64,000 bases of DNA from Arthrobacter sp. C2 (lineage in GTDB: Bacteria; Actinomycetota; Actinomycetes; Actinomycetales; Micrococcaceae): positions 62,001 to 126,000 of the forward strand of contig CP042428.1 in assembly GCA_024207135.1 (NCBI GenBank), given 5' to 3'. The notes under the pieces are model-generated. The model was given only the letters and a program-made list of their open reading frames with translations. It had not been told where the DNA came from and searched no databases. Of the stretch, positions 1 through 64,000 are shown piece after piece. The stretch's first letter is position 1; each line of letters starts with the position of its first letter. The translations under genes and the position numbers were made by a program.

Positions 1-1
1 G

Positions 2-883
2 CAGCTGAGCGCCATCGACTTCCTGCGCGAGGTCGGCAAGTACTTCCGCGTGGGCACCATGATCAAGAAGGAAACCGTTGCCGCGCGCCTGAACTCCGAC
101 GAGGGCATCAGCTACACCGAGTTCAGCTACCAGGTGCTGCAGGGCTATGACTACCTGAAGCTGCACCAGCTGTACGGATGCTCCCTGCAGACCGGCGGCT
201 CGGACCAGTGGGGCAACCTCACCAGCGGCACGGACCTGATCCGCAAGGTCGAGGGCAAGAGCGCCTACGCGTACGGCACGCCGTTGATCACCAATTCCGA
301 CGGCACCAAGTTCGGCAAGTCCGAAGGCAACGCCATCTGGTTGGATGCGGAGATGTGCAGCCCGTACACCTTCTACCAGTTCTGGCTCAACACCGCCGAC
401 GCCGATGTTGCTGCGCGCTTGAAGATCTTCACGTTCCTGACACGTGCGGAGATCGAAGCACTGGAACAGGAAGTCGCCGATCGTCCCTTTGCCCGCAAGG
501 GACAGAAGGAACTTGCATACCTCGTGACCTCCTTGGTCCACGGTGTTGAAGCCACCGAAAAGGTCATTGCCGCTTCGGCTGCGCTCTTCGGGCAGGGCGA
601 GTTGCGCGACATGGACGAAGCCACGTTGCGTGCGGCGACCCAGGAGCTGAACAGCACCACCGTTGATGGTGAAGAACTGGACATCATCTCCGTCTTGATG
701 GCGTCGGGACTTTCGGAATCCAAGTCGGCTGCTCGCCGAACTGTGAGCGAGGGCGGTGCCTACGTCAACAACGTGAAGTACTCCGACATTGATTCGGTGG
801 TGAGCCGCGAGGATCTCCTGCACGGTCGGTACCTCCTGGTTCGCCGCGGCAAGAAGAACTTGGCCGTTGTTGAAGTCGCGTAA
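2..883 (+). CDS. tyrS: Tyrosyl-tRNA synthetase, C-terminal part (5' end outside window)
   Basis: This is the 3' part of the class I enzyme that charges tRNA-Tyr in the cytoplasm. The open frame runs in from the window edge, so the Rossmann HIGH half is missing. What remains includes the tyrosine-binding stretch QTGGSDQWGN and the KMSKS-like loop, read here as KFGKS (nt 308-322). The last ~70 residues look like an S4 RNA-binding domain (ISVLMASGLSESKSAARR, then GGAYVNN). The gene ends at a TAA and is followed by a strong hairpin terminator, which separates it from the rRNA operon. Confidence 0.97.
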   Translation, partial: QLSAIDFLREVGKYFRVGTMIKKETVAARLNSDEGISYTEFSYQVLQGYDYLKLHQLYGCSLQTGGSDQWGNLTSGTDLIRKVEGKSAYAYGTPLITNSDGTKFGKSEGNAIWLDAEMCSPYTFYQFWLNTADADVAARLKIFTFLTRAEIEALEQEVADRPFARKGQKELAYLVTSLVHGVEATEKVIAASAALFGQGELRDMDEATLRAATQELNSTTVDGEELDIISVLMASGLSESKSAARRTVSEGGAYVNNVKYSDIDSVVSREDLLHGRYLLVRRGKKNLAVVEVA

Positions 884-920
884 TTAGGCGACGTATTACC
901 GGGTTTTTTCGAAGGCAATA

Positions 921-974
921 AACCGGGGCGAGGGGAGTGCTGTGGATCACGGCAACGACCTCGCCCCGGTTTTT
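921..974 (+). terminator. Intrinsic terminator of tyrS
   Basis: A 12-bp perfect inverted repeat (AACCGGGGCGAG at 921-932 and its complement at 960-971) is followed by a T-run (970-974). It lies about 40 nt after the tyrS stop codon. Confidence 0.9.
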
Positions 975-1211
975 CGTTAATTGGCTGCGGAATCGTTCAT
1001 AATCCTCTTGATCACGGGGGATTTAACGGTTGTTGGGTGCAGGAACCTACGATTTGCCGTGCCCGGGAAACCTGTGTATTGTTTTCTAAGTCGCCGCGGC
1101 CAAGGCAAGCGAAAAGCTTCCAGCCGCGAATGACAAACATTTTTCTAACAACGTTGATTCGTTGAAAGAAAATATGTGTTTATCGCAAATATAAATTAGC
1201 GAAAAGCCGAT

Positions 1212-1240
1212 TTGACACCGCGAAGAACATGTATTAAATT
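1212..1240 (+). promoter_or_regulatory. Candidate rRNA operon promoter
   Basis: TTGACA (1212-1217), a 17-bp spacer and TAAATT (1235-1240) form a good sigma-A type promoter about 250 bp before the 16S gene. The preceding ~80 bp are strikingly AT-rich for this genome (around 1125-1210), as expected for an UP-element-like region. Further promoters may exist between 1000 and 1200. Confidence 0.65.
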
Positions 1241-1487
1241 ATTACACATCACCCCGGAAGAAACACCGACTGATCTTTGATCGCACGGATGCCGAACCGG
1301 GAGCTGTCTGTTGTTTGAGAACTCAATAGTGTGCCAAGTTTGTTGATACCAATTTATTTATTTTATTGGTGAATGGTTTCAGGGTCCGCACCCCCGTGTG
1401 GGCGCCTGGGGCAATTTGCCGGGATTTTTTTACTTGGTGCAACCCGCAACCCTTTTTCCAGGGTCGTGTTGGTTGTGTCTGTATTTT
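1241..1487 (+). other. rRNA operon leader with antitermination/processing signals
   Basis: This is the transcribed leader before 16S. At 1311-1342 it carries TTTGAGAACTCAATAGTGTG, the usual actinobacterial rrn leader element that overlaps boxA. A related version (TTTGGGAACTGCATAG) recurs in the 16S-23S spacer near 3375. A GC-rich imperfect stem lies around 1379-1410. No protein gene is seen here. Confidence 0.6.
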
Positions 1488-6680
<5,193 letters not shown>

Positions 6681-6851
6681 ACAAACACCACACCACCCCC
6701 CTGGGGTGGTTGGCAAGATACGCTGCGTCCACTATGCGGTCCCGAAACAACAACCCTTGTTGTCGCGGAACCACAACAACACAACAACCACTATTGTGGT
6801 CGTAACCCATTTTTCACGCCCCCGGAGAACCTCCGGGCAGTGCGTGGCTAG
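6681..6851 (+). other. 23S-5S spacer
   Basis: This short spacer contains two local stems built from AACAACAACC/TTGTTGT and ACCACAA/TTGTGGT (around 6745-6800), probably processing structures. There is no tRNA and no coding region. Confidence 0.6.
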
Positions 6852-6972
6852 AGTTACGGCGGTCATAGCGTGGGGGAAACGCCCGGTCCCATACCGAACC
6901 CGGAAGCTAAGACCCACCGCGCCGATGGTACTGCACTCGGGAGGGTGTGGGAGAGTAGGTCACCGCCGGACA
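6852..6972 (+). rRNA. rrf: 5S ribosomal RNA
   Basis: It has the typical 5S core CCATACCGAACCCGGAAG and a GGTACTGC segment. The 5' CGGCGG and 3' CCGCCG pair to form helix I. It is about 120 nt and completes a 16S-23S-5S operon. Confidence 0.95.
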
Positions 6973-6981
6973 CCCTGTCCC

Positions 6982-7012
6982 GGAACCCCCAAGCCTGTGG
7001 CTTGGGGGTTCC
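6982..7012 (+). terminator. rRNA operon terminal hairpin
   Basis: A perfect 14-bp stem (6982-6995 with 6999-7012) closes a 3-nt loop about 10 nt after 5S. No U-tract follows (GATGCTTA), so it is an atypical intrinsic terminator. A second perfect GC hairpin (7032-7041 with 7048-7057) lies just downstream. Confidence 0.7.
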
Positions 7013-7691
7013 GATGCTTAACGCCCGTTCCCGGCCCCCGGCACCCGCCGGGGGCCGCACCCGCTTAAGGACCGGCACCCGGCCGGCCGGCCGGGGGGCC
7101 GGTCGGGGGGCCGAAGGCCTGTACGGTAAGGTTTCGACCACGGACCCGGCCCATCCCACGCCTGGGCGTGCCGGCGCACCGGGGTGGCGCCGCGCCATCG
7201 CGAACCCCAACACATTGTGCCGTTTAGCCGGATGCCATCAAGGAATAGCAAAGTGTCACCCAGTGATGTGTGATGATAACTGACACGGCCCAGAGCAACT
7301 CTCAAAGCAATCTGTATGTCGGGCCGGAACCCGTTTCTGAGTGTGATGAGTCGATTCGTCGGACTGTTCTGCGATTCTATGGACTCTGCGCTTTTGGTCC
7401 ATAGAGGTTTCCCGCATTGCCGTGATTGGCAATTTGGCTCCAGGCGGGCCATGCGGGCGAGTATTCGTCGAGATGGATGTCATTCTGTTGCCGTAGTATG
7501 GATCAGTTGCGTTGCGCACTATTGGTGTAAATCACGGAGGCGACTGGGTACCCTCGACTAAGATAGATGCAGGCGTTCAATGCCCGGGTGAGGGCAAAAA
7601 GATTTTAGCGTGGGCTTCCGTGAGATGCGGAGGTCCACTGATTCATGCGTGGGGTCCAAAACTGAAGACCCTTTTGAGAGGAACACATCTA
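7013..7691. other. Intergenic region between rRNA operon and repeat-protein gene
   Basis: The first ~120 bp are extremely GC-rich with stacked inverted repeats (7032-7057, and GGCCGGCC repeats around 7081-7105). The composition then drops. An AT-richer area with possible promoter elements lies around 7480-7535, followed by about 150 bp of untranslated leader. The frame extending back to 7512 does not look like coding sequence. No gene is called. Confidence 0.5.
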
Positions 7692-10256
7692 GTGTCAAAC
7701 GAAAACAAGGGCTTCGGGTCGAAGGACAACCGCGACCGGAATGATTCTAAGTCGAACAACAGCGGAGGCTTCCGTCGCGGTGGCGACGATCGCAATGCCG
7801 GAGGCTTCAAGCCCCGCGAAGACCGCGGCGGATTCCGTGGCGGCGACGATCGCAATGCCGGAGGCTTCAAGCCCCGCGAAGACCGCGGCGGATTCCGTGG
7901 CGGCGACGATCGCAATGCCGGAGGCTTCAAGCCCCGCGAAGACCGCGGCGGATTCCGTGGCGGCAACGACCGTGGCGGCTTCCAGGGCGGAGACCGTCGC
8001 GAAGGCGGTTTCAAGCCCCGCGAAGATCGTGGCGGCTTCCAGGGTGGAGACCGTCGCGAAGGCGGTTTCAAGCCCCGTGAAGACCGCGGTGGATTCCAGG
8101 GTGGAGACCGCCGTGAAGGTGGCTTCAAGCCCCGTGAAGACCGCGGTGGATTCCAGGGTGGAGACCGCCGTGAAGGTGGCTTCAAGCCTCGCGAAGACCG
8201 CGGCGGATTCCGTGGCGGCAACGACCGTGGCGGCTTCCAGGGCGGAGACCGTCGCGAAGGCGGTTTCAAGCCCCGCGAAGACCGCGGTGGATTCCGTGGC
8301 GGCGACGATCGCCGCGAAGGCGGTTTCAAGCCCCGCGAAGACCGCGGTGGATTCCGTGGCGGCAACGACCGTGGCGGCTTCCAGGGCGGAGACCGTCGCG
8401 AAGGCGGTTTCAAGCCCCGCGAAGACCGTGGCGGATTCCGTGGCGGCAACGACCGTGGCGGCTTCCAGGGCGGAGACCGTCGCGAAGGCGGTTTCAAGCC
8501 CCGCGAAGACCGTGGCGGATTCCGTGGCGGCAACGACCGTGGTGGATTCCAGGGTGGAGACCGCCGTGAAGGTGGTTTCAAGCCCCGTGAAGACCGTGGT
8601 GGATTCCAGGGTGGAGACCGCCGTGAAGGTGGCTTCAAGCCCCGTGAAGACCGTGGTGGATTCCAGGCTGGAGACCGCCGTGAAGGCGGTTTCAAGCCTC
8701 GCGAGGACCGTGGAGGCTTCAAGCCCCGCGAAGATCGTGGTGGATTCCGTGGCGGCGACGATCGCCGCGAAGGCGGTTTCAAGCCCCGTGAAGATCGTGG
8801 CGGTTTCCGTGGCGGCGACGATCGCCGCGAAGGCGGTTTCAAGCCCCGCGAAGACCGCGGTGGATTCCGTGGCGGCGACGATCGCCGTGAAGGTGGCTTC
8901 AAGCCCCGTGAAGACCGCGGTGGCTTCAAGCCCCGTGAAGACCGCGGTGGATTCCGTGGCGGCGACGATCGCCGTGAAGGTGGCTTCAAGCCCCGCGAAG
9001 ACCGCGGTGGATTCCGTGGCGGCGACGATCGCCGCGAAGGCGGTTTCAAGCCCCGTGAAGACCGTGGCGGATTCCGTGGCGGCAACGACCGTGGCGGCTT
9101 CCAGGGCGGAGACCGTCGCGAAGGCGGTTTCAAGCCCCGCGAAGACCGCGGTGGTTTCAAACCCCGTGAAGATCGTGGTGGCTTTAAGCCCCGCGAAGAC
9201 CGTGGCGGATTCAAGCCGCGCACCGAGACCAGCACCGCTGATCTCGAGGCGTTGCGCGACCAGGAGGCTGCACGTCGTAACCACAACCCGGCCGACCTGC
9301 GTAGCTCGAACAGCCCGGAACGTGGCCGTTCCCCGGAAATTGACGATGACGTAACCGGCAAGGAGCTGGACCGCATCACCCGTGCGGAACTGCGCTACCT
9401 TGACGATGTCAACAACGAATGGGTTTCGAAGCACCTCGTCATGGCCGGTCGCTTGATCGACATCGATCCGCAGCTTGCCTATGAGCACACCATCGCAGCC
9501 AGCCGCCGTGGCGGCCGCGTGGCAGTGGTCCGCGAAGCAGTCGGCCTGGCCGCATATGCTGCCGGCGAGTTCGCCGAAGCCCTGCGCGAGTTCCGCACTC
9601 ACCGCCGCATCAGCGGTTCCAACTTGCATCTTCCACTGATTGCCGACGCCGAACGCGGCATCGGTCGTCCGGAAAAGACGCTGGAAATTGCACACAGCGA
9701 AGTCGTAGAGACACTGGATACCAACGGCAAGGTCGAAATGGCCATGGTTGCTTCGGGTGCCCAGCACGACTTGGGCAACCTCGAGGCTGCCTTGGCGGAA
9801 CTCGAGATCCCGCAGCTGGATCTGAACCGCGCGTTCAGCTACAGCCCGCGTTTGTTCTCCGCATACGCCGACGCACTGGAGAACCTGGGCCGCGACGAGG
9901 AAGCCGCAACCTGGCGCAAGCAGATCTCGGTGGCAGAGGAAGCCCTCGGCACCGGCGAATTCGCCGAGCCGGATATCATCGACCTCGGTGAAGACGACGA
10001 AACCGATGCACGCCGCCCGCGTGCCCGCGACATCGTGGAGCCGGAGACCGCCAAGGCAGAAGACGACGCGGAAACCCCGTCGGACGAAGCCGGCGAATCG
10101 CTGGCAGACGAAGACGCCGTCGAGGTTGTCGAAGCCGAATCGATCAACGATCCGGCCGAGGAATCGAACCCGGAACTCGACGATGAAGCACCTGTCGCCG
10201 AGGAACCCCGCGGAGCGTCCCCGGCCATCGACCAGGACGAAAACGACGAACGCTAG
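7692..10256 (+). CDS. TPR-like protein with expanded N-terminal RGG/FKPRED repeat domain
   Basis: The protein has 854 residues. The GTG start at 7692 is chosen because GAGAGGAA lies ~9 nt upstream and the open frame before it is not repeat-like. Residues ~37-510 are a low-complexity array: 24 copies of FKPREDRGG, separated by [30 protein letters not shown] or similar linkers, rich in Arg-Gly-Gly. Residues ~540-735 are alpha-helical and TPR-like. The last ~115 residues are strongly acidic. By position (after tyrS, before the HAD gene and tlyA) it corresponds to the mycobacterial Rv1691-type protein, which is only ~250 residues, so the extra length is the repeat. RGG repeats commonly bind RNA; an RNA-binding or condensate role is inference. 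The exact function is unknown. Confidence 0.85.
7800..9221 (+). repeat. Tandem repeat array encoding 24 FKPREDRGG units
   Basis: This is an in-frame coding repeat with units of about 27, 57, 60 and 84 bp. The 60-mers at 7801-7860 and 7861-7920 are identical, and 84-bp units of the [11 protein letters not shown] type recur nearly unchanged around 8350-8560. Linker variants are shuffled rather than strictly periodic, which suggests repeated unequal recombination. Because the unit length is a multiple of three, long stop-free frames also appear in other frames and on the opposite strand. Confidence 0.95.
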
Positions 10257-10271
10257 GAACTCGATTCACCC

Positions 10272-11264
10272 ATGCTGATCTCAGGTTTTGACGCGCTGCT
10301 CGCCGATCTCGACGGCGTCGTCTATGCCGGCAACGGTGCAATCCCCAAGGCCATCGAGGCCTTGAACCGATTGCAGGAACACTCGGTCGTCCTGGCGTAC
10401 ATCACGAACAACGCCTCCAGGTCACCGGGTGCCGTTGCCGAGCACCTGATTCAGCTGGGTGCCCCGGCGTCTGCAGAACAAGTATTTGGTTCTGCAGACG
10501 CCGGAGCCGAGCTTCTCGCACAAGAACTGCCCCTGGGCTCCAAGGTCCTGGTCGTGGGAAGCGCCTACCTGCGTGACTGCGTCAGCTCCTTCGGCATGGA
10601 AATCGTGGCCAGCCACCGTGACCTTCCCCAGGGCGTCATCCAGGGCTTCGACCCTTCCCTTGGGTGGAAGGACCTTGCCGAAGCGGCATTCGCCATCCAG
10701 GGCGGGGCGATCTGGGTTGCCACCAACACCGACCGGACCATCCCGCGCGCCGAGGGCATCGCCCCGGGCAACGGCTCCCTGGTCGAAGCCGTCAGCGCAG
10801 CCACCAATGTGCAGCCGCTGGTGGCCGGCAAACCCGAACCCCTGCTCTTCCGACGCGCGGCCGAAACCTTCGAGGCCACCCGGCCGCTGGTGGTCGGGGA
10901 CCGCCTCGACACCGACATCCTGGGCGGCAACAACGCCGGCTACAACACGGCCCTGGTGCTCACCGGGGTAGACTCGGCCCGCTCGGCCCTGGCCGCCCGC
11001 ACTGCGGAACGCCCCGACTACATCATTGCGGACCTCTCCGGGCTCTACGCGGATTACCCCGTCGTCGAGGTCACCGGCTTCGGCATCCGCTGCGGCGCTG
11101 CACTGGCCTCGGTCAACGGCGATGCCGTCACGGTCAACGGCGACGAAGCCGACCTGGATTCCTGGCGCGCGGCATGCGCGGCCTGGTGGCTGGCCCACCC
11201 GCACCAGGAACACGCCGTCGAACCGAAGCTCAGTTTTTCCCAAACCGTCGCCGCCAAGCCATAG
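10272..11264 (+). CDS. HAD-superfamily phosphatase (NagD-like, subfamily IIA)
   Basis: The protein has 330 residues. The nucleophile motif DLDGVVY is at residues 12-18 (Asp12, Asp14), motif II is TNNASRSP, and motif III/IV is GDRLDTDILGGNNAG. These are typical of p-nitrophenylphosphatase/NagD-like HAD hydrolases that remove phosphate from small molecules in the cytoplasm. The substrate cannot be told from sequence. The C-terminal ~60 residues, after the HAD fold, are extra. The gene begins 15 nt after the repeat-protein gene and precedes the small gene and tlyA, matching the mycobacterial order Rv1691-Rv1694. Confidence 0.9.
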   Translation: MLISGFDALLADLDGVVYAGNGAIPKAIEALNRLQEHSVVLAYITNNASRSPGAVAEHLIQLGAPASAEQVFGSADAGAELLAQELPLGSKVLVVGSAYLRDCVSSFGMEIVASHRDLPQGVIQGFDPSLGWKDLAEAAFAIQGGAIWVATNTDRTIPRAEGIAPGNGSLVEAVSAATNVQPLVAGKPEPLLFRRAAETFEATRPLVVGDRLDTDILGGNNAGYNTALVLTGVDSARSALAARTAERPDYIIADLSGLYADYPVVEVTGFGIRCGAALASVNGDAVTVNGDEADLDSWRAACAAWWLAHPHQEHAVEPKLSFSQTVAAKP

Positions 11265-11275
11265 GCTCTAAGGTG

Positions 11276-11488
11276 ATGACGAGCAACAACCACACACCAC
11301 CTGCCAACAGCGTCCCGGTCCCCGGACCGCGGCCCGCCTCCCCGCCGGAAACCGCCGGGGCGACAACCGACCTCGACGTCCTGGAAACCCTGTCCGAGGT
11401 CCCCGTCGCCGAGCACCTGGCCATCTTCGAGACCCTGCAGGCCTCGCTTGCCGCGGACCTCGATTCGACCTCGCAGGAGCACCCATGA
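11276..11488 (+). CDS. Small hypothetical protein upstream of tlyA
   Basis: The protein has 70 residues (ATG 11276; GTG 11273 is also possible). The N-terminal half is Pro/Ala-rich and disordered. The C-terminal half (LDVLETLSEVPVAEHLAIFETLQASLAADL) is a predicted amphipathic helix pair. Its stop overlaps the tlyA start (ATGA), so it is almost certainly translated and coupled. A small protein sits at this position in other actinobacteria (Rv1693-like). The function is unknown. Confidence 0.75.
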   Translation: MTSNNHTPPANSVPVPGPRPASPPETAGATTDLDVLETLSEVPVAEHLAIFETLQASLAADLDSTSQEHP

Positions 11489-12291
11489 GCCGACTCGACC
11501 AGGAATTGGTCACCCGTTCCCTGGCCCGCTCGCGCACCGACGCGGCCCGACTCATCGCCGAACAACGCGTGAGCGTGGACGGCACCATCGCGGCCAAAGC
11601 CGCCAAGAGCGTCTCGGACACCTCCGAGATCAGCGTCAAGGCCCCCGCCGGCGAGGAGTTCGTCAGCCGGGCCGGGCACAAGCTTGCCGGGGCCCTGGAA
11701 GCATTCTCACGGATCGAGGTCGCCGGAAAGCGCTGCCTCGATGCCGGGGCCTCCACGGGAGGCTTCACCGACGTGCTGCTGCGCCGCGGCGCCGACCACG
11801 TCGAGGCCGTGGACGTCGGACACGGCCAGCTGGTTGCCGAACTGCGCCAGGACCCCCGCGTGCACGTGCACGAAGGCATGAACGTGCGTTACCTGGACCC
11901 GGCGGACATCGGGGGCGTCGTGGCCCTGGTCGTGGCCGATTTGTCCTTCATTTCGCTGACCATGGTCATGCGCGCCCTGGCCGGGGCCACCGAACCCGAC
12001 GGAGACTTGGTGCTGATGGTCAAGCCCCAATTCGAGATCGGCCGCGAACAGCTTTCCCGCACCGGGGTCGTCTCCAGCCCGACCCAGCGACGCAAGGCGG
12101 TGGATGCGGTGATGGCCTCGGCCACCGCGTCAGGGCTTCAGGTTTTGGGCCTCGCCCGCAGCCCGCTGCCGGGCCAGGACGGCAACGTCGAGTTCTTCCT
12201 GTGGCTGGGCAAAGGTGCCGGTCACATTCCCGATGCTTCTCCACAAGCCCGCGTCGGCACCGACGCGTGGCCCGGTGTTGACTATTCTTAG
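11485..12291 (+). CDS. tlyA: TlyA-family rRNA 2'-O-methyltransferase / hemolysin-like
   Basis: The protein has 268 residues. An N-terminal S4 RNA-binding domain (~1-60) is followed by an FtsJ-like SAM-dependent methyltransferase with the SAM motif DAGASTGGFTD (86-96). The catalytic lysines are represented by GHK (Lys66) and MVKPQFE. Family members 2'-O-methylate cytidines in 16S and 23S rRNA, which affects capreomycin sensitivity; the hemolysin name is historical. It sits in a tight run with nadK and recN, a conserved actinobacterial arrangement. Confidence 0.93.
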   Translation: MSRLDQELVTRSLARSRTDAARLIAEQRVSVDGTIAAKAAKSVSDTSEISVKAPAGEEFVSRAGHKLAGALEAFSRIEVAGKRCLDAGASTGGFTDVLLRRGADHVEAVDVGHGQLVAELRQDPRVHVHEGMNVRYLDPADIGGVVALVVADLSFISLTMVMRALAGATEPDGDLVLMVKPQFEIGREQLSRTGVVSSPTQRRKAVDAVMASATASGLQVLGLARSPLPGQDGNVEFFLWLGKGAGHIPDASPQARVGTDAWPGVDYS

Positions 12292-12345
12292 ACTGGCGGC
12301 ATCAGAACAGATGTCCTAACCTTCGGTCCGCCGAGGAAGGAACCC

Positions 12346-13380
12346 ATGCGCAGGATTTTGGTCCTCACCCACACCGGTCGCACCGACGCCCTCATGGCGG
12401 CCGTGGACACGTGCTCACGCCTGCGCCTGGCCGGGCTCATCCCGGTGATGCGGCGGCTGGAAATGCAGGCCGTCCGAAACACCCCGGAAGGCGAGAACCT
12501 CGACGTGGAGGTCCTTGACGAAGACACCAGCCTCGAGGCCATCGACCTGGGCGTGGTGCTTGGGGGAGACGGCAGCGTGCTGCGCGCCGCGGAACTGGTC
12601 CGCAACGCCGGGGTCCCGCTGCTTGGCGTGAACCTGGGGCATGTCGGCTTCCTGGCCGAAAGCGAACGCGCAGCCCTGCAGGAGACCGTGCAGTGGATCG
12701 TAGAACGCCGCTACACCGTCGAGGAACGCATGACCATCGACGTGCAGGTCTGGCTGGACAACCGGCGCATTGCCCACACCTGGGCGCTGAACGAGGCCGC
12801 CATCGAAAAAGCCAACCGCGAACGCATGATCGAGGTGGTGATGGAGGTCGACGGCAGGCCGCTGAGCACCTTCGGCTGCGACGGCGTGGTCATGGCCACC
12901 CCCACCGGTTCCACCGCCTACGCCTTCTCCGCCGGGGGACCGGTTGTCTGGCCGGAGGTCGAGGCGTTGGTCATGGTCCCCATCAGCGCGCACGCGCTCT
13001 TCGCCAAGCCCCTGGTCGTGGCACCCACCTCGGTGCTGGCCATCGAGATCCTCACCCGCACCGACGCCGGTGCGGTGCTCTGGTGCGACGGCCGGCGCAC
13101 CATCGAGCTGCCGCCCGGGGCCCGCATCGAGGTCACCCGCTCCACCAAGCCGGTGCGCCTGGCCCGGGTCAACCAGACCCCGTTCTCCGAGCGGCTGGTC
13201 AACAAGTTCGAACTACCCATCCAAGGCTGGCGCGGACCGGTGGAACCCGGGGACCGGGTGACCGCCACGACCGCGCTTCCGGTCATCACCCCCGCCATGC
13301 AGGTCATCGAGCCGCGACACCACGCGCCCAAACCCGAACCGGAAACCCTCGGGGACAAGGATCATCGGAGGCAACTGTGA
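12346..13380 (+). CDS. nadK: NAD kinase
   Basis: The protein has 344 residues and phosphorylates NAD to NADP in the cytoplasm. The signature GGDG is at residues 73-76 (LGGDGSVLRA), with the substrate-binding motif TPTGSTAYAFSAGGP further on. The ATG is preceded by GAGGAAGGAACCC. A C-terminal Pro/Glu tail of ~20 residues is not part of the fold. The stop overlaps the GTG start of recN (GTGA), indicating translational coupling. Confidence 0.95.
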   Translation: MRRILVLTHTGRTDALMAAVDTCSRLRLAGLIPVMRRLEMQAVRNTPEGENLDVEVLDEDTSLEAIDLGVVLGGDGSVLRAAELVRNAGVPLLGVNLGHVGFLAESERAALQETVQWIVERRYTVEERMTIDVQVWLDNRRIAHTWALNEAAIEKANRERMIEVVMEVDGRPLSTFGCDGVVMATPTGSTAYAFSAGGPVVWPEVEALVMVPISAHALFAKPLVVAPTSVLAIEILTRTDAGAVLWCDGRRTIELPPGARIEVTRSTKPVRLARVNQTPFSERLVNKFELPIQGWRGPVEPGDRVTATTALPVITPAMQVIEPRHHAPKPEPETLGDKDHRRQL

Positions 13381-15110
13381 TACAGGAAATACGCATCAGC
13401 GACCTGGGCGTCATCTCCCAGGCGACCCTGCCGCTGGGCCCGGGCTTCAGCGTGGTCACCGGCGAAACCGGTGCCGGCAAGACCATGGTCATCACCGCTC
13501 TCGGGCTGCTGCTCGGGCGCCGCGCCGACGCCGGCGCGGTGCGCCACGGTGCCAAGCAGGCGGTGGCCGATGCAACGCTTCTGCTGCCTGCCACCAGCAA
13601 GGTCCTGGACCGTGCGGAAGAGGCCGGAGCGCTGGTCGAACGCTTCGAGGACCAGGCCGAACTGATCATCACCCGCACCTTGTCCGCCGAGGGGCGCAGC
13701 CGCGCCTCGGTCGGCGGACGCGCGGCCCCCGTGGGAGTGCTCGCGGAACTGGGCGAGGACCTGATCGCCATCCACGGCCAAACCGACCAGCTGCGGCTCA
13801 AGGGCGCCACGGCGCAACGCGCCTCGCTGGACAAGTTTGCCGGAGCCCCGCTGGCCAAGCTGCTTGGCACGTACCAGCAGACCTTCGACAAATGGGGCAG
13901 CGCCTCGAGCGAGCTGGAAGAACTTGTCGCCGCATCCCGCGAACGCATCCGCGAGGCCGAGTCGCTGCAGGCGGCGCTGGAGGAAATCGACGCGGTCGAT
14001 CCCCAGCCGGCCGAGGACGTCGAACTGAAGAACCAGTCCCTGAGGCTTTCGAACATCGAGGCCTTGCGCTCCAACGCGAACCTCGCCCACGAGTCGCTGA
14101 ACTCCGAGGACTACGAGGCACCGAGCGTCATTTCCCTGGTGGAAATCGCGCGGCACGCCCTGGAACAGGTCGCCGCCGACGACGCGGAGATCAAGTCCCT
14201 GGCCGAACGGCTCAACGAGATCGGCATTCTCGCCGCAGAGGTGTCGACGGACCTGGCCGCATACCTCTCGGACCTGGACGCCGAGGGCCCCGAGCGGCTC
14301 GCTGCGCTCGAGGAACGCCGGGCCGACTTGAACCGGCTGATCCGCAAGTACGCCCCGGACATCGACGAGGTGATTGCCTGGGCCGAGACCTCCCGCGCCC
14401 GGCTGACCGAGATCCAGGGCGACGACGGGCGCATCGAGGAACTGCGCGCCGAAACCGAGGCCCTGCGCCTCGAGGTCGCGGAGACGGCAGCGAAGCTCTC
14501 CAAGCTGCGCGCCAAGGCCGCCAAGGACCTGGCGGCCCGGGTCACCTCGGAGCTTGCCGCGTTGGCCATGCCGGATGCGAAGTTCGTTGTGGAGATCGAC
14601 AAGCTCACCGAACCCAACCGCTACGGCATCGATGCGATCACCATGCTGCTGCAGCCCCACGCCGGAACCACCCCGCGCCCGCTGGGCAAGGGAGCCTCGG
14701 GCGGCGAGCTCTCCCGGGTGATGCTGGCCATCGAAGTGGTGCTCGCCGCCGTGGACCCCGTGCCGACCTTCGTCTTCGACGAAGTGGACGCCGGTGTCGG
14801 CGGAAAGGCCGCCGTGGAGATCGGCAAGCGCCTGGCGATGCTCGCCAAGCACGTCCAGGTGATAGTTGTCACCCACCTGCCGCAGGTGGCCGCCTACGCG
14901 GACCGCCACGTGCGCGTGATCAAGTCCTCGAATGCGGCGGCCGCGGACGGTGCGGGCTTCACCGCCAGCGACGTCGTGCTGCTGGACGAGGCCGAGCGGG
15001 TGCGCGAATTGGCGCGGATGCTGGCGGGCCAGGAAGATTCCTCCACCGCCCAGGCCCACGCCGAGGAGCTGCTGGGCGAGGCCCAACTGCTCGTCAGTTC
15101 GCTTTCCTGA
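13377..15110 (+). CDS. recN: DNA repair protein RecN
   Basis: The protein has 577 residues and is an SMC-like ATPase acting at double-strand breaks. The GTG start at 13377 is chosen because it has GGAGGCAAC upstream, overlaps the nadK stop, and gives the conserved N-terminus (IQEIRISDLGVI). Walker A is GETGAGKT (29-36). A central coiled coil of ~250 residues contains helix-rich Glu/Ala/Leu stretches. The signature is GASGGELSRVMLA and Walker B is FDEVDAGVGG, followed by the C-terminal VTHLPQVAAYAD. No canonical SOS box was found directly upstream; it is expressed within the tlyA-nadK run. Confidence 0.95.
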   Translation: MIQEIRISDLGVISQATLPLGPGFSVVTGETGAGKTMVITALGLLLGRRADAGAVRHGAKQAVADATLLLPATSKVLDRAEEAGALVERFEDQAELIITRTLSAEGRSRASVGGRAAPVGVLAELGEDLIAIHGQTDQLRLKGATAQRASLDKFAGAPLAKLLGTYQQTFDKWGSASSELEELVAASRERIREAESLQAALEEIDAVDPQPAEDVELKNQSLRLSNIEALRSNANLAHESLNSEDYEAPSVISLVEIARHALEQVAADDAEIKSLAERLNEIGILAAEVSTDLAAYLSDLDAEGPERLAALEERRADLNRLIRKYAPDIDEVIAWAETSRARLTEIQGDDGRIEELRAETEALRLEVAETAAKLSKLRAKAAKDLAARVTSELAALAMPDAKFVVEIDKLTEPNRYGIDAITMLLQPHAGTTPRPLGKGASGGELSRVMLAIEVVLAAVDPVPTFVFDEVDAGVGGKAAVEIGKRLAMLAKHVQVIVVTHLPQVAAYADRHVRVIKSSNAAAADGAGFTASDVVLLDEAERVRELARMLAGQEDSSTAQAHAEELLGEAQLLVSSLS

Positions 15111-15182
15111 ACCATGGATTTCGCATGGCCCATCCCGCTAGCCTGTAGAGTCTTTCCCAACCGTCCAACAACGAAAAGGTGA

Positions 15183-16885
<1,703 letters not shown>

Positions 16886-16889
16886 CATC

Positions 16890-17555
16890 ATGGCCATGAC
16901 AGACGGCGAGGCGCTGGGCGATACGTTCAGCCCTCGCCGCCTGCTTTCGTCCGAGACCGTCTACGACGGACGCATCTGGGACGTTGTGCAGGACACCTTT
17001 GAATTTGCGCCCGACACGGCGCCCCTGGTCCGCGACTACATCGACCACCCCGGCGCCGTCGCGGTGCTCGTGCTCAACGACGCCGACGAAGTGCTGATGA
17101 TCAACCAGTACCGCCACCCGGTGCGCATGAACCTATGGGAAATCCCAGCCGGGCTGATGGACATCGACGGCGAGGCCCCGCACCTGGCCGCAGCCCGCGA
17201 ACTGGCCGAGGAAGCGGACCTGGTCGCCGCCGACTGGGCAGTGCTGGTCGACCTCTTCCTTTCCCCGGGTTCCTCGTCCGAGGCGATCCGCATCTACCTG
17301 GCCCGCAATGCGAGCCCGGTCCCGGAGCACGAACGCCACGAACGCACCGACGAGGAAGCCGACATGGCCCTCGCCTGGGTTCCGCTGGACGAGGCCGTCG
17401 CCGGTGTCCTGGCCGGACGGATCCACAACCCATCCGCAGTGGCCGGCCTGCTGGCAGCCGCCGCGGCACGCACCGGAGGCTACGCCTCGCTGCGCCCGGT
17501 CGATGTCCCGTTCGAGGCCCACCCGCGCCTGCGCTCCGCCGAGCCACGGCTCTAA
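16890..17555 (+). CDS. Nudix hydrolase, ADP-ribose pyrophosphatase type
   Basis: The protein has 221 residues. The Nudix box is GEAPHLAAARELAEEADL; its Glu-x7-REL-x-EE core is present, although the later Gly of the box is replaced. The upstream PGAVAVLVLND and YRHPVRMNLWEIPAGLMD segments are typical of ADP-ribose pyrophosphatases. The start could also be ATG 16896. In mycobacteria the homologous gene (Rv1700) sits between pyrG and xerD in the same order. It likely removes free ADP-ribose. Confidence 0.88.
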   Translation: MAMTDGEALGDTFSPRRLLSSETVYDGRIWDVVQDTFEFAPDTAPLVRDYIDHPGAVAVLVLNDADEVLMINQYRHPVRMNLWEIPAGLMDIDGEAPHLAAARELAEEADLVAADWAVLVDLFLSPGSSSEAIRIYLARNASPVPEHERHERTDEEADMALAWVPLDEAVAGVLAGRIHNPSAVAGLLAAAAARTGGYASLRPVDVPFEAHPRLRSAEPRL

Positions 17556-17573
17556 AGGGGCACGGAAAAGAAC

Positions 17574-18749
17574 ATGCACACAGGAGCCGACGACGCCACC
17601 ATGCGCCTTGCGGTGGTTCCCGAGACGGTTTCGCTGCCCCGCCCGGGCGTGGCACCGACGGTGCGCATCAGCCCCGTCGATTCGACCCTCCGGCTGGAAA
17701 CGGTTCCGGACCCGGTTTCGGTTCCCGACCCGGCCCCGGTTCCCGACCCGGCCCCGGTTCCCGACCCGGCCCCGGTTCCCGACCCGGTCCCGCAGCCAGG
17801 GCCGGATCCGACGGAACTGCCCATCGGCAAGCACCTGGCCAGCTACCTGCAGCACCTGGCCGTCGAACGCGGCATGGCGCGGAACACCGTCAGCGCCTAC
17901 CGACGCGACCTGTACCGCTACGCGGCCTACCTGCATGGCCAGGACGTGCATACCCCGGACCAGGTGACCCTGGGACACCTGACCTCGTTCGCCCAGGCCG
18001 TGCGCGACGGAGCCGACGGTGCCGCACCGCTGAGCGCCCGCTCGGCCGCACGCACCATTGTCGCGGTGCGCGGCGTGCACAAGTTCTGGGAACTCGAAGG
18101 CCTGGCGCCCACCAACCCCGCCGTGGACCTGCACCCGCCGCAGGCCGGGCGCCGCCTGCCCAAGGCCATCTCCGTCGCTGAGGTCACCGCGATCCTTGAC
18201 TCGGTCTCCATCGAGACCTCCGCCGGCCTGCGCGACAAGGCCATCCTGGAATTCCTGTACTCCACCGGAGCCCGTATCTCCGAGGCCGTCGGCCTGGACG
18301 TCGATGACCTGCACCTGGAACGCCCCGCCAGCGGACCGGCTGTGGTGCGGCTCTTCGGCAAGGGCTCCAAGGAACGGATCGTGCCGCTGGGCTCGTACGC
18401 GATCGATGCCCTGAACGCCTACCTGGTCCGCGGACGACCCGAACTGGTCGCCAAGGGCAAGGGCACCGCCGCGCTCTTCCTGAACCAACGCGGCGGTCGT
18501 CTCTCGCGCCAATCCGCCTGGACGGTGCTCACCAAGGCCGCCGAGCGCGCCGGCATCGAACAAGACGTTTCCCCGCACACCCTGCGCCACTCCTTCGCCA
18601 CGCACCTGCTCGAGGGCGGGGCCGACGTGCGCGTGGTCCAGGAATTGCTGGGGCACGCCTCCGTCACCACCACGCAGGTCTACACGCTGGTCACGGCCGA
18701 CACCCTGCGCGAAATCTACGCCGCAGCCCACCCGCGCGCGAACCTCTAA
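17574..18749 (+). CDS. xerD: Tyrosine recombinase XerD with Pro-rich N-terminal extension
   Basis: The protein has 391 residues; XerD is usually ~300. All catalytic residues are present by position: Arg234 (TGARISE), Lys263 (FGKGSKER), His335 and Arg338 (HTLRHSF), His361 (LGHAS) and Tyr370 (QVYTL). The SAM-like core-binding domain begins near residue 84 (HLASYLQHLAVERGM). The first ~80 residues are an unusual extension carrying five VPDPxP repeats. XerD works with XerC at dif to resolve chromosome dimers. The start has GGAAAAG upstream, and no clearly better internal start with a ribosome binding site was seen. It follows the nudix gene by 18 nt. Confidence 0.93.
   Translation: MHTGADDATMRLAVVPETVSLPRPGVAPTVRISPVDSTLRLETVPDPVSVPDPAPVPDPAPVPDPAPVPDPVPQPGPDPTELPIGKHLASYLQHLAVERGMARNTVSAYRRDLYRYAAYLHGQDVHTPDQVTLGHLTSFAQAVRDGADGAAPLSARSAARTIVAVRGVHKFWELEGLAPTNPAVDLHPPQAGRRLPKAISVAEVTAILDSVSIETSAGLRDKAILEFLYSTGARISEAVGLDVDDLHLERPASGPAVVRLFGKGSKERIVPLGSYAIDALNAYLVRGRPELVAKGKGTAALFLNQRGGRLSRQSAWTVLTKAAERAGIEQDVSPHTLRHSFATHLLEGGADVRVVQELLGHASVTTTQVYTLVTADTLREIYAAAHPRANL
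17702..17791 (+). repeat. Five 18-bp tandem repeats within xerD
   Basis: There are five 18-bp units starting at 17702, 17720, 17738, 17756 and 17774; the second, third and fourth are identical (GGTTCCCGACCCGGCCCC). They encode VPDPxx units in the N-terminal extension of XerD. Confidence 0.9.
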
Positions 18750-18764
18750 GGAAGCACCCCCACC

Positions 18765-19322
18765 ATGGCACAGAGCTTTGCGGCAACACCCACCCAAGTC
18801 GTCCTGTGCCTGCCGATCCTGCGCGGGCTGACCGGCACCCAGGTGCTGCTGGGCCACAAGCAACGCGGCTTCGGTGCCGGACGCGTCGTGGCCCCTGGCG
18901 GGAAGATCGAGCCGGGGGAGAGCCCCGAGAATGCCGCGGTGCGCGAGCTCTTCGAGGAAACCGCGCTCGTCGCGCAGAGCTCTTCCTTGGAACCCGCGGC
19001 GCGGGTCTTCTTCCGCTTTCCCGCCAAGCCGGCCGCCGACATGGACTGCACCGTCTTCCTCACCTCCGCCTTTGCCGGCATGGCCGCCGCCTCGGAGGAA
19101 CTGGTCCCGGCCTGGTACCCGGTGGGACACCTGCCGCTGGCGCGGATGTGGGACGACTCGGCAATGTGGCTCGGACGACTGCTGGCCGGGGAACGCTTCG
19201 ACGCCCTGGTGGTGCTGGACGCAGACAACGAATCGGTGGCCCGCTTTTCCACCGTGGACTGGGCGGATAGAAGAATTCCTGCAACAACTGCAACCGAAGC
19301 CGGATTTCCGGACATTACATAG
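18765..19322 (+). CDS. Nudix hydrolase, MutT/8-oxo-dGTP diphosphatase-like
   Basis: The protein has 185 residues. The Nudix box is GGKIEPGESPENAAVRELFEE, with all metal-binding glutamates. The stretch HKQRGFGAGRVVAPGGKIEPGE resembles the MTH1-type enzymes that hydrolyse oxidised purine nucleoside triphosphates. It is probably a sanitising enzyme of the nucleotide pool. It begins 15 nt after xerD and may be cotranscribed with it. Its stop codon lies inside the element shared with the second sigma gene (19308-19326). Confidence 0.85.
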   Translation: MAQSFAATPTQVVLCLPILRGLTGTQVLLGHKQRGFGAGRVVAPGGKIEPGESPENAAVRELFEETALVAQSSSLEPAARVFFRFPAKPAADMDCTVFLTSAFAGMAAASEELVPAWYPVGHLPLARMWDDSAMWLGRLLAGERFDALVVLDADNESVARFSTVDWADRRIPATTATEAGFPDIT

Positions 19323-19326
19323 CCAA
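19308..19326 (+). promoter_or_regulatory. Shared 19-bp element upstream of sigma factor gene 1
   Basis: CCGGACATTACATAGCCAA lies 53 nt before the sigma gene start. CCGGACATTACCTAGGCAA lies in an equivalent place before the second sigma gene: 17 of 19 positions are identical, with a further shared CCG five bases upstream. This is a likely promoter core, perhaps recognised by the sigma factors themselves. The assignment of -35 and -10 is not clear. Confidence 0.5.
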
Positions 19327-19378
19327 CAAGGGCCCGCAGCTGCGGGGCCCACGGCCGGGCACAGGGGGAGGGGCGTCG

Positions 19379-19897
19379 GTGGAAACACAGGCTTCAGCGG
19401 CCGTGGAGGAATTGCACCGCCTGCATTCGAAGAACGTCTACCGGTATGTCTACCGCCGGCTCCTGGACGTCGAGGTCGCCCGGCAAATCACCAACGACGC
19501 CTTCCGGCTGGCCTGGCAACGCGGCATCACGCCCGGCGGCGATGCACTTCCGTGGCTGTTGGTGACGGCCCGGAACCTTGTCGGCAACGAGTTGCGCTCC
19601 ATGGGCCGGGAAAAGAACCTCGTGCTGAAGGCCGCAGCCGCCCGGCTCGCCGAGCGCAGCGGCCGCGATTCCGGACTGGACGAACAGGTGCACGAGGTCC
19701 TGGACGCGCTGCGTGCCAAGGACCGCGAGGTGCTCATCCTCGCCTACTGGGATGCGCTGCCGATTGCCGAGATCGCCGCGGTGCTGGAATGCTCGCACGA
19801 ATCGGCGAAATCGCGGCTGTTCCGGGCCCGCAAGGCCTTTGAACGCAAGGCACCAACAAGCATGTTGAAGGGTGGCAGCTCTCATGGACAACATTGA
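19379..19897 (+). CDS. ECF-like RNA polymerase sigma factor (pair 1)
   Basis: The protein has 172 residues. Sigma region 2 is near the N-terminus (RYVYRRLLDVEVARQITNDAFRLAWQR, then PWLLVTARNLVGNELR). Region 4 is near the C-terminus (LRAKDREVLILAYWDALPIAEIAAVLECSHESAKSRLFRARKAF) with a helix-turn-helix. There is no region 1 or 3, as in ECF sigma factors. The GTG start has AGGGGGAGGGG upstream. The last 14 nt overlap the following membrane protein gene, which suggests the partner is its anti-sigma factor. A paralogue lies 2.1 kb downstream. The stimulus is unknown. Confidence 0.88.
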   Translation: METQASAAVEELHRLHSKNVYRYVYRRLLDVEVARQITNDAFRLAWQRGITPGGDALPWLLVTARNLVGNELRSMGREKNLVLKAAAARLAERSGRDSGLDEQVHEVLDALRAKDREVLILAYWDALPIAEIAAVLECSHESAKSRLFRARKAFERKAPTSMLKGGSSHGQH

Positions 19898-21248
19898 GAA
19901 GCTCATTTCCGGGATCGACCCGGCCGAGCGCGACAACATCGACGATCCCGGTCCGCTGCAACTCCAAGATCCCGTCCCGGTCTTCAGCCAGCGGCCCGTA
20001 CAGGTGGATCCGGGAAAATCCGGGGGAAAATGGCGGATCATCGCGGCAGGAATGGCCATCGCCGCTGCGGCCGCCGGACTCGTCGTCTGGGCGCCCTGGC
20101 AGGCCCCGACGGGAACCGGCCCGGCCTCGCCCACGCTTCCGACCACGGGAGATCCCACCACCGGTCCCTCGCCCAGCTCATCCGCGGATGGATCGGCGCT
20201 GCCGCGCATCGATTACGGGCTGCCCAACTTCCTGGTTCCGGCCAGCCAGGACGTCTACTTCCAGGACTCGGCCGCCTGCAACGCCCTTGACCTGCGGACC
20301 CTGGACCTCGTGGACGCCAATGGAATCCGGACCAAACTGCCTGACAACGCCAACGCGTACCCCGTGATCGGCTGCGTCGATTCCCTGGCGACGATCCTGC
20401 GGTCGGACCTGGCCGAGGCCGGCAACCCCACCGGTGACGGTTCCGGCATTTGGCTAGCCCGCTGGAAGGACGGAACCTGGAGCATCAGCGCAGACGACGA
20501 CACGGGCATCAACGTCGTTGGCAGCATGCCCTTCTTCACCAACCCCCGGCTGCGGGCGCTGGACAATCCATCCGATCCCATCCTCAAGCCCGAACAACTG
20601 CGAAAGCTCAAGGTCCTGGGACTTGACGGCACCAGCCTGGGCAGGCTTCTGGGACCCGACGTGCCGTCGTGGATGGACGCGAAACCAACGGAGGAAAGCC
20701 ACGCCTTCGGCAACGAATTGCTGAGGATGGACCAGCCCGCGTGGGAAGAACGCGAGTGGAAGATGGATGAGATCGGCACTCCCATCAACGATCCAATGGC
20801 CGGACCCAACGACGTGGACAGGTACGACCTGGTCTTCTACGACCTCCGGGGAAAGAAGGTATTCAGCCTGACGAGCATGAGAAAGGGCGCCGAGCAGGAG
20901 CCCACGGACTGTGCCGATCCGGGACCCACCTACAAACTTGATGGCGAATCACCCAGCAGCGTGGTTGCGGATGCGGGGCCGCTGAAGCTGGCCCTGAGCA
21001 CGGTCACGGAAGCCGATGGAAGCCGCTACTCGGTGGTCGGGCTCTATCCCGCGGACCTCCCGTCCACGGGGAGGGCCTGCGATGTGCGCTTCGGCGTTGA
21101 CATCGGGGAACGCACCTTGATGCTCACCCATTGGAACGACCCCATGGGTTTCAAGAACCAAGGTGAAATCAACGCGTACCTGGGCTCGGGTGAATACACC
21201 CAGGCCAAGGCGGTGGCCAAGTCCCTGGTCATCCAAGACCTGGGGTAG
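19884..21248 (+). CDS. Membrane-anchored putative anti-sigma factor with large extracytoplasmic domain (pair 1)
   Basis: The protein has 454 residues. A short cytoplasmic N-terminus (~50 residues, starting MDNIEKL) is followed by one transmembrane helix (IIAAGMAIAAAAAGLVVWAP), a Thr/Pro/Ser-rich linker and a ~350-residue exterior domain with paired cysteines. No zinc-binding HxxxCxxC anti-sigma motif is seen, so the anti-sigma role rests on genome context. It is clearly paralogous to the protein at 22031-23413: MDNIE, VVWAPWxAP, DSAACNAL, PSWM and SSVVxD motifs are shared. ATG 19884 with GAAGGGTGG upstream is preferred over GTG 19872. The exterior domain is not recognised and may sense something in the envelope. 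Confidence 0.75.
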   Translation: MDNIEKLISGIDPAERDNIDDPGPLQLQDPVPVFSQRPVQVDPGKSGGKWRIIAAGMAIAAAAAGLVVWAPWQAPTGTGPASPTLPTTGDPTTGPSPSSSADGSALPRIDYGLPNFLVPASQDVYFQDSAACNALDLRTLDLVDANGIRTKLPDNANAYPVIGCVDSLATILRSDLAEAGNPTGDGSGIWLARWKDGTWSISADDDTGINVVGSMPFFTNPRLRALDNPSDPILKPEQLRKLKVLGLDGTSLGRLLGPDVPSWMDAKPTEESHAFGNELLRMDQPAWEEREWKMDEIGTPINDPMAGPNDVDRYDLVFYDLRGKKVFSLTSMRKGAEQEPTDCADPGPTYKLDGESPSSVVADAGPLKLALSTVTEADGSRYSVVGLYPADLPSTGRACDVRFGVDIGERTLMLTHWNDPMGFKNQGEINAYLGSGEYTQAKAVAKSLVIQDLG

Positions 21249-21451
21249 GTCCGCCACTCCACTCACCCGGCAGGCCGGTCGGCCGGCCTCGGCAGGGCGG
21301 CACCGACCTCGGCGCCGGCCGCATCCGGGCCTTGCCAATGGGCCCTGCAACGGTACGCTCGGTCATGTCGGCATCTCCCGCGCCCCGCTTCCTAGCCTGC
21401 ACCTCGCTATGTGAAGGATTTTCCGCAGTCCGCGTCACCTACGCCGACGTC

Positions 21452-21470
21452 CCGGACATTACCTAGGCAA
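21452..21470 (+). promoter_or_regulatory. Shared 19-bp element upstream of sigma factor gene 2
   Basis: CCGGACATTACCTAGGCAA lies 56 nt before the second sigma gene, matching the element at 19308-19326 at 17 of 19 positions. It lies in the 277-bp gap after the first membrane protein gene, so the second pair can have its own promoter. Confidence 0.5.
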
Positions 21471-21525
21471 GAGGACGTACCCGAGCGAAGGAGGGGTCGT
21501 CGCAAGGAGCAGGAGGGGGAAACCC

Positions 21526-22044
21526 ATGGGAGCGAAGACCGCCTCGCATGTGGAAGAGCTGCACCGCCAGCACTCCGGACGCGTGTACGGCTACGTTTTC
21601 CGGCGGCTGCGCGATGTGCCATCGGCCCAATCAATCACCAACGACGTCTTCCGGATCGCCTGGCAGCAGCAGAAAGAACCGGATGACGACGCGCTGGCGT
21701 GGCTGCTGGTCACTGCACGGAACCTCGTGGCGAACGAGTTGCGCGCCCAACAGCGCCAGCGCGGCCTGGTGGACAAGCTGGGCCGGGCCGAGCTTTCCCG
21801 CAGGCCCGCCGAACCGGACGGCACCAGCCAGGCGGTCCGCGAGGTGCTGGCCACGCTGCGCGAGGCGGAACGCGAGATACTCATGCTCGCTTACTGGGAC
21901 TTGCTGTCCCTGGCCGAAATTTCCGCCATCCTGGGCTGTTCCGCCGACTCGGCGAAATCCCGGCTCTTCAGGGCCCGCAAGGCCTTCTCCCGCAGGTCCC
22001 CGAACCAGATATTGAAGGGTGGAACCGACAATGGACAACATTGA
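21526..22044 (+). CDS. ECF-like RNA polymerase sigma factor (pair 2)
   Basis: The protein has 172 residues, the same length as its paralogue at 19379-19897. Region 2 shows YVFRRLRDVPSAQSITNDVFRIAW and WLLVTARNLVANELR; region 4 shows LREAEREILMLAYWDLLSLAEISAILGCSADSAKSRLFRARKAF. Both sigma proteins end in HGQH encoded by the overlap with the next gene. A purine-rich stretch (GGAGGGGGAAACCC) precedes the ATG. It is a tandem duplicate that has diverged moderately, so the two may respond to different signals. Confidence 0.88.
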   Translation: MGAKTASHVEELHRQHSGRVYGYVFRRLRDVPSAQSITNDVFRIAWQQQKEPDDDALAWLLVTARNLVANELRAQQRQRGLVDKLGRAELSRRPAEPDGTSQAVREVLATLREAEREILMLAYWDLLSLAEISAILGCSADSAKSRLFRARKAFSRRSPNQILKGGTDNGQH

Positions 22045-23413
22045 ACAGCTTCTTCGCGACGCCGACCCCCGCGCTTCACGTGACTCCGGCGGACCGCTTC
22101 CTCTTGACCTCTCGGACCCGGCACCGGTGTTCATCCAACGCCCGGTGGCCGAGCCCCCGAAGGAACCCAGGCACTGGTTGCCGGTGGCCCTGGGCGCGAT
22201 GGCCACGGCCGCGGCAGTTGCGGCGGTCGTGGTGTGGGCGCCCTGGAACGCCCCGGTGCCCGACCCTCTGCCCGCGAACCCGCCCACGCAAACAACCACG
22301 GTTCCCGAACCCTCGGAGTCCGGCACCGCGGACCCGACGGGCACGCCGGATCCCACCGGCGCAGCCGACCCCGAATCCTGGCCCAACGGGCTGTTCCCGG
22401 CCTGGGACGGCACCCACTTCGCCGACGACGCGGCCTGCCGCGCGCTGTCCGTGCCCGAGATCATGGTTGCGGACGCCAAGGGAAAGCTCTCGGACCCCGG
22501 ATACGACGCAAAGGCCTTCTCGCTCATCGGCTGCCTGGAGGGCTACGCGGCTTTCACCCCGACGGACCAGTTCCGCGTCGAACAAAACATCGACGACACC
22601 TCCGGCGGCATGCTGCTGGCCACCTGGAACCCGGAGTCTGGCCAGTGGGTCAGCTCTCCGTCGGAGATCGGGGACGACGGCGTGGAAGTGCAGCCCGAGT
22701 ACTTGTCCTGGCCAATGCTGCGCGGCTACACCTACGAACCGGAGGAAACCCCCGCCGAGCGCATGGACCGGGCCATCAAGCACCTGGGCATCGACGAGCA
22801 GCTCGCCGCGAAGCTCTTCGGCCCCAACGAGCCCTCGTGGATGCAGCCCGAATCCGATGCCGCCCCCGTGGCCTACTCCAACTCGGTGCTGGAGCTCTCG
22901 CACCCGGGTTGGACCAGGCGCGAATCCATGCGCGGGGCCGGCGGCAAGGTCCTGGACCCGGCCACCACGGATCCGAAGGACGCCGCCACCTACCAGCTGA
23001 TGTTCTTCGACGCGCACGGCAAGGCCGTCTTCAACCTGGGCCTGTTCCCCGACGACCGGGCCGGGGACGCGGCGGACGACACCTGCAACGACCCGTCGGC
23101 CACCTACGTGCTGCACGGCTTGGCTCCCACCTCGGTGGTGGTCGACGAGGGGAAGCTGGCCCTGGGGCTGGTGACGGAGACCGATGTCTTTGGCATCGAG
23201 CGCTCCACCGTCTCGCTGGTTGAGGCCGGCAGCCCCGCGCAGGGCAAGATGTGCGACCTGGCCACCGCCTTCCACCACGGCGGGAAGATGGTCCAGGCGG
23301 ACGCCTGGACCGGGTACCTCGGATTCATGGACGCGGCCGAGCGCAACACCTACCTGGAATCGACCGAATACCAACGGGCCATGGAGGTGGCAGCGTCGCT
23401 GCGGCTGAAGTAG
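22031..23413 (+). CDS. Membrane-anchored putative anti-sigma factor with large extracytoplasmic domain (pair 2)
   Basis: The protein has 460 residues. It has a cytoplasmic N-terminus of ~55 residues (MDNIEQLLRDADP), one transmembrane helix (VALGAMATAAAVAAVVVWAP), a Pro/Thr-rich linker with PDPTG-like repeats, and a ~340-residue exterior domain. Conserved with its paralogue are DDAACRAL, IGCLEG, FGPNEPSWM, a CNDPSATYVL region, PTSVVVDEG and a late CDLA cysteine. No typical zinc anti-sigma domain is visible. The 14-nt overlap with the sigma gene (22031-22044) implies coupled expression. It is followed by a strong bidirectional terminator. Confidence 0.75.
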   Translation: MDNIEQLLRDADPRASRDSGGPLPLDLSDPAPVFIQRPVAEPPKEPRHWLPVALGAMATAAAVAAVVVWAPWNAPVPDPLPANPPTQTTTVPEPSESGTADPTGTPDPTGAADPESWPNGLFPAWDGTHFADDAACRALSVPEIMVADAKGKLSDPGYDAKAFSLIGCLEGYAAFTPTDQFRVEQNIDDTSGGMLLATWNPESGQWVSSPSEIGDDGVEVQPEYLSWPMLRGYTYEPEETPAERMDRAIKHLGIDEQLAAKLFGPNEPSWMQPESDAAPVAYSNSVLELSHPGWTRRESMRGAGGKVLDPATTDPKDAATYQLMFFDAHGKAVFNLGLFPDDRAGDAADDTCNDPSATYVLHGLAPTSVVVDEGKLALGLVTETDVFGIERSTVSLVEAGSPAQGKMCDLATAFHHGGKMVQADAWTGYLGFMDAAERNTYLESTEYQRAMEVAASLRLK

Positions 23414-23429
23414 CCCACGGCCGGGACAC

Positions 23430-23471
23430 AAAAAACGGAGGGTGCCGGGACCACGTGGTCCCGGCACCCTC
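23430..23471. terminator. Bidirectional terminator between sigma pair 2 and prpC
   Basis: A perfect 34-bp palindrome (17-bp arms, 23438-23471) is flanked by AAAAAA at 23430-23435, giving a T-run after the hairpin for minus-strand transcripts from prpC. It separates the convergent genes. Confidence 0.88.
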
Positions 23472-23488
23472 AGTGTGCGGCTGCGAGC

Positions 23489-24628
23489 TTACAGCGCGCG
23501 TTGCTCCGGCCCGTTGTAGGCCGACAGCGGGCGGATCAGCGCGTTGGAGGCGCGCTGTTCGGCGATGTGCGCGGTCCATCCGACAATGCGCGAGGCAATG
23601 AAGATGGGTGTGAACATGTCGGTGTCGAAGCCCATCAGGTGGTACGTCGGTCCCGCCGGGTAGTCGAGGTTCGGCTTGATGGCCTTGGCCTCGTCCATGG
23701 CGGCCTCCAGCCCGTCGTACAGGCCCAGCAGCTCGCCGCGGTCGTAGTACGCGACCATCTTGTCCAACGCGGCCTTCATGGTCGGAACCCGGGAGTCGCC
23801 GTGCTTGTAGACGCGGTGCCCGAAGCCCATGACCTTCTTCTTGGCCGCCAGGGCCTGCTCCATCCAGGCCTTGGCGCGCGCGGCGGCGTCCTCGCGGGAT
23901 TCGTTCTTGTCGATCCCGATCTCCTGGAAGGTGTGCATGACGGCCTCGTTGGCCCCGCCGTGCAACGGGCCCTTCAGTGCACCGATGGCGGCCGTGACGG
24001 CCGAGTGCAGGTCCGAGAGCGTGGAGGTCACCACGCGTGCGGTGAACGTGGAGGCGTTGAAGGAGTGCTCCGCGTAGAGCACCATGGACACGCGGAACGC
24101 GTCGACCACCTCGGGGGCGGCCTCCTCGCCGAAGGTCATCCACAGGAAGTTCTGCGAGTAATCCAGGTCCTCGCGCGGCTCCACGACGCCCAGGCCGCGG
24201 CGGCGGCGCTGGTCGTAGGCGACAACCGCCGGGAACGCGGCAAAGAGCTCCTTGGCCTTGATGAACTCGGCCTCCGGGGAGGAATCCCCGGCCAGGGCGT
24301 GGTTGGCGCCGATGACGGAGACCGCGGTGCGGCCCACGTCCATCGGGTGGCAATCCAGCGGCAGCAGGTCGATGGCGGCCTTGACGTTGGCGGCCAGGGC
24401 GCGCCCGGCGCGCTCGGCGGCCACGAAGTCGGTGAGCTCGATTTCGCTGGGCAGCTCGCCGGTCCAGAGCAGCAGGGCAACTTCTTCGAAGCTCTTGGAC
24501 GCGGCCAGGTCCTGGACGGGGTATCCGCGGTACAGCAGCGAATTCGTGTCCGGGTTGACCTTGGAAACGGCCGTGTAGTCGACAACGACCCCGGCCAGGC
24601 CCTTCTTGATCTCTGTTGTTTCAGTCAT
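23489..24628 (-). CDS. prpC: 2-methylcitrate synthase
   Basis: The protein has 379 residues of the citrate synthase fold. It condenses propionyl-CoA with oxaloacetate to 2-methylcitrate, the entry step of the 2-methylcitrate cycle. The catalytic histidines lie in KGPLHGGANE and GFGHRVYK. The length is that of bacterial PrpC/CitZ rather than of hexameric GltA. The start at 24628 has AGGAGCGAGCG directly upstream. It is the last gene of the prpD-prpB-prpC operon, 16 nt after prpB, and the neighbours decide methylcitrate over citrate synthase. Confidence 0.92.
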   Translation of the reverse strand: MTETTEIKKGLAGVVVDYTAVSKVNPDTNSLLYRGYPVQDLAASKSFEEVALLLWTGELPSEIELTDFVAAERAGRALAANVKAAIDLLPLDCHPMDVGRTAVSVIGANHALAGDSSPEAEFIKAKELFAAFPAVVAYDQRRRRGLGVVEPREDLDYSQNFLWMTFGEEAAPEVVDAFRVSMVLYAEHSFNASTFTARVVTSTLSDLHSAVTAAIGALKGPLHGGANEAVMHTFQEIGIDKNESREDAAARAKAWMEQALAAKKKVMGFGHRVYKHGDSRVPTMKAALDKMVAYYDRGELLGLYDGLEAAMDEAKAIKPNLDYPAGPTYHLMGFDTDMFTPIFIASRIVGWTAHIAEQRASNALIRPLSAYNGPEQRAL

Positions 24629-24644
24629 CGCTCGCTCCTGTTTC

Positions 24645-25574
24645 CTACAGATTCGCGTTGTTTGAGTGGATATCCAGGTCCGGGACCTGGAAATTGAAGA
24701 TCCCGGTGTCAAAGCGGTTGTACGCCTCGTAATCAACCAGCTCGTACAGACGAGCACGCGTCAACATTGAATCTACCCGAGACTCCTGGGTTCCGTGGGC
24801 AGCAATCGCGTCCAGGACGCGCTCGGCCTCGCCCATGGCGCTGCGCAGCAGGGTCACCGGGTAGATCACCATGGCCACGCCGGTGGCGGCCAGCTGTTCG
24901 CGAGTGAAAAGTTCGGACTTGCCGAACTCCGTCATGTTCGCCAGCACCGGGACATCCACGGCCGCGCACACCGCCTCGAATTCGGACAGGTCCTTCATGG
25001 CCTCGGGGAAGATGGCATCGGCGCCGGCATCCACCAGGGCCTTGGCCCGGTTGACAACGGCACCCAAGCCCTCGACGCCGCGCACGTCGGTGCGGGCCAT
25101 GATCAGGAAGTTCGGATCGCGCCGCGCGTCGGCGGCGGCGGCAATGCGCTTGACCATGGTGTCCAGGTCCACGACGTTCTTGCCGTCCAGGTGGCCGCAG
25201 CGCTTGGGGTTGAACTGGTCCTCGATGTGGCAACCGGCCAGGCCAGCGTGCTCGAGTTCCTGGATGGTGCGGGCCACGTTCATGGGCTCGCCGAAGCCGG
25301 TGTCGGCATCGACCAGGGCCGGCAGGTCCGTCATCCGGGCAATCTGCCCGGCACGTGTGGCGACCTCGGTGAGCGTGGTCAGCCCGATGTCCGGCAATCC
25401 CAGGTCGTTGGCCAGCACGGCGCCGGAGATGTAGACGCCGTCGAAGCCCTTTTCCGCGATCATCCGGGCCGAAAGCGGGTTGAAGGCCCCCGGGAACTGC
25501 CGCGCGGTTCCCGGCACGAGCATCTCACGCAGGGCCGCGCGCTTCTGCTCGGGGGTGGTGGTCGAGTACAACAT
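24645..25574 (-). CDS. prpB: 2-methylisocitrate lyase
   Basis: The protein has 309 residues of the isocitrate lyase/PEP mutase superfamily. It cleaves 2-methylisocitrate to pyruvate and succinate. The catalytic cysteine is in KRCGH (Cys126), and the metal site is in VDADTGFGEP. It sits directly after prpD (stop and start adjacent, no gap) and before prpC, so the three enzymes of the cycle are co-expressed. Confidence 0.95.
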   Translation of the reverse strand: MLYSTTTPEQKRAALREMLVPGTARQFPGAFNPLSARMIAEKGFDGVYISGAVLANDLGLPDIGLTTLTEVATRAGQIARMTDLPALVDADTGFGEPMNVARTIQELEHAGLAGCHIEDQFNPKRCGHLDGKNVVDLDTMVKRIAAAADARRDPNFLIMARTDVRGVEGLGAVVNRAKALVDAGADAIFPEAMKDLSEFEAVCAAVDVPVLANMTEFGKSELFTREQLAATGVAMVIYPVTLLRSAMGEAERVLDAIAAHGTQESRVDSMLTRARLYELVDYEAYNRFDTGIFNFQVPDLDIHSNNANL

Positions 25575-27092
25575 CTAGAACAGTCCCTTCGGGGCGGCGG
25601 CGAGGTCGATGACGCCCGGTGCCGCAACGATGTTCAGCTGGTCCAGTTCGCCGGCACCCAGCTTCTCCAGGTTCTCGGCCGCGGCGATGAAGCGGTCGAT
25701 TTCGTCCGCCTCCACCAGGCCGGCGGCCAGGGTGCGGAACTTGTTGATGTACTGCTCGCGGGCGAACGGGCGCGCGCCGAGCGGGTGCGCGTCGGCCACG
25801 GCGATCTGGTCGGTGACCACGGTGCCGTCGGTCAGGGTGATGACGACCGTGCCGCCGAAGGCCTTTTCGCTGATGTCCAGCGAGTGGTAGCGGCGGGTCC
25901 ACTCCGCGTCTTCCTCGGTGGTGACCTTGTTCCACAGCTCGACCGTGTCGGGCCGGCCGGCCCGTTCCGGGGAGTAGGAATCGACGTGGTGCCAGGAGCC
26001 GTCCTGCAGGGCCACGGCGAAGATGTACGGGATCGAGTGGTCCAGGGTCTCGCGCGAGGCGGTCGGGTCGTACTTCTGTGGGTCGTTGGCGCCCGAGCCG
26101 ATCACGTAGTGCGTGTGGTGGGAGGTCTTGATCAGGATCGAGGCGACGTTCTTCGGGTCGGTGGCTTCGGGATGTTCGCGGTTGAGCTTGCGGGCCAGGT
26201 CGATCCAGGCCTGCGCCTGGTACTCGGCCGAGTGCTCCTTGGTGTAGGTGTCAAGGATCGCGCGCTTGGCCTCGCCTGACGCGGGCAGCGGCACGGTGTA
26301 GGCGGCGTCCTTGCCATCGAGCATCCAAGCGATGACGCCGTCCTCGCCCTCGTAGATCGGCACCGGGGAGGTCTGGCCGCGCATCGCGCGGTCCGCCGCC
26401 TCCACGGCCATCTTGCCGGCGAAGGCCGGGGCGTGGGCCTTCCAGGTGGAGATCTCGCCCTTGCGCGACTGGCGGGTGGCGGTGGTGGTGTGCAGGCCCT
26501 GGCCAACGGCCTGGAAGATGGTCTCGACATCAAGTCCCAGCAGGGTGCCGATGCCGGCGGAGGCCGAGGGGCCCAGGTGCGCGACGTGGTCGATCTTGTG
26601 CTCGTGCAGGCAGATGGACTTGACCAGGTCGACCTGGATCTCGTATCCGGTGGCGATCCCGCGGATCAGGTCCTTGCCCGATGCACCGGTGTGCTGGGCG
26701 ACGGCCAGGATCGGCGGGATGTTGTCGCCCGGGTGGGAATACTCCGCGGCCAGGAAGGTGTCGTGGTAGTCGAGCTCGCGCACCGCCACGCCGTTGGCCC
26801 AGGCCGCCCACTCGGGGGAGACCTTCTCGGAAATCCCGAAGACCGAGGCACCCTTGCCGCCGGTGGACGGGGCGTGGGTCAGGGCCTGGGCGCGAGCCGC
26901 AACGATCGGGCCGCGGTTCAGCGAGGCGATGGCCACCGAGGCGTTGTCGATGACGCGGTTGATGATCATCTCGGTGACCTCGGCCGGGACCTCGACGGGG
27001 TCGGCGGCGACCACGGCGATCTTGTGCGCAAGCTGGTCCTCGTGGGCCAGGTTTTCCTCGCTGCGGTACACGCGTACTGGGTGGTTGATCAT
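25575..27092 (-). CDS. prpD: 2-methylcitrate dehydratase
   Basis: The protein has 505 residues of the MmgE/PrpD family and dehydrates 2-methylcitrate to 2-methyl-cis-aconitate without an iron-sulfur cluster. Family features include [23 protein letters not shown] and [21 protein letters not shown]. The length fits the bacterial family (~480-505). It is the first enzyme gene of the operon after the GntR gene, whose stop directly abuts its start. Confidence 0.94.
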
Positions 27093-27737
27093 TTAGGTGT
27101 CCTCTCGGGTGCCGGAATGGGCTTTGATGTGTTCAAGGCTGTGGTGCAGGTGCAACTGGGTGGCCGCTGCGGCGATGTCGGGGTTTCGGGCGGCGATGCC
27201 CTCGGCGATCGCTGCGTGCTCGAGCGCCGAGACGGCCAGGCGTGCGGGGTCGTCCTGGGCCAGGCGGCGGACTCGGGCCAGGTGCACGCGCAGGGAGCGC
27301 AACGACTGCTGGATGTAGGGATTGGCCACCGCGGCGTCGATGCGGCCATCGAGCTCGGCGGCCAGGTGGTAGAAGGATTCCCGGGATTCCGGATCGGCGC
27401 CCTTCCCTGCCTCGAGGAAGCGGGTGCGCAGCTCGGTGAAAACCGCCGGGTCCGCGCGGCGTGCGGCAATGCGGGCGGATTCGATCTCCAAGGCGCGGCG
27501 CAGGGCGAAGAGGTCATCGACGTGTTCGAGCGAGACGTCCGAGACGACGGCGCCGCGTCCGCGCTGCTGCACGGCCAGCCCGTCGGCCACGAGCCGCGCC
27601 AGGGCCTCGCGCAGCGGGGTCCGTGAGACGCCCAGGCGTTCGGCCTGCTCGACCTCGCCCAGCACGGCACCGGGACGCAACCGCCATTCGACGATGTCCG
27701 TCCGCAGCTCCTCGTAGGCCTTGTCGCTTGCTCTCAT
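27093..27737 (-). CDS. GntR-family transcriptional regulator of the prp genes
   Basis: The protein has 214 residues. The N-terminal winged helix (~1-70) has the typical AERLGVSRTPLREALARLVADGLV-like helix-turn-helix, and a C-terminal all-helical FCD ligand-binding domain with several His residues follows (FadR subfamily). It is cotranscribed with prpDBC and divergent to prpE. The start is ATG 27737 (MRASDKAYEELR); an upstream in-frame extension would cover the operator. The ligand is probably a methylcitrate-cycle intermediate, which is inference. Confidence 0.9.
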   Translation of the reverse strand: MRASDKAYEELRTDIVEWRLRPGAVLGEVEQAERLGVSRTPLREALARLVADGLAVQQRGRGAVVSDVSLEHVDDLFALRRALEIESARIAARRADPAVFTELRTRFLEAGKGADPESRESFYHLAAELDGRIDAAVANPYIQQSLRSLRVHLARVRRLAQDDPARLAVSALEHAAIAEGIAARNPDIAAAATQLHLHHSLEHIKAHSGTREDT

Positions 27738-27746
27738 GACATCAAC

Positions 27747-27754
27747 TGTATACA
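27747..27754. promoter_or_regulatory. Candidate GntR operator 1
   Basis: TGTATACA is a perfect 8-bp palindrome 9 nt before the regulator start, in the regulator-prpE intergenic region. It shares the GTATAC core with a second site at 27809-27818. Confidence 0.55.
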
Positions 27755-27808
27755 GAAATTGCCAAATGTCACGTCCCCATCGGAAGAATGCGGTCAAAAT
27801 TTCGTTCT

Positions 27809-27818
27809 ATGTATACAT
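27809..27818. promoter_or_regulatory. Candidate GntR operator 2
   Basis: ATGTATACAT is a perfect 10-bp palindrome 63 bp from the first site, close to where the prpE promoter should lie. GTATAC cores of this kind fit GntR-family half-sites. Two sites about six helical turns apart would permit looping and joint control of both directions. Confidence 0.55.
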
Positions 27819-27900
27819 GACCCTTGAAATTCCGTGGCTCTGGTCATAAGCTCGACTCCACCCGAACACCCCCCCAGACCCGAACGGATGGACGGTTCGC

Positions 27901-29802
27901 ATGGCACTTTCCTACGCGCAGACCTTTGCCGAATCCACCAGCGACCCGGCGGCCTTCTGGCTCAAGGCCGCTACCTCAATCGACTGGGAACGGGAGCCGG
28001 CCACCGGGCTCGATTCCAGCCGCGCCCCGATCAACGCCTGGTTCCCCGACGGGATGCTCAATGTCTGCCACAACGCGCTGGACCGCCACGTCGCCGCCGG
28101 CCGCGGGGACGCCACCGCCCTGGTCTACGACTCCGCGGTCCTGGGCATCCAGGAAACCTACAGCTATGCCGACTTGCTGGATCGGGTCGCGCGCTTCGCC
28201 GGCGCACTGCGCGACCAGGGGATCGGGGCCGGGGACCGGGTCCTGATCTACCTGCCGATGATCCCGCAGGCCCACATCGCGATGCTCGCCTGCGCACGGC
28301 TCGGGGCCATCCACTCGGTGGTCTTCGGCGGCTTCGCGCCCAAGGAACTGGCCGCCCGCATCGACGACGCGACCCCGGTTGCCATCATCACCGCCACCGG
28401 CGGCATCGAGCCTTCGCGCCGCATCGAATACCTGCCGGCCGTCAACGAAGCCATCGCCATGGCCACGCACCAGATCCGCACCGTCATCGTCGCCCACCGC
28501 GACGGCTTCGAGCACTCGCTGGCCGAGTTCGCCGGGACGGGCACCGCCTGGCACGACTGGGACGAGCTCGTCTCCGAGTCCGCCGCCGCGGCGGCGGTCC
28601 CGGTGCCCTCGACCCACCCGCTGTACATCCTGTACACCTCCGGGACCACCGGATCACCCAAGGGCGTGGTGCGGGACTCGGGAGGCTACGCGGTGGCCAT
28701 GGACTACTCGATGCGCACCGTCTACGGGGTGGGGCCCGGCTCCACCATGCTCACCGCCTCGGACGTGGGCTGGGTCGTGGGCCACTCCTACATCGTCTAC
28801 GGGCCGCTGATCGCCGGCGCCACCACGGTGCTCTACGAGGGCAAGCCCGTGGGCACCCCCGACGCCGGGGCCTTCTGGCGGCTCATCGAGGACCACCAGG
28901 TCGACACTTTCTTCACCGCCCCCACCGCGCTGCGGGCCATCCGCAAGGCCGACCCGGAAGCGGCGCTGCTGGCCGGGCACGACATCTCTTCCCTGCGCAA
29001 CTTCTTCGTCGCCGGTGAACGCCTGGACCCGGACACCTACGCCTGGGCGCGGGAGAAGCTCGGGGTGCCGGTGATCGACAACTGGTGGCAGACCGAGACC
29101 GGGTGGCCCATCGCCTCGAACTGCGTGGGCCTGGAAACCCTCGAGCCCAAGGCCGGTTCGCCCACGGTCCCGGTGCCCGGCTACGACGTGCGGATCCTCG
29201 ACGGGCTCGGCGTCGAGCTGGGGCCGGGCGAGGAAGGGAACATCGCCATCAAGCTGCCGCTGCCCCCGGGCACCCTGGCCACGCTCTGGGGCAACGACGA
29301 GCGCTTCATCACCACCTACCTCGAGCAGTTCCCCGGCCACTACGCCACCGGGGACTCCGGGTACCTGGACGAGGACGGCTACCTCTTTGTCATGGGACGG
29401 ACCGACGACGTCATCAACGTCTCGGGCCACCGGCTGTCCACCGGCGCCATGGAACAGGTGCTCGGCTCCCACCCGGCGGTGGCCGAATGCGCCGTGATCG
29501 GCGTGGCGGACGAGCTCAAGGGCCAGCGCCCCAGCGGCTACGTGGTGCTCAAGAGCGGGGCGGCGATCTCCGAGGAGCAGCTGCGCGGCGAGCTGGTGTC
29601 CATGGTGCGCGCGCACATCGGGCCGGTCGCGGACTTCCGCGAGGTGCGCATCGTGGCGGCGCTGCCCAAGACCCGCTCGGGCAAGATCCTGCGCAAGACC
29701 ATGCGGCAGATTGCCGACGGCAAGCCGTACGCGGTGCCCTCCACCATCGAGGACCCGGGCGTCATCGAGGACCTGCTCCCGTTCCTTCGCCCCACGGGAT
29801 GA
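27901..29802 (+). CDS. prpE: Propionyl-CoA synthetase (acyl-CoA synthetase)
   Basis: The protein has 633 residues. This AMP-forming enzyme activates propionate (and probably acetate) to the CoA thioester. Motifs in order: ATP loop YTSGTTGSPKGVV, NWWQTETGWP, the adenylate hinge ATGDSGYLDEDGYLFVMGR, SGHRLST, and the C-terminal PKTRSGKILRK, whose lysine is the usual acylation control site. It is divergent from the GntR-prpDBC operon across a 163-bp region with two palindromic sites, which supports propionate as its main substrate. Confidence 0.92.
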   Translation: MALSYAQTFAESTSDPAAFWLKAATSIDWEREPATGLDSSRAPINAWFPDGMLNVCHNALDRHVAAGRGDATALVYDSAVLGIQETYSYADLLDRVARFAGALRDQGIGAGDRVLIYLPMIPQAHIAMLACARLGAIHSVVFGGFAPKELAARIDDATPVAIITATGGIEPSRRIEYLPAVNEAIAMATHQIRTVIVAHRDGFEHSLAEFAGTGTAWHDWDELVSESAAAAAVPVPSTHPLYILYTSGTTGSPKGVVRDSGGYAVAMDYSMRTVYGVGPGSTMLTASDVGWVVGHSYIVYGPLIAGATTVLYEGKPVGTPDAGAFWRLIEDHQVDTFFTAPTALRAIRKADPEAALLAGHDISSLRNFFVAGERLDPDTYAWAREKLGVPVIDNWWQTETGWPIASNCVGLETLEPKAGSPTVPVPGYDVRILDGLGVELGPGEEGNIAIKLPLPPGTLATLWGNDERFITTYLEQFPGHYATGDSGYLDEDGYLFVMGRTDDVINVSGHRLSTGAMEQVLGSHPAVAECAVIGVADELKGQRPSGYVVLKSGAAISEEQLRGELVSMVRAHIGPVADFREVRIVAALPKTRSGKILRKTMRQIADGKPYAVPSTIEDPGVIEDLLPFLRPTG

Positions 29803-29815
29803 ACCGGAAGCGTTC

Positions 29816-30526
29816 CTAGCCTTCCCGGCGCCAGCGGTACTCGTACTCGGGCCGGCCACGGGTCCCATGGCGCGGGGCCTTGGCCGCGTCCCCGGTGTCC
29901 GCCAGGTGCTCCAGGTAGCGCCTCGCGGTGACCCGGGACAGATCCAGCAGCTCGGAGACCTCGGTGGCCGAGAGCGCGGCGCTCGCCGAGCGCAGCGCCT
30001 CCGAGATCGAGCCGAGGGTCTCGGTGATCAACCCCTTGGGCAGGGGAGCGGGGCCCACCGAGCGCAACGCCGCAAATGCGTTGTCGATCGATGACTGGGA
30101 TGCGGCTTGCCCCGAGTTTCCCAGGTTGAAGCGGAACTGCCGGTAGTTCTCCAGCTTCTCGGCAAAAGCCGCGAAGCCGAAGGGCTTGATCAGGTACTGG
30201 GTCACCCCGGCGGAAATCGCGGTGCGCACCACGTTCAGGTCCCGGATCGCGGTGATGGCGATGATGTCCACGGTGTTCCCGCGCCCGCGCACCCTCCGGG
30301 CCACGTCCAGGCCGTGCAGGTCAGGCAGGTTCATGTCCAGCAGCACCAGGTCGATCGGGGTGCCCGCCTCCTGCGCCGCATCCAGGGCCGCGAAGACCTC
30401 GTTGCCGCTGTGCGCGATCGACTGCACGCTGAAGCCCGGCACGCGGGCCACGAACTTCGCGTGTGCGGCGGCGGTGGTGGGCTCGTCGTCCACGACCAGG
30501 ACGCGGAGGCTTCTGTGCGTATCCAT
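29816..30526 (-). CDS. Response regulator of CitB/DcuR type
   Basis: The protein has 236 residues. The receiver domain has acidic pocket residues Asp13/Asp14, phosphoacceptor Asp64 (LVLLDMNLPD), and a Lys in YLIKPF. The C-terminal DNA-binding part has a winged-helix-like region with LSRVTARRYLEHL, as in the CitB/DcuR/DctR family that controls C4-dicarboxylate and citrate uptake. It lies 63 nt downstream of its kinase gene, on the same strand. The dctA gene next to the pair, in divergent orientation, is the likely target. Confidence 0.9.
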   Translation of the reverse strand: MDTHRSLRVLVVDDEPTTAAAHAKFVARVPGFSVQSIAHSGNEVFAALDAAQEAGTPIDLVLLDMNLPDLHGLDVARRVRGRGNTVDIIAITAIRDLNVVRTAISAGVTQYLIKPFGFAAFAEKLENYRQFRFNLGNSGQAASQSSIDNAFAALRSVGPAPLPKGLITETLGSISEALRSASAALSATEVSELLDLSRVTARRYLEHLADTGDAAKAPRHGTRGRPEYEYRWRREG

Positions 30527-30589
30527 GGACCGGTGATTCCTTTGGCTAGGTAGGGCTTCGACACTGTGGCGGGGCGCAGGCGGCCGGGG

Positions 30590-32311
30590 TCAGGGCCCGT
30601 TGCGGCCCCGGGGTCCGCCGCGCGGAGACATCGGGAGGGTCACGGTGAAGATCGCCCCGGCATCATTATCCACTTCCAGCGAGCCGCCCAGGCGCGCGAC
30701 AGCCTGGCGCACCAGGGCCAGGCCCAGCCCGCGCGAGCCGGACCCGGGAACCACCGGCTTGGAGGAGACCCCCAGCCGGAAGTACTCGTCGAGCAGGTCC
30801 GGGTCCACGCCGGGGCCCGAATCGGCGATCGAGATCACCACGGATTCCGCGTCTGCGGCGAAGTCCGCCCACACCCGGCGCAGCTCGGAGCCGGCCGCCG
30901 CGTCGAACGCGTTGTCCAGCAGGTTCCCGGTGATGGTGACCAGGTCCCGGGCATCCAGGGCGCCGGAGGGCAGCTGACCGGAAGCGGTCAGGGTCAGGGC
31001 GATGCCGCGCTCGTGGGCCTGGGCGGCCTTGCCCACCAGCAGCGAGGTCAGGTACGGCTCGTCGACCGCCAGCACGAACTCGTCGGTCAGCCGCTGGGAT
31101 TCCTGCCGGTCGGCCACCGCGAACTCCAGCGCCTCGCGCTCGCGGCCCAGCTCGATCAGCGTCGCCACGGTGTGCAGCCGGTTGGCGTGCTCGTGGGTCT
31201 GGGCGCGCAGCGCCTCGGTGAGCGTGCGCATCGATTCGAGCTGCCCGGTCAGCGCCTGGACCTCGGTGTGGTCGCGCAGCGTGGCCACGGTGCCCAGCTT
31301 GCTTTCCACCAGGCGGCGGCGCAGCGGCCAGCGCACCTTCGCCCCGGGCCCGGTGTCGGGCTGCTCGGCGTTCTGCTGGGAGATCACCAGCACCCGGTCG
31401 CTGGTCAGGTGGATCTCGTCGACGGCCCGGCGCCCGGAGGCAAAGAGCTCGGCCACGGTCTCGGGCAGCCCCAGGCGGTCGACCGGCAGCGGGCGCAGCG
31501 ACCCGGCCGGCGGCAGGCCCAGCAATTGCGCCGCCTGGTCGTTGTAGAGCACCAGCCGCCCCCTGGCATCGACCAGCACCAGGCCCTCGCGCAGCGAATG
31601 CAGCGCGGAGAAGTAGTAGGCGTAGAGCCGGCGCAGCTCCTCCGGGCCGTAGCCCAGGGTGGCGCGGCGCAGGTACCGGGCCAGCGCATAGGTGAACACC
31701 GCGCCAAGCCCCGCCGCCAGCACCGCCACGGCCAGGATCGCCGGAACCAGTGCGGCCTGGGTGGCGCCCAGGGACTGCAGGGTGACGCCCACCGCCACCA
31801 TCGCGGTGACGTTCCCGCCGGCGTCCCGGATCGGGGCGATGGCCCGCACCGAGGGGCCCAGGGTGCCGCGGTAGTCCTCGACCTGGCTGTGCCCGGCCAG
31901 CGCCTGCTCGACGCTGCCGACGTACTTGCGGCCGATCTCGCTGGCGGTGGGGTGGGTGTAGCGGGTGCGGTCGGTGTCCATGATGGTCACGAAGTCCACC
32001 GCCGCGTGCGACACGATGTTCTTGGCAAAGGGGACCAGCGCCCCGGAGGGGTCCGGCTGCTGCACCGCGTTGATGACGAAGGGGTCGTGGGACAGGGTCT
32101 CGGCGACGGAGAGCACGCGCTTGGCGGCGAATTCATGGGCCTGGGTCCGGGCGTTGAGGTAGCTGGCCGTGCTGACCACCAGCACCACCAGGGCAACCAG
32201 CGCCAGCTGCGCGACGAAGATGCGGGTCGCCAGCGAGTAGGGGGAACGCGCCGGGCTCGCGCTGCGTTCCCTGGATGCGGGGGCGGACGGGCCGCCCGGG
32301 GACCGTGGCAT
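30590..32311 (-). CDS. Sensor histidine kinase of CitA/DcuS type
   Basis: The protein has 573 residues. Domains in order: transmembrane helix (~30-50), an extracytoplasmic PAS-like CitA domain (~50-180) with RYTHPTASEIGRKYVG, a second transmembrane helix (~185-210), a cytoplasmic PAS domain (SLREGLVLVDARGRLVLYN), an H-box THEHANRLHTVATLIELG of the SpoOB/CitA class, and an ATPase with ITGNLLDNAFDA, DSGPGV and GSRGLGLALV. ATG 32311 is preferred (GGAAGG 8 nt upstream); GTG 32320 is possible. It probably senses citrate or a C4-dicarboxylate. Confidence 0.92.
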   Translation of the reverse strand: MPRSPGGPSAPASRERSASPARSPYSLATRIFVAQLALVALVVLVVSTASYLNARTQAHEFAAKRVLSVAETLSHDPFVINAVQQPDPSGALVPFAKNIVSHAAVDFVTIMDTDRTRYTHPTASEIGRKYVGSVEQALAGHSQVEDYRGTLGPSVRAIAPIRDAGGNVTAMVAVGVTLQSLGATQAALVPAILAVAVLAAGLGAVFTYALARYLRRATLGYGPEELRRLYAYYFSALHSLREGLVLVDARGRLVLYNDQAAQLLGLPPAGSLRPLPVDRLGLPETVAELFASGRRAVDEIHLTSDRVLVISQQNAEQPDTGPGAKVRWPLRRRLVESKLGTVATLRDHTEVQALTGQLESMRTLTEALRAQTHEHANRLHTVATLIELGREREALEFAVADRQESQRLTDEFVLAVDEPYLTSLLVGKAAQAHERGIALTLTASGQLPSGALDARDLVTITGNLLDNAFDAAAGSELRRVWADFAADAESVVISIADSGPGVDPDLLDEYFRLGVSSKPVVPGSGSRGLGLALVRQAVARLGGSLEVDNDAGAIFTVTLPMSPRGGPRGRNGP

Positions 32312-32523
32312 CGATGCCACCTTCCGTCTGAGGTGCCCGGTGCCGGGTGCATGGGCGCTGCCTTCAAGGGTGGCACGCGGGCAAGCATGCCATGACCATT
32401 ATGAACACAAGAGAGATATCGATCACGTTCGCCCCCACCATGGATGAAGAAGCCCGGGCACAGCAAGCGCCACCGCCCCCGCCGCCTCCCCGCAGCAGAC
32501 ATTCGTTCAGAAGGAGCCACCCC

Positions 32524-33840
32524 ATGGCAACGACGCCAACATCGACAGGAATCCTGGACCGGGACCCGATCGAGAACCAGGAAGCACCCGCCAAGAAGGA
32601 CCGCACCCACTGGCTGTACATCATGGTGATCATCGCCGTGGTTGCCGGTGCCGCGATCGGCCTGTTGGCCCCGGACCTCGGCAAGGCGCTCAAGCCGCTG
32701 GGCACCGGGTTCGTCGCGCTGATCAAGATGATCATCGCGCCGGTCATCTTCTGCACCATCGTGTTGGGCATCGGTTCGATCGCGAAGGCCGCCACCGTCG
32801 GCAAGGTCGGCGGCCTGGCACTGCTCTACTTCATCACCATGTCCACCTTCGCGCTGGCCATCGGCCTGTTCGTCGGCAACCTGATCCACCCCGGGGCGGG
32901 CCTGAAGCTGCAGCCCTACGAGGGGGCCGCCGGCGGAACCGAAAACGCGACCGTCAAGTTCCTGCTCGAACTGATCCCGGGCGACATCCCGGTGCTGCCC
33001 ACCTTGGTATTGGCCCTGTTCGTGGGCTTCGCCCTGCAGTCCATGGGCAAGAGCGGAGAGCCCGTCCTCGGCGCCATCAAGCACATCCAGGCCGTGGTCT
33101 TCCGCCTGATGATGATGATCATGTGGATCGCCCCGATCGGCGCCTTCGGTGCCATCGCCGCGGTCGTCGGCGCCACCGGCTGGGCCGCCATCGGCTCCAT
33201 GGCCATCCTCATGGGTGCCTTCTACGCCACCTGCGCCCTGTTCATCGTGGTCATCCTCGGCTCTCTGCTGCGCGCCGTGACCGGGCTGAACATCTTCGCG
33301 CTGCTGAAGTACCTGGCCCGCGAGTACCTGCTGATCTTCTCCACCTCCTCCTCCGAGTCGGCACTGCCGCGCCTGATCGCCAAGATGGAGCACGTGGGCG
33401 TCTCCAAGCCGGTCGTGGGCATCACGGTTCCCACCGGCTATTCCTTCAACCTCGACGGCACCGCCATCTACCTGACCATGAGCGCGCTGTTCGTCTCCAC
33501 CGCCATGGGCATGCCGATGAACCTCAGCGAGCAGATCTCCCTGCTGGTCTTCATGATCATCGCCTCCAAGGGCGCCGCCGGGGTCACCGGCGCAGGCCTG
33601 GCCACGTTGGCCGCCGGCCTGCAGTCGCACCGCCCGGAACTGCTTGACGGCATGGGCGTGATCGTGGGCATCGACAAGTTCATGTCCGAGGCCCGCGCAC
33701 TGACCAACTTCACCGGCAACGCCGTGGCGACGCTGCTGATCGGCACGTGGACCAAGGAAATCGACATGGAGCAGGCCCGCGCCGTGCTCGCCGGGGAGCG
33801 TCCCTTCGACGAGCTCTCGCTGACCGCCAACGAGCACTAG
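32524..33840 (+). CDS. dctA: Dicarboxylate:cation symporter (DctA family)
   Basis: The protein has 438 residues and about eight to ten hydrophobic segments. It carries the DAACS-family signatures FSTSSSESALPRL (Ser-rich hairpin), VPTGYSFNLDGTAIY and ASKGAAGVTGAG. It imports succinate, fumarate and malate with Na+ or H+. The start at 32524 is set by AGAAGGAG 8 nt upstream; longer in-frame starts would add a non-membrane leader. It is divergent from the sensor kinase gene, the typical layout for a CitAB-controlled transporter. Confidence 0.94.
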   Translation: MATTPTSTGILDRDPIENQEAPAKKDRTHWLYIMVIIAVVAGAAIGLLAPDLGKALKPLGTGFVALIKMIIAPVIFCTIVLGIGSIAKAATVGKVGGLALLYFITMSTFALAIGLFVGNLIHPGAGLKLQPYEGAAGGTENATVKFLLELIPGDIPVLPTLVLALFVGFALQSMGKSGEPVLGAIKHIQAVVFRLMMMIMWIAPIGAFGAIAAVVGATGWAAIGSMAILMGAFYATCALFIVVILGSLLRAVTGLNIFALLKYLAREYLLIFSTSSSESALPRLIAKMEHVGVSKPVVGITVPTGYSFNLDGTAIYLTMSALFVSTAMGMPMNLSEQISLLVFMIIASKGAAGVTGAGLATLAAGLQSHRPELLDGMGVIVGIDKFMSEARALTNFTGNAVATLLIGTWTKEIDMEQARAVLAGERPFDELSLTANEH

Positions 33841-33857
33841 CCGCAACGCGCAGCCAC

Positions 33858-33891
33858 GGCCGCCGCGCTCGCCCACGCGAGCACGGCGGCC
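33858..33891 (+). terminator. Hairpin terminator after dctA
   Basis: GGCCGCCG...CGGCGGCC with an inner GCTCGC/GCGAGC stem forms a long GC-rich hairpin 18 nt after the dctA stop. There is no clear U-tract. Confidence 0.6.
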
Positions 33892-34087
33892 GGTGCCGTT
33901 AATGCCGTGCCCCGTTGGCGCGGGCGGCGCCGCGGGCACGGTTTCCCGGCCCGCCCATAACATTGGACTTCAACTTCAAGGTAAAGGCTCGCCGCGACCC
34001 CGATGGGGCAAAGCCCGGCGCGAAACCTATACCCTTGAAACTAACAGTCAACCAAATCGCACAACGAACGGAAGCGTGGTTCATACC

Positions 34088-34984
34088 GTGAGCGAGGAAC
34101 AGGGCAGCAAGTCGCGAGGCGCGGGTTTGCTCAAGGAGCCGACCCCCTTGGGACCCACGGGTCGCCCGATGACGATTTTCCCCGAGCCCTTGCCCCTGGA
34201 ATCCCACGGCCCGGCCCGCGTGATCGCCATGGTCAACCAGAAGGGCGGGGTCGGTAAGACGACCTCCACCATCAACCTGGCCGCGGCCCTGGCCGAATAC
34301 GGGCGCAAGGTGCTGCTGGTCGACTTCGACCCGCAGGGCGCGCTGTCCGCCGGCTTCGGGACCAACCCGCACGAGCTGGACGTGACCGTCTACAACGTGC
34401 TGATGGACCGCAAGACCACGATCCGTGACGCCATCATCACCACCGACGTGGAAAACGTCGATCTGCTGCCGGCCAACATCGACCTTTCGGCCGCCGAGGT
34501 CCAGCTGGTCAACGAGGTCGCCCGCGAGCAGGTCCTCGAGCGCGCGCTGCGCTCGGTCACCGACGACTACGACATCGTGCTCATCGACTGCCAGCCGTCC
34601 CTGGGACTGCTCACCGTCAACGCGCTGACCGCCGCCCACGGCGTGATCATCCCGCTGACCGCGGAGTTCTTCGCGCTGCGCGCGGTGGCGCTGCTGGTCG
34701 AAACCATCGAGAAGGTTCAGGACCGGTTGAACCCGGCACTGTCCATCGACGGGGTGCTGGCCACGATGTACGACCCGCGCACGCTGCACGGCCGCGAGGT
34801 CGTGGGCCGGCTGGTCGAGGCGTTCGGGGACACCGTCTTCGAGACCGTGATCCGCCGGACCATCAAGTTCGCCGACGCCAACGTGGCGGCCGAGCCGATC
34901 ACGTCCTACGCGACCAACCACCCCGGCGCCGAGGCCTACCGCCAGCTGGCCAAGGAACTGATCGCCCGTGGCGGCGCCCCGTAA
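34088..34984 (+). CDS. ParA-family ATPase upstream of scpA
   Basis: The protein has 298 residues (GTG 34088; GTG 34076 is also possible). It carries the deviant Walker A NQKGGVGKTTSTINLA, Walker A' LVDFDPQGALS and Walker B DYDIVLIDCQPSLGLLT. This orphan ParA lies directly before scpA-scpB as in mycobacteria (Rv1708-Rv1710) and corynebacteria, where a homologue (PldP-like) affects division-site placement. No parB is next to it. It is a cytoplasmic, nucleoid-associated protein acting in segregation or division. Confidence 0.9.
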   Translation: MSEEQGSKSRGAGLLKEPTPLGPTGRPMTIFPEPLPLESHGPARVIAMVNQKGGVGKTTSTINLAAALAEYGRKVLLVDFDPQGALSAGFGTNPHELDVTVYNVLMDRKTTIRDAIITTDVENVDLLPANIDLSAAEVQLVNEVAREQVLERALRSVTDDYDIVLIDCQPSLGLLTVNALTAAHGVIIPLTAEFFALRAVALLVETIEKVQDRLNPALSIDGVLATMYDPRTLHGREVVGRLVEAFGDTVFETVIRRTIKFADANVAAEPITSYATNHPGAEAYRQLAKELIARGGAP

Positions 34985-35898
34985 TGACGGCACCCGCCGC
35001 CGACCCCCTGGCCACCGCGCCGGTCCCCGAGAAGGAACCGGCCGGTGGCTTTCGGGTTTCGCTGGAAAACTTCACCGGTCCCTTCGACCTGTTGCTCTCG
35101 CTGATCGCCAAGCGCGAGCTGGACATCACCCAGATCGCCATGGCCGAGGTCACCGACGAGTTCATCGCCTACCTCAAGGCCCTCCAGGCCCGCGGAGGCG
35201 CCAAGGCGCTGGATGAGACCACCGAGTTCCTGGTCATCGCATCCACGCTGCTGGACCTGAAGGCCGCCCGCCTGCTGCCGAACACCGATGCCGAGTCCGA
35301 CGAGGACATGGCGCTGCTCGAGGCCCGCGACCTGCTCTTCGCCCGGTTGCTGCAGTACAAGGCGTTCAAGCACGCCGCCGGCTGGATCTCCGAAAAGCTG
35401 CTCGACGAGGCCGCCAGCTTCCCGCGCCAGGCGGGGCTCGAGGCGCACTTCGCCGCACTGCTGCCGGAACTGCTTTTCAAGACCACCCCGGGGGAGCTGG
35501 CCCAACTTGCCGTCGCGGCGCTGGCGCCCAAGGCCCCCGAGCCCACCGAGGTCGGCATTGCGCACCTGCACGGCGGCAATGTCTCGGTGCGCGAGCAGGC
35601 CGCCATCCTGGCCTCGATGCTCAAGGAGCGCGGGACCCTGGTGTTCGGCGAGCTGGTCGCGGACGCCGCCAGCCACCTGGTGGTCGTCGCCCGTTTCCTG
35701 GCCCTGCTGGAGATGTACCGCGAGCAGGTCATCGCCTTTTCGCAGGACGCCCCGCTCCAGGAGCTGGCCGTGCGCTGGTTGGCGGCCGACACCGACTGGG
35801 ATCCGGCCGCACTGCACGAGGAATACGGGCCCGGGCCCGGCATCGACTCCGAGACATCCGCCACGTTGGCACCACCCGCACAGAGGGAAGAACCATGA
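34984..35898 (+). CDS. scpA: Segregation and condensation protein A
   Basis: The protein has 304 residues. This kleisin subunit bridges the heads of SMC together with ScpB. The conserved N-terminal region is FTGPFDLLLSLIAKRELDITQIAMAEVTDEFIAYL, followed by LDLKAARLLP. The ATG at 34984 overlaps the parA stop (TAATG), and its own stop overlaps scpB (ATGA), so the three are translationally coupled. Confidence 0.95.
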   Translation: MTAPAADPLATAPVPEKEPAGGFRVSLENFTGPFDLLLSLIAKRELDITQIAMAEVTDEFIAYLKALQARGGAKALDETTEFLVIASTLLDLKAARLLPNTDAESDEDMALLEARDLLFARLLQYKAFKHAAGWISEKLLDEAASFPRQAGLEAHFAALLPELLFKTTPGELAQLAVAALAPKAPEPTEVGIAHLHGGNVSVREQAAILASMLKERGTLVFGELVADAASHLVVVARFLALLEMYREQVIAFSQDAPLQELAVRWLAADTDWDPAALHEEYGPGPGIDSETSATLAPPAQREEP

Positions 35899-36578
35899 AC
35901 GAACCCGTCACCGCCCCGGCCTCGGCACACCCCGCAGCCCCGGCCCCGGTCCCGCCGCGGGAGGCCGCCGAGGGCCAAGGCTCCGTTGATTCGCTGCCCG
36001 GGGGACTGGAAGCGGGCATCGAGGCGGTGCTGATGGTCATCGACGAACCCATCTCCGCCGGCCACCTCGCCCGCGTGCTCGAGGTCGGTGAGGAACGCGT
36101 CACAGCGGCCCTTGAAAAGCTGCGGGCACAGTATGATGGTGGGGATACACCACGCGGTTTTGAGCTGCGTGAACTGGCCGGCGGCTGGCGCATCTTCTCC
36201 CGACGTGAATTTGCTCCCTTCGTTTCACGCTTCGTCATCGACGGCCAAACGGCAAGACTTACCCAGGCAGCGCTGGAAACTTTGGCAGTGATCGCCTACC
36301 GGCAACCGGTCTCCCGCGGCAGGATCGCGGCGATTCGCGGGGTCAACGTCGATTCGGTGGTGCGCACCTTACTCACGCGCGGGCTGATCCACGAAGCACC
36401 CGACGACGGTGAAAGTGGTGCCACGTTGTATCAGACCACCTCGTACTTTCTGGAAAGATTGGGACTGGGCAGTATCTCCGAGCTGCCCAGGATCTCCCCG
36501 CATCTTCCCGGAGTGGGTGACATCGACGACTACGACGTTGATTCGCCTTGGCAATCGGCGAACCACGAAACAACATAA
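35895..36578 (+). CDS. scpB: Segregation and condensation protein B
   Basis: The protein has 227 residues with two winged-helix domains: VLMVIDEPISAGHLARVLEVGEERV, then LTQAALETLAVIAYRQPVSRGRIAAIRGVN. It partners ScpA in the SMC condensin. The N-terminal ~35 residues are a Pro/Ala-rich extension. The C-terminus is acidic. Confidence 0.95.
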   Translation: MNEPVTAPASAHPAAPAPVPPREAAEGQGSVDSLPGGLEAGIEAVLMVIDEPISAGHLARVLEVGEERVTAALEKLRAQYDGGDTPRGFELRELAGGWRIFSRREFAPFVSRFVIDGQTARLTQAALETLAVIAYRQPVSRGRIAAIRGVNVDSVVRTLLTRGLIHEAPDDGESGATLYQTTSYFLERLGLGSISELPRISPHLPGVGDIDDYDVDSPWQSANHETT

Positions 36579-36587
36579 GGACAGATC

Positions 36588-37655
36588 ATGACCCAGGGAT
36601 CCCGCCCAGGCCGCGGCAACCAGCGCCCACAAGGCTCCGGCAACGGCCGCGGCCGTGGAGCAACCGGTGCTGGCCGTTCCGACCAAAACCCACGCTCCTC
36701 CACCCCGCGATCCGGCTCGGAGCGCGGCACCGAGTCCTCGGCCGGTTCCTGGTCCAAGGCCCACGGCGGCCCGAAGCAGTCCAAGAAGGCCGGGGCCCCG
36801 GGCAAGAAGAAGTACGGCGGCCCCCAGGCCTTCGGCAAGGAACGCTTCGGCAAGAACCTGGGCCCGGTCAATGCCGAGCGCACCCGGCCCACCCAGCGGG
36901 CACAGGCGGCCGCCGCGCACTCGGACCTCGAGGGCGTGCGCCTGCAGAAGGTCATGGCCAACGCCGGGGTGGCCTCGCGCCGCGTCTGCGAAGAAATGAT
37001 CGCCAACGGCCGCGTCGAGGTCAACGGCGTGCTCATCACCGAACCCGGCATCCGCATCGACCCCGAGCACGACTCCGTGCACGTGGACGGCATGCGCCTG
37101 CAGCTGAACGCGGACATGCAGTACTTCGTCTTCAACAAGCCGCGCAACGTGGTCTCCACCATGGAGGACCCCGAGGGCCGCAAGTGCATCGCGGACTACC
37201 TGCGCAAGCAGGGCCAGACGCGCCTCTTCCACGTGGGCCGGCTGGACTACCAGACCGAGGGCCTGCTGATCCTGACCAACGACGGCGAGGCCGCCAACCG
37301 GCTGGCCCACCCCTCCCACGAGGTCCCCAAGACCTACCTGGTGCAGGTCCGCGGCCCGCTGCCTTCGGGCATCGGCGCGCAGATGAAGAAGGGCATCAAG
37401 CTGGAGGACGGCTGGCAGTCCGTCGACTCCTTCCGCCTGATCGACTCCACCCCCGGGCACGTGCTCGTGGAGGTCATCCTGCACTCCGGGCGCAACCGCA
37501 TCGTGCGCCGCCTCTTCGAAGAGGTCGGCTTCCCGGTGACCCGCCTGGTCCGCGTCCAGGTCGGCCCGATCCGCCTGGGCGACCAGAAGCAGGGCACCAT
37601 CCGCCCGCTGGGCAAGCAGGAAGTCGGGCACCTGCTGGCAATGGTGGGGATGTAG
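36588..37655 (+). CDS. rluB: 23S rRNA pseudouridine synthase (RluB type)
   Basis: The protein has 355 residues, of which the first ~110 are a disordered Gly/Arg/Ser/Lys-rich extension likely to bind RNA. An S4 domain (VRLQKVMANAGVASRRVCEEMI) and the RsuA/RluB catalytic domain follow, with GRLDYQTEGLLILTNDGE carrying the catalytic Asp. It converts a uridine in 23S rRNA helix 89/90 to pseudouridine. It sits 9 nt after scpB, as in most actinobacteria. Confidence 0.92.
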   Translation: MTQGSRPGRGNQRPQGSGNGRGRGATGAGRSDQNPRSSTPRSGSERGTESSAGSWSKAHGGPKQSKKAGAPGKKKYGGPQAFGKERFGKNLGPVNAERTRPTQRAQAAAAHSDLEGVRLQKVMANAGVASRRVCEEMIANGRVEVNGVLITEPGIRIDPEHDSVHVDGMRLQLNADMQYFVFNKPRNVVSTMEDPEGRKCIADYLRKQGQTRLFHVGRLDYQTEGLLILTNDGEAANRLAHPSHEVPKTYLVQVRGPLPSGIGAQMKKGIKLEDGWQSVDSFRLIDSTPGHVLVEVILHSGRNRIVRRLFEEVGFPVTRLVRVQVGPIRLGDQKQGTIRPLGKQEVGHLLAMVGM

Positions 37656-37659
37656 CCAC

Positions 37660-38763
37660 ATGCCCACCACGCACCTGGCCGGACCGATCCTGGTCATCGG
37701 CACCGGGCTGCTGGGCACCAGCGTCGGGCTGGGGCTGAGCCAGCGCGGACTGAACGTCTGGCTCGTCGACCCCTCGCCCAGCGCACAAACCGTCGCACAG
37801 GACATCGGCGCCGGCACCATCCACGTCCCGGGGCGCCCGCTGGCCCCCGAGCTCGTGGTGGTCGCCGCGCCGCCGGATGTCACCGCCTCCGTGGTCACCC
37901 AGGCGTTGCTGGAGTACCCGATGTCCACCGTGGTGGACATCGCCTCCGTCAAGGGCTCGATCCTGGAGGCGGTGCGTGCCGATGCACGCATCACCGACGA
38001 GCACCTGGCCCGCTACGTGGGCACCCACCCGATGGCCGGGCGCGAACGCTCCGGCCCGGCCTCGGCCCGCGGTGAGCTGTTCACCTCGATGCCGTGGGTG
38101 ATCTGCGCGCACGCGGGGTCGCGCGGCGACTCGGTGAAGACCGCCGAGGCGCTGGCCATCGACCTGGGCGCCACGGTCGCGCGCATGAACGCGCAGGACC
38201 ACGACGCCTCGGTCGCGCTGATCTCGCACTTCCCGCAGGTCGCCTCCTCGCTGATCGCCTCGCGGCTGCTCAACGCCCCGGGCCACTCGCTGGCGCTGGC
38301 CGGCAACGGGCTGCGCGACACCACCCGGATCGCGGCCTCGGACCCGAAGCTGTGGATCCAGATTCTCAGCCACAACGCCGGCGCACTGGTCCCGATCCTG
38401 CGCGGCATGCGCGAGGACCTGGACCGGCTTGTCGCCACCCTCTCGGACCCGACGGCCTCCGGCGCGCTGCTGGACCTCGCCCAGCTGATGGGGGAGGGCA
38501 ACGCCGGGCAGGCGCGGATCCCGGGCAAGCACGGCGCCCCGCCGCAGGCCTTCGCGCTGGTCACCGTCGTGGTCAAGGACAGGCCCGGGCAGGTCGCCAA
38601 GCTGCTGGCCGACATCGGGGATGCCGGCATCAACGTCGAGGACCTTCGGGTCGAACACTCCGCCGGCCACCAGGTCGGCCTGGTCGACGTCTCGGTCATC
38701 CCGGGACGTCGCGAAGAATTGATCACAGTGCTTAGTGCACTTGGCTGGAAGGTTGCGCAGTAA
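37660..38763 (+). CDS. tyrA: Prephenate dehydrogenase
   Basis: The protein has 367 residues and makes 4-hydroxyphenylpyruvate from prephenate with NAD in tyrosine synthesis. The N-terminal dinucleotide fold starts ILVIGTGLLGTSVGLGL. The substrate loop contains THPMAGRERSGP, and a C-terminal ACT domain (VVVKDRPGQVAKLLADIGDAGINVED) suggests feedback by tyrosine. It starts 4 nt after rluB and overlaps cmk (TAATG). Confidence 0.94.
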   Translation: MPTTHLAGPILVIGTGLLGTSVGLGLSQRGLNVWLVDPSPSAQTVAQDIGAGTIHVPGRPLAPELVVVAAPPDVTASVVTQALLEYPMSTVVDIASVKGSILEAVRADARITDEHLARYVGTHPMAGRERSGPASARGELFTSMPWVICAHAGSRGDSVKTAEALAIDLGATVARMNAQDHDASVALISHFPQVASSLIASRLLNAPGHSLALAGNGLRDTTRIAASDPKLWIQILSHNAGALVPILRGMREDLDRLVATLSDPTASGALLDLAQLMGEGNAGQARIPGKHGAPPQAFALVTVVVKDRPGQVAKLLADIGDAGINVEDLRVEHSAGHQVGLVDVSVIPGRREELITVLSALGWKVAQ

Positions 38764-39425
38764 TGCAGAAAATCACGGTGGCCATCGACGGCCCCTCCGG
38801 AAGCGGCAAGTCCTCGGTCTCCAAGGAGGCCGCCCGCCGCCTGGGCGCAGCGTACCTGGACACCGGTGCGATGTACCGCGCCGTGACCTGGCATGCGCTG
38901 GATGCCGGCACCGACCTGGCCGATGCCGCCGCGGTCGCCGCGGCGGTGAAGGCCGCCGACCTGTTCATCTCCACCGATCCCGACGTGGAAATGGTGACGA
39001 TCCACGGCACCGACGTGACCGAGACGATCCGCGAGCCGTTCGTCTCCGCTGCCGTATCGGCCGTCGCGACGAACCTGGAGGCACGCGCGGAGCTGGTGGC
39101 ACGCCAGCGCGCCATCATCGCGGCGCACCCGCGCATCGTGGCCGAGGGCCGGGACATCACCACCGTGGTGGCACCCGACGCGGAGGCCCGCATCCTGCTC
39201 ACCGCCTCCGAGGAAGCGCGCCTGCGCCGCCGCGGGCTGCAGCTGGGCGGCACCCAGTCCGCCGCCCAGCTCGAGGCCCAGGTGCTCGCCCGCGACGCCA
39301 AGGACTCGACCGTGGTCAACTTCCAGGTCGCCGCCGACGGCGTCGTTACCGTGGATTCCTCGGAACTGGACTTCGAGCAAACGGTTGCAACCGTCCTCGA
39401 AGCCATCAAGGCCCAGGCCGCCTAG
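38763..39425 (+). CDS. cmk: Cytidylate kinase
   Basis: The protein has 220 residues. It phosphorylates CMP and dCMP with ATP. The P-loop is GPSGSGKSS near residue 11, followed by YLDTGAMYRAVTW, and a later AEGRDITTVVAPDAE carries the CMP-binding Arg-Asp. Its start overlaps the tyrA stop. The cmk-der pairing is conserved in actinobacteria. Confidence 0.95.
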   Translation: MQKITVAIDGPSGSGKSSVSKEAARRLGAAYLDTGAMYRAVTWHALDAGTDLADAAAVAAAVKAADLFISTDPDVEMVTIHGTDVTETIREPFVSAAVSAVATNLEARAELVARQRAIIAAHPRIVAEGRDITTVVAPDAEARILLTASEEARLRRRGLQLGGTQSAAQLEAQVLARDAKDSTVVNFQVAADGVVTVDSSELDFEQTVATVLEAIKAQAA

Positions 39426-39575
39426 CTCCACCACTTCGATCCAGCACCAACGGATCACACCATCCCCGCCAGCGGCAGCGGTGCCCAGGCACCGAAACAC
39501 GCGGGCGGGAGACATGCTTGAATTGATACCGGCTTCCGCGTTTGGTGGAGGCACGCAACGCAAAGGAACCACACC

Positions 39576-41111
39576 ATGAGTGAGAGCCTGCTTCCGGACG
39601 AGGGCGCCGAATACGTCCCGTTCAACGAGGACCACATCGCCGACCGCCTGGCCGAGATCAGCGACGAGGATGCCGACGCACGCGCCACCGCGCTGCTGGC
39701 CGGCCTCGACGACTACGAACTGGACCCGGAGGACGCCGAACTTCTGGCGCACCTGGGCGACGACTTCGACGACGACGCCGACGAGGTCATCCCGCCGGTC
39801 GTGGCCATCATCGGGCGCCCCAACGTGGGCAAGTCCACGCTGGTCAACCGCATCCTGGGCCGCCGCGAGGCCGTCGTGGAGGACGTCCCGGGCGTGACCC
39901 GCGACCGCGTGTCCTACCAGGCCGAGTGGCTGGGCAAGAAATTCACCATCGTTGACACCGGCGGCTGGGAGCACGATGCCAAGGGCATCCACGCCCGCGT
40001 CGCCGAGCAGGCCGAGGTCGCAGCCGACCTGGCCGACGTCATCCTCTTCGTCGTGGACTCGCGCGTCGGCGCCACCGCCACCGACGAGGCGGTCGTGAAG
40101 ATGCTGCGCCGGAAGAAGAAGCCGGTGCTGCTGGTGGCCAACAAGGTCGACGACTTCAACCAGGAATCCGAGGCCGCATTCCTCTGGGGCCTGGGCTTCG
40201 GCCAGCCCTGGCCGGTCTCCGCCCTGCACGGCCGCGGCGCGGCCGACCTGCTGGACGCCGTGGTGGCCAAGCTTCCCGAGTTCTCCGCCTTCGGCGGCAT
40301 CATCCCGCGCGGCGGCCCGCGCCGCATCGCGCTGATCGGCCGCCCGAACGTGGGCAAGTCCTCGCTGCTGAACAAGATGGCCGGTTCCGAGCGCGTGGTC
40401 GTCGACAACGTCGCGGGCACCACCCGCGACCCGGTCGACGAGCTCGTCGAGCTTGGCGGCGAGATCTTCCGCTTCGTGGACACCGCCGGCATCCGCCGCC
40501 GCCAGCACATGGCGCAGGGCTCGGACTACTACGCCTCGCTGCGTACCCAGGCCGCCCTGGAAAAGGCCGAGGTCGCCGTCGTGCTCGTTGCGGTGGACGA
40601 GGTCCTCTCCGAGCAGGATGTGCGCATCCTGCAGATGACTATCGATTCGGGCCGTGCCCTGGTGCTCGCTTTCAACAAGTGGGACCTGATGGACGACGAC
40701 CGCCGCCGTTACCTGGAGCGCGAGATCGAGACCGACCTGGCGCACGTGGAGTGGGCACCCCGGGTGAACATCTCGGCGAAGACCGGATGGCACAAGGACA
40801 AGCTCGTCCCCGCCCTGCACACGGCCCTGGAGTCCTGGGACAAGCGCATCTCCACCGGCAAGCTCAACACCTTCCTGGGCGAGCTTGTGGCGGCGCACCC
40901 GCACCCCCTGCGCGGAGGCAAGCAGCCACGTATTCTCTTCGGCACCCAGGTGTCCTCGCGACCACCCCGTTTTGTGCTGTTCACCACAGGTTTCTTGGAT
41001 CCCGGGTACCGCAGATTCATTACCCGCAGGCTTCGTGAGACCTTCGGCTTCGAGGGTACGCCCATCGAAGTGGCGATGCGGGTGCGCGAAAAGCGCCAGC
41101 GTTCGAAGTAG
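39576..41111 (+). CDS. der: Ribosome biogenesis GTPase Der (EngA)
   Basis: The protein has 511 residues with two tandem G domains and a KH-like C-terminal domain. The first P-loop is [12 protein letters not shown] (~ residue 80), the second [12 protein letters not shown] (~ residue 255); the base-specificity motifs are NKVD and NKWD. An acidic N-terminal extension of ~70 residues is typical of actinobacterial Der. It acts in 50S subunit maturation. The ATG has AAAGGAACC upstream. Confidence 0.96.
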
Positions 41112-41195
41112 TCGAAAAAATAGGGTAGGGTAATCACGGAGCTTTTCGCAGACGGCACCTTCACGAGAGTGAGGGAGAACGGCTGCGAAAGCAAC

Positions 41196-41269
41196 CGGGC
41201 TATGGCGCAGCTTGGTAGCGCGCCTGACTGGGGGTCAGGAGGCCGTGGGTTCGAATCCCGCTAGCCCGA
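41196..41269 (+). tRNA. tRNA-Pro (anticodon GGG)
   Basis: The acceptor stem is CGGGCTA/TAGCCCG. The anticodon stem CCTGA/TCAGG encloses the loop CTGGGGG with anticodon GGG. The T-loop is GGTTCGAATCC. The discriminator base is A and the CCA end is not encoded. It lies 84 nt after der and is followed by its own terminator. Confidence 0.95.
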
Positions 41270-41277
41270 CCGGTTAC

Positions 41278-41322
41278 AACCCCGGCAGATCAACGAAGTA
41301 GCGTTGAACTGCCGGGGTTTTT
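41278..41322 (+). terminator. Intrinsic terminator of tRNA-Pro
   Basis: An 11-bp perfect stem AACCCCGGCAG/CTGCCGGGGTT (41278-41288 with 41309-41319), extended by an inner TCAAC/GTTGA pairing, is followed by a T-run. Confidence 0.9.
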
Positions 41323-41477
41323 CCATGTCCGGGGGCATGGTGTCACTTCCGCTGGTTTCCTGGGATTGCTGTTGGTCTACCGGAACCGAAAGCGCCCACG
41401 ATTTCGATGAGATGAATCCGCGGGGCGAGTACCTGTGCGAACCTGGTTGGTCGGTCCGATATCGTATGTTCGTTCCC

Positions 41478-41769
41478 ATGGAAAGTATCGAGGTGCAGTG
41501 GACGACTGCCGGGCAGCCGCTTCGGGTGCGCCGGCAGGGTCGCGTGTGGAATGTGGTGGCGCAGCCGGTGCGGTGGTTCGAGCGCTTCGCCTGGTGGGAG
41601 ACGGAGCTGCGGGTGCCGAACGGGTGAGCCGTTCCGGATCGACTCGCTGGTGTGGCAGGTGCAGGTCTCCCTCGGTGCCAAAACCTCGGACATCCTCACC
41701 TGGGAGCTGGTCCATCACGCGCTCACCGGTGGCTGGCGCGTCCGGGGGCCCGGCGGGGCAGCAGCTTAA
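41478..41769 (+). pseudogene. Frameshifted small protein resembling the DUF6504 family
   Basis: Frame A from ATG 41478 reads VQWTTAGQPLRVRRQG...PVRWFERFAWWETELRVPNG and stops at 41625-41627. Frame B then continues the same kind of sequence (EPFRIDSLVWQVQVSLG ... LELVHH-like ... GGWRV) to 41769. Together they resemble the ~100-residue DUF6504 proteins of Micrococcales (PLRWxERRxWW, then WRLQ and GxWRL motifs). One extra base, or two missing ones, near 41626 explains the break. It could be a true decay event or a sequencing error. The family match is from memory. Confidence 0.6.
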
Positions 41770-42057
41770 CTTAACGCAGAAATGCGCCCCACCCTCTGGC
41801 GCCGGAGAGCGTCCGGATTCTTGACGCGCATCCAGAACTCCTATCGTTCGAGGTTCAAGTGCTTGCGATTGCTTCGCATGATCAGCATCCCTTTCTTCTT
41901 CGGTCTGACAATTTCACTATGCACGACTGCATACATGCATGGTCAATGCCACAAGTGGGAAAGTTGGCGCCAGACCTGCAAGGATGTATTGGCTACTTGT
42001 CAGAAACCAGCTTGTGCCACTTGAGCAAGTGCCGACGATCTAGGAAGACTCAAAGCC
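41770..42057. other. Lower-GC intergenic stretch behind the pseudogene
   Basis: This ~290-bp segment is visibly poorer in GC than its surroundings. It contains a short frame (41782-42024) whose end has a hydrophobic run and several cysteines, but codon use does not support a gene. A TGCATACATGCAT repeat lies around 41927-41940. It probably holds the promoter of the next gene. Confidence 0.4.
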
Positions 42058-42513
42058 GTGAAACAACCATCAACGCTTCACGAGCTAGTCGACGTGGCGA
42101 TTCAACACCACGGCACGTCGGCGCGACAGCTCGCAATGAAGGCGCCAGCGGCTGGGCATCAGATCGTGTATGGGACGCTGAACCAGATCCGCAACGGCAC
42201 ATACAAGTCGACTCCTAGTGATTGCACGATTAGGGCGATCGCGTGGCTGGCCGGCGTTAATCTTGAAGCAGGTAGCCATGACATTCAGGACAGGCTCCAA
42301 GCGAATCCACCCAGCAAGCGCACTCTTCGTGCCGTTGGCCCCAGCCGTGAGGTAGGCCACGAACAGAAGATCCCACACCCGGATGATTCAGACTTCGAGA
42401 TCCCGCCGCCGATAGGGCAGCTCGCCGCACACCCGTCTTTCAAGACCCATCACGAAAAGTTCGATGAGGTACACGGCGAGCGCGGCGAAAAGAATCAAGA
42501 TCCTGATTTTTAG
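42058..42513 (+). CDS. Putative helix-turn-helix (phage repressor-like) protein
   Basis: The protein has 151 residues (GTG start). The first ~75 residues (TLHELVDVAIQHHGTSARQLAMKA...VYGTLNQIRNGTYKSTPSDCTIRAIAWLAGV) have the pattern of small XRE-like or immunity-repressor proteins of actinobacteria and their phages. The C-terminal half is charged and probably disordered. Base composition is lower in GC than the housekeeping genes and it lies behind a tRNA, which suggests horizontal origin. No integrase or other phage genes are present nearby. The function is inferred only from the fold-like pattern. Confidence 0.55.
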   Translation: MKQPSTLHELVDVAIQHHGTSARQLAMKAPAAGHQIVYGTLNQIRNGTYKSTPSDCTIRAIAWLAGVNLEAGSHDIQDRLQANPPSKRTLRAVGPSREVGHEQKIPHPDDSDFEIPPPIGQLAAHPSFKTHHEKFDEVHGERGEKNQDPDF

Positions 42514-42537
42514 TTGACCACTAGTTGGGGGAGCGTC

Positions 42538-43548
42538 ATGTTTTACAGGAAGAGCGTCAAAACTGCTCTGGGCCTGCTGGTTTGCGGCTCACTGCTGCTC
42601 GTCGGATGCAGTGCAGCAGTCGGTGAAGGTGCCGGGCCGAGCTCCGGGGACTCGTCGCCGGTTATCGCTGCCCCCTCGAACGGAGCGGTGGCGGGGATCG
42701 TGCGGGCGCCGGCAGTCGTAGGCCTCTCGGCATTCGAAGGCGCGGGGCTTCTCTCCGCGGGCGGTTACGTCGTCGAATCCTTCCTGGAAGATGATGTCGT
42801 CGTCAAGGATGACCAGGCTCTTGGCGCCGAGGAGCTGAAGCGCCTGATTGTGGTGGAGCAGGTGCCTGCGGCGGGACGCGTTGTGGAGCCTGGGCAGATT
42901 ATAGAGCTGACATTCGGCGATCCCTTGTGGGGCCCGGAGGCCGCAGGTGTTGACGCCCCGTGGGAGATTTCCTGCAACAACGGGGAATACGGTGACGGCA
43001 ACGTCCACGACAGCTTCGCTGAACTCAGCGAGGTGTGGAAGAGCAAATCGTTCAAGGAATTCACCACCTGCTCTGTCGAGTACGTCGCTACGGCCGAGTG
43101 GGAACCGACCAAGGAAGAGTCTCGGATCGCCAAGATCGCGAACGAGCACTGGGATGGCGACGAAGTACCCGTGAACGCCTATGCCACGGCAATGGAACAC
43201 TGCGCCGTACCTCCTGCCTACGAAGAGGATTGGGGCACGATACCCCTGCCGTGGCTGGAAGCAGCGGCTGAGCTGTGCCCGAAGGCCCCATTCCACAAGG
43301 AACTCGCGGCATGGGCCACGGGGGCAAAGTTCACCCACGGCGACTATGTCGTTGGCGAAGACATCCCAGCGGGAACCTACCGCAGCAGCAAGAAGATCAG
43401 CGACTGCTATTGGGAGCGTGCCACGCCCAATGGCAAGATCATCGCCAACAACTTCATTATCTACGCCGCAGCGGGAGCGGTCGTCACCGTCAGAAAGGGC
43501 GAGTCGTTCAACGTCGAAAAGGAATGCGAGGTCTGGACGAAGCAGTGA
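42538..43548 (+). CDS. Secreted lipoprotein with PASTA-like and C-terminal GTY-type domain
   Basis: The protein has 336 residues. ATG 42538 with GGGGGAG upstream gives a lipoprotein signal peptide with lipobox LLVGC (cysteine near residue 25). Residues ~60-125 (VVGLSAFEGAGLLSAGGY...VEQVPAAGRVVEPGQIIELTFG) resemble a PASTA-like repeat. The C-terminal ~70 residues (YVVGEDIPAGTYRSSKKISDCYWERATPNG...) match the pattern of a small exported domain common at the ends of actinobacterial surface proteins. It is likely anchored on the outer face of the membrane. The role is unknown. Confidence 0.75.
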   Translation: MFYRKSVKTALGLLVCGSLLLVGCSAAVGEGAGPSSGDSSPVIAAPSNGAVAGIVRAPAVVGLSAFEGAGLLSAGGYVVESFLEDDVVVKDDQALGAEELKRLIVVEQVPAAGRVVEPGQIIELTFGDPLWGPEAAGVDAPWEISCNNGEYGDGNVHDSFAELSEVWKSKSFKEFTTCSVEYVATAEWEPTKEESRIAKIANEHWDGDEVPVNAYATAMEHCAVPPAYEEDWGTIPLPWLEAAAELCPKAPFHKELAAWATGAKFTHGDYVVGEDIPAGTYRSSKKISDCYWERATPNGKIIANNFIIYAAAGAVVTVRKGESFNVEKECEVWTKQ

Positions 43549-44114
43549 ACCGACCAGTGGCCGATGTGAGCAATTAAAATTGTCAGCCTGGCCCACGGCT
43601 CGGACGCTTAGTTTTCCTGGCTCGTAAGATTGGCATCGCCACATTGTTGGAATATATGTTCAGTTTATGTTTCAACCTTGGGGAAGCTGCGCCAGCTGGC
43701 GCACATTGCGATTATCTGGACGCGCCCACGCTCGCACGCGTCCGCAGCCACCGGCGGAACCAGCCGCATCTGGCTGGATGCGGGACTCGCACAGATCGAG
43801 CGCCGCTGCGCACTTCTGCGGGTTTCCGATTCGCTACTTGGGCTGCCAACACCCAGGCAACGCCCCGGAGGCGCTTGCCTTGGGGCCCATCGCTGGATTG
43901 TTGCCGCCTGGCCGTGGTGCAGGCCGTTTCCCCGGTGTCTGGGTTTGAGGGCCGGAGAGTTCCCTCCAGATGCCCCGGAGCCGACGAACGCCGGCGGATG
44001 GTGGCAGCCTCGCCGCAGGGGCAACAGCAAGGCGCCCCACCACTTGCGGCTCACCGTCGTCAACGGGGAGAAGCCTGGCAGGGCGCCTTGGGGTGTGGCT
44101 TGGGGCCGTGGCGG
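43549..44114. other. No gene recognised
   Basis: In this 566-bp stretch long open frames exist on both strands, but none has a recognisable domain, a good ribosome binding site or normal codon use. It may be remnant sequence at the edge of the variable region behind tRNA-Pro. Confidence 0.45.
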
Positions 44115-44813
44115 TTAGCTGGACGGCTTGGAGTCGCCGGCGCGCTGGTCCGGCGACAAGGTGGGAGACTGCGCCTCACCCAGACCGGCCTCGGAGGCCG
44201 GAGCCGGGCGACCCGGTGTGTTCGGCAACTCGGGATTCGAGGATGCCGCCTGAGCGGTGCTCCGCGCCTTGATGTCGGATTTCATGGCCTTGATCTTCTT
44301 GCCGCGCGAGTGCCACAGGTGCCAGAACGCGGCAATGCCTACGAACAGCACCAAACCGGCGATTGCACCGCCGATGCTCCACGACGGGAACCAGGTGGCG
44401 CTGGTGTCGATCATGGTCCTGGCCTTGGTGGCAGAGCTGGAGGAATTTGCGTAGATGCTCAGGGTCAGCAGGTTCGGTATCGCCACCAAGACGGCCACCA
44501 GCACGATCACGGACTTCCACGGCCATGAGACTTTCTTGTACCGGGCCTGCCATGCAATGAGCAACGGAACAAAGGTGAATACAAAGCCGTAGATGAGGCC
44601 AAGGAGGATCCCGCTGGTGATCGAGCCCTGCGTTTGATTTCCAATTCGGGTGGCCCACCAAACGGGCAGGAATAGGCGTACAACAAAGTAGACAATTGCC
44701 AGCAACACCAGTGCTGCGGCACCTAGTCCCAGACGGAGGCCCCACCGGGGCTTCGGGTCGGATTTGGGCGAGGCCGTCGTCGTGGACGGAGCTTGGTTCT
44801 CGGAATCAGCCAT
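44115..44813 (-). CDS. Conserved membrane protein divergent from garA
   Basis: The protein has 232 residues and about four transmembrane helices (GLGAAALVLLAIVYFVVRLFL; ILLGLIYGFVFTFVPLLIAW; VIVLVAVLVAIPNLLTL; IGGAIAGLVLFVGIAAFW). The N-terminal 25 and C-terminal ~60 residues are hydrophilic and disordered. GGAGGATGC precedes the start. It appears to be an uncharacterised actinobacterial permease-like protein; no transport motif is seen. It is transcribed away from garA. Confidence 0.75.
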   Translation of the reverse strand: MADSENQAPSTTTASPKSDPKPRWGLRLGLGAAALVLLAIVYFVVRLFLPVWWATRIGNQTQGSITSGILLGLIYGFVFTFVPLLIAWQARYKKVSWPWKSVIVLVAVLVAIPNLLTLSIYANSSSSATKARTMIDTSATWFPSWSIGGAIAGLVLFVGIAAFWHLWHSRGKKIKAMKSDIKARSTAQAASSNPELPNTPGRPAPASEAGLGEAQSPTLSPDQRAGDSKPSS

Positions 44814-44906
44814 AATTGCATCCTCCCATGCCGAACACGCAACTGCGGAGATTTACTGCGACGTTATTCTCGAAAACCCGTTGGCGGCTAGTAGGCTAAT
44901 CTGGTG

Positions 44907-44990
44907 ATGGGACGATTGCCTCAATTTGGGGTGGGGCAGCGTCCAAAGGGAATTACGAGAAAGAATTTTGGGAGGACCGGAAATGGCTGA
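44907..44990 (+). CDS. Possible small leader ORF overlapping garA start
   Basis: An ATG at 44907 (or GTG 44904) opens a basic 27-codon frame ending in TGA at 44988-44990, inside the first codons of garA (ATGGCTGA arrangement). A -10-like TAGGCT (44892-44897) would place the transcript start at about 44904, making it leaderless. Whether it is translated is unknown; the overlap would allow coupling to garA. Confidence 0.3.
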   Translation: MGRLPQFGVGQRPKGITRKNFGRTGNG

Positions 44991-45447
44991 AGCTCAGGTG
45001 CCTAACCAGCAGCAAGAGACGTCAACCGAAACTACGGGAATTGCCTTGCCACCGGTAACGCGGGAACCTGTAGTTTTCTATGGCCTGAGCCCCGAAGAGC
45101 GCGCAGCCGTTTCCGCACTGCCGCACGGTTCCGCGTTGCTGATCGCACACTCCGGACCGAACCAGGGCGCACGCTTCCTCCTGGATCAGGACGTGACACA
45201 GGCAGGACGCCACCCGGACGCCGCAGTGTTCCTCGACGACGTCACGGTCTCGCGCAAGCATGCCAAGTTCATTCGCGACGCCAACGGATTCAGTGTCGTG
45301 GACAGCGGTTCGCTGAACGGGACCTACGTCAACAACGACCGGGTCGACTCGGTGCGCTTGGCCAACGGCTCGGAAGTGCAGATCGGCAAGTTCCGTCTGA
45401 CCTTCTACAACTCGCTGCCCAACAACCCGGCCAACACCCGCGACTAA
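44983..45447 (+). CDS. garA: FHA-domain regulator GarA (OdhI-like)
   Basis: The protein has 154 residues. An N-terminal tail with the threonine-rich ETSTETTGI stretch, the likely kinase target, precedes an FHA domain: AGRHPDAAVFLDDVTVSRKHAKF, then VVDSGSLNGTYVNNDRV. Family members inhibit 2-oxoglutarate dehydrogenase and glutamate dehydrogenase when unphosphorylated and are controlled by PknG/PknB-like kinases. GGGAGGACC precedes ATG 44983. The following order ftsR-DUF151-MerR matches Rv1827-Rv1830. Confidence 0.92.
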   Translation: MAEAQVPNQQQETSTETTGIALPPVTREPVVFYGLSPEERAAVSALPHGSALLIAHSGPNQGARFLLDQDVTQAGRHPDAAVFLDDVTVSRKHAKFIRDANGFSVVDSGSLNGTYVNNDRVDSVRLANGSEVQIGKFRLTFYNSLPNNPANTRD

Positions 45448-45460
45448 GCAGGACAACTTA

Positions 45461-46210
45461 GTGAATCAGGCAGCCCGAAACCCGCGACTGGCAGTAGTGG
45501 CCGGCGACGGCCAACGCGCCGTCGCGCTCAATATCGGTGAGGTGCTGTCGGAGCTTCATGATGAATTCCCGCAGGTGACTGCGTCGAAAATTCGTTTCCT
45601 CGAGGAAAAGGGCCTGCTGACCCCGCAACGCACATCCGCGGGGTACCGCAAGTACCTGCCCGACGACGTGGGTCGACTGCGTTTCATTCTGGGTCTACAA
45701 CGTGACCAGTACCTGCCGCTGAAGGTCATCAAGGACTACCTGGACGCCGTTGACCGGGGCGAGCGCCCCGACCAGCTGCCCGGCGGCCACACGCTGGCTC
45801 CGCGCAGCATCAGCGAACAGATGACCCAGGACCTGGTGGCCCGGACCCGTCCGGTGACCAAGGCCGAGTTGCAGGGCCTGTGCGGTGCCAGCGCCGAGTT
45901 GGTCGATGACTTGTTGGCCTTTGGCATGATCGTGCCGGAGAACGACCGCTTCGATGAGCACGCACAAAGGATCGCCGCGGCCTCCGCGGCATTGGCGGCG
46001 CACGGCATCGAACCACGCCACCTGCGCGCCTTCCGAGCGGCCGCAGACCGTGAAGTCGGCTTGGTCGAACGGGTCGTGGCACCGCACATGAGCCGGGGCG
46101 ACGTGGCATCGCGTGCGCGTGCCGCCGAGACCGCCCGGGAAATCAGCGATGCCTGCATGGCATTGCACGGTGCGCTCGTCAATGGGGCGATTGCCAAACT
46201 GGATCATTAG
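45461..46210 (+). CDS. ftsR: MerR-family regulator, FtsR/Rv1828-like
   Basis: The protein has 249 residues (GTG start, 13 nt after garA). The N-terminal MerR winged helix-turn-helix (NIGEVLSELHDEFPQVTASKIRFLEEKGLLTPQRTSAGYRKY) has a wing typical of the Rv1828 group rather than of metal-sensing MerR. A long helical effector domain lacking conserved cysteines follows. The corynebacterial homologue FtsR regulates ftsZ expression; that role here is inference from homology and synteny. Confidence 0.85.
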   Translation: MNQAARNPRLAVVAGDGQRAVALNIGEVLSELHDEFPQVTASKIRFLEEKGLLTPQRTSAGYRKYLPDDVGRLRFILGLQRDQYLPLKVIKDYLDAVDRGERPDQLPGGHTLAPRSISEQMTQDLVARTRPVTKAELQGLCGASAELVDDLLAFGMIVPENDRFDEHAQRIAAASAALAAHGIEPRHLRAFRAAADREVGLVERVVAPHMSRGDVASRARAAETAREISDACMALHGALVNGAIAKLDH

Positions 46211-46259
46211 GTCGGCCACGGCAGCTGCAGCTTGCAGCCGCCCGAGTAAGGAGCGAACC

Positions 46260-46742
46260 ATGCATGAACTTGAAGTTGTGGGAGTTCGCATTGAACTTCC
46301 CTCCAACCAGCCGCTTGTCCTGCTCAAGGAAGCCAACACCCAACGCCACCTGCCGATCTGGATCGGTGCCCCGGAGGCCTCGGCCATTGCCATGTTCCAG
46401 CAGGGGATCGTCCCGCCGCGGCCGCTGACCCATGACCTGATGATCTCCACCTTGCAGGCGCTGCACGCGCCCCTGGTGCGCGTGGAAATCGTCTCGGTCC
46501 TCAACGCGGTATTCACCGCGGAACTGGTCTTTGCCGACGACGTCCGTGTCGATGCGCGGTCCTCGGACGCCATCGCGCTGGCGCTGCGCGCGCAGTGCCC
46601 GATCCTGTGCGACGAGAGTGTCCTTGACGAGGCCTCGGTGATGGTTTCGGACGATTCCGAGGTCGCCGAGGGCGAGGAGGACCAGGTGCGGGAATTCCGT
46701 GAATTCCTCAACGAGGTCGAGCCTGAAGATTTCGATAAATAG
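46260..46742 (+). CDS. Bifunctional nuclease family protein (DUF151)
   Basis: The protein has 160 residues. The DUF151 core (LVLLKEANTQRHLPIWIGAPEASAIAM ... RPLTHDLM ... VDARSSDAIALALR) is complete. The C-terminus is acidic. Plant members have been described as nucleases, but the bacterial role is not established. It lies between two MerR genes exactly as Rv1829. TAAGGAGCGAACC precedes the start. Confidence 0.88.
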   Translation: MHELEVVGVRIELPSNQPLVLLKEANTQRHLPIWIGAPEASAIAMFQQGIVPPRPLTHDLMISTLQALHAPLVRVEIVSVLNAVFTAELVFADDVRVDARSSDAIALALRAQCPILCDESVLDEASVMVSDDSEVAEGEEDQVREFREFLNEVEPEDFDK

Positions 46743-46762
46743 ACGACCGTCCGCGACACGCC

Positions 46763-46812
46763 TCAAGTAAAGCTTGAAGGTCTTTGACGCAGCCCCAATG
46801 TAGTCGTACCGT
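46763..46812 (+). promoter_or_regulatory. Candidate promoter and dyad before the second MerR gene
   Basis: TTGACG (46784-46789), a 17-bp spacer and TACCGT (46807-46812, TANNNT type) form a plausible promoter. Just upstream, TCAAG-5-CTTGA (46763-46777) is a dyad that could be a regulator site. The gene start is 120 nt further on. Confidence 0.45.
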
Positions 46813-46931
46813 CGAAGCATAAGTTTCCCAAGGTATGCCACGGACGGTTTTCGGTTTCACTCGCAACGAAGTCGCTCGACGCCCCGGCATCCCTCCTTCC
46901 CTCACGGGGATGCTTGAGCAAGGAGATTCCA

Positions 46932-47513
46932 ATGAATCCCACGGACGACCAAAACGCGAAGCCCCTGCGGCATGCCGCGTCCCATCACAATACCCAGGGG
47001 CTCCTGTTCACCGAGGACCTGCCGGTCCTCGACGAGGACGCCGGGTACCGGGGCCCGATCGTCTGCAAGGCCGCAGGCATCACCTACCGCCAGCTCGACT
47101 ACTGGGCACGCACCGGACTGGTGGAACCGGCGGTGCGCGGAGCCAGCGGGTCGGGCACCCAACGACTCTACGGCTTCCGTGACATCCTGGTCCTCAAGGT
47201 CGTCAAGCGCCTCTTGGACACCGGCGTCTCGCTGCAGCAGATCCGGACCGCTGTCGGGCACCTGCGCGAGCACGGTGTCGAGGACCTGGCCCAGATCACT
47301 TTGATGAGCGACGGCGCCTCCGTGTACGAGTGCACCTCGGCAGATGAAGTCATTGATTTGGTGCAGGGAGGCCAGGGAGTGTTCGGGATCGCCGTGGGGC
47401 GCGTGTGGCGTGAGGTTGAGGGATCTCTGTCGCAGCTGCCCAGCGAGCGCGCCTCGGATTTCCCGGAAGACGAACTGGCCCAGCGCCGGGCTGCCAAGCG
47501 TTCGGCCAGCTAG
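46932..47513 (+). CDS. MerR-family regulator, Rv1830-like
   Basis: The protein has 193 residues. The helix-turn-helix is GPIVCKAAGITYRQLDYWARTGLVEPAVRGASGSGTQRLYGFRDILVLKVVKRLLD, preceded by ~45 extra residues. A helical C-terminal part without metal-binding cysteines follows. AAGGAGATT lies 4-5 nt upstream of ATG 46932. It completes the garA-ftsR-DUF151-MerR block conserved in actinobacteria. The targets are unknown. Confidence 0.87.
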   Translation: MNPTDDQNAKPLRHAASHHNTQGLLFTEDLPVLDEDAGYRGPIVCKAAGITYRQLDYWARTGLVEPAVRGASGSGTQRLYGFRDILVLKVVKRLLDTGVSLQQIRTAVGHLREHGVEDLAQITLMSDGASVYECTSADEVIDLVQGGQGVFGIAVGRVWREVEGSLSQLPSERASDFPEDELAQRRAAKRSAS

Positions 47514-47538
47514 GCCCGAGCTCCCAAGGATCCACGAT

Positions 47539-47603
47539 TGCAGGCCGGAAGCCACCGGAACGCCCCAGGGCGCCAACGGGAGGTATCCGGCCTGCATCCT
47601 TTT
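47539..47603 (+). terminator. Terminator after the MerR gene
   Basis: TGCAGGCCGGA (47539-47549) pairs with TCCGGCCTGCA (47586-47596) over an internal GC-rich loop and is followed by TCCTTTT. Confidence 0.75.
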
Positions 47604-47646
47604 GGCGTCAGGACGGCCGTGCCGGCACAAGATGGGCCGCCAACAA

Positions 47647-47699
47647 GAAACCGCCCCTAGGTCCGGCCGGCAATGCCGGTGGTCCATGGAGCGGTTTTC
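47647..47699. terminator. Bidirectional terminator between MerR gene and parA-like gene
   Basis: GAAACCGC pairs with GCGGTTTTC around an inner CCGGC/GCCGG stem. T-rich flanks exist on both strands. It lies downstream of the minus-strand ParA gene. Confidence 0.6.
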
Positions 47700-47727
47700 G
47701 TGTTTCGGATGCGGAAACCCGACCGGG

Positions 47728-48558
47728 CTATGCGCGACCGGGCTTTGCTGCCGTGTCGGTGATGTTTCGCAGCAACTCGTCGAAGAGCCCGGCGGTCCTC
47801 TGGGCCGGCTGGCCCGGCCACTGGTGCACGGAGTACGCGGCTCCCTGGATCTGCTGCCAGTCTGAGAATTCCGGAAGCTCGGGGCTCAACACGGAGGCAC
47901 CGAACATGGAGCGCATCTCGGTCAACCGGAAGCGGTGCTCGTCCGAATCCTTGCGCACGCGGTTGGCCACCACGTCGATGCGCCCGAGGTCAGGGGCATA
48001 CTCCTTGCGGAACATTTCCAGGGCACGCTGTGTGCGTTCGGTGCCCGCGACCGAGAACAGCGAAGGCTCCGCAACGAGCAGGATGCGGTCGCTCGCGCTC
48101 CACGCCATGCGGGTCAAGCCGTTCAGCGAGGGCGGGCAATCGATGAGGACCAGGGAGTAGCCGGAGGTCTTGCCCAGCAGTTGCGTCAATCGGCGCAGGT
48201 CGCGGGCGCGCAGGTCGGGGCGGTCGTAGATGCCGGTGTAGGCATCGCCCACGGCCACATCGAGCACCGGGACACGGGTCAGTGACCGCTTGGAGACGGC
48301 CTTGGCCTGCCACGAGCTGGAAACGATGTTGTCGGACAAGCTTGCCTTGCGGGAGGCCTTCAGCATCCGTCCGATGGTCATCTTGCCGTCGGCACGCACG
48401 CCCAGGCCGGTGCTGGCATCGGCGTGGGGATCCAGATCGATGACGAGTGTGGGGATACCAGCTGCAAGGGCGGCCGAAGCGAGCCCCAATGTAACGGAGG
48501 TCTTCCCTACGCCACCTTTAAGGCTGCTAATGCTCACTACCTGCACGGAACGGACCAC
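47728..48558 (-). CDS. Orphan ParA/MinD-family ATPase
   Basis: The protein has 276 residues. The deviant Walker A is SLKGGVGKTSVTLGLA (residues 12-27), Walker A' is VIDLDPHADAST, and Walker B is LVLIDCPPSLNGL. A second ParA-family gene lies at 34088-34984; this one has no parB, scp or septum genes beside it. It lies alone between the MerR block and pyc. A role in positioning some cellular cargo is plausible but not shown. Confidence 0.85.
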   Translation of the reverse strand: MVRSVQVVSISSLKGGVGKTSVTLGLASAALAAGIPTLVIDLDPHADASTGLGVRADGKMTIGRMLKASRKASLSDNIVSSSWQAKAVSKRSLTRVPVLDVAVGDAYTGIYDRPDLRARDLRRLTQLLGKTSGYSLVLIDCPPSLNGLTRMAWSASDRILLVAEPSLFSVAGTERTQRALEMFRKEYAPDLGRIDVVANRVRKDSDEHRFRLTEMRSMFGASVLSPELPEFSDWQQIQGAAYSVHQWPGQPAQRTAGLFDELLRNITDTAAKPGRA

Positions 48559-48826
48559 GCCCTTTTCTACTGTTAGTTGCTCGCGATGTAACGACTGGTT
48601 CCCATAACATCATAATCGGGTTCTGCTTCCTTTGCCGCCACGGGGGAAAATGACCGATTGACACCACTGTTTCGTGCCCGGCGCAATCTTTTGCCGGACG
48701 TGTGGCCGATCACGGTAGGGTGTGATTTTGGGACGCCGCACTTAGGCCGACACCCGCCACGAGGCACCGGTTCAGATCCAGAATCGCGTGCGTTTTCACC
48801 CCCGATTATCATTTCGCAGGAGCGCC

Positions 48827-51800
48827 ATGTTTAAGAAGATCTTGGTAGCCAACCGCGGCGAGATCGCAATTCGCGCCTTCCGTGCCGGCTATGAGCTGGG
48901 CGCGAAGACCGTCGCCGTCTACCCGTACGAGGATCGCAATTCGATCCACCGCCAGAAGTCAGATGAGGCGTACCAGATCGGCCAGGAGGGCCATCCGGTC
49001 CGTGCGTACCTGGATGTTGCAGAAGTCATCCGTGTCGCCAAGGAAGCCGGCGCGGATGCCATTTACCCGGGCTACGGATTCCTGGCCGAAAACCCCGACC
49101 TCTCGCGCGCAGCGGCCGAAGCCGGCATCAAGTTCATCGGCCCGGCGGCCGAGATCCTTGAACTGGCCGGAAACAAGGTGGAGGCCCTGCGTGCTGCCCG
49201 TGCCGCGGGCATCCCGGTGCTGCAGTCCTCGGAACCCAGCTCCGATGTCGAGTACCTCACCGCGGAGGCGGACAAGATCGGCTTCCCGGTCTTCGTCAAG
49301 GCAGTGGCCGGCGGAGGCGGCCGCGGCATGCGCCGCGTTGACACCCGCGACCAGCTGGCCGAATCGCTCTCCGCAGCGATGCGCGAAGCAGCAAGCGCCT
49401 TTGGCGATGACACGATGTTCGTCGAACAGGCCGTGCTGCGTCCGCGCCACATCGAGGTGCAGATCCTTGCCGACGAGCACGGAAACGTCGTGCATCTCTT
49501 TGAGCGGGACTGCTCGCTGCAGCGCCGCCACCAGAAGGTCATCGAGATCGCCCCTGCGCCGAACCTGGACGAGTCCATCCGCCAGGCGCTCTACAAGGAC
49601 GCGGTCAAGTTCGCCAAGGCACTGAACTACCAGAACGCCGGCACCGTGGAGTTCCTCGTGGACACCGAGGGCGAGCGCGCCGGGCAGCACGTGTTCATCG
49701 AGATGAACCCGCGCATCCAGGTTGAGCACACGGTCACCGAGGAAATCACCGACGTCGACCTGGTGCAGGCGCAGATGCGCATTGCCGCCGGCGCCACGCT
49801 CGAGGACCTGGGCATCCGCCAGGACGAGCTGCAGATCCGCGGCGTCGCCATGCAGTCGCGCATCACCACCGAGGACCCGGCCAACGGGTTCCGCCCGGAC
49901 GTCGGCACCATCACGGTGTACCGCTCGGCCGGCGGCTCCGGGGTGCGCCTGGACGGCGGCACCATCTACACCGGTGCCGAGGTCTCCCCGCACTTCGACT
50001 CGATGCTGGTCAAGCTCACTTGCCGCGGCCGCGACTTCGCCACGGCCGCTGCCCGGCTGCGGCGCGCGCTGGCCGAATTCCGTGTTCGCGGGGTCACCAC
50101 CAACATCCCGTTCCTGCAGAACGTGCTGGACGACCCGGCATTCCTGGCCGGGGAGGTCGCCACCGACTTCATCGACAAGCACCCCGAGCTGCTGGCCGGA
50201 CGCAAGTCCCAGGACCGCGGCACCAAGGCCCTGTCCTTCCTGGCCGAGGTCACCGTCAACCAGCCCAACGGGGAACGCGTGGAAGGCATCGACCCGCGCA
50301 AGAAGCTTCCCTCCTTCCCGGGGGACAAGGCCTCCGAGCCGGAGCGCAGCCCGTTCGACGGTCCCTCGGACCAGGCCCCGGCCGACGGCTGGCGCCAGCG
50401 CCTGCTGGAACTCGGCCCGGAGGGCTTCGCCAAGGCCCTGCGTGCGGAGACCGCCGTGGCCGTCACCGACACCACCTTCCGCGACGCCCACCAGTCGCTG
50501 CTGGCCACCCGCGTGCGCACCCGCGACCTGCTGGCCGCGGCCCCGGCCTACGCGCACGTTTTGCCGCAGCTGTTCTCCATGGAGGTCTGGGGAGGTGCGA
50601 CCTACGACGTGTCGCTGCGCTTCCTGGGCGAGGACCCGTGGAAGCGCCTGGCGCTGCTGCGTGCCGAGCTGCCCAACATCCCGCTGCAGATGCTGCTGCG
50701 CGGACGCAACACCGTGGGCTACACCCCGTACCCGACCGAGGTCACCGACGCGTTCGTGAAGGAAGCCGCCGCCACCGGCATCGACATCTTCCGCATATTC
50801 GATGCGCTCAACGACGTCTCGCAGATGGCCCCGGCCATCAAGGCGGTCCGCGCCACCGGCACCGCGGTGGCCGAGGTGGCCCTGTGCTACACCGGCAACC
50901 TGCTGGATCCGGCCGAGGACCTGTACACCCTCGACTACTACCTGAACCTGGCCCAGGAAATCGTCGATGCCGGCGCGCACATCCTGGCCATCAAGGACAT
51001 GGCCGGGCTGTTGCGCCCCGCAGCGGCCGCCAAGCTGGTCACCGCGCTGCGCGAACGCTTCGACCTTCCGGTGCACCTGCACACCCACGACACCGCCGGC
51101 GGCCAGATGGCCACGCTCATGGCTGCCATCAACGCGGGTGTCGACGCGGTGGACGTTGCCGCCGCATCCATGGCAGGGACCACCTCCCAGCCCTCCGCCT
51201 CGGCACTGGTGGCCGCGCTGGAGAACACCGAGCGCGACACCGGCATCTCCCTGGAGGCCGCGGCCTCCCTGGAGCCGTACTGGGAATCGGTGCGCACCAT
51301 GTACGCACCGTTCGAGTCCGGGCTTGCCGCGCCGACCGGACGGGTCTACCGCCACGAGATCCCCGGCGGCCAGCTGTCGAACCTGCGCCAGCAGGCCATC
51401 GCGCTGGGCCTGGGGGAGCGCTTCGAGGCCATCGAGGACATGTACACCGCGGCGAACCACATCCTGGGCCGCCTGGTGAAGGTCACTCCGTCCTCCAAGG
51501 TGGTCGGCGACCTCGCCCTGCAGCTGGTGGGCATGGGCGTCGACCCGGACGAGTTCGCGCGCGACCCGAAGTCCTTCGACATCCCGGACTCGGTCATCCA
51601 GTTCCTCTCCGGCGAGCTCGGCAACCCGCCGGGCGGCTGGCCCGAGCCGTTCCGTTCCAAGGCCCTCGAGGGCCGCGTCGTGCGCCCGCACGTCGAGGAG
51701 CTTTCGGCCGAGGACTCCGCCGCGCTGAACAAGGATTCGGACACCCGGCGCGCCACGCTCAACCGCCTGCTCTTCGCCGGACCGACCCGTGACTACGAGG

Positions 51801-52276
51801 CGACCGTCGAAAACTACGGCGACGTCTCCACGCTGCACACCCGCGACTACCTCTACGGGTTGGTCAAGGGCCGCGAACACGTGGTCTCGCTGGGCAAGGG
51901 CGTGCGCCTGCTGGTGATCCTGCAGTCGATCTCCGAGTCCGACGAGAAGGGCATGCGCACCGTCACGGTGCTGCTCAACGGGCAGTCGCGCCAGCTTCTG
52001 GTGCGCGACAACTCGGTGGAGTCCACCGTGGTCGTCGCCGAGAAGGCCGACGCGGGGAACCCGAACCACGTTGCCGCGCCGTTTGCCGGTGCGGTGACCC
52101 CGCAGGTCGCGGTGGGCGACCGGATCGAGGTCGGCGGCACGGTCGCCACCATCGAGGCCATGAAGATGGAAGCCGGAATCACCTCCACGGTGGCCGGCAC
52201 CGTGGCCCGCCTGGCGATCTCCGGCACCTCCCAGGTCCAGGGCGGGGATCTGCTGCTGGTCATCGAGACGGCCTAG
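48827..52276 (+). CDS. pyc: Pyruvate carboxylase
   Basis: The protein has 1149 residues in the usual order: biotin carboxylase (~1-450; FKKILVANRGEIAIRAFRAG, then the ATP-grasp FVKAVAGGGGRGMR), carboxyltransferase (~540-830; TDTTFRDAHQSLLATRVR, with the metal-binding region HLHTHDTAGGQ), and a C-terminal biotin carrier domain with biotinylated lysine in EAMKMEA. It carboxylates pyruvate to oxaloacetate, which would also replenish the oxaloacetate used by prpC. CAGGAGCGCC precedes ATG 48827. Confidence 0.97.
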   Translation: MFKKILVANRGEIAIRAFRAGYELGAKTVAVYPYEDRNSIHRQKSDEAYQIGQEGHPVRAYLDVAEVIRVAKEAGADAIYPGYGFLAENPDLSRAAAEAGIKFIGPAAEILELAGNKVEALRAARAAGIPVLQSSEPSSDVEYLTAEADKIGFPVFVKAVAGGGGRGMRRVDTRDQLAESLSAAMREAASAFGDDTMFVEQAVLRPRHIEVQILADEHGNVVHLFERDCSLQRRHQKVIEIAPAPNLDESIRQALYKDAVKFAKALNYQNAGTVEFLVDTEGERAGQHVFIEMNPRIQVEHTVTEEITDVDLVQAQMRIAAGATLEDLGIRQDELQIRGVAMQSRITTEDPANGFRPDVGTITVYRSAGGSGVRLDGGTIYTGAEVSPHFDSMLVKLTCRGRDFATAAARLRRALAEFRVRGVTTNIPFLQNVLDDPAFLAGEVATDFIDKHPELLAGRKSQDRGTKALSFLAEVTVNQPNGERVEGIDPRKKLPSFPGDKASEPERSPFDGPSDQAPADGWRQRLLELGPEGFAKALRAETAVAVTDTTFRDAHQSLLATRVRTRDLLAAAPAYAHVLPQLFSMEVWGGATYDVSLRFLGEDPWKRLALLRAELPNIPLQMLLRGRNTVGYTPYPTEVTDAFVKEAAATGIDIFRIFDALNDVSQMAPAIKAVRATGTAVAEVALCYTGNLLDPAEDLYTLDYYLNLAQEIVDAGAHILAIKDMAGLLRPAAAAKLVTALRERFDLPVHLHTHDTAGGQMATLMAAINAGVDAVDVAAASMAGTTSQPSASALVAALENTERDTGISLEAAASLEPYWESVRTMYAPFESGLAAPTGRVYRHEIPGGQLSNLRQQAIALGLGERFEAIEDMYTAANHILGRLVKVTPSSKVVGDLALQLVGMGVDPDEFARDPKSFDIPDSVIQFLSGELGNPPGGWPEPFRSKALEGRVVRPHVEELSAEDSAALNKDSDTRRATLNRLLFAGPTRDYEATVENYGDVSTLHTRDYLYGLVKGREHVVSLGKGVRLLVILQSISESDEKGMRTVTVLLNGQSRQLLVRDNSVESTVVVAEKADAGNPNHVAAPFAGAVTPQVAVGDRIEVGGTVATIEAMKMEAGITSTVAGTVARLAISGTSQVQGGDLLLVIETA

Positions 52277-52284
52277 CCGCCCTC

Positions 52285-52308
52285 GCCGGCCCGCAACGGC
52301 GGGCCGGC
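52285..52308 (+). terminator. Hairpin terminator after pyc
   Basis: A 10-bp GC-only stem (GCCGGCCCGC/GCGGGCCGGC) with an AACG loop lies 9 nt after the pyc stop. There is no U-tract. Confidence 0.6.
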
Positions 52309-52327
52309 ACCAGGGCACCTGATGCGC

Positions 52328-52383
52328 ACGGGGATGGACCCGCCGCACCCCGACACCGGGGCCGCGGCACGGTCCATCCCCGT
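52328..52383. repeat. Inverted repeat between pyc and the next operon
   Basis: Perfect 13-bp arms ACGGGGATGGACC (52328-52340) and its complement (52371-52383) enclose a 30-nt GC-rich loop. It may be a second terminator or a regulatory structure. Confidence 0.7.
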
Positions 52384-52481
52384 TCGCGTGTTATGGTGCG
52401 AACTGCCAGTGGATGCGCCAGGGGCAGGAAACATGTGGCGGCAAACCGAGCCAGGGGAGCCGCTGGTAAGGAGTGGGCCCC

Positions 52482-53522
52482 ATGGCCAGCAAGCGGACAG
52501 GCCTCATTGCACGATGGCTCGCGCGGCGGGCAGGTCGGGTTGCCCCGGAAACGGGAGCCGCCCCGGCCGATTCCCCGGGCAGCGCCGGCGACAGGACGTC
52601 CGGGCCCGCCGCGCCAACCTCCGGCGGAGCCACCGACCCCTTGCCGCCGGCACCGGGGCAGGAGGCCACCGAAGGGTCGGCAACCGAGGATGCGGCGTCG
52701 ACCGCGGCGCCAACGCCCGAGCCACCAATCCCCGCCGCATCGAGCCCCGACGGGCCAACCGGCGACGGGCCCCCGGACGAGGGGCACCCGGCACCCGCCG
52801 ATCCCGGCGGCCGGAAGGACGCCGGGGCTCCCGCTGCCGGAGACACGGCCGCGGACGCAGCGGAATCCGATGCCGAGGCGGAAACCGAGGAATTGCCGGA
52901 GGACGACGGCGGCCCGGGCCACGGCGGCACGCCGGATCCCGGCCGGCCCCTGGACCCGGTTCCCGCGCCCCTGCCGGATGCAGCAGTGCCCGCCCGGGAC
53001 CACCGGGTCATCACGCTCCTCTCCCTGGAGGAGCACGCCGGCGCCACGACGCTGGCGGCCGCATTGGCGCCCCGGATCGAGGGAAGCGGCTGGCGGATCC
53101 GCACGGGCGGACCGGGCCTGCTCCGGGCAGCGTTCGCCGGAATGCTCGATGACACCGACGCGCTGGTGCTCGTTTCCCCGGGGGACCCGGACCTCACCGC
53201 AACGCTGGGCGAGAAGCTGCTCTGGCTGGAGGCCAACGGCAGGCCGGGAATACCCGCACGCACACTCGTGGTTGTAAACCTCGGGGCCGGGGACGGCGGG
53301 GAGCTGGTGCTCCCGGCGGACCTCGACCGGCCGGTGATCCTGCTGCCCTTCGACGCGGCGCTGGGCCTGTCCGCCTCCGGAAGACCCGCCCCGAAGCGGG
53401 CGACGCGGCGGGCCCTGGGCCAACTTGTCGACGAACTGACCACCATCCTTGAAGGAGCACCAAACACCACATGGCACACTACGACCTCGCCATCATCGGA
53501 TCGGGATCCGGAAACTCGCTGA
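52482..53522 (+). CDS. Pro/Ala-rich protein with degenerate MinD-like C-terminal domain
   Basis: The protein has 346 residues. Residues ~1-165 are low-complexity (Ala, Pro, Gly, Asp, Glu), probably disordered. The rest looks like a MinD/ParA-type fold (HRVITLLSLEEHAGATTLAAALAPRI ... DALVLVSPGDPDLTATLGEKLLWLEANG ... TLVVVNLGAG ... LPFDAALG), but the P-loop reads LEEHAGATT without the two lysines. It would therefore be ATPase-dead. AGGAG 8 nt upstream supports ATG 52482. The last 52 nt overlap mtr, suggesting a coupled, perhaps regulatory, function. Confidence 0.65.
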   Translation: MASKRTGLIARWLARRAGRVAPETGAAPADSPGSAGDRTSGPAAPTSGGATDPLPPAPGQEATEGSATEDAASTAAPTPEPPIPAASSPDGPTGDGPPDEGHPAPADPGGRKDAGAPAAGDTAADAAESDAEAETEELPEDDGGPGHGGTPDPGRPLDPVPAPLPDAAVPARDHRVITLLSLEEHAGATTLAAALAPRIEGSGWRIRTGGPGLLRAAFAGMLDDTDALVLVSPGDPDLTATLGEKLLWLEANGRPGIPARTLVVVNLGAGDGGELVLPADLDRPVILLPFDAALGLSASGRPAPKRATRRALGQLVDELTTILEGAPNTTWHTTTSPSSDRDPETR

Positions 53523-54886
53523 TCACCGAGCACTGGGACGGGCGGAAGGTGGCGATCATCGATGCCGGAACCTTCGGCGGCACCTGCCTGAATGTCGGCT
53601 GCATCCCCACCAAGATGTTCGTCTACCCGGCGCAGCTGGCCGCATCCGTGGCCGAGGCCAAGGCCCTGGGCGTGTCGATGAGCTTCGACGGGGCCGACTG
53701 GGCGGCGATGCGGGATCGGATCTTCGGGCGCATCGACGCCATCTCCGAGGCCGGCAAGAACTACCGCGCCCACGAACTGGAAAACGTCACGCTCTACACC
53801 GAGCATGTCCGGTTCGTCTCGCGCAACGAGCTGAACACCGCCAGCGGCCAGAGCATCACCGCCGACAACATCGTGATCGCCACCGGCTCGCGCCCGGTGC
53901 TGCCGCAGGTCGAGGGGATCGACCTGCCCGGGGTGCACACCTCGGACACCATCATGCGCCTCGACGCGCTGCCCCAGCGCCTGGTGATCCTCGGCGGCGG
54001 CTACATCGCCAGCGAATTCGCGGCCGTCTTCTCCGCGCTGGGCAGCGATGTCACCCAGGTCAACCGCTCCGGCGCGCTGATGCGCCGGCAGGACGCCGAC
54101 ATCTCCGCGGCCTTCACGCAGGCAGCATCCGCGCGCTGGGGCGTCGAGCTCAACGCGGGGCTGCAGGGAATCGAGCAGCGCGACGATTCGCTGGTCGTCC
54201 GCCTGGAGCGCGACGGGCAGCCCCTGGACCTCGAGGCCGACGTGGTGCTGGTCGCCACCGGGCGCACGCCCAACACCGATGCCCTCGGGGTCGCGGAGCT
54301 CGGGTTCGAGCTGCGCGAGGACGGCTCGCTGGTGGTGGACGAGTACCAGCGCGTGGTGGCCGACGGCCTTCCCGTGGAGGGCATCTTCGGCCTCGGCGAC
54401 GCGGCCAACACCGAGCAGCTCAAGCACGTGGCCAACCGCGAGGCGCGCGTGGTGATCCACAACCTGGAGAACCCCGGCGCGATGCGGCCCATGGACCGCC
54501 GCGCCGTGCCGGCCGCGGTGTTCAGCAACCCGCAGATCGCCTACGTCGGCGCCACCGAGGCCCAGGCGCGCGCCGAACACGGGGACGACGCTGTGCTCTC
54601 GGTCATCCAGCCCTACGGGTCCACCGCCTACGGCTGGGCCATGGAGGATTCCGAGGGCATCGTGAAGCTGCTGGCCCACCGGGACACCGGGTTGCTGCTG
54701 GGCGCCCACATCATGGGGCACGAGGCTTCGCTGCTGATCCAGCCGCTGATCCAGGCCATGGCCACCGGGCTGGACGTGGCGACCATGGCCCGCGGGCAGT
54801 TCTGGATCCACCCGGCGCTGAGCGAGGTCGTGGAAAACGCGCTGCTGGGACTGGAGATCCCGGCGGGCGCATCCGCCCCGCTGTAG
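53471..54886 (+). CDS. mtr: Mycothione reductase
   Basis: The protein has 471 residues of the flavoprotein disulfide reductase family. FAD-binding LAIIGSGSGN is followed by the redox-active disulfide CLNVGCIPTK (Cys39, Cys44). The NAD(P)-binding GGGYIASEFA and the C-terminal HPALSEVVENAL with catalytic His are present. It reduces mycothiol disulfide with NADPH, keeping the actinobacterial thiol mycothiol reduced. Substrate choice over glutathione reductase rests on the SGSGN start and on lineage. GAAGGAGCACC lies upstream. Confidence 0.9.
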   Translation: MAHYDLAIIGSGSGNSLITEHWDGRKVAIIDAGTFGGTCLNVGCIPTKMFVYPAQLAASVAEAKALGVSMSFDGADWAAMRDRIFGRIDAISEAGKNYRAHELENVTLYTEHVRFVSRNELNTASGQSITADNIVIATGSRPVLPQVEGIDLPGVHTSDTIMRLDALPQRLVILGGGYIASEFAAVFSALGSDVTQVNRSGALMRRQDADISAAFTQAASARWGVELNAGLQGIEQRDDSLVVRLERDGQPLDLEADVVLVATGRTPNTDALGVAELGFELREDGSLVVDEYQRVVADGLPVEGIFGLGDAANTEQLKHVANREARVVIHNLENPGAMRPMDRRAVPAAVFSNPQIAYVGATEAQARAEHGDDAVLSVIQPYGSTAYGWAMEDSEGIVKLLAHRDTGLLLGAHIMGHEASLLIQPLIQAMATGLDVATMARGQFWIHPALSEVVENALLGLEIPAGASAPL

Positions 54887-54945
54887 GGGGTTCGCCCGGG
54901 CATCCGGTGCCCGGGCGCCACCGCTCGCCGGTGGGGCACGCGAAG

Positions 54946-54990
54946 GCGCCGTGGGGCGGACACCGGAAGGTGTCCGCCCCACGGCGCTTT
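54946..54990. terminator. Bidirectional terminator between mtr and fadD
   Basis: A perfect 19-bp stem (54946-54964 with 54969-54987), closed by a GGAA tetraloop and followed by TTTG, lies between the convergent genes. Confidence 0.88.
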
Positions 54991-55009
54991 GTTGCTGCCG
55001 ACGAAGCTG

Positions 55010-56824
55010 CTAGGCGCGCGGCTTGGCGGCGGAGTAGATCTCCTCGAGCACCGAGTCGTAGTCCTTGAGCACCTGGGCGCGCTTGATCTTCAGCGACGGG
55101 GTCAGGTGCCCGGAGTCCTCGGTGAAGTCGGTGGGCACGATGCGGAACTCCTTGATCGCCTCGGCCCGCGAGACCGCGGTGTTGGCCTTCTGAACCAGCG
55201 CGGCGATGGCGTCGCGGACCTGCGGAAGTTCCGCGGCCTGGGCGACGGTGGTGCCGGCGGGCAGCTGGTGGCGGGCCAGCCAGCCCGGCAGGGCCTCGGC
55301 GTCCAGGGTGATGAGTGCCGCGATGAACGGGCGTGCGTCCCCGACGACGACGCACTGGGACACCAGGGAATCGGCGCGGATCTGGTCCTCCAGCAGTGCC
55401 GGGATCACGTTCTTGCCGCTGGCGGTGACGATGATTTCCTTCTTGCGCCCGGTGATCCTCAGGAATCCGTCGGCATCCAGTTCGCCGATGTCCCCGGTGC
55501 GGAACCAGCCGTCGACGAAGGTCTCCTCGGTCAGGTCCGGCCGGTTGTAGTAGCCGCGCATCACGCAGAAGCCCTTGGCCAGGATCTCCCCGTCCGCGGC
55601 GATCTTCACGCCGTTGCCCGGCAGCGGGCGTCCCACGGTGCCGATCTTCAGGTGCTTGGGGGTGTTCACCGTGATCGGGGCGGTGGTCTCGGTCAACCCG
55701 TAGCCCTCCAGCACCGTCAGGCCGATGCCGTGGAAGAAGTGCCCCAGGCGCTCGCCCAGCGGGGCGCCGCCGGAGACCGCGTGCACGACCTTCCCGCCCA
55801 TGGCGGCCCGGATCTTGCCGTACAGCAGCACGTCGAAGAGCCTGTGCTTGAGCTTGAGGCCCAGCGGGACCTTGCCCTCCTGTTCGGCGCGCGAGTAGGC
55901 GATGGCGGTGTCGGCGCCGGCGTGGAAGATCTTGCCCTTGCCGGCGTCCTCGGCCTTGAGCATCGAGGAGTTGTACACCTTCTCGAACACGCGCGGCACC
56001 GCGAGGATGAAGTTGGGCTGGAAGGACTGCAGGTCCGGCAGCAGGTTCTTCACGTCGGCGGTGTGGGCCACCTTGACCCCGCCGGCCACGGCGAGCACCG
56101 AGATGTAGCGGGCGAAGACGTGGGCCAGCGGCAGGAACATGATGGTCGCCGCGCCCGGGAAGACGACTTCGGGAAGCTCGGCGGCGGCGTTGTCGCTGAG
56201 CTCGACGAAGTTCGAGTGCGTCAGCTCGCAGCCCTTGGGCCGCCCGGTGGTGCCCGAGGTGTAGATGATGGTGGCCAGCGAGTCCAGCCCGGCGGCGCTC
56301 CGGCGCTCCTCGAGCACCGCGTCGTCCACCTCCTTGCCCGCGGCGCGCAGCGCATCGAGCCCGTTGCCCTCGATCTGCCAGACGTGCTTCAGCTCGTCGA
56401 GCCCTTCCTGGTGGGCGGCCTGGCGCACGACGTTCTCGTGGTGCGGGGCCTCGACGATGGCGGCCACCGCGTGGGAGTCGCCCAGGATCCAGGCGACCTG
56501 CCCGGGGGAGGAGGTCTCGTAGACCGGGACCGTGACGCAGCCGGCGAACCAGATGGCGAAATCCACCAGCGTCCATTCGTAGCGGGTGCGGGCCATCAGG
56601 CCGATGCGGGCCCCCGGTTCGATGCCGGAGGCGATGAAGCCCTTGGCCAGGGCCGCGGCGTCGGCGGCGAATTCGGAGGCGGGGATGTCGATCCAGGTGC
56701 CGTTCGGGCCGGGCTTGGCCAGCAGCGCCGGGTCGGCCGCGGAGCGGGCGTGGCGCAGGAGCAGGTCGGTGATGTTGGTCTGCGGAGTGTTCTCCACCAG
56801 CGGAGGGACTACTAGTTCCTGCAT
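55010..56824 (-). CDS. fadD: Long-chain fatty-acid-CoA ligase (FadD15-like)
   Basis: The protein has 604 residues of the AMP-forming synthetase family. Motifs: IIYTSGTTGRPKGCELTH (ATP loop), LEGYGLTETTAP, GWFRTGDIGELDADGFLRITGRKKEIIVTASGKNV, and the C-terminal lysine region LTPSLKIKR. It activates long-chain fatty acids to CoA esters at the membrane face. AAGGAGCGC precedes ATG 56824. A TTACT/AGTAA dyad lies ~100 bp upstream. In mycobacteria FadD15 (Rv2187) is also in the neighbourhood of plsC, aroG and pknL. Confidence 0.92.
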   Translation of the reverse strand: MQELVVPPLVENTPQTNITDLLLRHARSAADPALLAKPGPNGTWIDIPASEFAADAAALAKGFIASGIEPGARIGLMARTRYEWTLVDFAIWFAGCVTVPVYETSSPGQVAWILGDSHAVAAIVEAPHHENVVRQAAHQEGLDELKHVWQIEGNGLDALRAAGKEVDDAVLEERRSAAGLDSLATIIYTSGTTGRPKGCELTHSNFVELSDNAAAELPEVVFPGAATIMFLPLAHVFARYISVLAVAGGVKVAHTADVKNLLPDLQSFQPNFILAVPRVFEKVYNSSMLKAEDAGKGKIFHAGADTAIAYSRAEQEGKVPLGLKLKHRLFDVLLYGKIRAAMGGKVVHAVSGGAPLGERLGHFFHGIGLTVLEGYGLTETTAPITVNTPKHLKIGTVGRPLPGNGVKIAADGEILAKGFCVMRGYYNRPDLTEETFVDGWFRTGDIGELDADGFLRITGRKKEIIVTASGKNVIPALLEDQIRADSLVSQCVVVGDARPFIAALITLDAEALPGWLARHQLPAGTTVAQAAELPQVRDAIAALVQKANTAVSRAEAIKEFRIVPTDFTEDSGHLTPSLKIKRAQVLKDYDSVLEEIYSAAKPRA

Positions 56825-56918
56825 TTTGCGCTCCTTCGGTTCCGGGGCGGGGCGGTGCGAGCCAGCCAACCCCCATCGATCCCCTCACCACCCATCTTAG
56901 TGGTTCGGGTCACATTCT

Positions 56919-56932
56919 TTACTCACTAGTAA
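56919..56932. promoter_or_regulatory. Candidate operator upstream of fadD
   Basis: TTACTCACTAGTAA has 5-bp perfect arms around CACT, 95-108 bp before the fadD start and upstream of a -10-like TAAGAT on the minus strand (56894-56899). The size and symmetry fit a TetR-family fatty-acid regulator site; this is inference. Confidence 0.4.
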
Positions 56933-57046
56933 CTTACGGGTATTTGCCCGGCTTCGCAACAAACCCCGCCGCCGTGCGGCGCAGTGGTTCCCGCGCCCGT
57001 GAGGGATCCGTCGCGGGGGCCGGCGCTGCGCCAGGGGACGCATGCG

Positions 57047-57538
57047 CTAGACGCGTGCCCCGTCGTCGTCGTCCTGGCGGTGCCGCGGCAACCGGGCGAA
57101 GAGGAACACCGCGGCGGCAACGGCGATGACCACCAGCCCGATCCACAGCGGCATCGGCGCCCGGCGCCAGAAGATGGCCAGCAGCAACAGCGCCATCGGC
57201 GCCCCGGCGGCGCAGATCCAGGCCAGGTTCAGCAGCGGGTTGCCCGATCCCAGTGCCGGGGGTTCCTCGGGGATGAATGCGCCGTCGTCATCGTCCTCGG
57301 GCCCCTCGTAGTCCCGCGGCCCGGTGAGTGCCGGGTGCATCCGGAACAGCTGCGGGTCCACGCCCCGCGGCGTGTTGGCGCCGGGCGGCACGGTCCCGGA
57401 GGCGTCGGTCCCGGGGGAGTCGCCCGGGGGCGCGTCGGGGGCAGCGGCGGGGTCCGCCTCCAGGCGGCGGACCAGGTCCTCCCAGACGGCGTCGTCGGAA
57501 TCGCCGGATTCGGCCGGCTCGTGAAACGGGTTGGTCAT
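57047..57538 (-). CDS. Small membrane protein with acidic N-terminus
   Basis: The protein has 163 residues. The first ~100 are hydrophilic, Pro/Asp/Glu-rich and disordered. Two transmembrane helices follow (LLNLAWICAAGAPMALLLLAIFW; LWIGLVVIAVAAAVFLFARL), with a short His/Asp-rich tail. It overlaps the preceding esterase gene by 4 nt (ATGA), so the two form an operon. The function is not known; small membrane proteins occur at this place in related genomes. Confidence 0.7.
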   Translation of the reverse strand: MTNPFHEPAESGDSDDAVWEDLVRRLEADPAAAPDAPPGDSPGTDASGTVPPGANTPRGVDPQLFRMHPALTGPRDYEGPEDDDDGAFIPEEPPALGSGNPLLNLAWICAAGAPMALLLLAIFWRRAPMPLWIGLVVIAVAAAVFLFARLPRHRQDDDDGARV

Positions 57539-58302
57539 GGCCTGCTGGTGTCCACTTCCTGAAAGAACTCGATGGTGCGGGCGAAAATCTCTTCCGCCTC
57601 ATGGTCAAGCGTGGCCACGTGGTAGCTGCGCGTCAACCGTTTCACCTCAAGGTGGACACCGGGCTTGAGCCCGGCGCGCAGCACCCGAAGGCTGGATTCG
57701 GGCACCACGTGGTCGGTGTCCGAGCGGAACACGAGCACCGGCGCGGTGATGGACCCCAGCCGCGCGGCGGTGTCCTTGAAAAGCTTGCGCAGCTCGTGCA
57801 CCCCGGCCACCGGGGTGCGGTCGTAGGCGTGCTCGTTGCCGCCGGGCTTGGCGATGTCGTTGGCGATGGCCGCGACGCTCGGGGCCACGAAGCGCAGCGC
57901 CCCGGTGAACGGGGCCAGCGGGGAAGCGATGGTCAGCCCCGGGTTCACCAGGGCAAGCCCGGCCACCGCGTGGGTCGAGGCCAGGTTCAGCGCCAGCGCA
58001 CCTCCCATCGACAGGCCCGCGACAAAGACGCGTGAATGCGTGGCGGCCAGCGCCGCGTACCGCTGGTGCACCGCCTCGAGGATCTGCGTGTACCTGGTGC
58101 CGGCCAGGTCCTGCCAACTGGTGCCGTGCCCGGGCAGCAGCGGCAGATCAACGGTGTAGCCGGCCCCGGCCAGGGCGCGCGCCCAGGGCAGCAGCCCGGC
58201 CGGCCCTGCCGTGAACCCGTGCAGCACCAACACCGCCTCGCCGTTCGTCCCGTCGTGGTGGAACGGTGCATTGGGGCCGGCGGACCCTGGTGTCTCTGGC
58301 AT
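57535..58302 (-). CDS. Alpha/beta hydrolase (carboxylesterase/monoacylglycerol lipase-like)
   Basis: The protein has 255 residues. The nucleophile elbow is GLSMGG, the oxyanion region is VLHGFTAGPAGLLPWARAL, and the later Asp (VFRSDTDHVVPESS) and His (RSYHVATLDHEAE) complete the triad. The pattern resembles EstD/YvaK-type carboxylesterases acting on short-chain esters or monoacylglycerols. It lies between fadD and plsC, in a lipid-related neighbourhood. Confidence 0.88.
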   Translation of the reverse strand: MPETPGSAGPNAPFHHDGTNGEAVLVLHGFTAGPAGLLPWARALAGAGYTVDLPLLPGHGTSWQDLAGTRYTQILEAVHQRYAALAATHSRVFVAGLSMGGALALNLASTHAVAGLALVNPGLTIASPLAPFTGALRFVAPSVAAIANDIAKPGGNEHAYDRTPVAGVHELRKLFKDTAARLGSITAPVLVFRSDTDHVVPESSLRVLRAGLKPGVHLEVKRLTRSYHVATLDHEAEEIFARTIEFFQEVDTSRP

Positions 58303-58398
58303 CTGGTGCGTGCTCCTGGATGGGAATCGGAGGTTCGCCGCGGAGCTGCACCCGGTGCCTGCGTCGTGCCGAGTGTGACCGATGGCGTTTTTTGCCTA

Positions 58399-58415
58399 CA
58401 GTTAGAGCCTAACTG
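58399..58415. promoter_or_regulatory. Palindrome between divergent esterase and plsC genes
   Basis: CAGTTAG-AGC-CTAACTG has perfect 7-bp arms in the 224-bp region between the divergent genes, next to a T-run (58388-58393). It is a candidate binding site for a dimeric regulator. Confidence 0.45.
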
Positions 58416-58526
58416 AGAACCCGGCATTCCCCGCCGGGTCCGCGGGCCCTGGGCGCGCGGATTCCGGAGGGAGCACCGCGAACACCCATCGCACCCCGCA
58501 CCTCGGCCCGGAAGGCACCCACGGAA

Positions 58527-59234
58527 ATGTTCTACCAATTCATGAAGAGGTTCATCGTCGGGCCGCTGGTGAACGTGTTCTTCCGCCCCTGGGTCAAGGG
58601 GCTGGAGAACATCCCGGCCGAGGGCGGCGCAATCCTGGCCAGCAACCACCTCTCGGTCTCGGACTCGATCTTCCTGCCCGTGGCCGTGGACCGCACGGTG
58701 ATCTTCCTGGCGAAGATGGACTACTTCACCGGCAAGGGCCCCAAGGGCCGGATCACCGCCTGGTTCTTCCGCATGATCAACCAGATCCCGATGGACCGCT
58801 CCGGCGGGGCCGCCAGCGCGAACTCGCTCGGTGCCGGTGCCCAGGCGCTGGTCGACGGATCCCTGCTGGGCATCTACCCCGAGGGCACCCGCAGCCCCGA
58901 CGGCCGGCTCTACCGCGGCAAGCTGGGGGTCGCTAAGCTCGCCCTGGAGGCCGGGGTCCCGGTGATCCCGGTCGCGATGATCGGCACCGACAAGGTCCAG
59001 CCCATCGGCAAGCGGGTGCCGACCATCCGCCGCGTGGGCATGATCATCGGCGAGCCGCTGGACTTCTCCCGCTACGCCGGGATGAGCGAGGACCGCTTCG
59101 TGCAGCGCTCGGTGGTGGACGAGATCATGTACGCGATCATGCGCCTGTCCGGCCAGGAGTACGTGGACACCTACGCCGCCACGGTGAAGGCGAAGCTGGA
59201 TGCCGAGCGCCGCGCGAGCGGCAAGAAGAAGTAG
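58527..59234 (+). CDS. plsC: 1-acyl-sn-glycerol-3-phosphate acyltransferase
   Basis: The protein has 235 residues. The acyltransferase box NHLSVSD (His41, Asp46) and the second box EGTRSPDG are intact, followed by VIPVAMIGTDKVQPIG. It transfers an acyl group to lysophosphatidic acid to give phosphatidic acid in phospholipid synthesis, at the membrane. It is followed by the DAHP synthase gene, as in the Rv2182c-Rv2178c neighbourhood. Confidence 0.92.
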   Translation: MFYQFMKRFIVGPLVNVFFRPWVKGLENIPAEGGAILASNHLSVSDSIFLPVAVDRTVIFLAKMDYFTGKGPKGRITAWFFRMINQIPMDRSGGAASANSLGAGAQALVDGSLLGIYPEGTRSPDGRLYRGKLGVAKLALEAGVPVIPVAMIGTDKVQPIGKRVPTIRRVGMIIGEPLDFSRYAGMSEDRFVQRSVVDEIMYAIMRLSGQEYVDTYAATVKAKLDAERRASGKKK

Positions 59235-59316
59235 CGCCCGGTGCCGGTGCGCGGCACTGTGAACGCCCCGCGTCGGACGGTTACGTGCAAAATGCCCGCC
59301 GGGCCCCGGGGCGGTT

Positions 59317-59329
59317 TACCCTAGAGGGG
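59317..59329 (+). promoter_or_regulatory. Candidate leaderless promoter of the DAHP synthase gene
   Basis: TACCCT (59317-59322, TANNNT) ends 6 nt before the GTG start at 59329, so transcription would start at the start codon. The purine run AGAGGGG touches the GTG and is too close to act as a ribosome binding site. Confidence 0.45.
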
Positions 59330-60726
59330 TGACTCAGCTATCTTCGACTTCCTCAATGCCCGGACAATCCCCGGCGGGTCCGGCAGCGGACCCCGCCCTG
59401 GACATCTGGCGCACCCTGCCCATTGCCCAGCAGCCGACGTGGAGCGAGAGCCCGCATTATGCCGAGTCCGTCCGCGAGCTCGGTTCCCGCCCGCCGCTGG
59501 TCTTCGCCGGCGAGGTGGACATCCTGCGCGAGCGCCTGGCCGCCGCGGCCCAGGGCAAGGCCTTCCTGCTCCAGGGCGGCGACTGCGCCGAGACCTTCGA
59601 CGGCGCCACCGCCGACAAGATCTCCGCCCGCGTGAAGACCATCCTGCAGATGGCCGTCGTGCTGACCTACGGCGCCTCGATGCCGGTCATCAAGATGGGG
59701 CGCATGGCGGGCCAGTTCGCCAAGCCGCGTTCCTCCAACGACGAGACCCGCGACGGGGTGACGCTGCCGGCCTTCCGCGGCGACATCGTCAACGGCTACG
59801 ACTTCACCCCCGAATCCCGCGCGCACGACCCGCGCCGCATGGTCGAGGCCTACAACACCTCCTCCGCCACGCTGAACCTGATCCGCGCCTTCACCCAGGG
59901 CGGCTTTGCCGACCTGCGCAGCGTGCATTCCTGGAACAAGGGCTTCATGGCGAATCCGGCGCACACCGCCTACGAGCAGCTCGCCGGGGAGATCGACCGC
60001 GCGGTGAAGTTCATGGACGCCTGCGGCGCCGACTTCGAGGCGCTGAAGCGCACCGAGTTCTTCGCCTCCCACGAGGCCCTGCTGCTGGACTACGAGCGTG
60101 CGCTGACCCGCACCGACTCGCGCACCTCCCAGCCCTACGACACCTCCGGCCACTTCCTGTGGATCGGTGAGCGCACCCGCCAGCTGGACGGCGCGCACGT
60201 GGACTTCCTCTCGCGGGTGCGCAACCCGATCGGCGTCAAGCTCGGCCCGACCACCACCCCCGAGGACGCCCTGGCGCTCATCGACAAGCTCGACCCGAAC
60301 CGCGAGCCGGGCCGCCTGACCTTCATCACCCGCATGGGTGCGGGCAACATCCGCGAGAAGCTGCCGAACCTGGTCGAGAAGGTCACCGCCTCCGGCGCCC
60401 AGGTCCTCTGGGTCACCGACCCGATGCACGGGAACACCGTCACCTCCGAGAACGGCTACAAGACCCGCAAGTTCGACGACGTCATGGACGAGGTCCGCGG
60501 CTTCTTCGAGGTCCACGACGCGCTGGGCACTTTCCCGGGCGGCCTGCACGTGGAGATGACCGGCGACGACGTTGCCGAGTGCCTGGGAGGTGCCGACCCG
60601 ATCCGCCAGGAGCAGTTCGACGACCTCTACGAGTCGGTCTGCGACCCGCGCCTGAACCACAAGCAGTCCCTGGAGATGGCCTTCCTGGTTTCCGGTGCGC
60701 TGGCCAAGGCCGGTCAGCGCGGCTGA
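59329..60726 (+). CDS. aroG: 3-deoxy-7-phosphoheptulonate (DAHP) synthase, class II
   Basis: The protein has 465 residues of the plant-like class II family found in actinobacteria. It condenses PEP and erythrose-4-phosphate, the first step of the shikimate pathway. Characteristic stretches are LLQGGDCAETFDG, GRMAGQFAKPRSS, ESRAHDPRRMVEAY, HFLWIGERTRQLDGAHV, ITRMGAGNIREKLP, VTDPMHGNT and GGLHVEMTGDDVAECLGG. Together with tyrA in this window it feeds aromatic amino acid synthesis. The GTG start may be leaderless. Confidence 0.95.
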   Translation: MTQLSSTSSMPGQSPAGPAADPALDIWRTLPIAQQPTWSESPHYAESVRELGSRPPLVFAGEVDILRERLAAAAQGKAFLLQGGDCAETFDGATADKISARVKTILQMAVVLTYGASMPVIKMGRMAGQFAKPRSSNDETRDGVTLPAFRGDIVNGYDFTPESRAHDPRRMVEAYNTSSATLNLIRAFTQGGFADLRSVHSWNKGFMANPAHTAYEQLAGEIDRAVKFMDACGADFEALKRTEFFASHEALLLDYERALTRTDSRTSQPYDTSGHFLWIGERTRQLDGAHVDFLSRVRNPIGVKLGPTTTPEDALALIDKLDPNREPGRLTFITRMGAGNIREKLPNLVEKVTASGAQVLWVTDPMHGNTVTSENGYKTRKFDDVMDEVRGFFEVHDALGTFPGGLHVEMTGDDVAECLGGADPIRQEQFDDLYESVCDPRLNHKQSLEMAFLVSGALAKAGQRG

Positions 60727-60747
60727 CGCCACCTTTGGCCCATGCAC

Positions 60748-60792
60748 GATGGCCGGGTTCCTTCCCCCTCGGGGGAGCGGAACCCGGCCATC
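60748..60792. terminator. Bidirectional terminator between aroG and the kinase gene
   Basis: A 14-bp perfect stem (60748-60761 with 60779-60792) with an inner CCCC/GGGG stem lies between the convergent genes. The flanks are not strongly T-rich. Confidence 0.7.
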
Positions 60793-60876
60793 GGCGTTTC
60801 GGTGGATCGCGGAACGGTCCGGCAGCCCGGAACCCGGCGCGACGAAGAGCGCGGCGGCCGTGGTTGCGGCTTGGGG

Positions 60877-63054
60877 CTAGACGACCACGAGCTTGATGGT
60901 CGACCCCTCGGGGGCGCTGCCGCCGGCGGGGGACTGGGAGCGAACGGTCCCGAAGAACCCGCCGAGGAACTCCTCGACCTCGACCTTGAAGCCCAGCGCC
61001 TCAAGCTCCTGGCGCGCCTGGGCCAGCTGGCGGCCCTGCATGTCGGGCACCTCGATCATCCGCGGACCGCGCGAGACGACGTATTCGACCGTTGAGCCGC
61101 GCTCCAGCTGCCCGCCGGCGGGCTTCTGCGACAGGATCTGCCCGGCTTCCACCCTGGTGCTGTATTCCTTGCCGGCGTTCTTGCCCTTCAGCCCGGACTT
61201 CTCCAATGCGGCATCGGCAGCCTTCGGCGTCATCCCGGCCAGGGAGGGCACGTCCACGGGCGCCGGGCCGCGCGAAACGACCAGCGCGACCTTGGTGCCG
61301 CGGCGCAGCCTCTCCCCGGAATCCGGATCCTGCTTCAGCACCGCGCCCTTGGCGACCTCCTCGGAGTACTTCTGTGTGACCTTGCCCGCTGCCAGGGACG
61401 CCGATTTCAGGTCGGCCTCGGCATCGGCCTGCTTGCGGCCGGTCAGGTTGGGGACGGCAAAGAGTTCGGGGCCCTTGGAGACCATCAGCGTCAGGCCCTG
61501 AAATCGACGGATCGTTTCCCCGGCGGCGGGTTCACTTCCAACCACGAGGCCGCGCTCAAGCTTGTCGTCGAATACCTCGCGGGTGCCTGCCTGCACACCG
61601 GTGGCCGCCAGCTGGTCGACCGCCTGGCTGGCGGAGGCGCCCATCAGCGTGGGGATCTGGAAGGGTGCGCCCGGGCCCATGCCGAAGAACAGCGAGGCCG
61701 CGGCCACGATCGAGGCCAGCAGCACCAGCAGGATCCCAAGGAGCCACTTGCGGCGTGCCGGGGTCCGGGGCGCCAGCTGGTGCGTCGGGATCTGCGCATC
61801 CTTCTTCCACGCGATCGCCGCGGCCTTGGCGTTCTTCCTGGCCTGCCGGGCGGACACCGGACGCTGCGGCCCGGCCTCCATGGCTTCGGTGTGGGACGGC
61901 CCGGCCTGGGCGTGGTCCCAGCTTTCGTCGAGGGCCCGGGTGTGCCCGGCGCCGCCCAGGACGGTGGTTTGGTCACCGGCCACGCCCAGCGCGCGGGTGG
62001 CGTCCTCGGCCGAGGGGTCCTCGGCACCCCCGGAAGCGGACGGCAACGCCATGGTCGCGCCGGCGCCGTTGGCGGCCCGCCCGGCCGCGGCGGAATCGCG
62101 GTACTCCTGGGCCTGGGCCAGGGCCTCGTGCACCGAGGTGTGCGCGGAGGTCGCCGGGGGGATCAGGTCCTTGAGCCCGCCGAGGGTCTCGGATCCCAGG
62201 TCCAACTGCCCGGGGGAGAGCGAGTCGTGGATCTGCTTGAGGTCGCTGAGCAGGAACGAGGCGTTCTGCGGCCGGTCCTCGGGGTCCTTGTTGGTGCAGT
62301 AGGCGACCAGCTCGTCGAGCTCGCCCGACAGGCCGGGCACGAGTGCCGAGGGCGGCGGGACGTCGTCGTTGATGTGCTTGAACGCCAGCCCGTAGGCGCT
62401 GTCCGAGGTGAAGGGCTGGCGGCCGGTGAGCAGCTCGTAGGCGATGATGCCCACGGCGTAGATGTCGCTGCGTTCGTCGGCCGGTTCGCCCTTGGCCAGC
62501 TCGGGGGAGATGTAGGCGGCGGTGCCGAGGAAGTTGGTGGCGTTGGTGTGCGCGGTGGCTGCCCGGGCCAGCCCGAAGTCGGCGACCTTGATGCGCCCCT
62601 CGTCGGAAATCAACACGTTGGCCGGCTTCATGTCGCGGTGCACGATGCCTTCCTCGTGCGCCACCGACAGCCCGGTGCAGATCGCCTGCAACACCACCAG
62701 CGCCTGGCGCGGGGTGTAGCGGCCACGGGATTTCAGCGACTGGCTCAGGTTCAGCCCGCGCACGAATTCCATGACCAGGTACGCGGTGGACCCGGAGACG
62801 TGGTGGTCGCGGATGCCCACGATGTTGTCGTGGGTCAGCCCTGCTGCGATGATCGCCTCGGCCTCGAAGCGTTCCAAGATGACCGGATCGGAGGCCAGGT
62901 GGGCGTGCAGGACCTTCACGGCAACCGTGCGGTGCAGCCGCAGGTCCGTGGCTCGGTAGACGGTGGACATGCCGCCGTCGGCAATGCGGGCATCGAGTCG
63001 ATAGCGTTCATCGAGGATCGTGCCTAGGCGGGGGTCGGAGTGTGGCGCTGTCAC
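60877..63054 (-). CDS. pknL: Membrane Ser/Thr protein kinase with four PASTA domains (PknL-type)
   Basis: The protein has 725 residues. The kinase domain (~15-280) has a Gly-loop IADGGMSTVYRA, catalytic VAVKVL (Lys47), HRDMKPANVL, VADFGLA and a Thr-rich activation loop. A ~140-residue Ala-rich juxtamembrane linker leads to one transmembrane helix (WLLGILLVLLASIVAAASLFFG). Four extracellular PASTA repeats follow (starting IPTLMG, VPNLTG, VPSLAG, VPDMQG), which may bind muropeptides or lipid II. It is named from its location beside the class II DAHP synthase and plsC, as for PknL; mycobacterial PknL lacks PASTA domains, so the name is tentative. The start is GTG 63054. Confidence 0.9.
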   Translation of the reverse strand: MTAPHSDPRLGTILDERYRLDARIADGGMSTVYRATDLRLHRTVAVKVLHAHLASDPVILERFEAEAIIAAGLTHDNIVGIRDHHVSGSTAYLVMEFVRGLNLSQSLKSRGRYTPRQALVVLQAICTGLSVAHEEGIVHRDMKPANVLISDEGRIKVADFGLARAATAHTNATNFLGTAAYISPELAKGEPADERSDIYAVGIIAYELLTGRQPFTSDSAYGLAFKHINDDVPPPSALVPGLSGELDELVAYCTNKDPEDRPQNASFLLSDLKQIHDSLSPGQLDLGSETLGGLKDLIPPATSAHTSVHEALAQAQEYRDSAAAGRAANGAGATMALPSASGGAEDPSAEDATRALGVAGDQTTVLGGAGHTRALDESWDHAQAGPSHTEAMEAGPQRPVSARQARKNAKAAAIAWKKDAQIPTHQLAPRTPARRKWLLGILLVLLASIVAAASLFFGMGPGAPFQIPTLMGASASQAVDQLAATGVQAGTREVFDDKLERGLVVGSEPAAGETIRRFQGLTLMVSKGPELFAVPNLTGRKQADAEADLKSASLAAGKVTQKYSEEVAKGAVLKQDPDSGERLRRGTKVALVVSRGPAPVDVPSLAGMTPKAADAALEKSGLKGKNAGKEYSTRVEAGQILSQKPAGGQLERGSTVEYVVSRGPRMIEVPDMQGRQLAQARQELEALGFKVEVEEFLGGFFGTVRSQSPAGGSAPEGSTIKLVVV

Positions 63055-63155
63055 TTATCGATCGTAACCAGTGGTTGGGGACTTGGGGGAGTGTGCCACA
63101 CGGGCGGCACGTGGTTCTTGCCCGGCCGGTGCGGCGGGCATCGGGGCCCAGATGC

Positions 63156-63194
63156 AGGTGAGGGGTCGGTTCCAGTGGAACCGACCCCTCACCT
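63156..63194 (-). terminator. Hairpin terminator downstream of whiB1
   Basis: A perfect 18-bp stem (63156-63173 with 63177-63194) with a 3-nt loop lies just after the whiB1 stop on the minus strand. There is no marked U-tract. Confidence 0.75.
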
Positions 63195-63220
63195 TGGTGT
63201 GCTGTGGAGCACCAATCGAC

Positions 63221-63469
63221 CTAGGAGGCTCGACGGGCCCGTGCTGCCCGGCGCTTCAGCGCCCGGCGCTCGTCTTCGCTCATTCCGCCCCAGACCCCGG
63301 CATCCTGGCCTGACTCGATGGCCCATGCCAAGCAGGTGTCCACCACGGGGCACCGTCGGCAGACACTCTTGGCTTCTTCAATCTGGAGCAGGGCCGGTCC
63401 GGTGTTCCCGACGGGGAAAAAGAGTTCCGGGTCCTTGTCCAGACAGGCCGCGCGGCTACGCCAATCCAT
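63221..63469 (-). CDS. whiB1: WhiB-family iron-sulfur transcription factor (WhiB1-like)
   Basis: The protein has 82 residues (ATG 63469, start MDWRSRAAC). The four cluster cysteines are Cys9, Cys37, Cys40 and Cys46, with the pattern C-x27-C-x2-C-x5-C. The turn GVWGG is followed by a basic tail (RRALKRRAARARRA). Length and sequence match WhiB1, an essential [4Fe-4S] protein that binds the sigma-A C-terminal domain and is sensitive to nitric oxide in mycobacteria. A longer in-frame start exists upstream but the family begins at MDW. Confidence 0.93.
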   Translation of the reverse strand: MDWRSRAACLDKDPELFFPVGNTGPALLQIEEAKSVCRRCPVVDTCLAWAIESGQDAGVWGGMSEDERRALKRRAARARRAS

Positions 63470-63800
63470 GCTTGTTGATGCTCCTTGGGGGTAGGAAAAG
63501 TGAGGGGGATCGTCCTGGGCCGTGAGGCCGGACAAAAGCAGTGCGGCGGGAAAATTGCCATACCCGAACGACTGCCTAACAAGGTTTTCATGTTACGTTC
63601 ACGTAAACAAGGGTCCCGTGTTGCAAATACCTTTGCTTCCTTGAGTGCTTGGTCACAAGCACCCGTTTTGCGGCTCCCGCTAACAGGTTTGTTCCGTCGT
63701 GACAAGGGTGTTTTTTGGCCCGTTGCGGGGTCTTTGTCACACGAGGACCCTGCTTCCGCTTTGGCTTCGCCGGTGGTGGCCGTACTAGATTTGAGGCGTG
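63470..63800. other. Divergent intergenic region between whiB1 and the next gene
   Basis: No gene is seen in this ~330-bp stretch. It is AT-richer than its surroundings and holds the whiB1 promoter area, including the TTACGT-TC-ACGTAA palindrome (63593-63606) and a TACTAGATTTG promoter-like sequence at 63783-63793 for the rightward gene. Confidence 0.5.
63593..63606. promoter_or_regulatory. Palindrome upstream of whiB1
   Basis: TTACGT-TC-ACGTAA has perfect 6-bp arms 124-137 bp before the whiB1 start. It is a candidate operator; it does not match the CRP/GlxR consensus TGTGA-N6-TCACA. Confidence 0.45.
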
Positions 63801-64000
63801 ATGAACCAGCCAGTGCCCCAGTCCAGCCGCCCCGCGATCCCACGCCGCCCGATCTCGGTGCTGGTGATTTCGGCGCTTCTGGTCCTCGAGGGGCTCGCGG
63901 TGCTGGCCTACGCACTGACCTATGCCCTGTCCCTGGGCCAGACGGGCGAGCTGGGCATGGGGGCACGGATCTTCATGCTGGTGCTGATCATTGCGGCCGG
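63801..64000 (+). CDS. Membrane protein, N-terminal part (continues beyond window)
   Basis: The frame from ATG 63801 (or GTG 63798) stays open to the window end and encodes a ~20-residue Pro/Arg-rich cytoplasmic start followed by two hydrophobic segments (ISVLVISALLVLEGLAVLAY; IFMLVLIIAA). A -10-like TAGATT (63786-63791) would start the transcript at the GTG, suggesting a leaderless mRNA. The family cannot be named from this fragment. Confidence 0.6.
   Translation, partial: MNQPVPQSSRPAIPRRPISVLVISALLVLEGLAVLAYALTYALSLGQTGELGMGARIFMLVLIIAA

Follow-up and report, generated by a model that had tools for sequence, protein, structure and literature searches.

An arginine-rich mixed-charge repeat arm on a class-wide actinomycete TPR-like protein encoded beside an rRNA operon

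The closest described counterparts of the protein analyzed here are the mycobacterial TPR-repeat proteins Rv1691 and MSMEG_3754, which resemble it in their domain and in gene order with tyrS, a HAD gene, tlyA and recN. M. smegmatis MSMEG_3754 is among the high-confidence proteins of an AP-MS study of RNA polymerase; when tagged it brought down no DNA, and the authors regard it as possibly RNA-associated. This AP-MS followed formaldehyde treatment and is an indirect measure of association (PMC7092591). A ClpC1 interactome table also includes MSMEG_3754 (PMC10433963). Disordered arms occur in other bacterial systems that condense with RNA: RNA-driven condensation was measured for Bacteroides Rho (PMC13269538), and RNase E bodies are an RNA-driven condensate scaffold (PMC10412687). 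The likeness to these lies in a charged disordered region on a conserved folded RNA-metabolism domain; the Rho and RNase E arms, however, belong to known RNA-acting proteins.

Nuclear-speckle proteins contain arginine-enriched mixed-charge domains, reportedly described by Greig in 2020. For RGG/RG-box RNA-binding regions, strong net positive charge is the usual criterion. The mixed-charge domains enter nuclear speckles, helped by positive net charge, and short evenly alternating R/D peptides showed no phase separation (PMC9324279). Among the literature matches listed, mostly open-access papers, none dealt with the arginine-rich arm or with the adjacency of rRNA and a TPR gene.

The window, by which we mean the whole 64,000-nt stretch of Arthrobacter sp. 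C2 contig CP042428.1 that was analyzed, encodes a protein with an N-terminal arm of 539 aa that contains a long repeat array, followed by a helical domain and an acidic tail (Table 1). An alternative TTG start at 7512 was discounted: four genomes (G010, G014, G004 and G002) do not preserve the frame upstream of 7692, whereas the GTG at 7692 and its Shine-Dalgarno-like sequence are both retained in all aligned genus rows. The leader contains a hairpin that is possibly regulatory, with 10-11 of its 11 pairs preserved in the genus genomes matched. One relative, G003, carries one-side changes at four of these pairs, with pairing maintained. The leader matched no known RNA above Rfam cut-offs, giving chance-level scores only, and no sigma-70-type promoter was found on the + strand between 6800 and 7760.

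Table 1. Features of the locus, in window coordinates
Feature	Position	Strand	Basis
rRNA operon 16S-23S-5S, directly upstream	1488..6971	+	RNA search
Two strong hairpins after 5S, possible rRNA-operon terminator region	6981..7057	+	folding z -6.15
Leader hairpin, 11 bp, conserved, 53 nt before start codon	7610..7638	+	matched in 9/10 genus genomes
Shine-Dalgarno-like GAGAGGA	7676..7682	+	read from sequence; conserved in genus alignment
Whole gene, 854 aa, GTG start; stop ends at 10256	7692..10256	+	open reading frame; start and Shine-Dalgarno-like sequence kept in 10/10 genus rows
FKPREDRGG array, 472 aa from first to last FKPR, Arg-rich mixed-charge disordered arm	7806..9221	+	repeat counts, composition, model confidence
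TPR-like all-helical domain, conserved, 221 aa by profile	9309..9971	+	profile searches; AF2; Foldseek
Acidic disordered C-terminal tail, 94 aa, net charge -30	9972..10253	+	sequence; AlphaFold confidence
HAD-type hydrolase gene, 15 bp past stop	10272..11264	+	sequence
TlyA-like rRNA 2'-O-methyltransferase gene, same cluster	11485..12291	+	gene order

The count, frame and coordinates of the first-pass annotation are confirmed. The array contains 24 exact copies of FKPREDRGG and is closed by a 25th FKPR. Its other motifs are FQGGDRRE (10 copies), FRGGDDRR (6) and FRGGNDRGG (6). In all, 51 Phe-initial blocks were counted, the first of which directly precedes 7806, and RGG occurs 46 times across the whole protein. 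Tandem Repeats Finder returned many overlapping rows on the array, and Arg makes up 22% of it, against 4.5-9.3% in six neighboring proteins. The array is a non-chance feature. Long antisense and +1 frames over it (578, 690 and 537 aa) were dismissed as shadows of the stop-free repeated unit. No second array was found elsewhere in the genome at E up to 1; the second match belongs to this same frame. A contig end cuts the open frame within or close to the array in five of the 15 genus assemblies (L004, L006, L010, L013 and L015), a kind of break that is expected because a long repeat lies close to rRNA.

The composition of the array does not fit the earlier description of a basic, aromatic block opposed to the acidic tail. 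Besides Arg it contains 31% Gly, 12% Asp, 9% Glu, 10.6% Phe and 5% Lys; with 21% Asp+Glu, a charged fraction of 0.48 and a net charge of +0.068 per residue, it cannot be called basic. Its charges are also very evenly mixed, with a kappa of 0.046 versus 0.168 for shuffled sequences (sd 0.022), as calculated with our own approximate implementation, which is scaled by four segregated layouts only. The array is thus an evenly mixed, near-neutral polyampholyte and not a blocky one. It shares with the speckle-type mixed-charge domains a strong excess of Arg over Lys, more Asp than Glu, near-neutrality and even mixing, but it is bacterial, it consists of ordered repeats joined to a TPR-like domain and an acidic tail, and its Gly and Phe contents and charged fraction mean that it is not made primarily of Arg and Asp. 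Like RGG boxes it has clustered RGG/RG and aromatics, with a Phe at the start of each block, although its acidic residues make it much less cationic than is typical of an RGG box and leave it without strong positive charge. Composition and even charge together indicate that it resembles a Gly/Phe-diluted arginine-enriched mixed-charge domain more than a basic RGG box. Given that short evenly alternating R/D peptides did not phase-separate, condensation of so evenly mixed an array cannot be assumed; the regularly spaced Phe residues could alter its phase behavior.

Structure prediction agrees with the view, already taken in the first-pass annotation, that the array is followed by a helical domain and then a strongly acidic tail. 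An AF2 model of 9222-10010, built from a 43-sequence alignment, is all helix with a mean pLDDT of 89.4. In an AlphaFold model of the array end (from 8919 on), domain and tail, built from a 26-orthologue alignment, pLDDT exceeds 90 over most of the TPR-like domain and is about 40 over the array end and tail, which lack secondary structure; taking AlphaFold confidence as a stand-in for a disorder predictor, both flanking regions are predicted to be disordered. Of 1,422 Foldseek rows (E up to 10), the best 50 come mainly from TPR proteins (best E 6e-4, query TM up to 0.58), and the fold is therefore best described as TPR-like on the strength of the model, with no close relative among those 50. 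Pfam TPR families fall below their curated cut-off (the best, TPR_15, scores 19.0 bits vs 26.2), NCBIfam gives no match to the protein, and a similarity to SRP72 (E 0.08) was discarded as not significant.

The host is a Paeniglutamicibacter-like actinomycete. By homology, the protein is the Paeniglutamicibacter form of a class-wide orthologue group that includes Rv1691 and MSMEG_3754: the helical domain is homologous, and a Mycobacterium record (L118) aligns with it. Named records at least 89% identical come from six Paeniglutamicibacter, two Arthrobacter sp. and one Micrococcaceae assembly, and the corresponding stretch of P. psychrophenolicus is 99.6% identical. Profile searches found the domain in 15/15 genus, 147/149 family and 142/149 order genomes, in 176/197 class genomes (163/173 of those of good quality) and in 120/296 phylum genomes. 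Each of the 147 positive family genomes has a single match; a pair of matches was seen in G276 (order) and in each of four class genomes (G503, G611, G646 and G667), so that some class members carry a second copy. The called proteins of five mycobacterial-looking genomes measure 234-278 aa, in agreement with the counterpart of about 250 residues named in the first-pass annotation. Their reading frames have a short Arg/Gly-rich N-terminus, which in two lies 5' of the called start; these arms are tens of residues long and have no array, in contrast to the 539-aa arm of the window protein.

To place the arm in this group, 211 genomes were read, from hand-chosen regions that favored long contigs (sets of 60 and 80). 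The 179 with an untruncated start were used for charge counts, 32 having been dropped because of a contig-end cut, a missing start codon or masked letters; start codons were called heuristically, and the calls for G386 and G439 (both 9 aa) and for G059 (4 aa) probably lie too deep in the frame. The N-terminus is net positive in 177 of the 179 orthologues and the tail net negative in 169. Among the 169 N-termini of at least 30 aa, Arg reaches at least 15% in 167 and Gly at least 10% in 162, and Arg exceeds Lys in every one. An Arg-rich arm is thus found across the class, and the expansion is not private to the genus. Called arms are 22 to 669 aa long, leaving aside doubtful shorter calls. Close relatives lacking an Arg/Gly-rich N-terminus, which the earlier reading, in combination with a purified domain that binds no RNA, would have taken to argue for a neutral array, exist in part: five family genomes have arms of 22 aa (four genomes) or 27 aa (the fifth) without RGG, yet these are still 27-30% Arg. 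Without correction for descent, the net charges of N-terminus and tail are inversely related across the 179 orthologues (Spearman -0.55; -0.53 in the family, -0.41 in the order and -0.58 outside it); within the genus the correlation is absent (0.13, n=10). Aromatic share rises with arm length (Spearman 0.70, n=179).

Arrays cover at least 30% of the arm in 76 of the 179 orthologues, and their motifs are lineage-specific: FKPREDRGG in the host genus, GGDRREGGF in Zafaria, RRDDR types in several class genomes, and others elsewhere. Outside the genus, FKPR followed by Glu or Asp occurs 4 times in G067 and once in G040. On the domain tree, a quick tree with long branches flagged, array labels change at least 21 times, 10 of these changes being forced by starred branches. 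The arm repeats have thus expanded many times, convergently and with different motifs.

Compared with base-shuffled DNA (n=160), Asp+Glu is higher in 159 arms, Arg in 154 and Gly in 140, and the acidic share is three times the base expectation; net charge per residue is confined to 0.056-0.139 (5-95%, n=160), and Arg is preferred over Lys with a median share of 0.96. Aromatics, by contrast, exceed expectation in only 96 of 160 (medians 0.043 vs 0.038), which makes Phe stickers a feature of long arrays and not of the family. Among like blocks of the window array, third codon positions hold 85 of 92 mismatches, and distinct site variants comprise 22 synonymous and 3 nonsynonymous changes, against an expected synonymous share of 0.27 (P 2.7e-10). 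A synonymous excess was seen in 9/9 genomes examined, with P from 7.5e-4 to 5e-17; as the genomes are related, and as the grouping of blocks used their length and first two residues, changes in which go uncounted, these counts are neither independent nor complete. The repeats are thus under amino-acid-level constraint. Of the earlier proposal that Phe and Arg-Gly-Gly act as stickers, the part that stands is that Arg/Gly/Phe repeats are held at the amino-acid level; an aromatic enrichment across the group does not. The order of blocks behaves differently. Three genomes with 98.6-99.5% identical domains differ by 16-18 edits among 46-51 blocks (about 29 when shuffled), and block order in G003, whose domain is 95-96% identical, matches no better than shuffled. 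Unit sequence and composition are thus kept, block number and order being much freer.

The gene lies 720 bp beyond the 5S gene, in the order tyrS - (rRNA) - TPR - HAD - tlyA - nadK - recN. In the intervening DNA, the consensus scan, which requires a T run, did not recognize the hairpins after 5S as a terminator. In some of the genomes with a long enough upstream read, tyrS likewise precedes the rRNA. Mycobacterial rrnB has been published as lying downstream of tyrS, which fits this order (PMC10218544); the genes listed for the lprJ-recN operon match it as well (PMC3072309). Outside the order, where at least 2.5 kb was read, rRNA lies within 1 kb upstream on the same strand in 28/31 genomes, further up in 2 and was not seen in 1, so that the adjacency is old. 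It is broken in parts of the family, for which the corresponding numbers are 10 within 1 kb, 9 further up and 7 with none seen (n=26). With at least 1 kb read, rRNA is within 1 kb in 31/39 genomes outside the order, 14/17 in the order, 21/57 in the family and 6/6 in the genus; median distances to the rRNA gene are 108 bp in the order and 114-119 bp outside it. Five family genomes have no rRNA in at least 5.5 kb upstream and still have long arms (G033, 320 aa; G058, 200; G060, 314; G102, 322; G137, 359), so that arm length is independent of rRNA adjacency.

These long arms away from rRNA make it unlikely that the protein assembles in cis on the rRNA of the adjacent operon as a blocky polyampholyte, as the first-pass annotation had proposed; such assembly is not needed. 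Although the old adjacency speaks for it, strong hairpins stand between 5S and the gene and the array is not blocky, and we consider cis assembly very improbable. The reading that we prefer, tentatively, is that the disordered Arg-rich arm and TPR-like adaptor make up a trans-acting RNA- or RNP-associated protein. The preference comes from the AP-MS result for MSMEG_3754: copurification with RNA polymerase and no DNA recovered favor a role on the RNA side (PMC7092591). In such a protein the arm would make many weak Arg/Phe contacts with RNA or ribonucleoprotein, in trans and near transcription or ribosome assembly; the TPR groove would recruit partners; the acidic tail would compete for the arm and maintain its solubility; and repeat number would set valency, block order being of little importance. 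We infer, on this reading, that the arm may bind RNA and condense.

The freedom of block order, the wide span of called arm lengths and the frequent gain or loss of arrays are also what would be expected of a passive, composition-constrained linker, whose length unequal recombination alters cheaply and from which selection removes only hydrophobic or strongly charging changes, the TPR domain holding the function. We regard this as somewhat unlikely, since the synonymous excess within repeats, the narrow net charge, the preference for Arg over Lys, the threefold acidic share and the climb of aromatics with length all count against it. Alternatively, the arm may be no RNA arm and may instead dock on the acidic tail, RNA polymerase, ribosomal proteins or ClpC1 and so control the TPR groove. 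The inverse charge relation between arm and tail would fit, as would the listing of MSMEG_3754 with RNA polymerase (PMC7092591) and ClpC1 (PMC10433963); yet the correlation is uncorrected for descent and vanishes within the genus, the array is near neutral, and short-arm members exist, so that we judge docking unlikely. More ambitious, and decidedly doubtful, is an extension of the RNA-associated reading in which actinomycetes have a dedicated scaffold, linked to an rRNA operon, that gathers nascent rRNA or ribosome-assembly factors into a nucleolus-like condensate. Lineage-specific expansion of the Arg repeats would set its cohesion, and the system would have evolved convergently with the mixed-charge domains of eukaryotic speckles and nucleoli. 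What is new at this locus is a class-wide rRNA-linked protein whose Arg-rich mixed-charge arm has been expanded convergently, rather than an array private to one genus. If the trans-acting reading is right, a widespread uncharacterized actinomycete protein would be an RNA-associated scaffold, its repeatedly expanded arms, with composition held, would be a natural experiment on the sequence rules of disordered regions, and it would offer a concrete test of how bacterial rRNA synthesis is organized.

A relative of the HAD gene is next downstream in 138 of 204 genomes with at least 400 nt read, is fused in 1 and gave no match in 65; in 7 further genomes the downstream read was too short for this count. 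The fusion, in G574 (L202/L282), joins the TPR domain in frame to the HAD hydrolase and hints at a functional link between the two genes. Elsewhere in the window, an 18-nt tandem repeat of 5.1 copies (17701-17792) lies inside an ORF at 17574-18749, presumably that of a XerD-like recombinase, where it encodes Pro-rich repeats close to the N-terminus.
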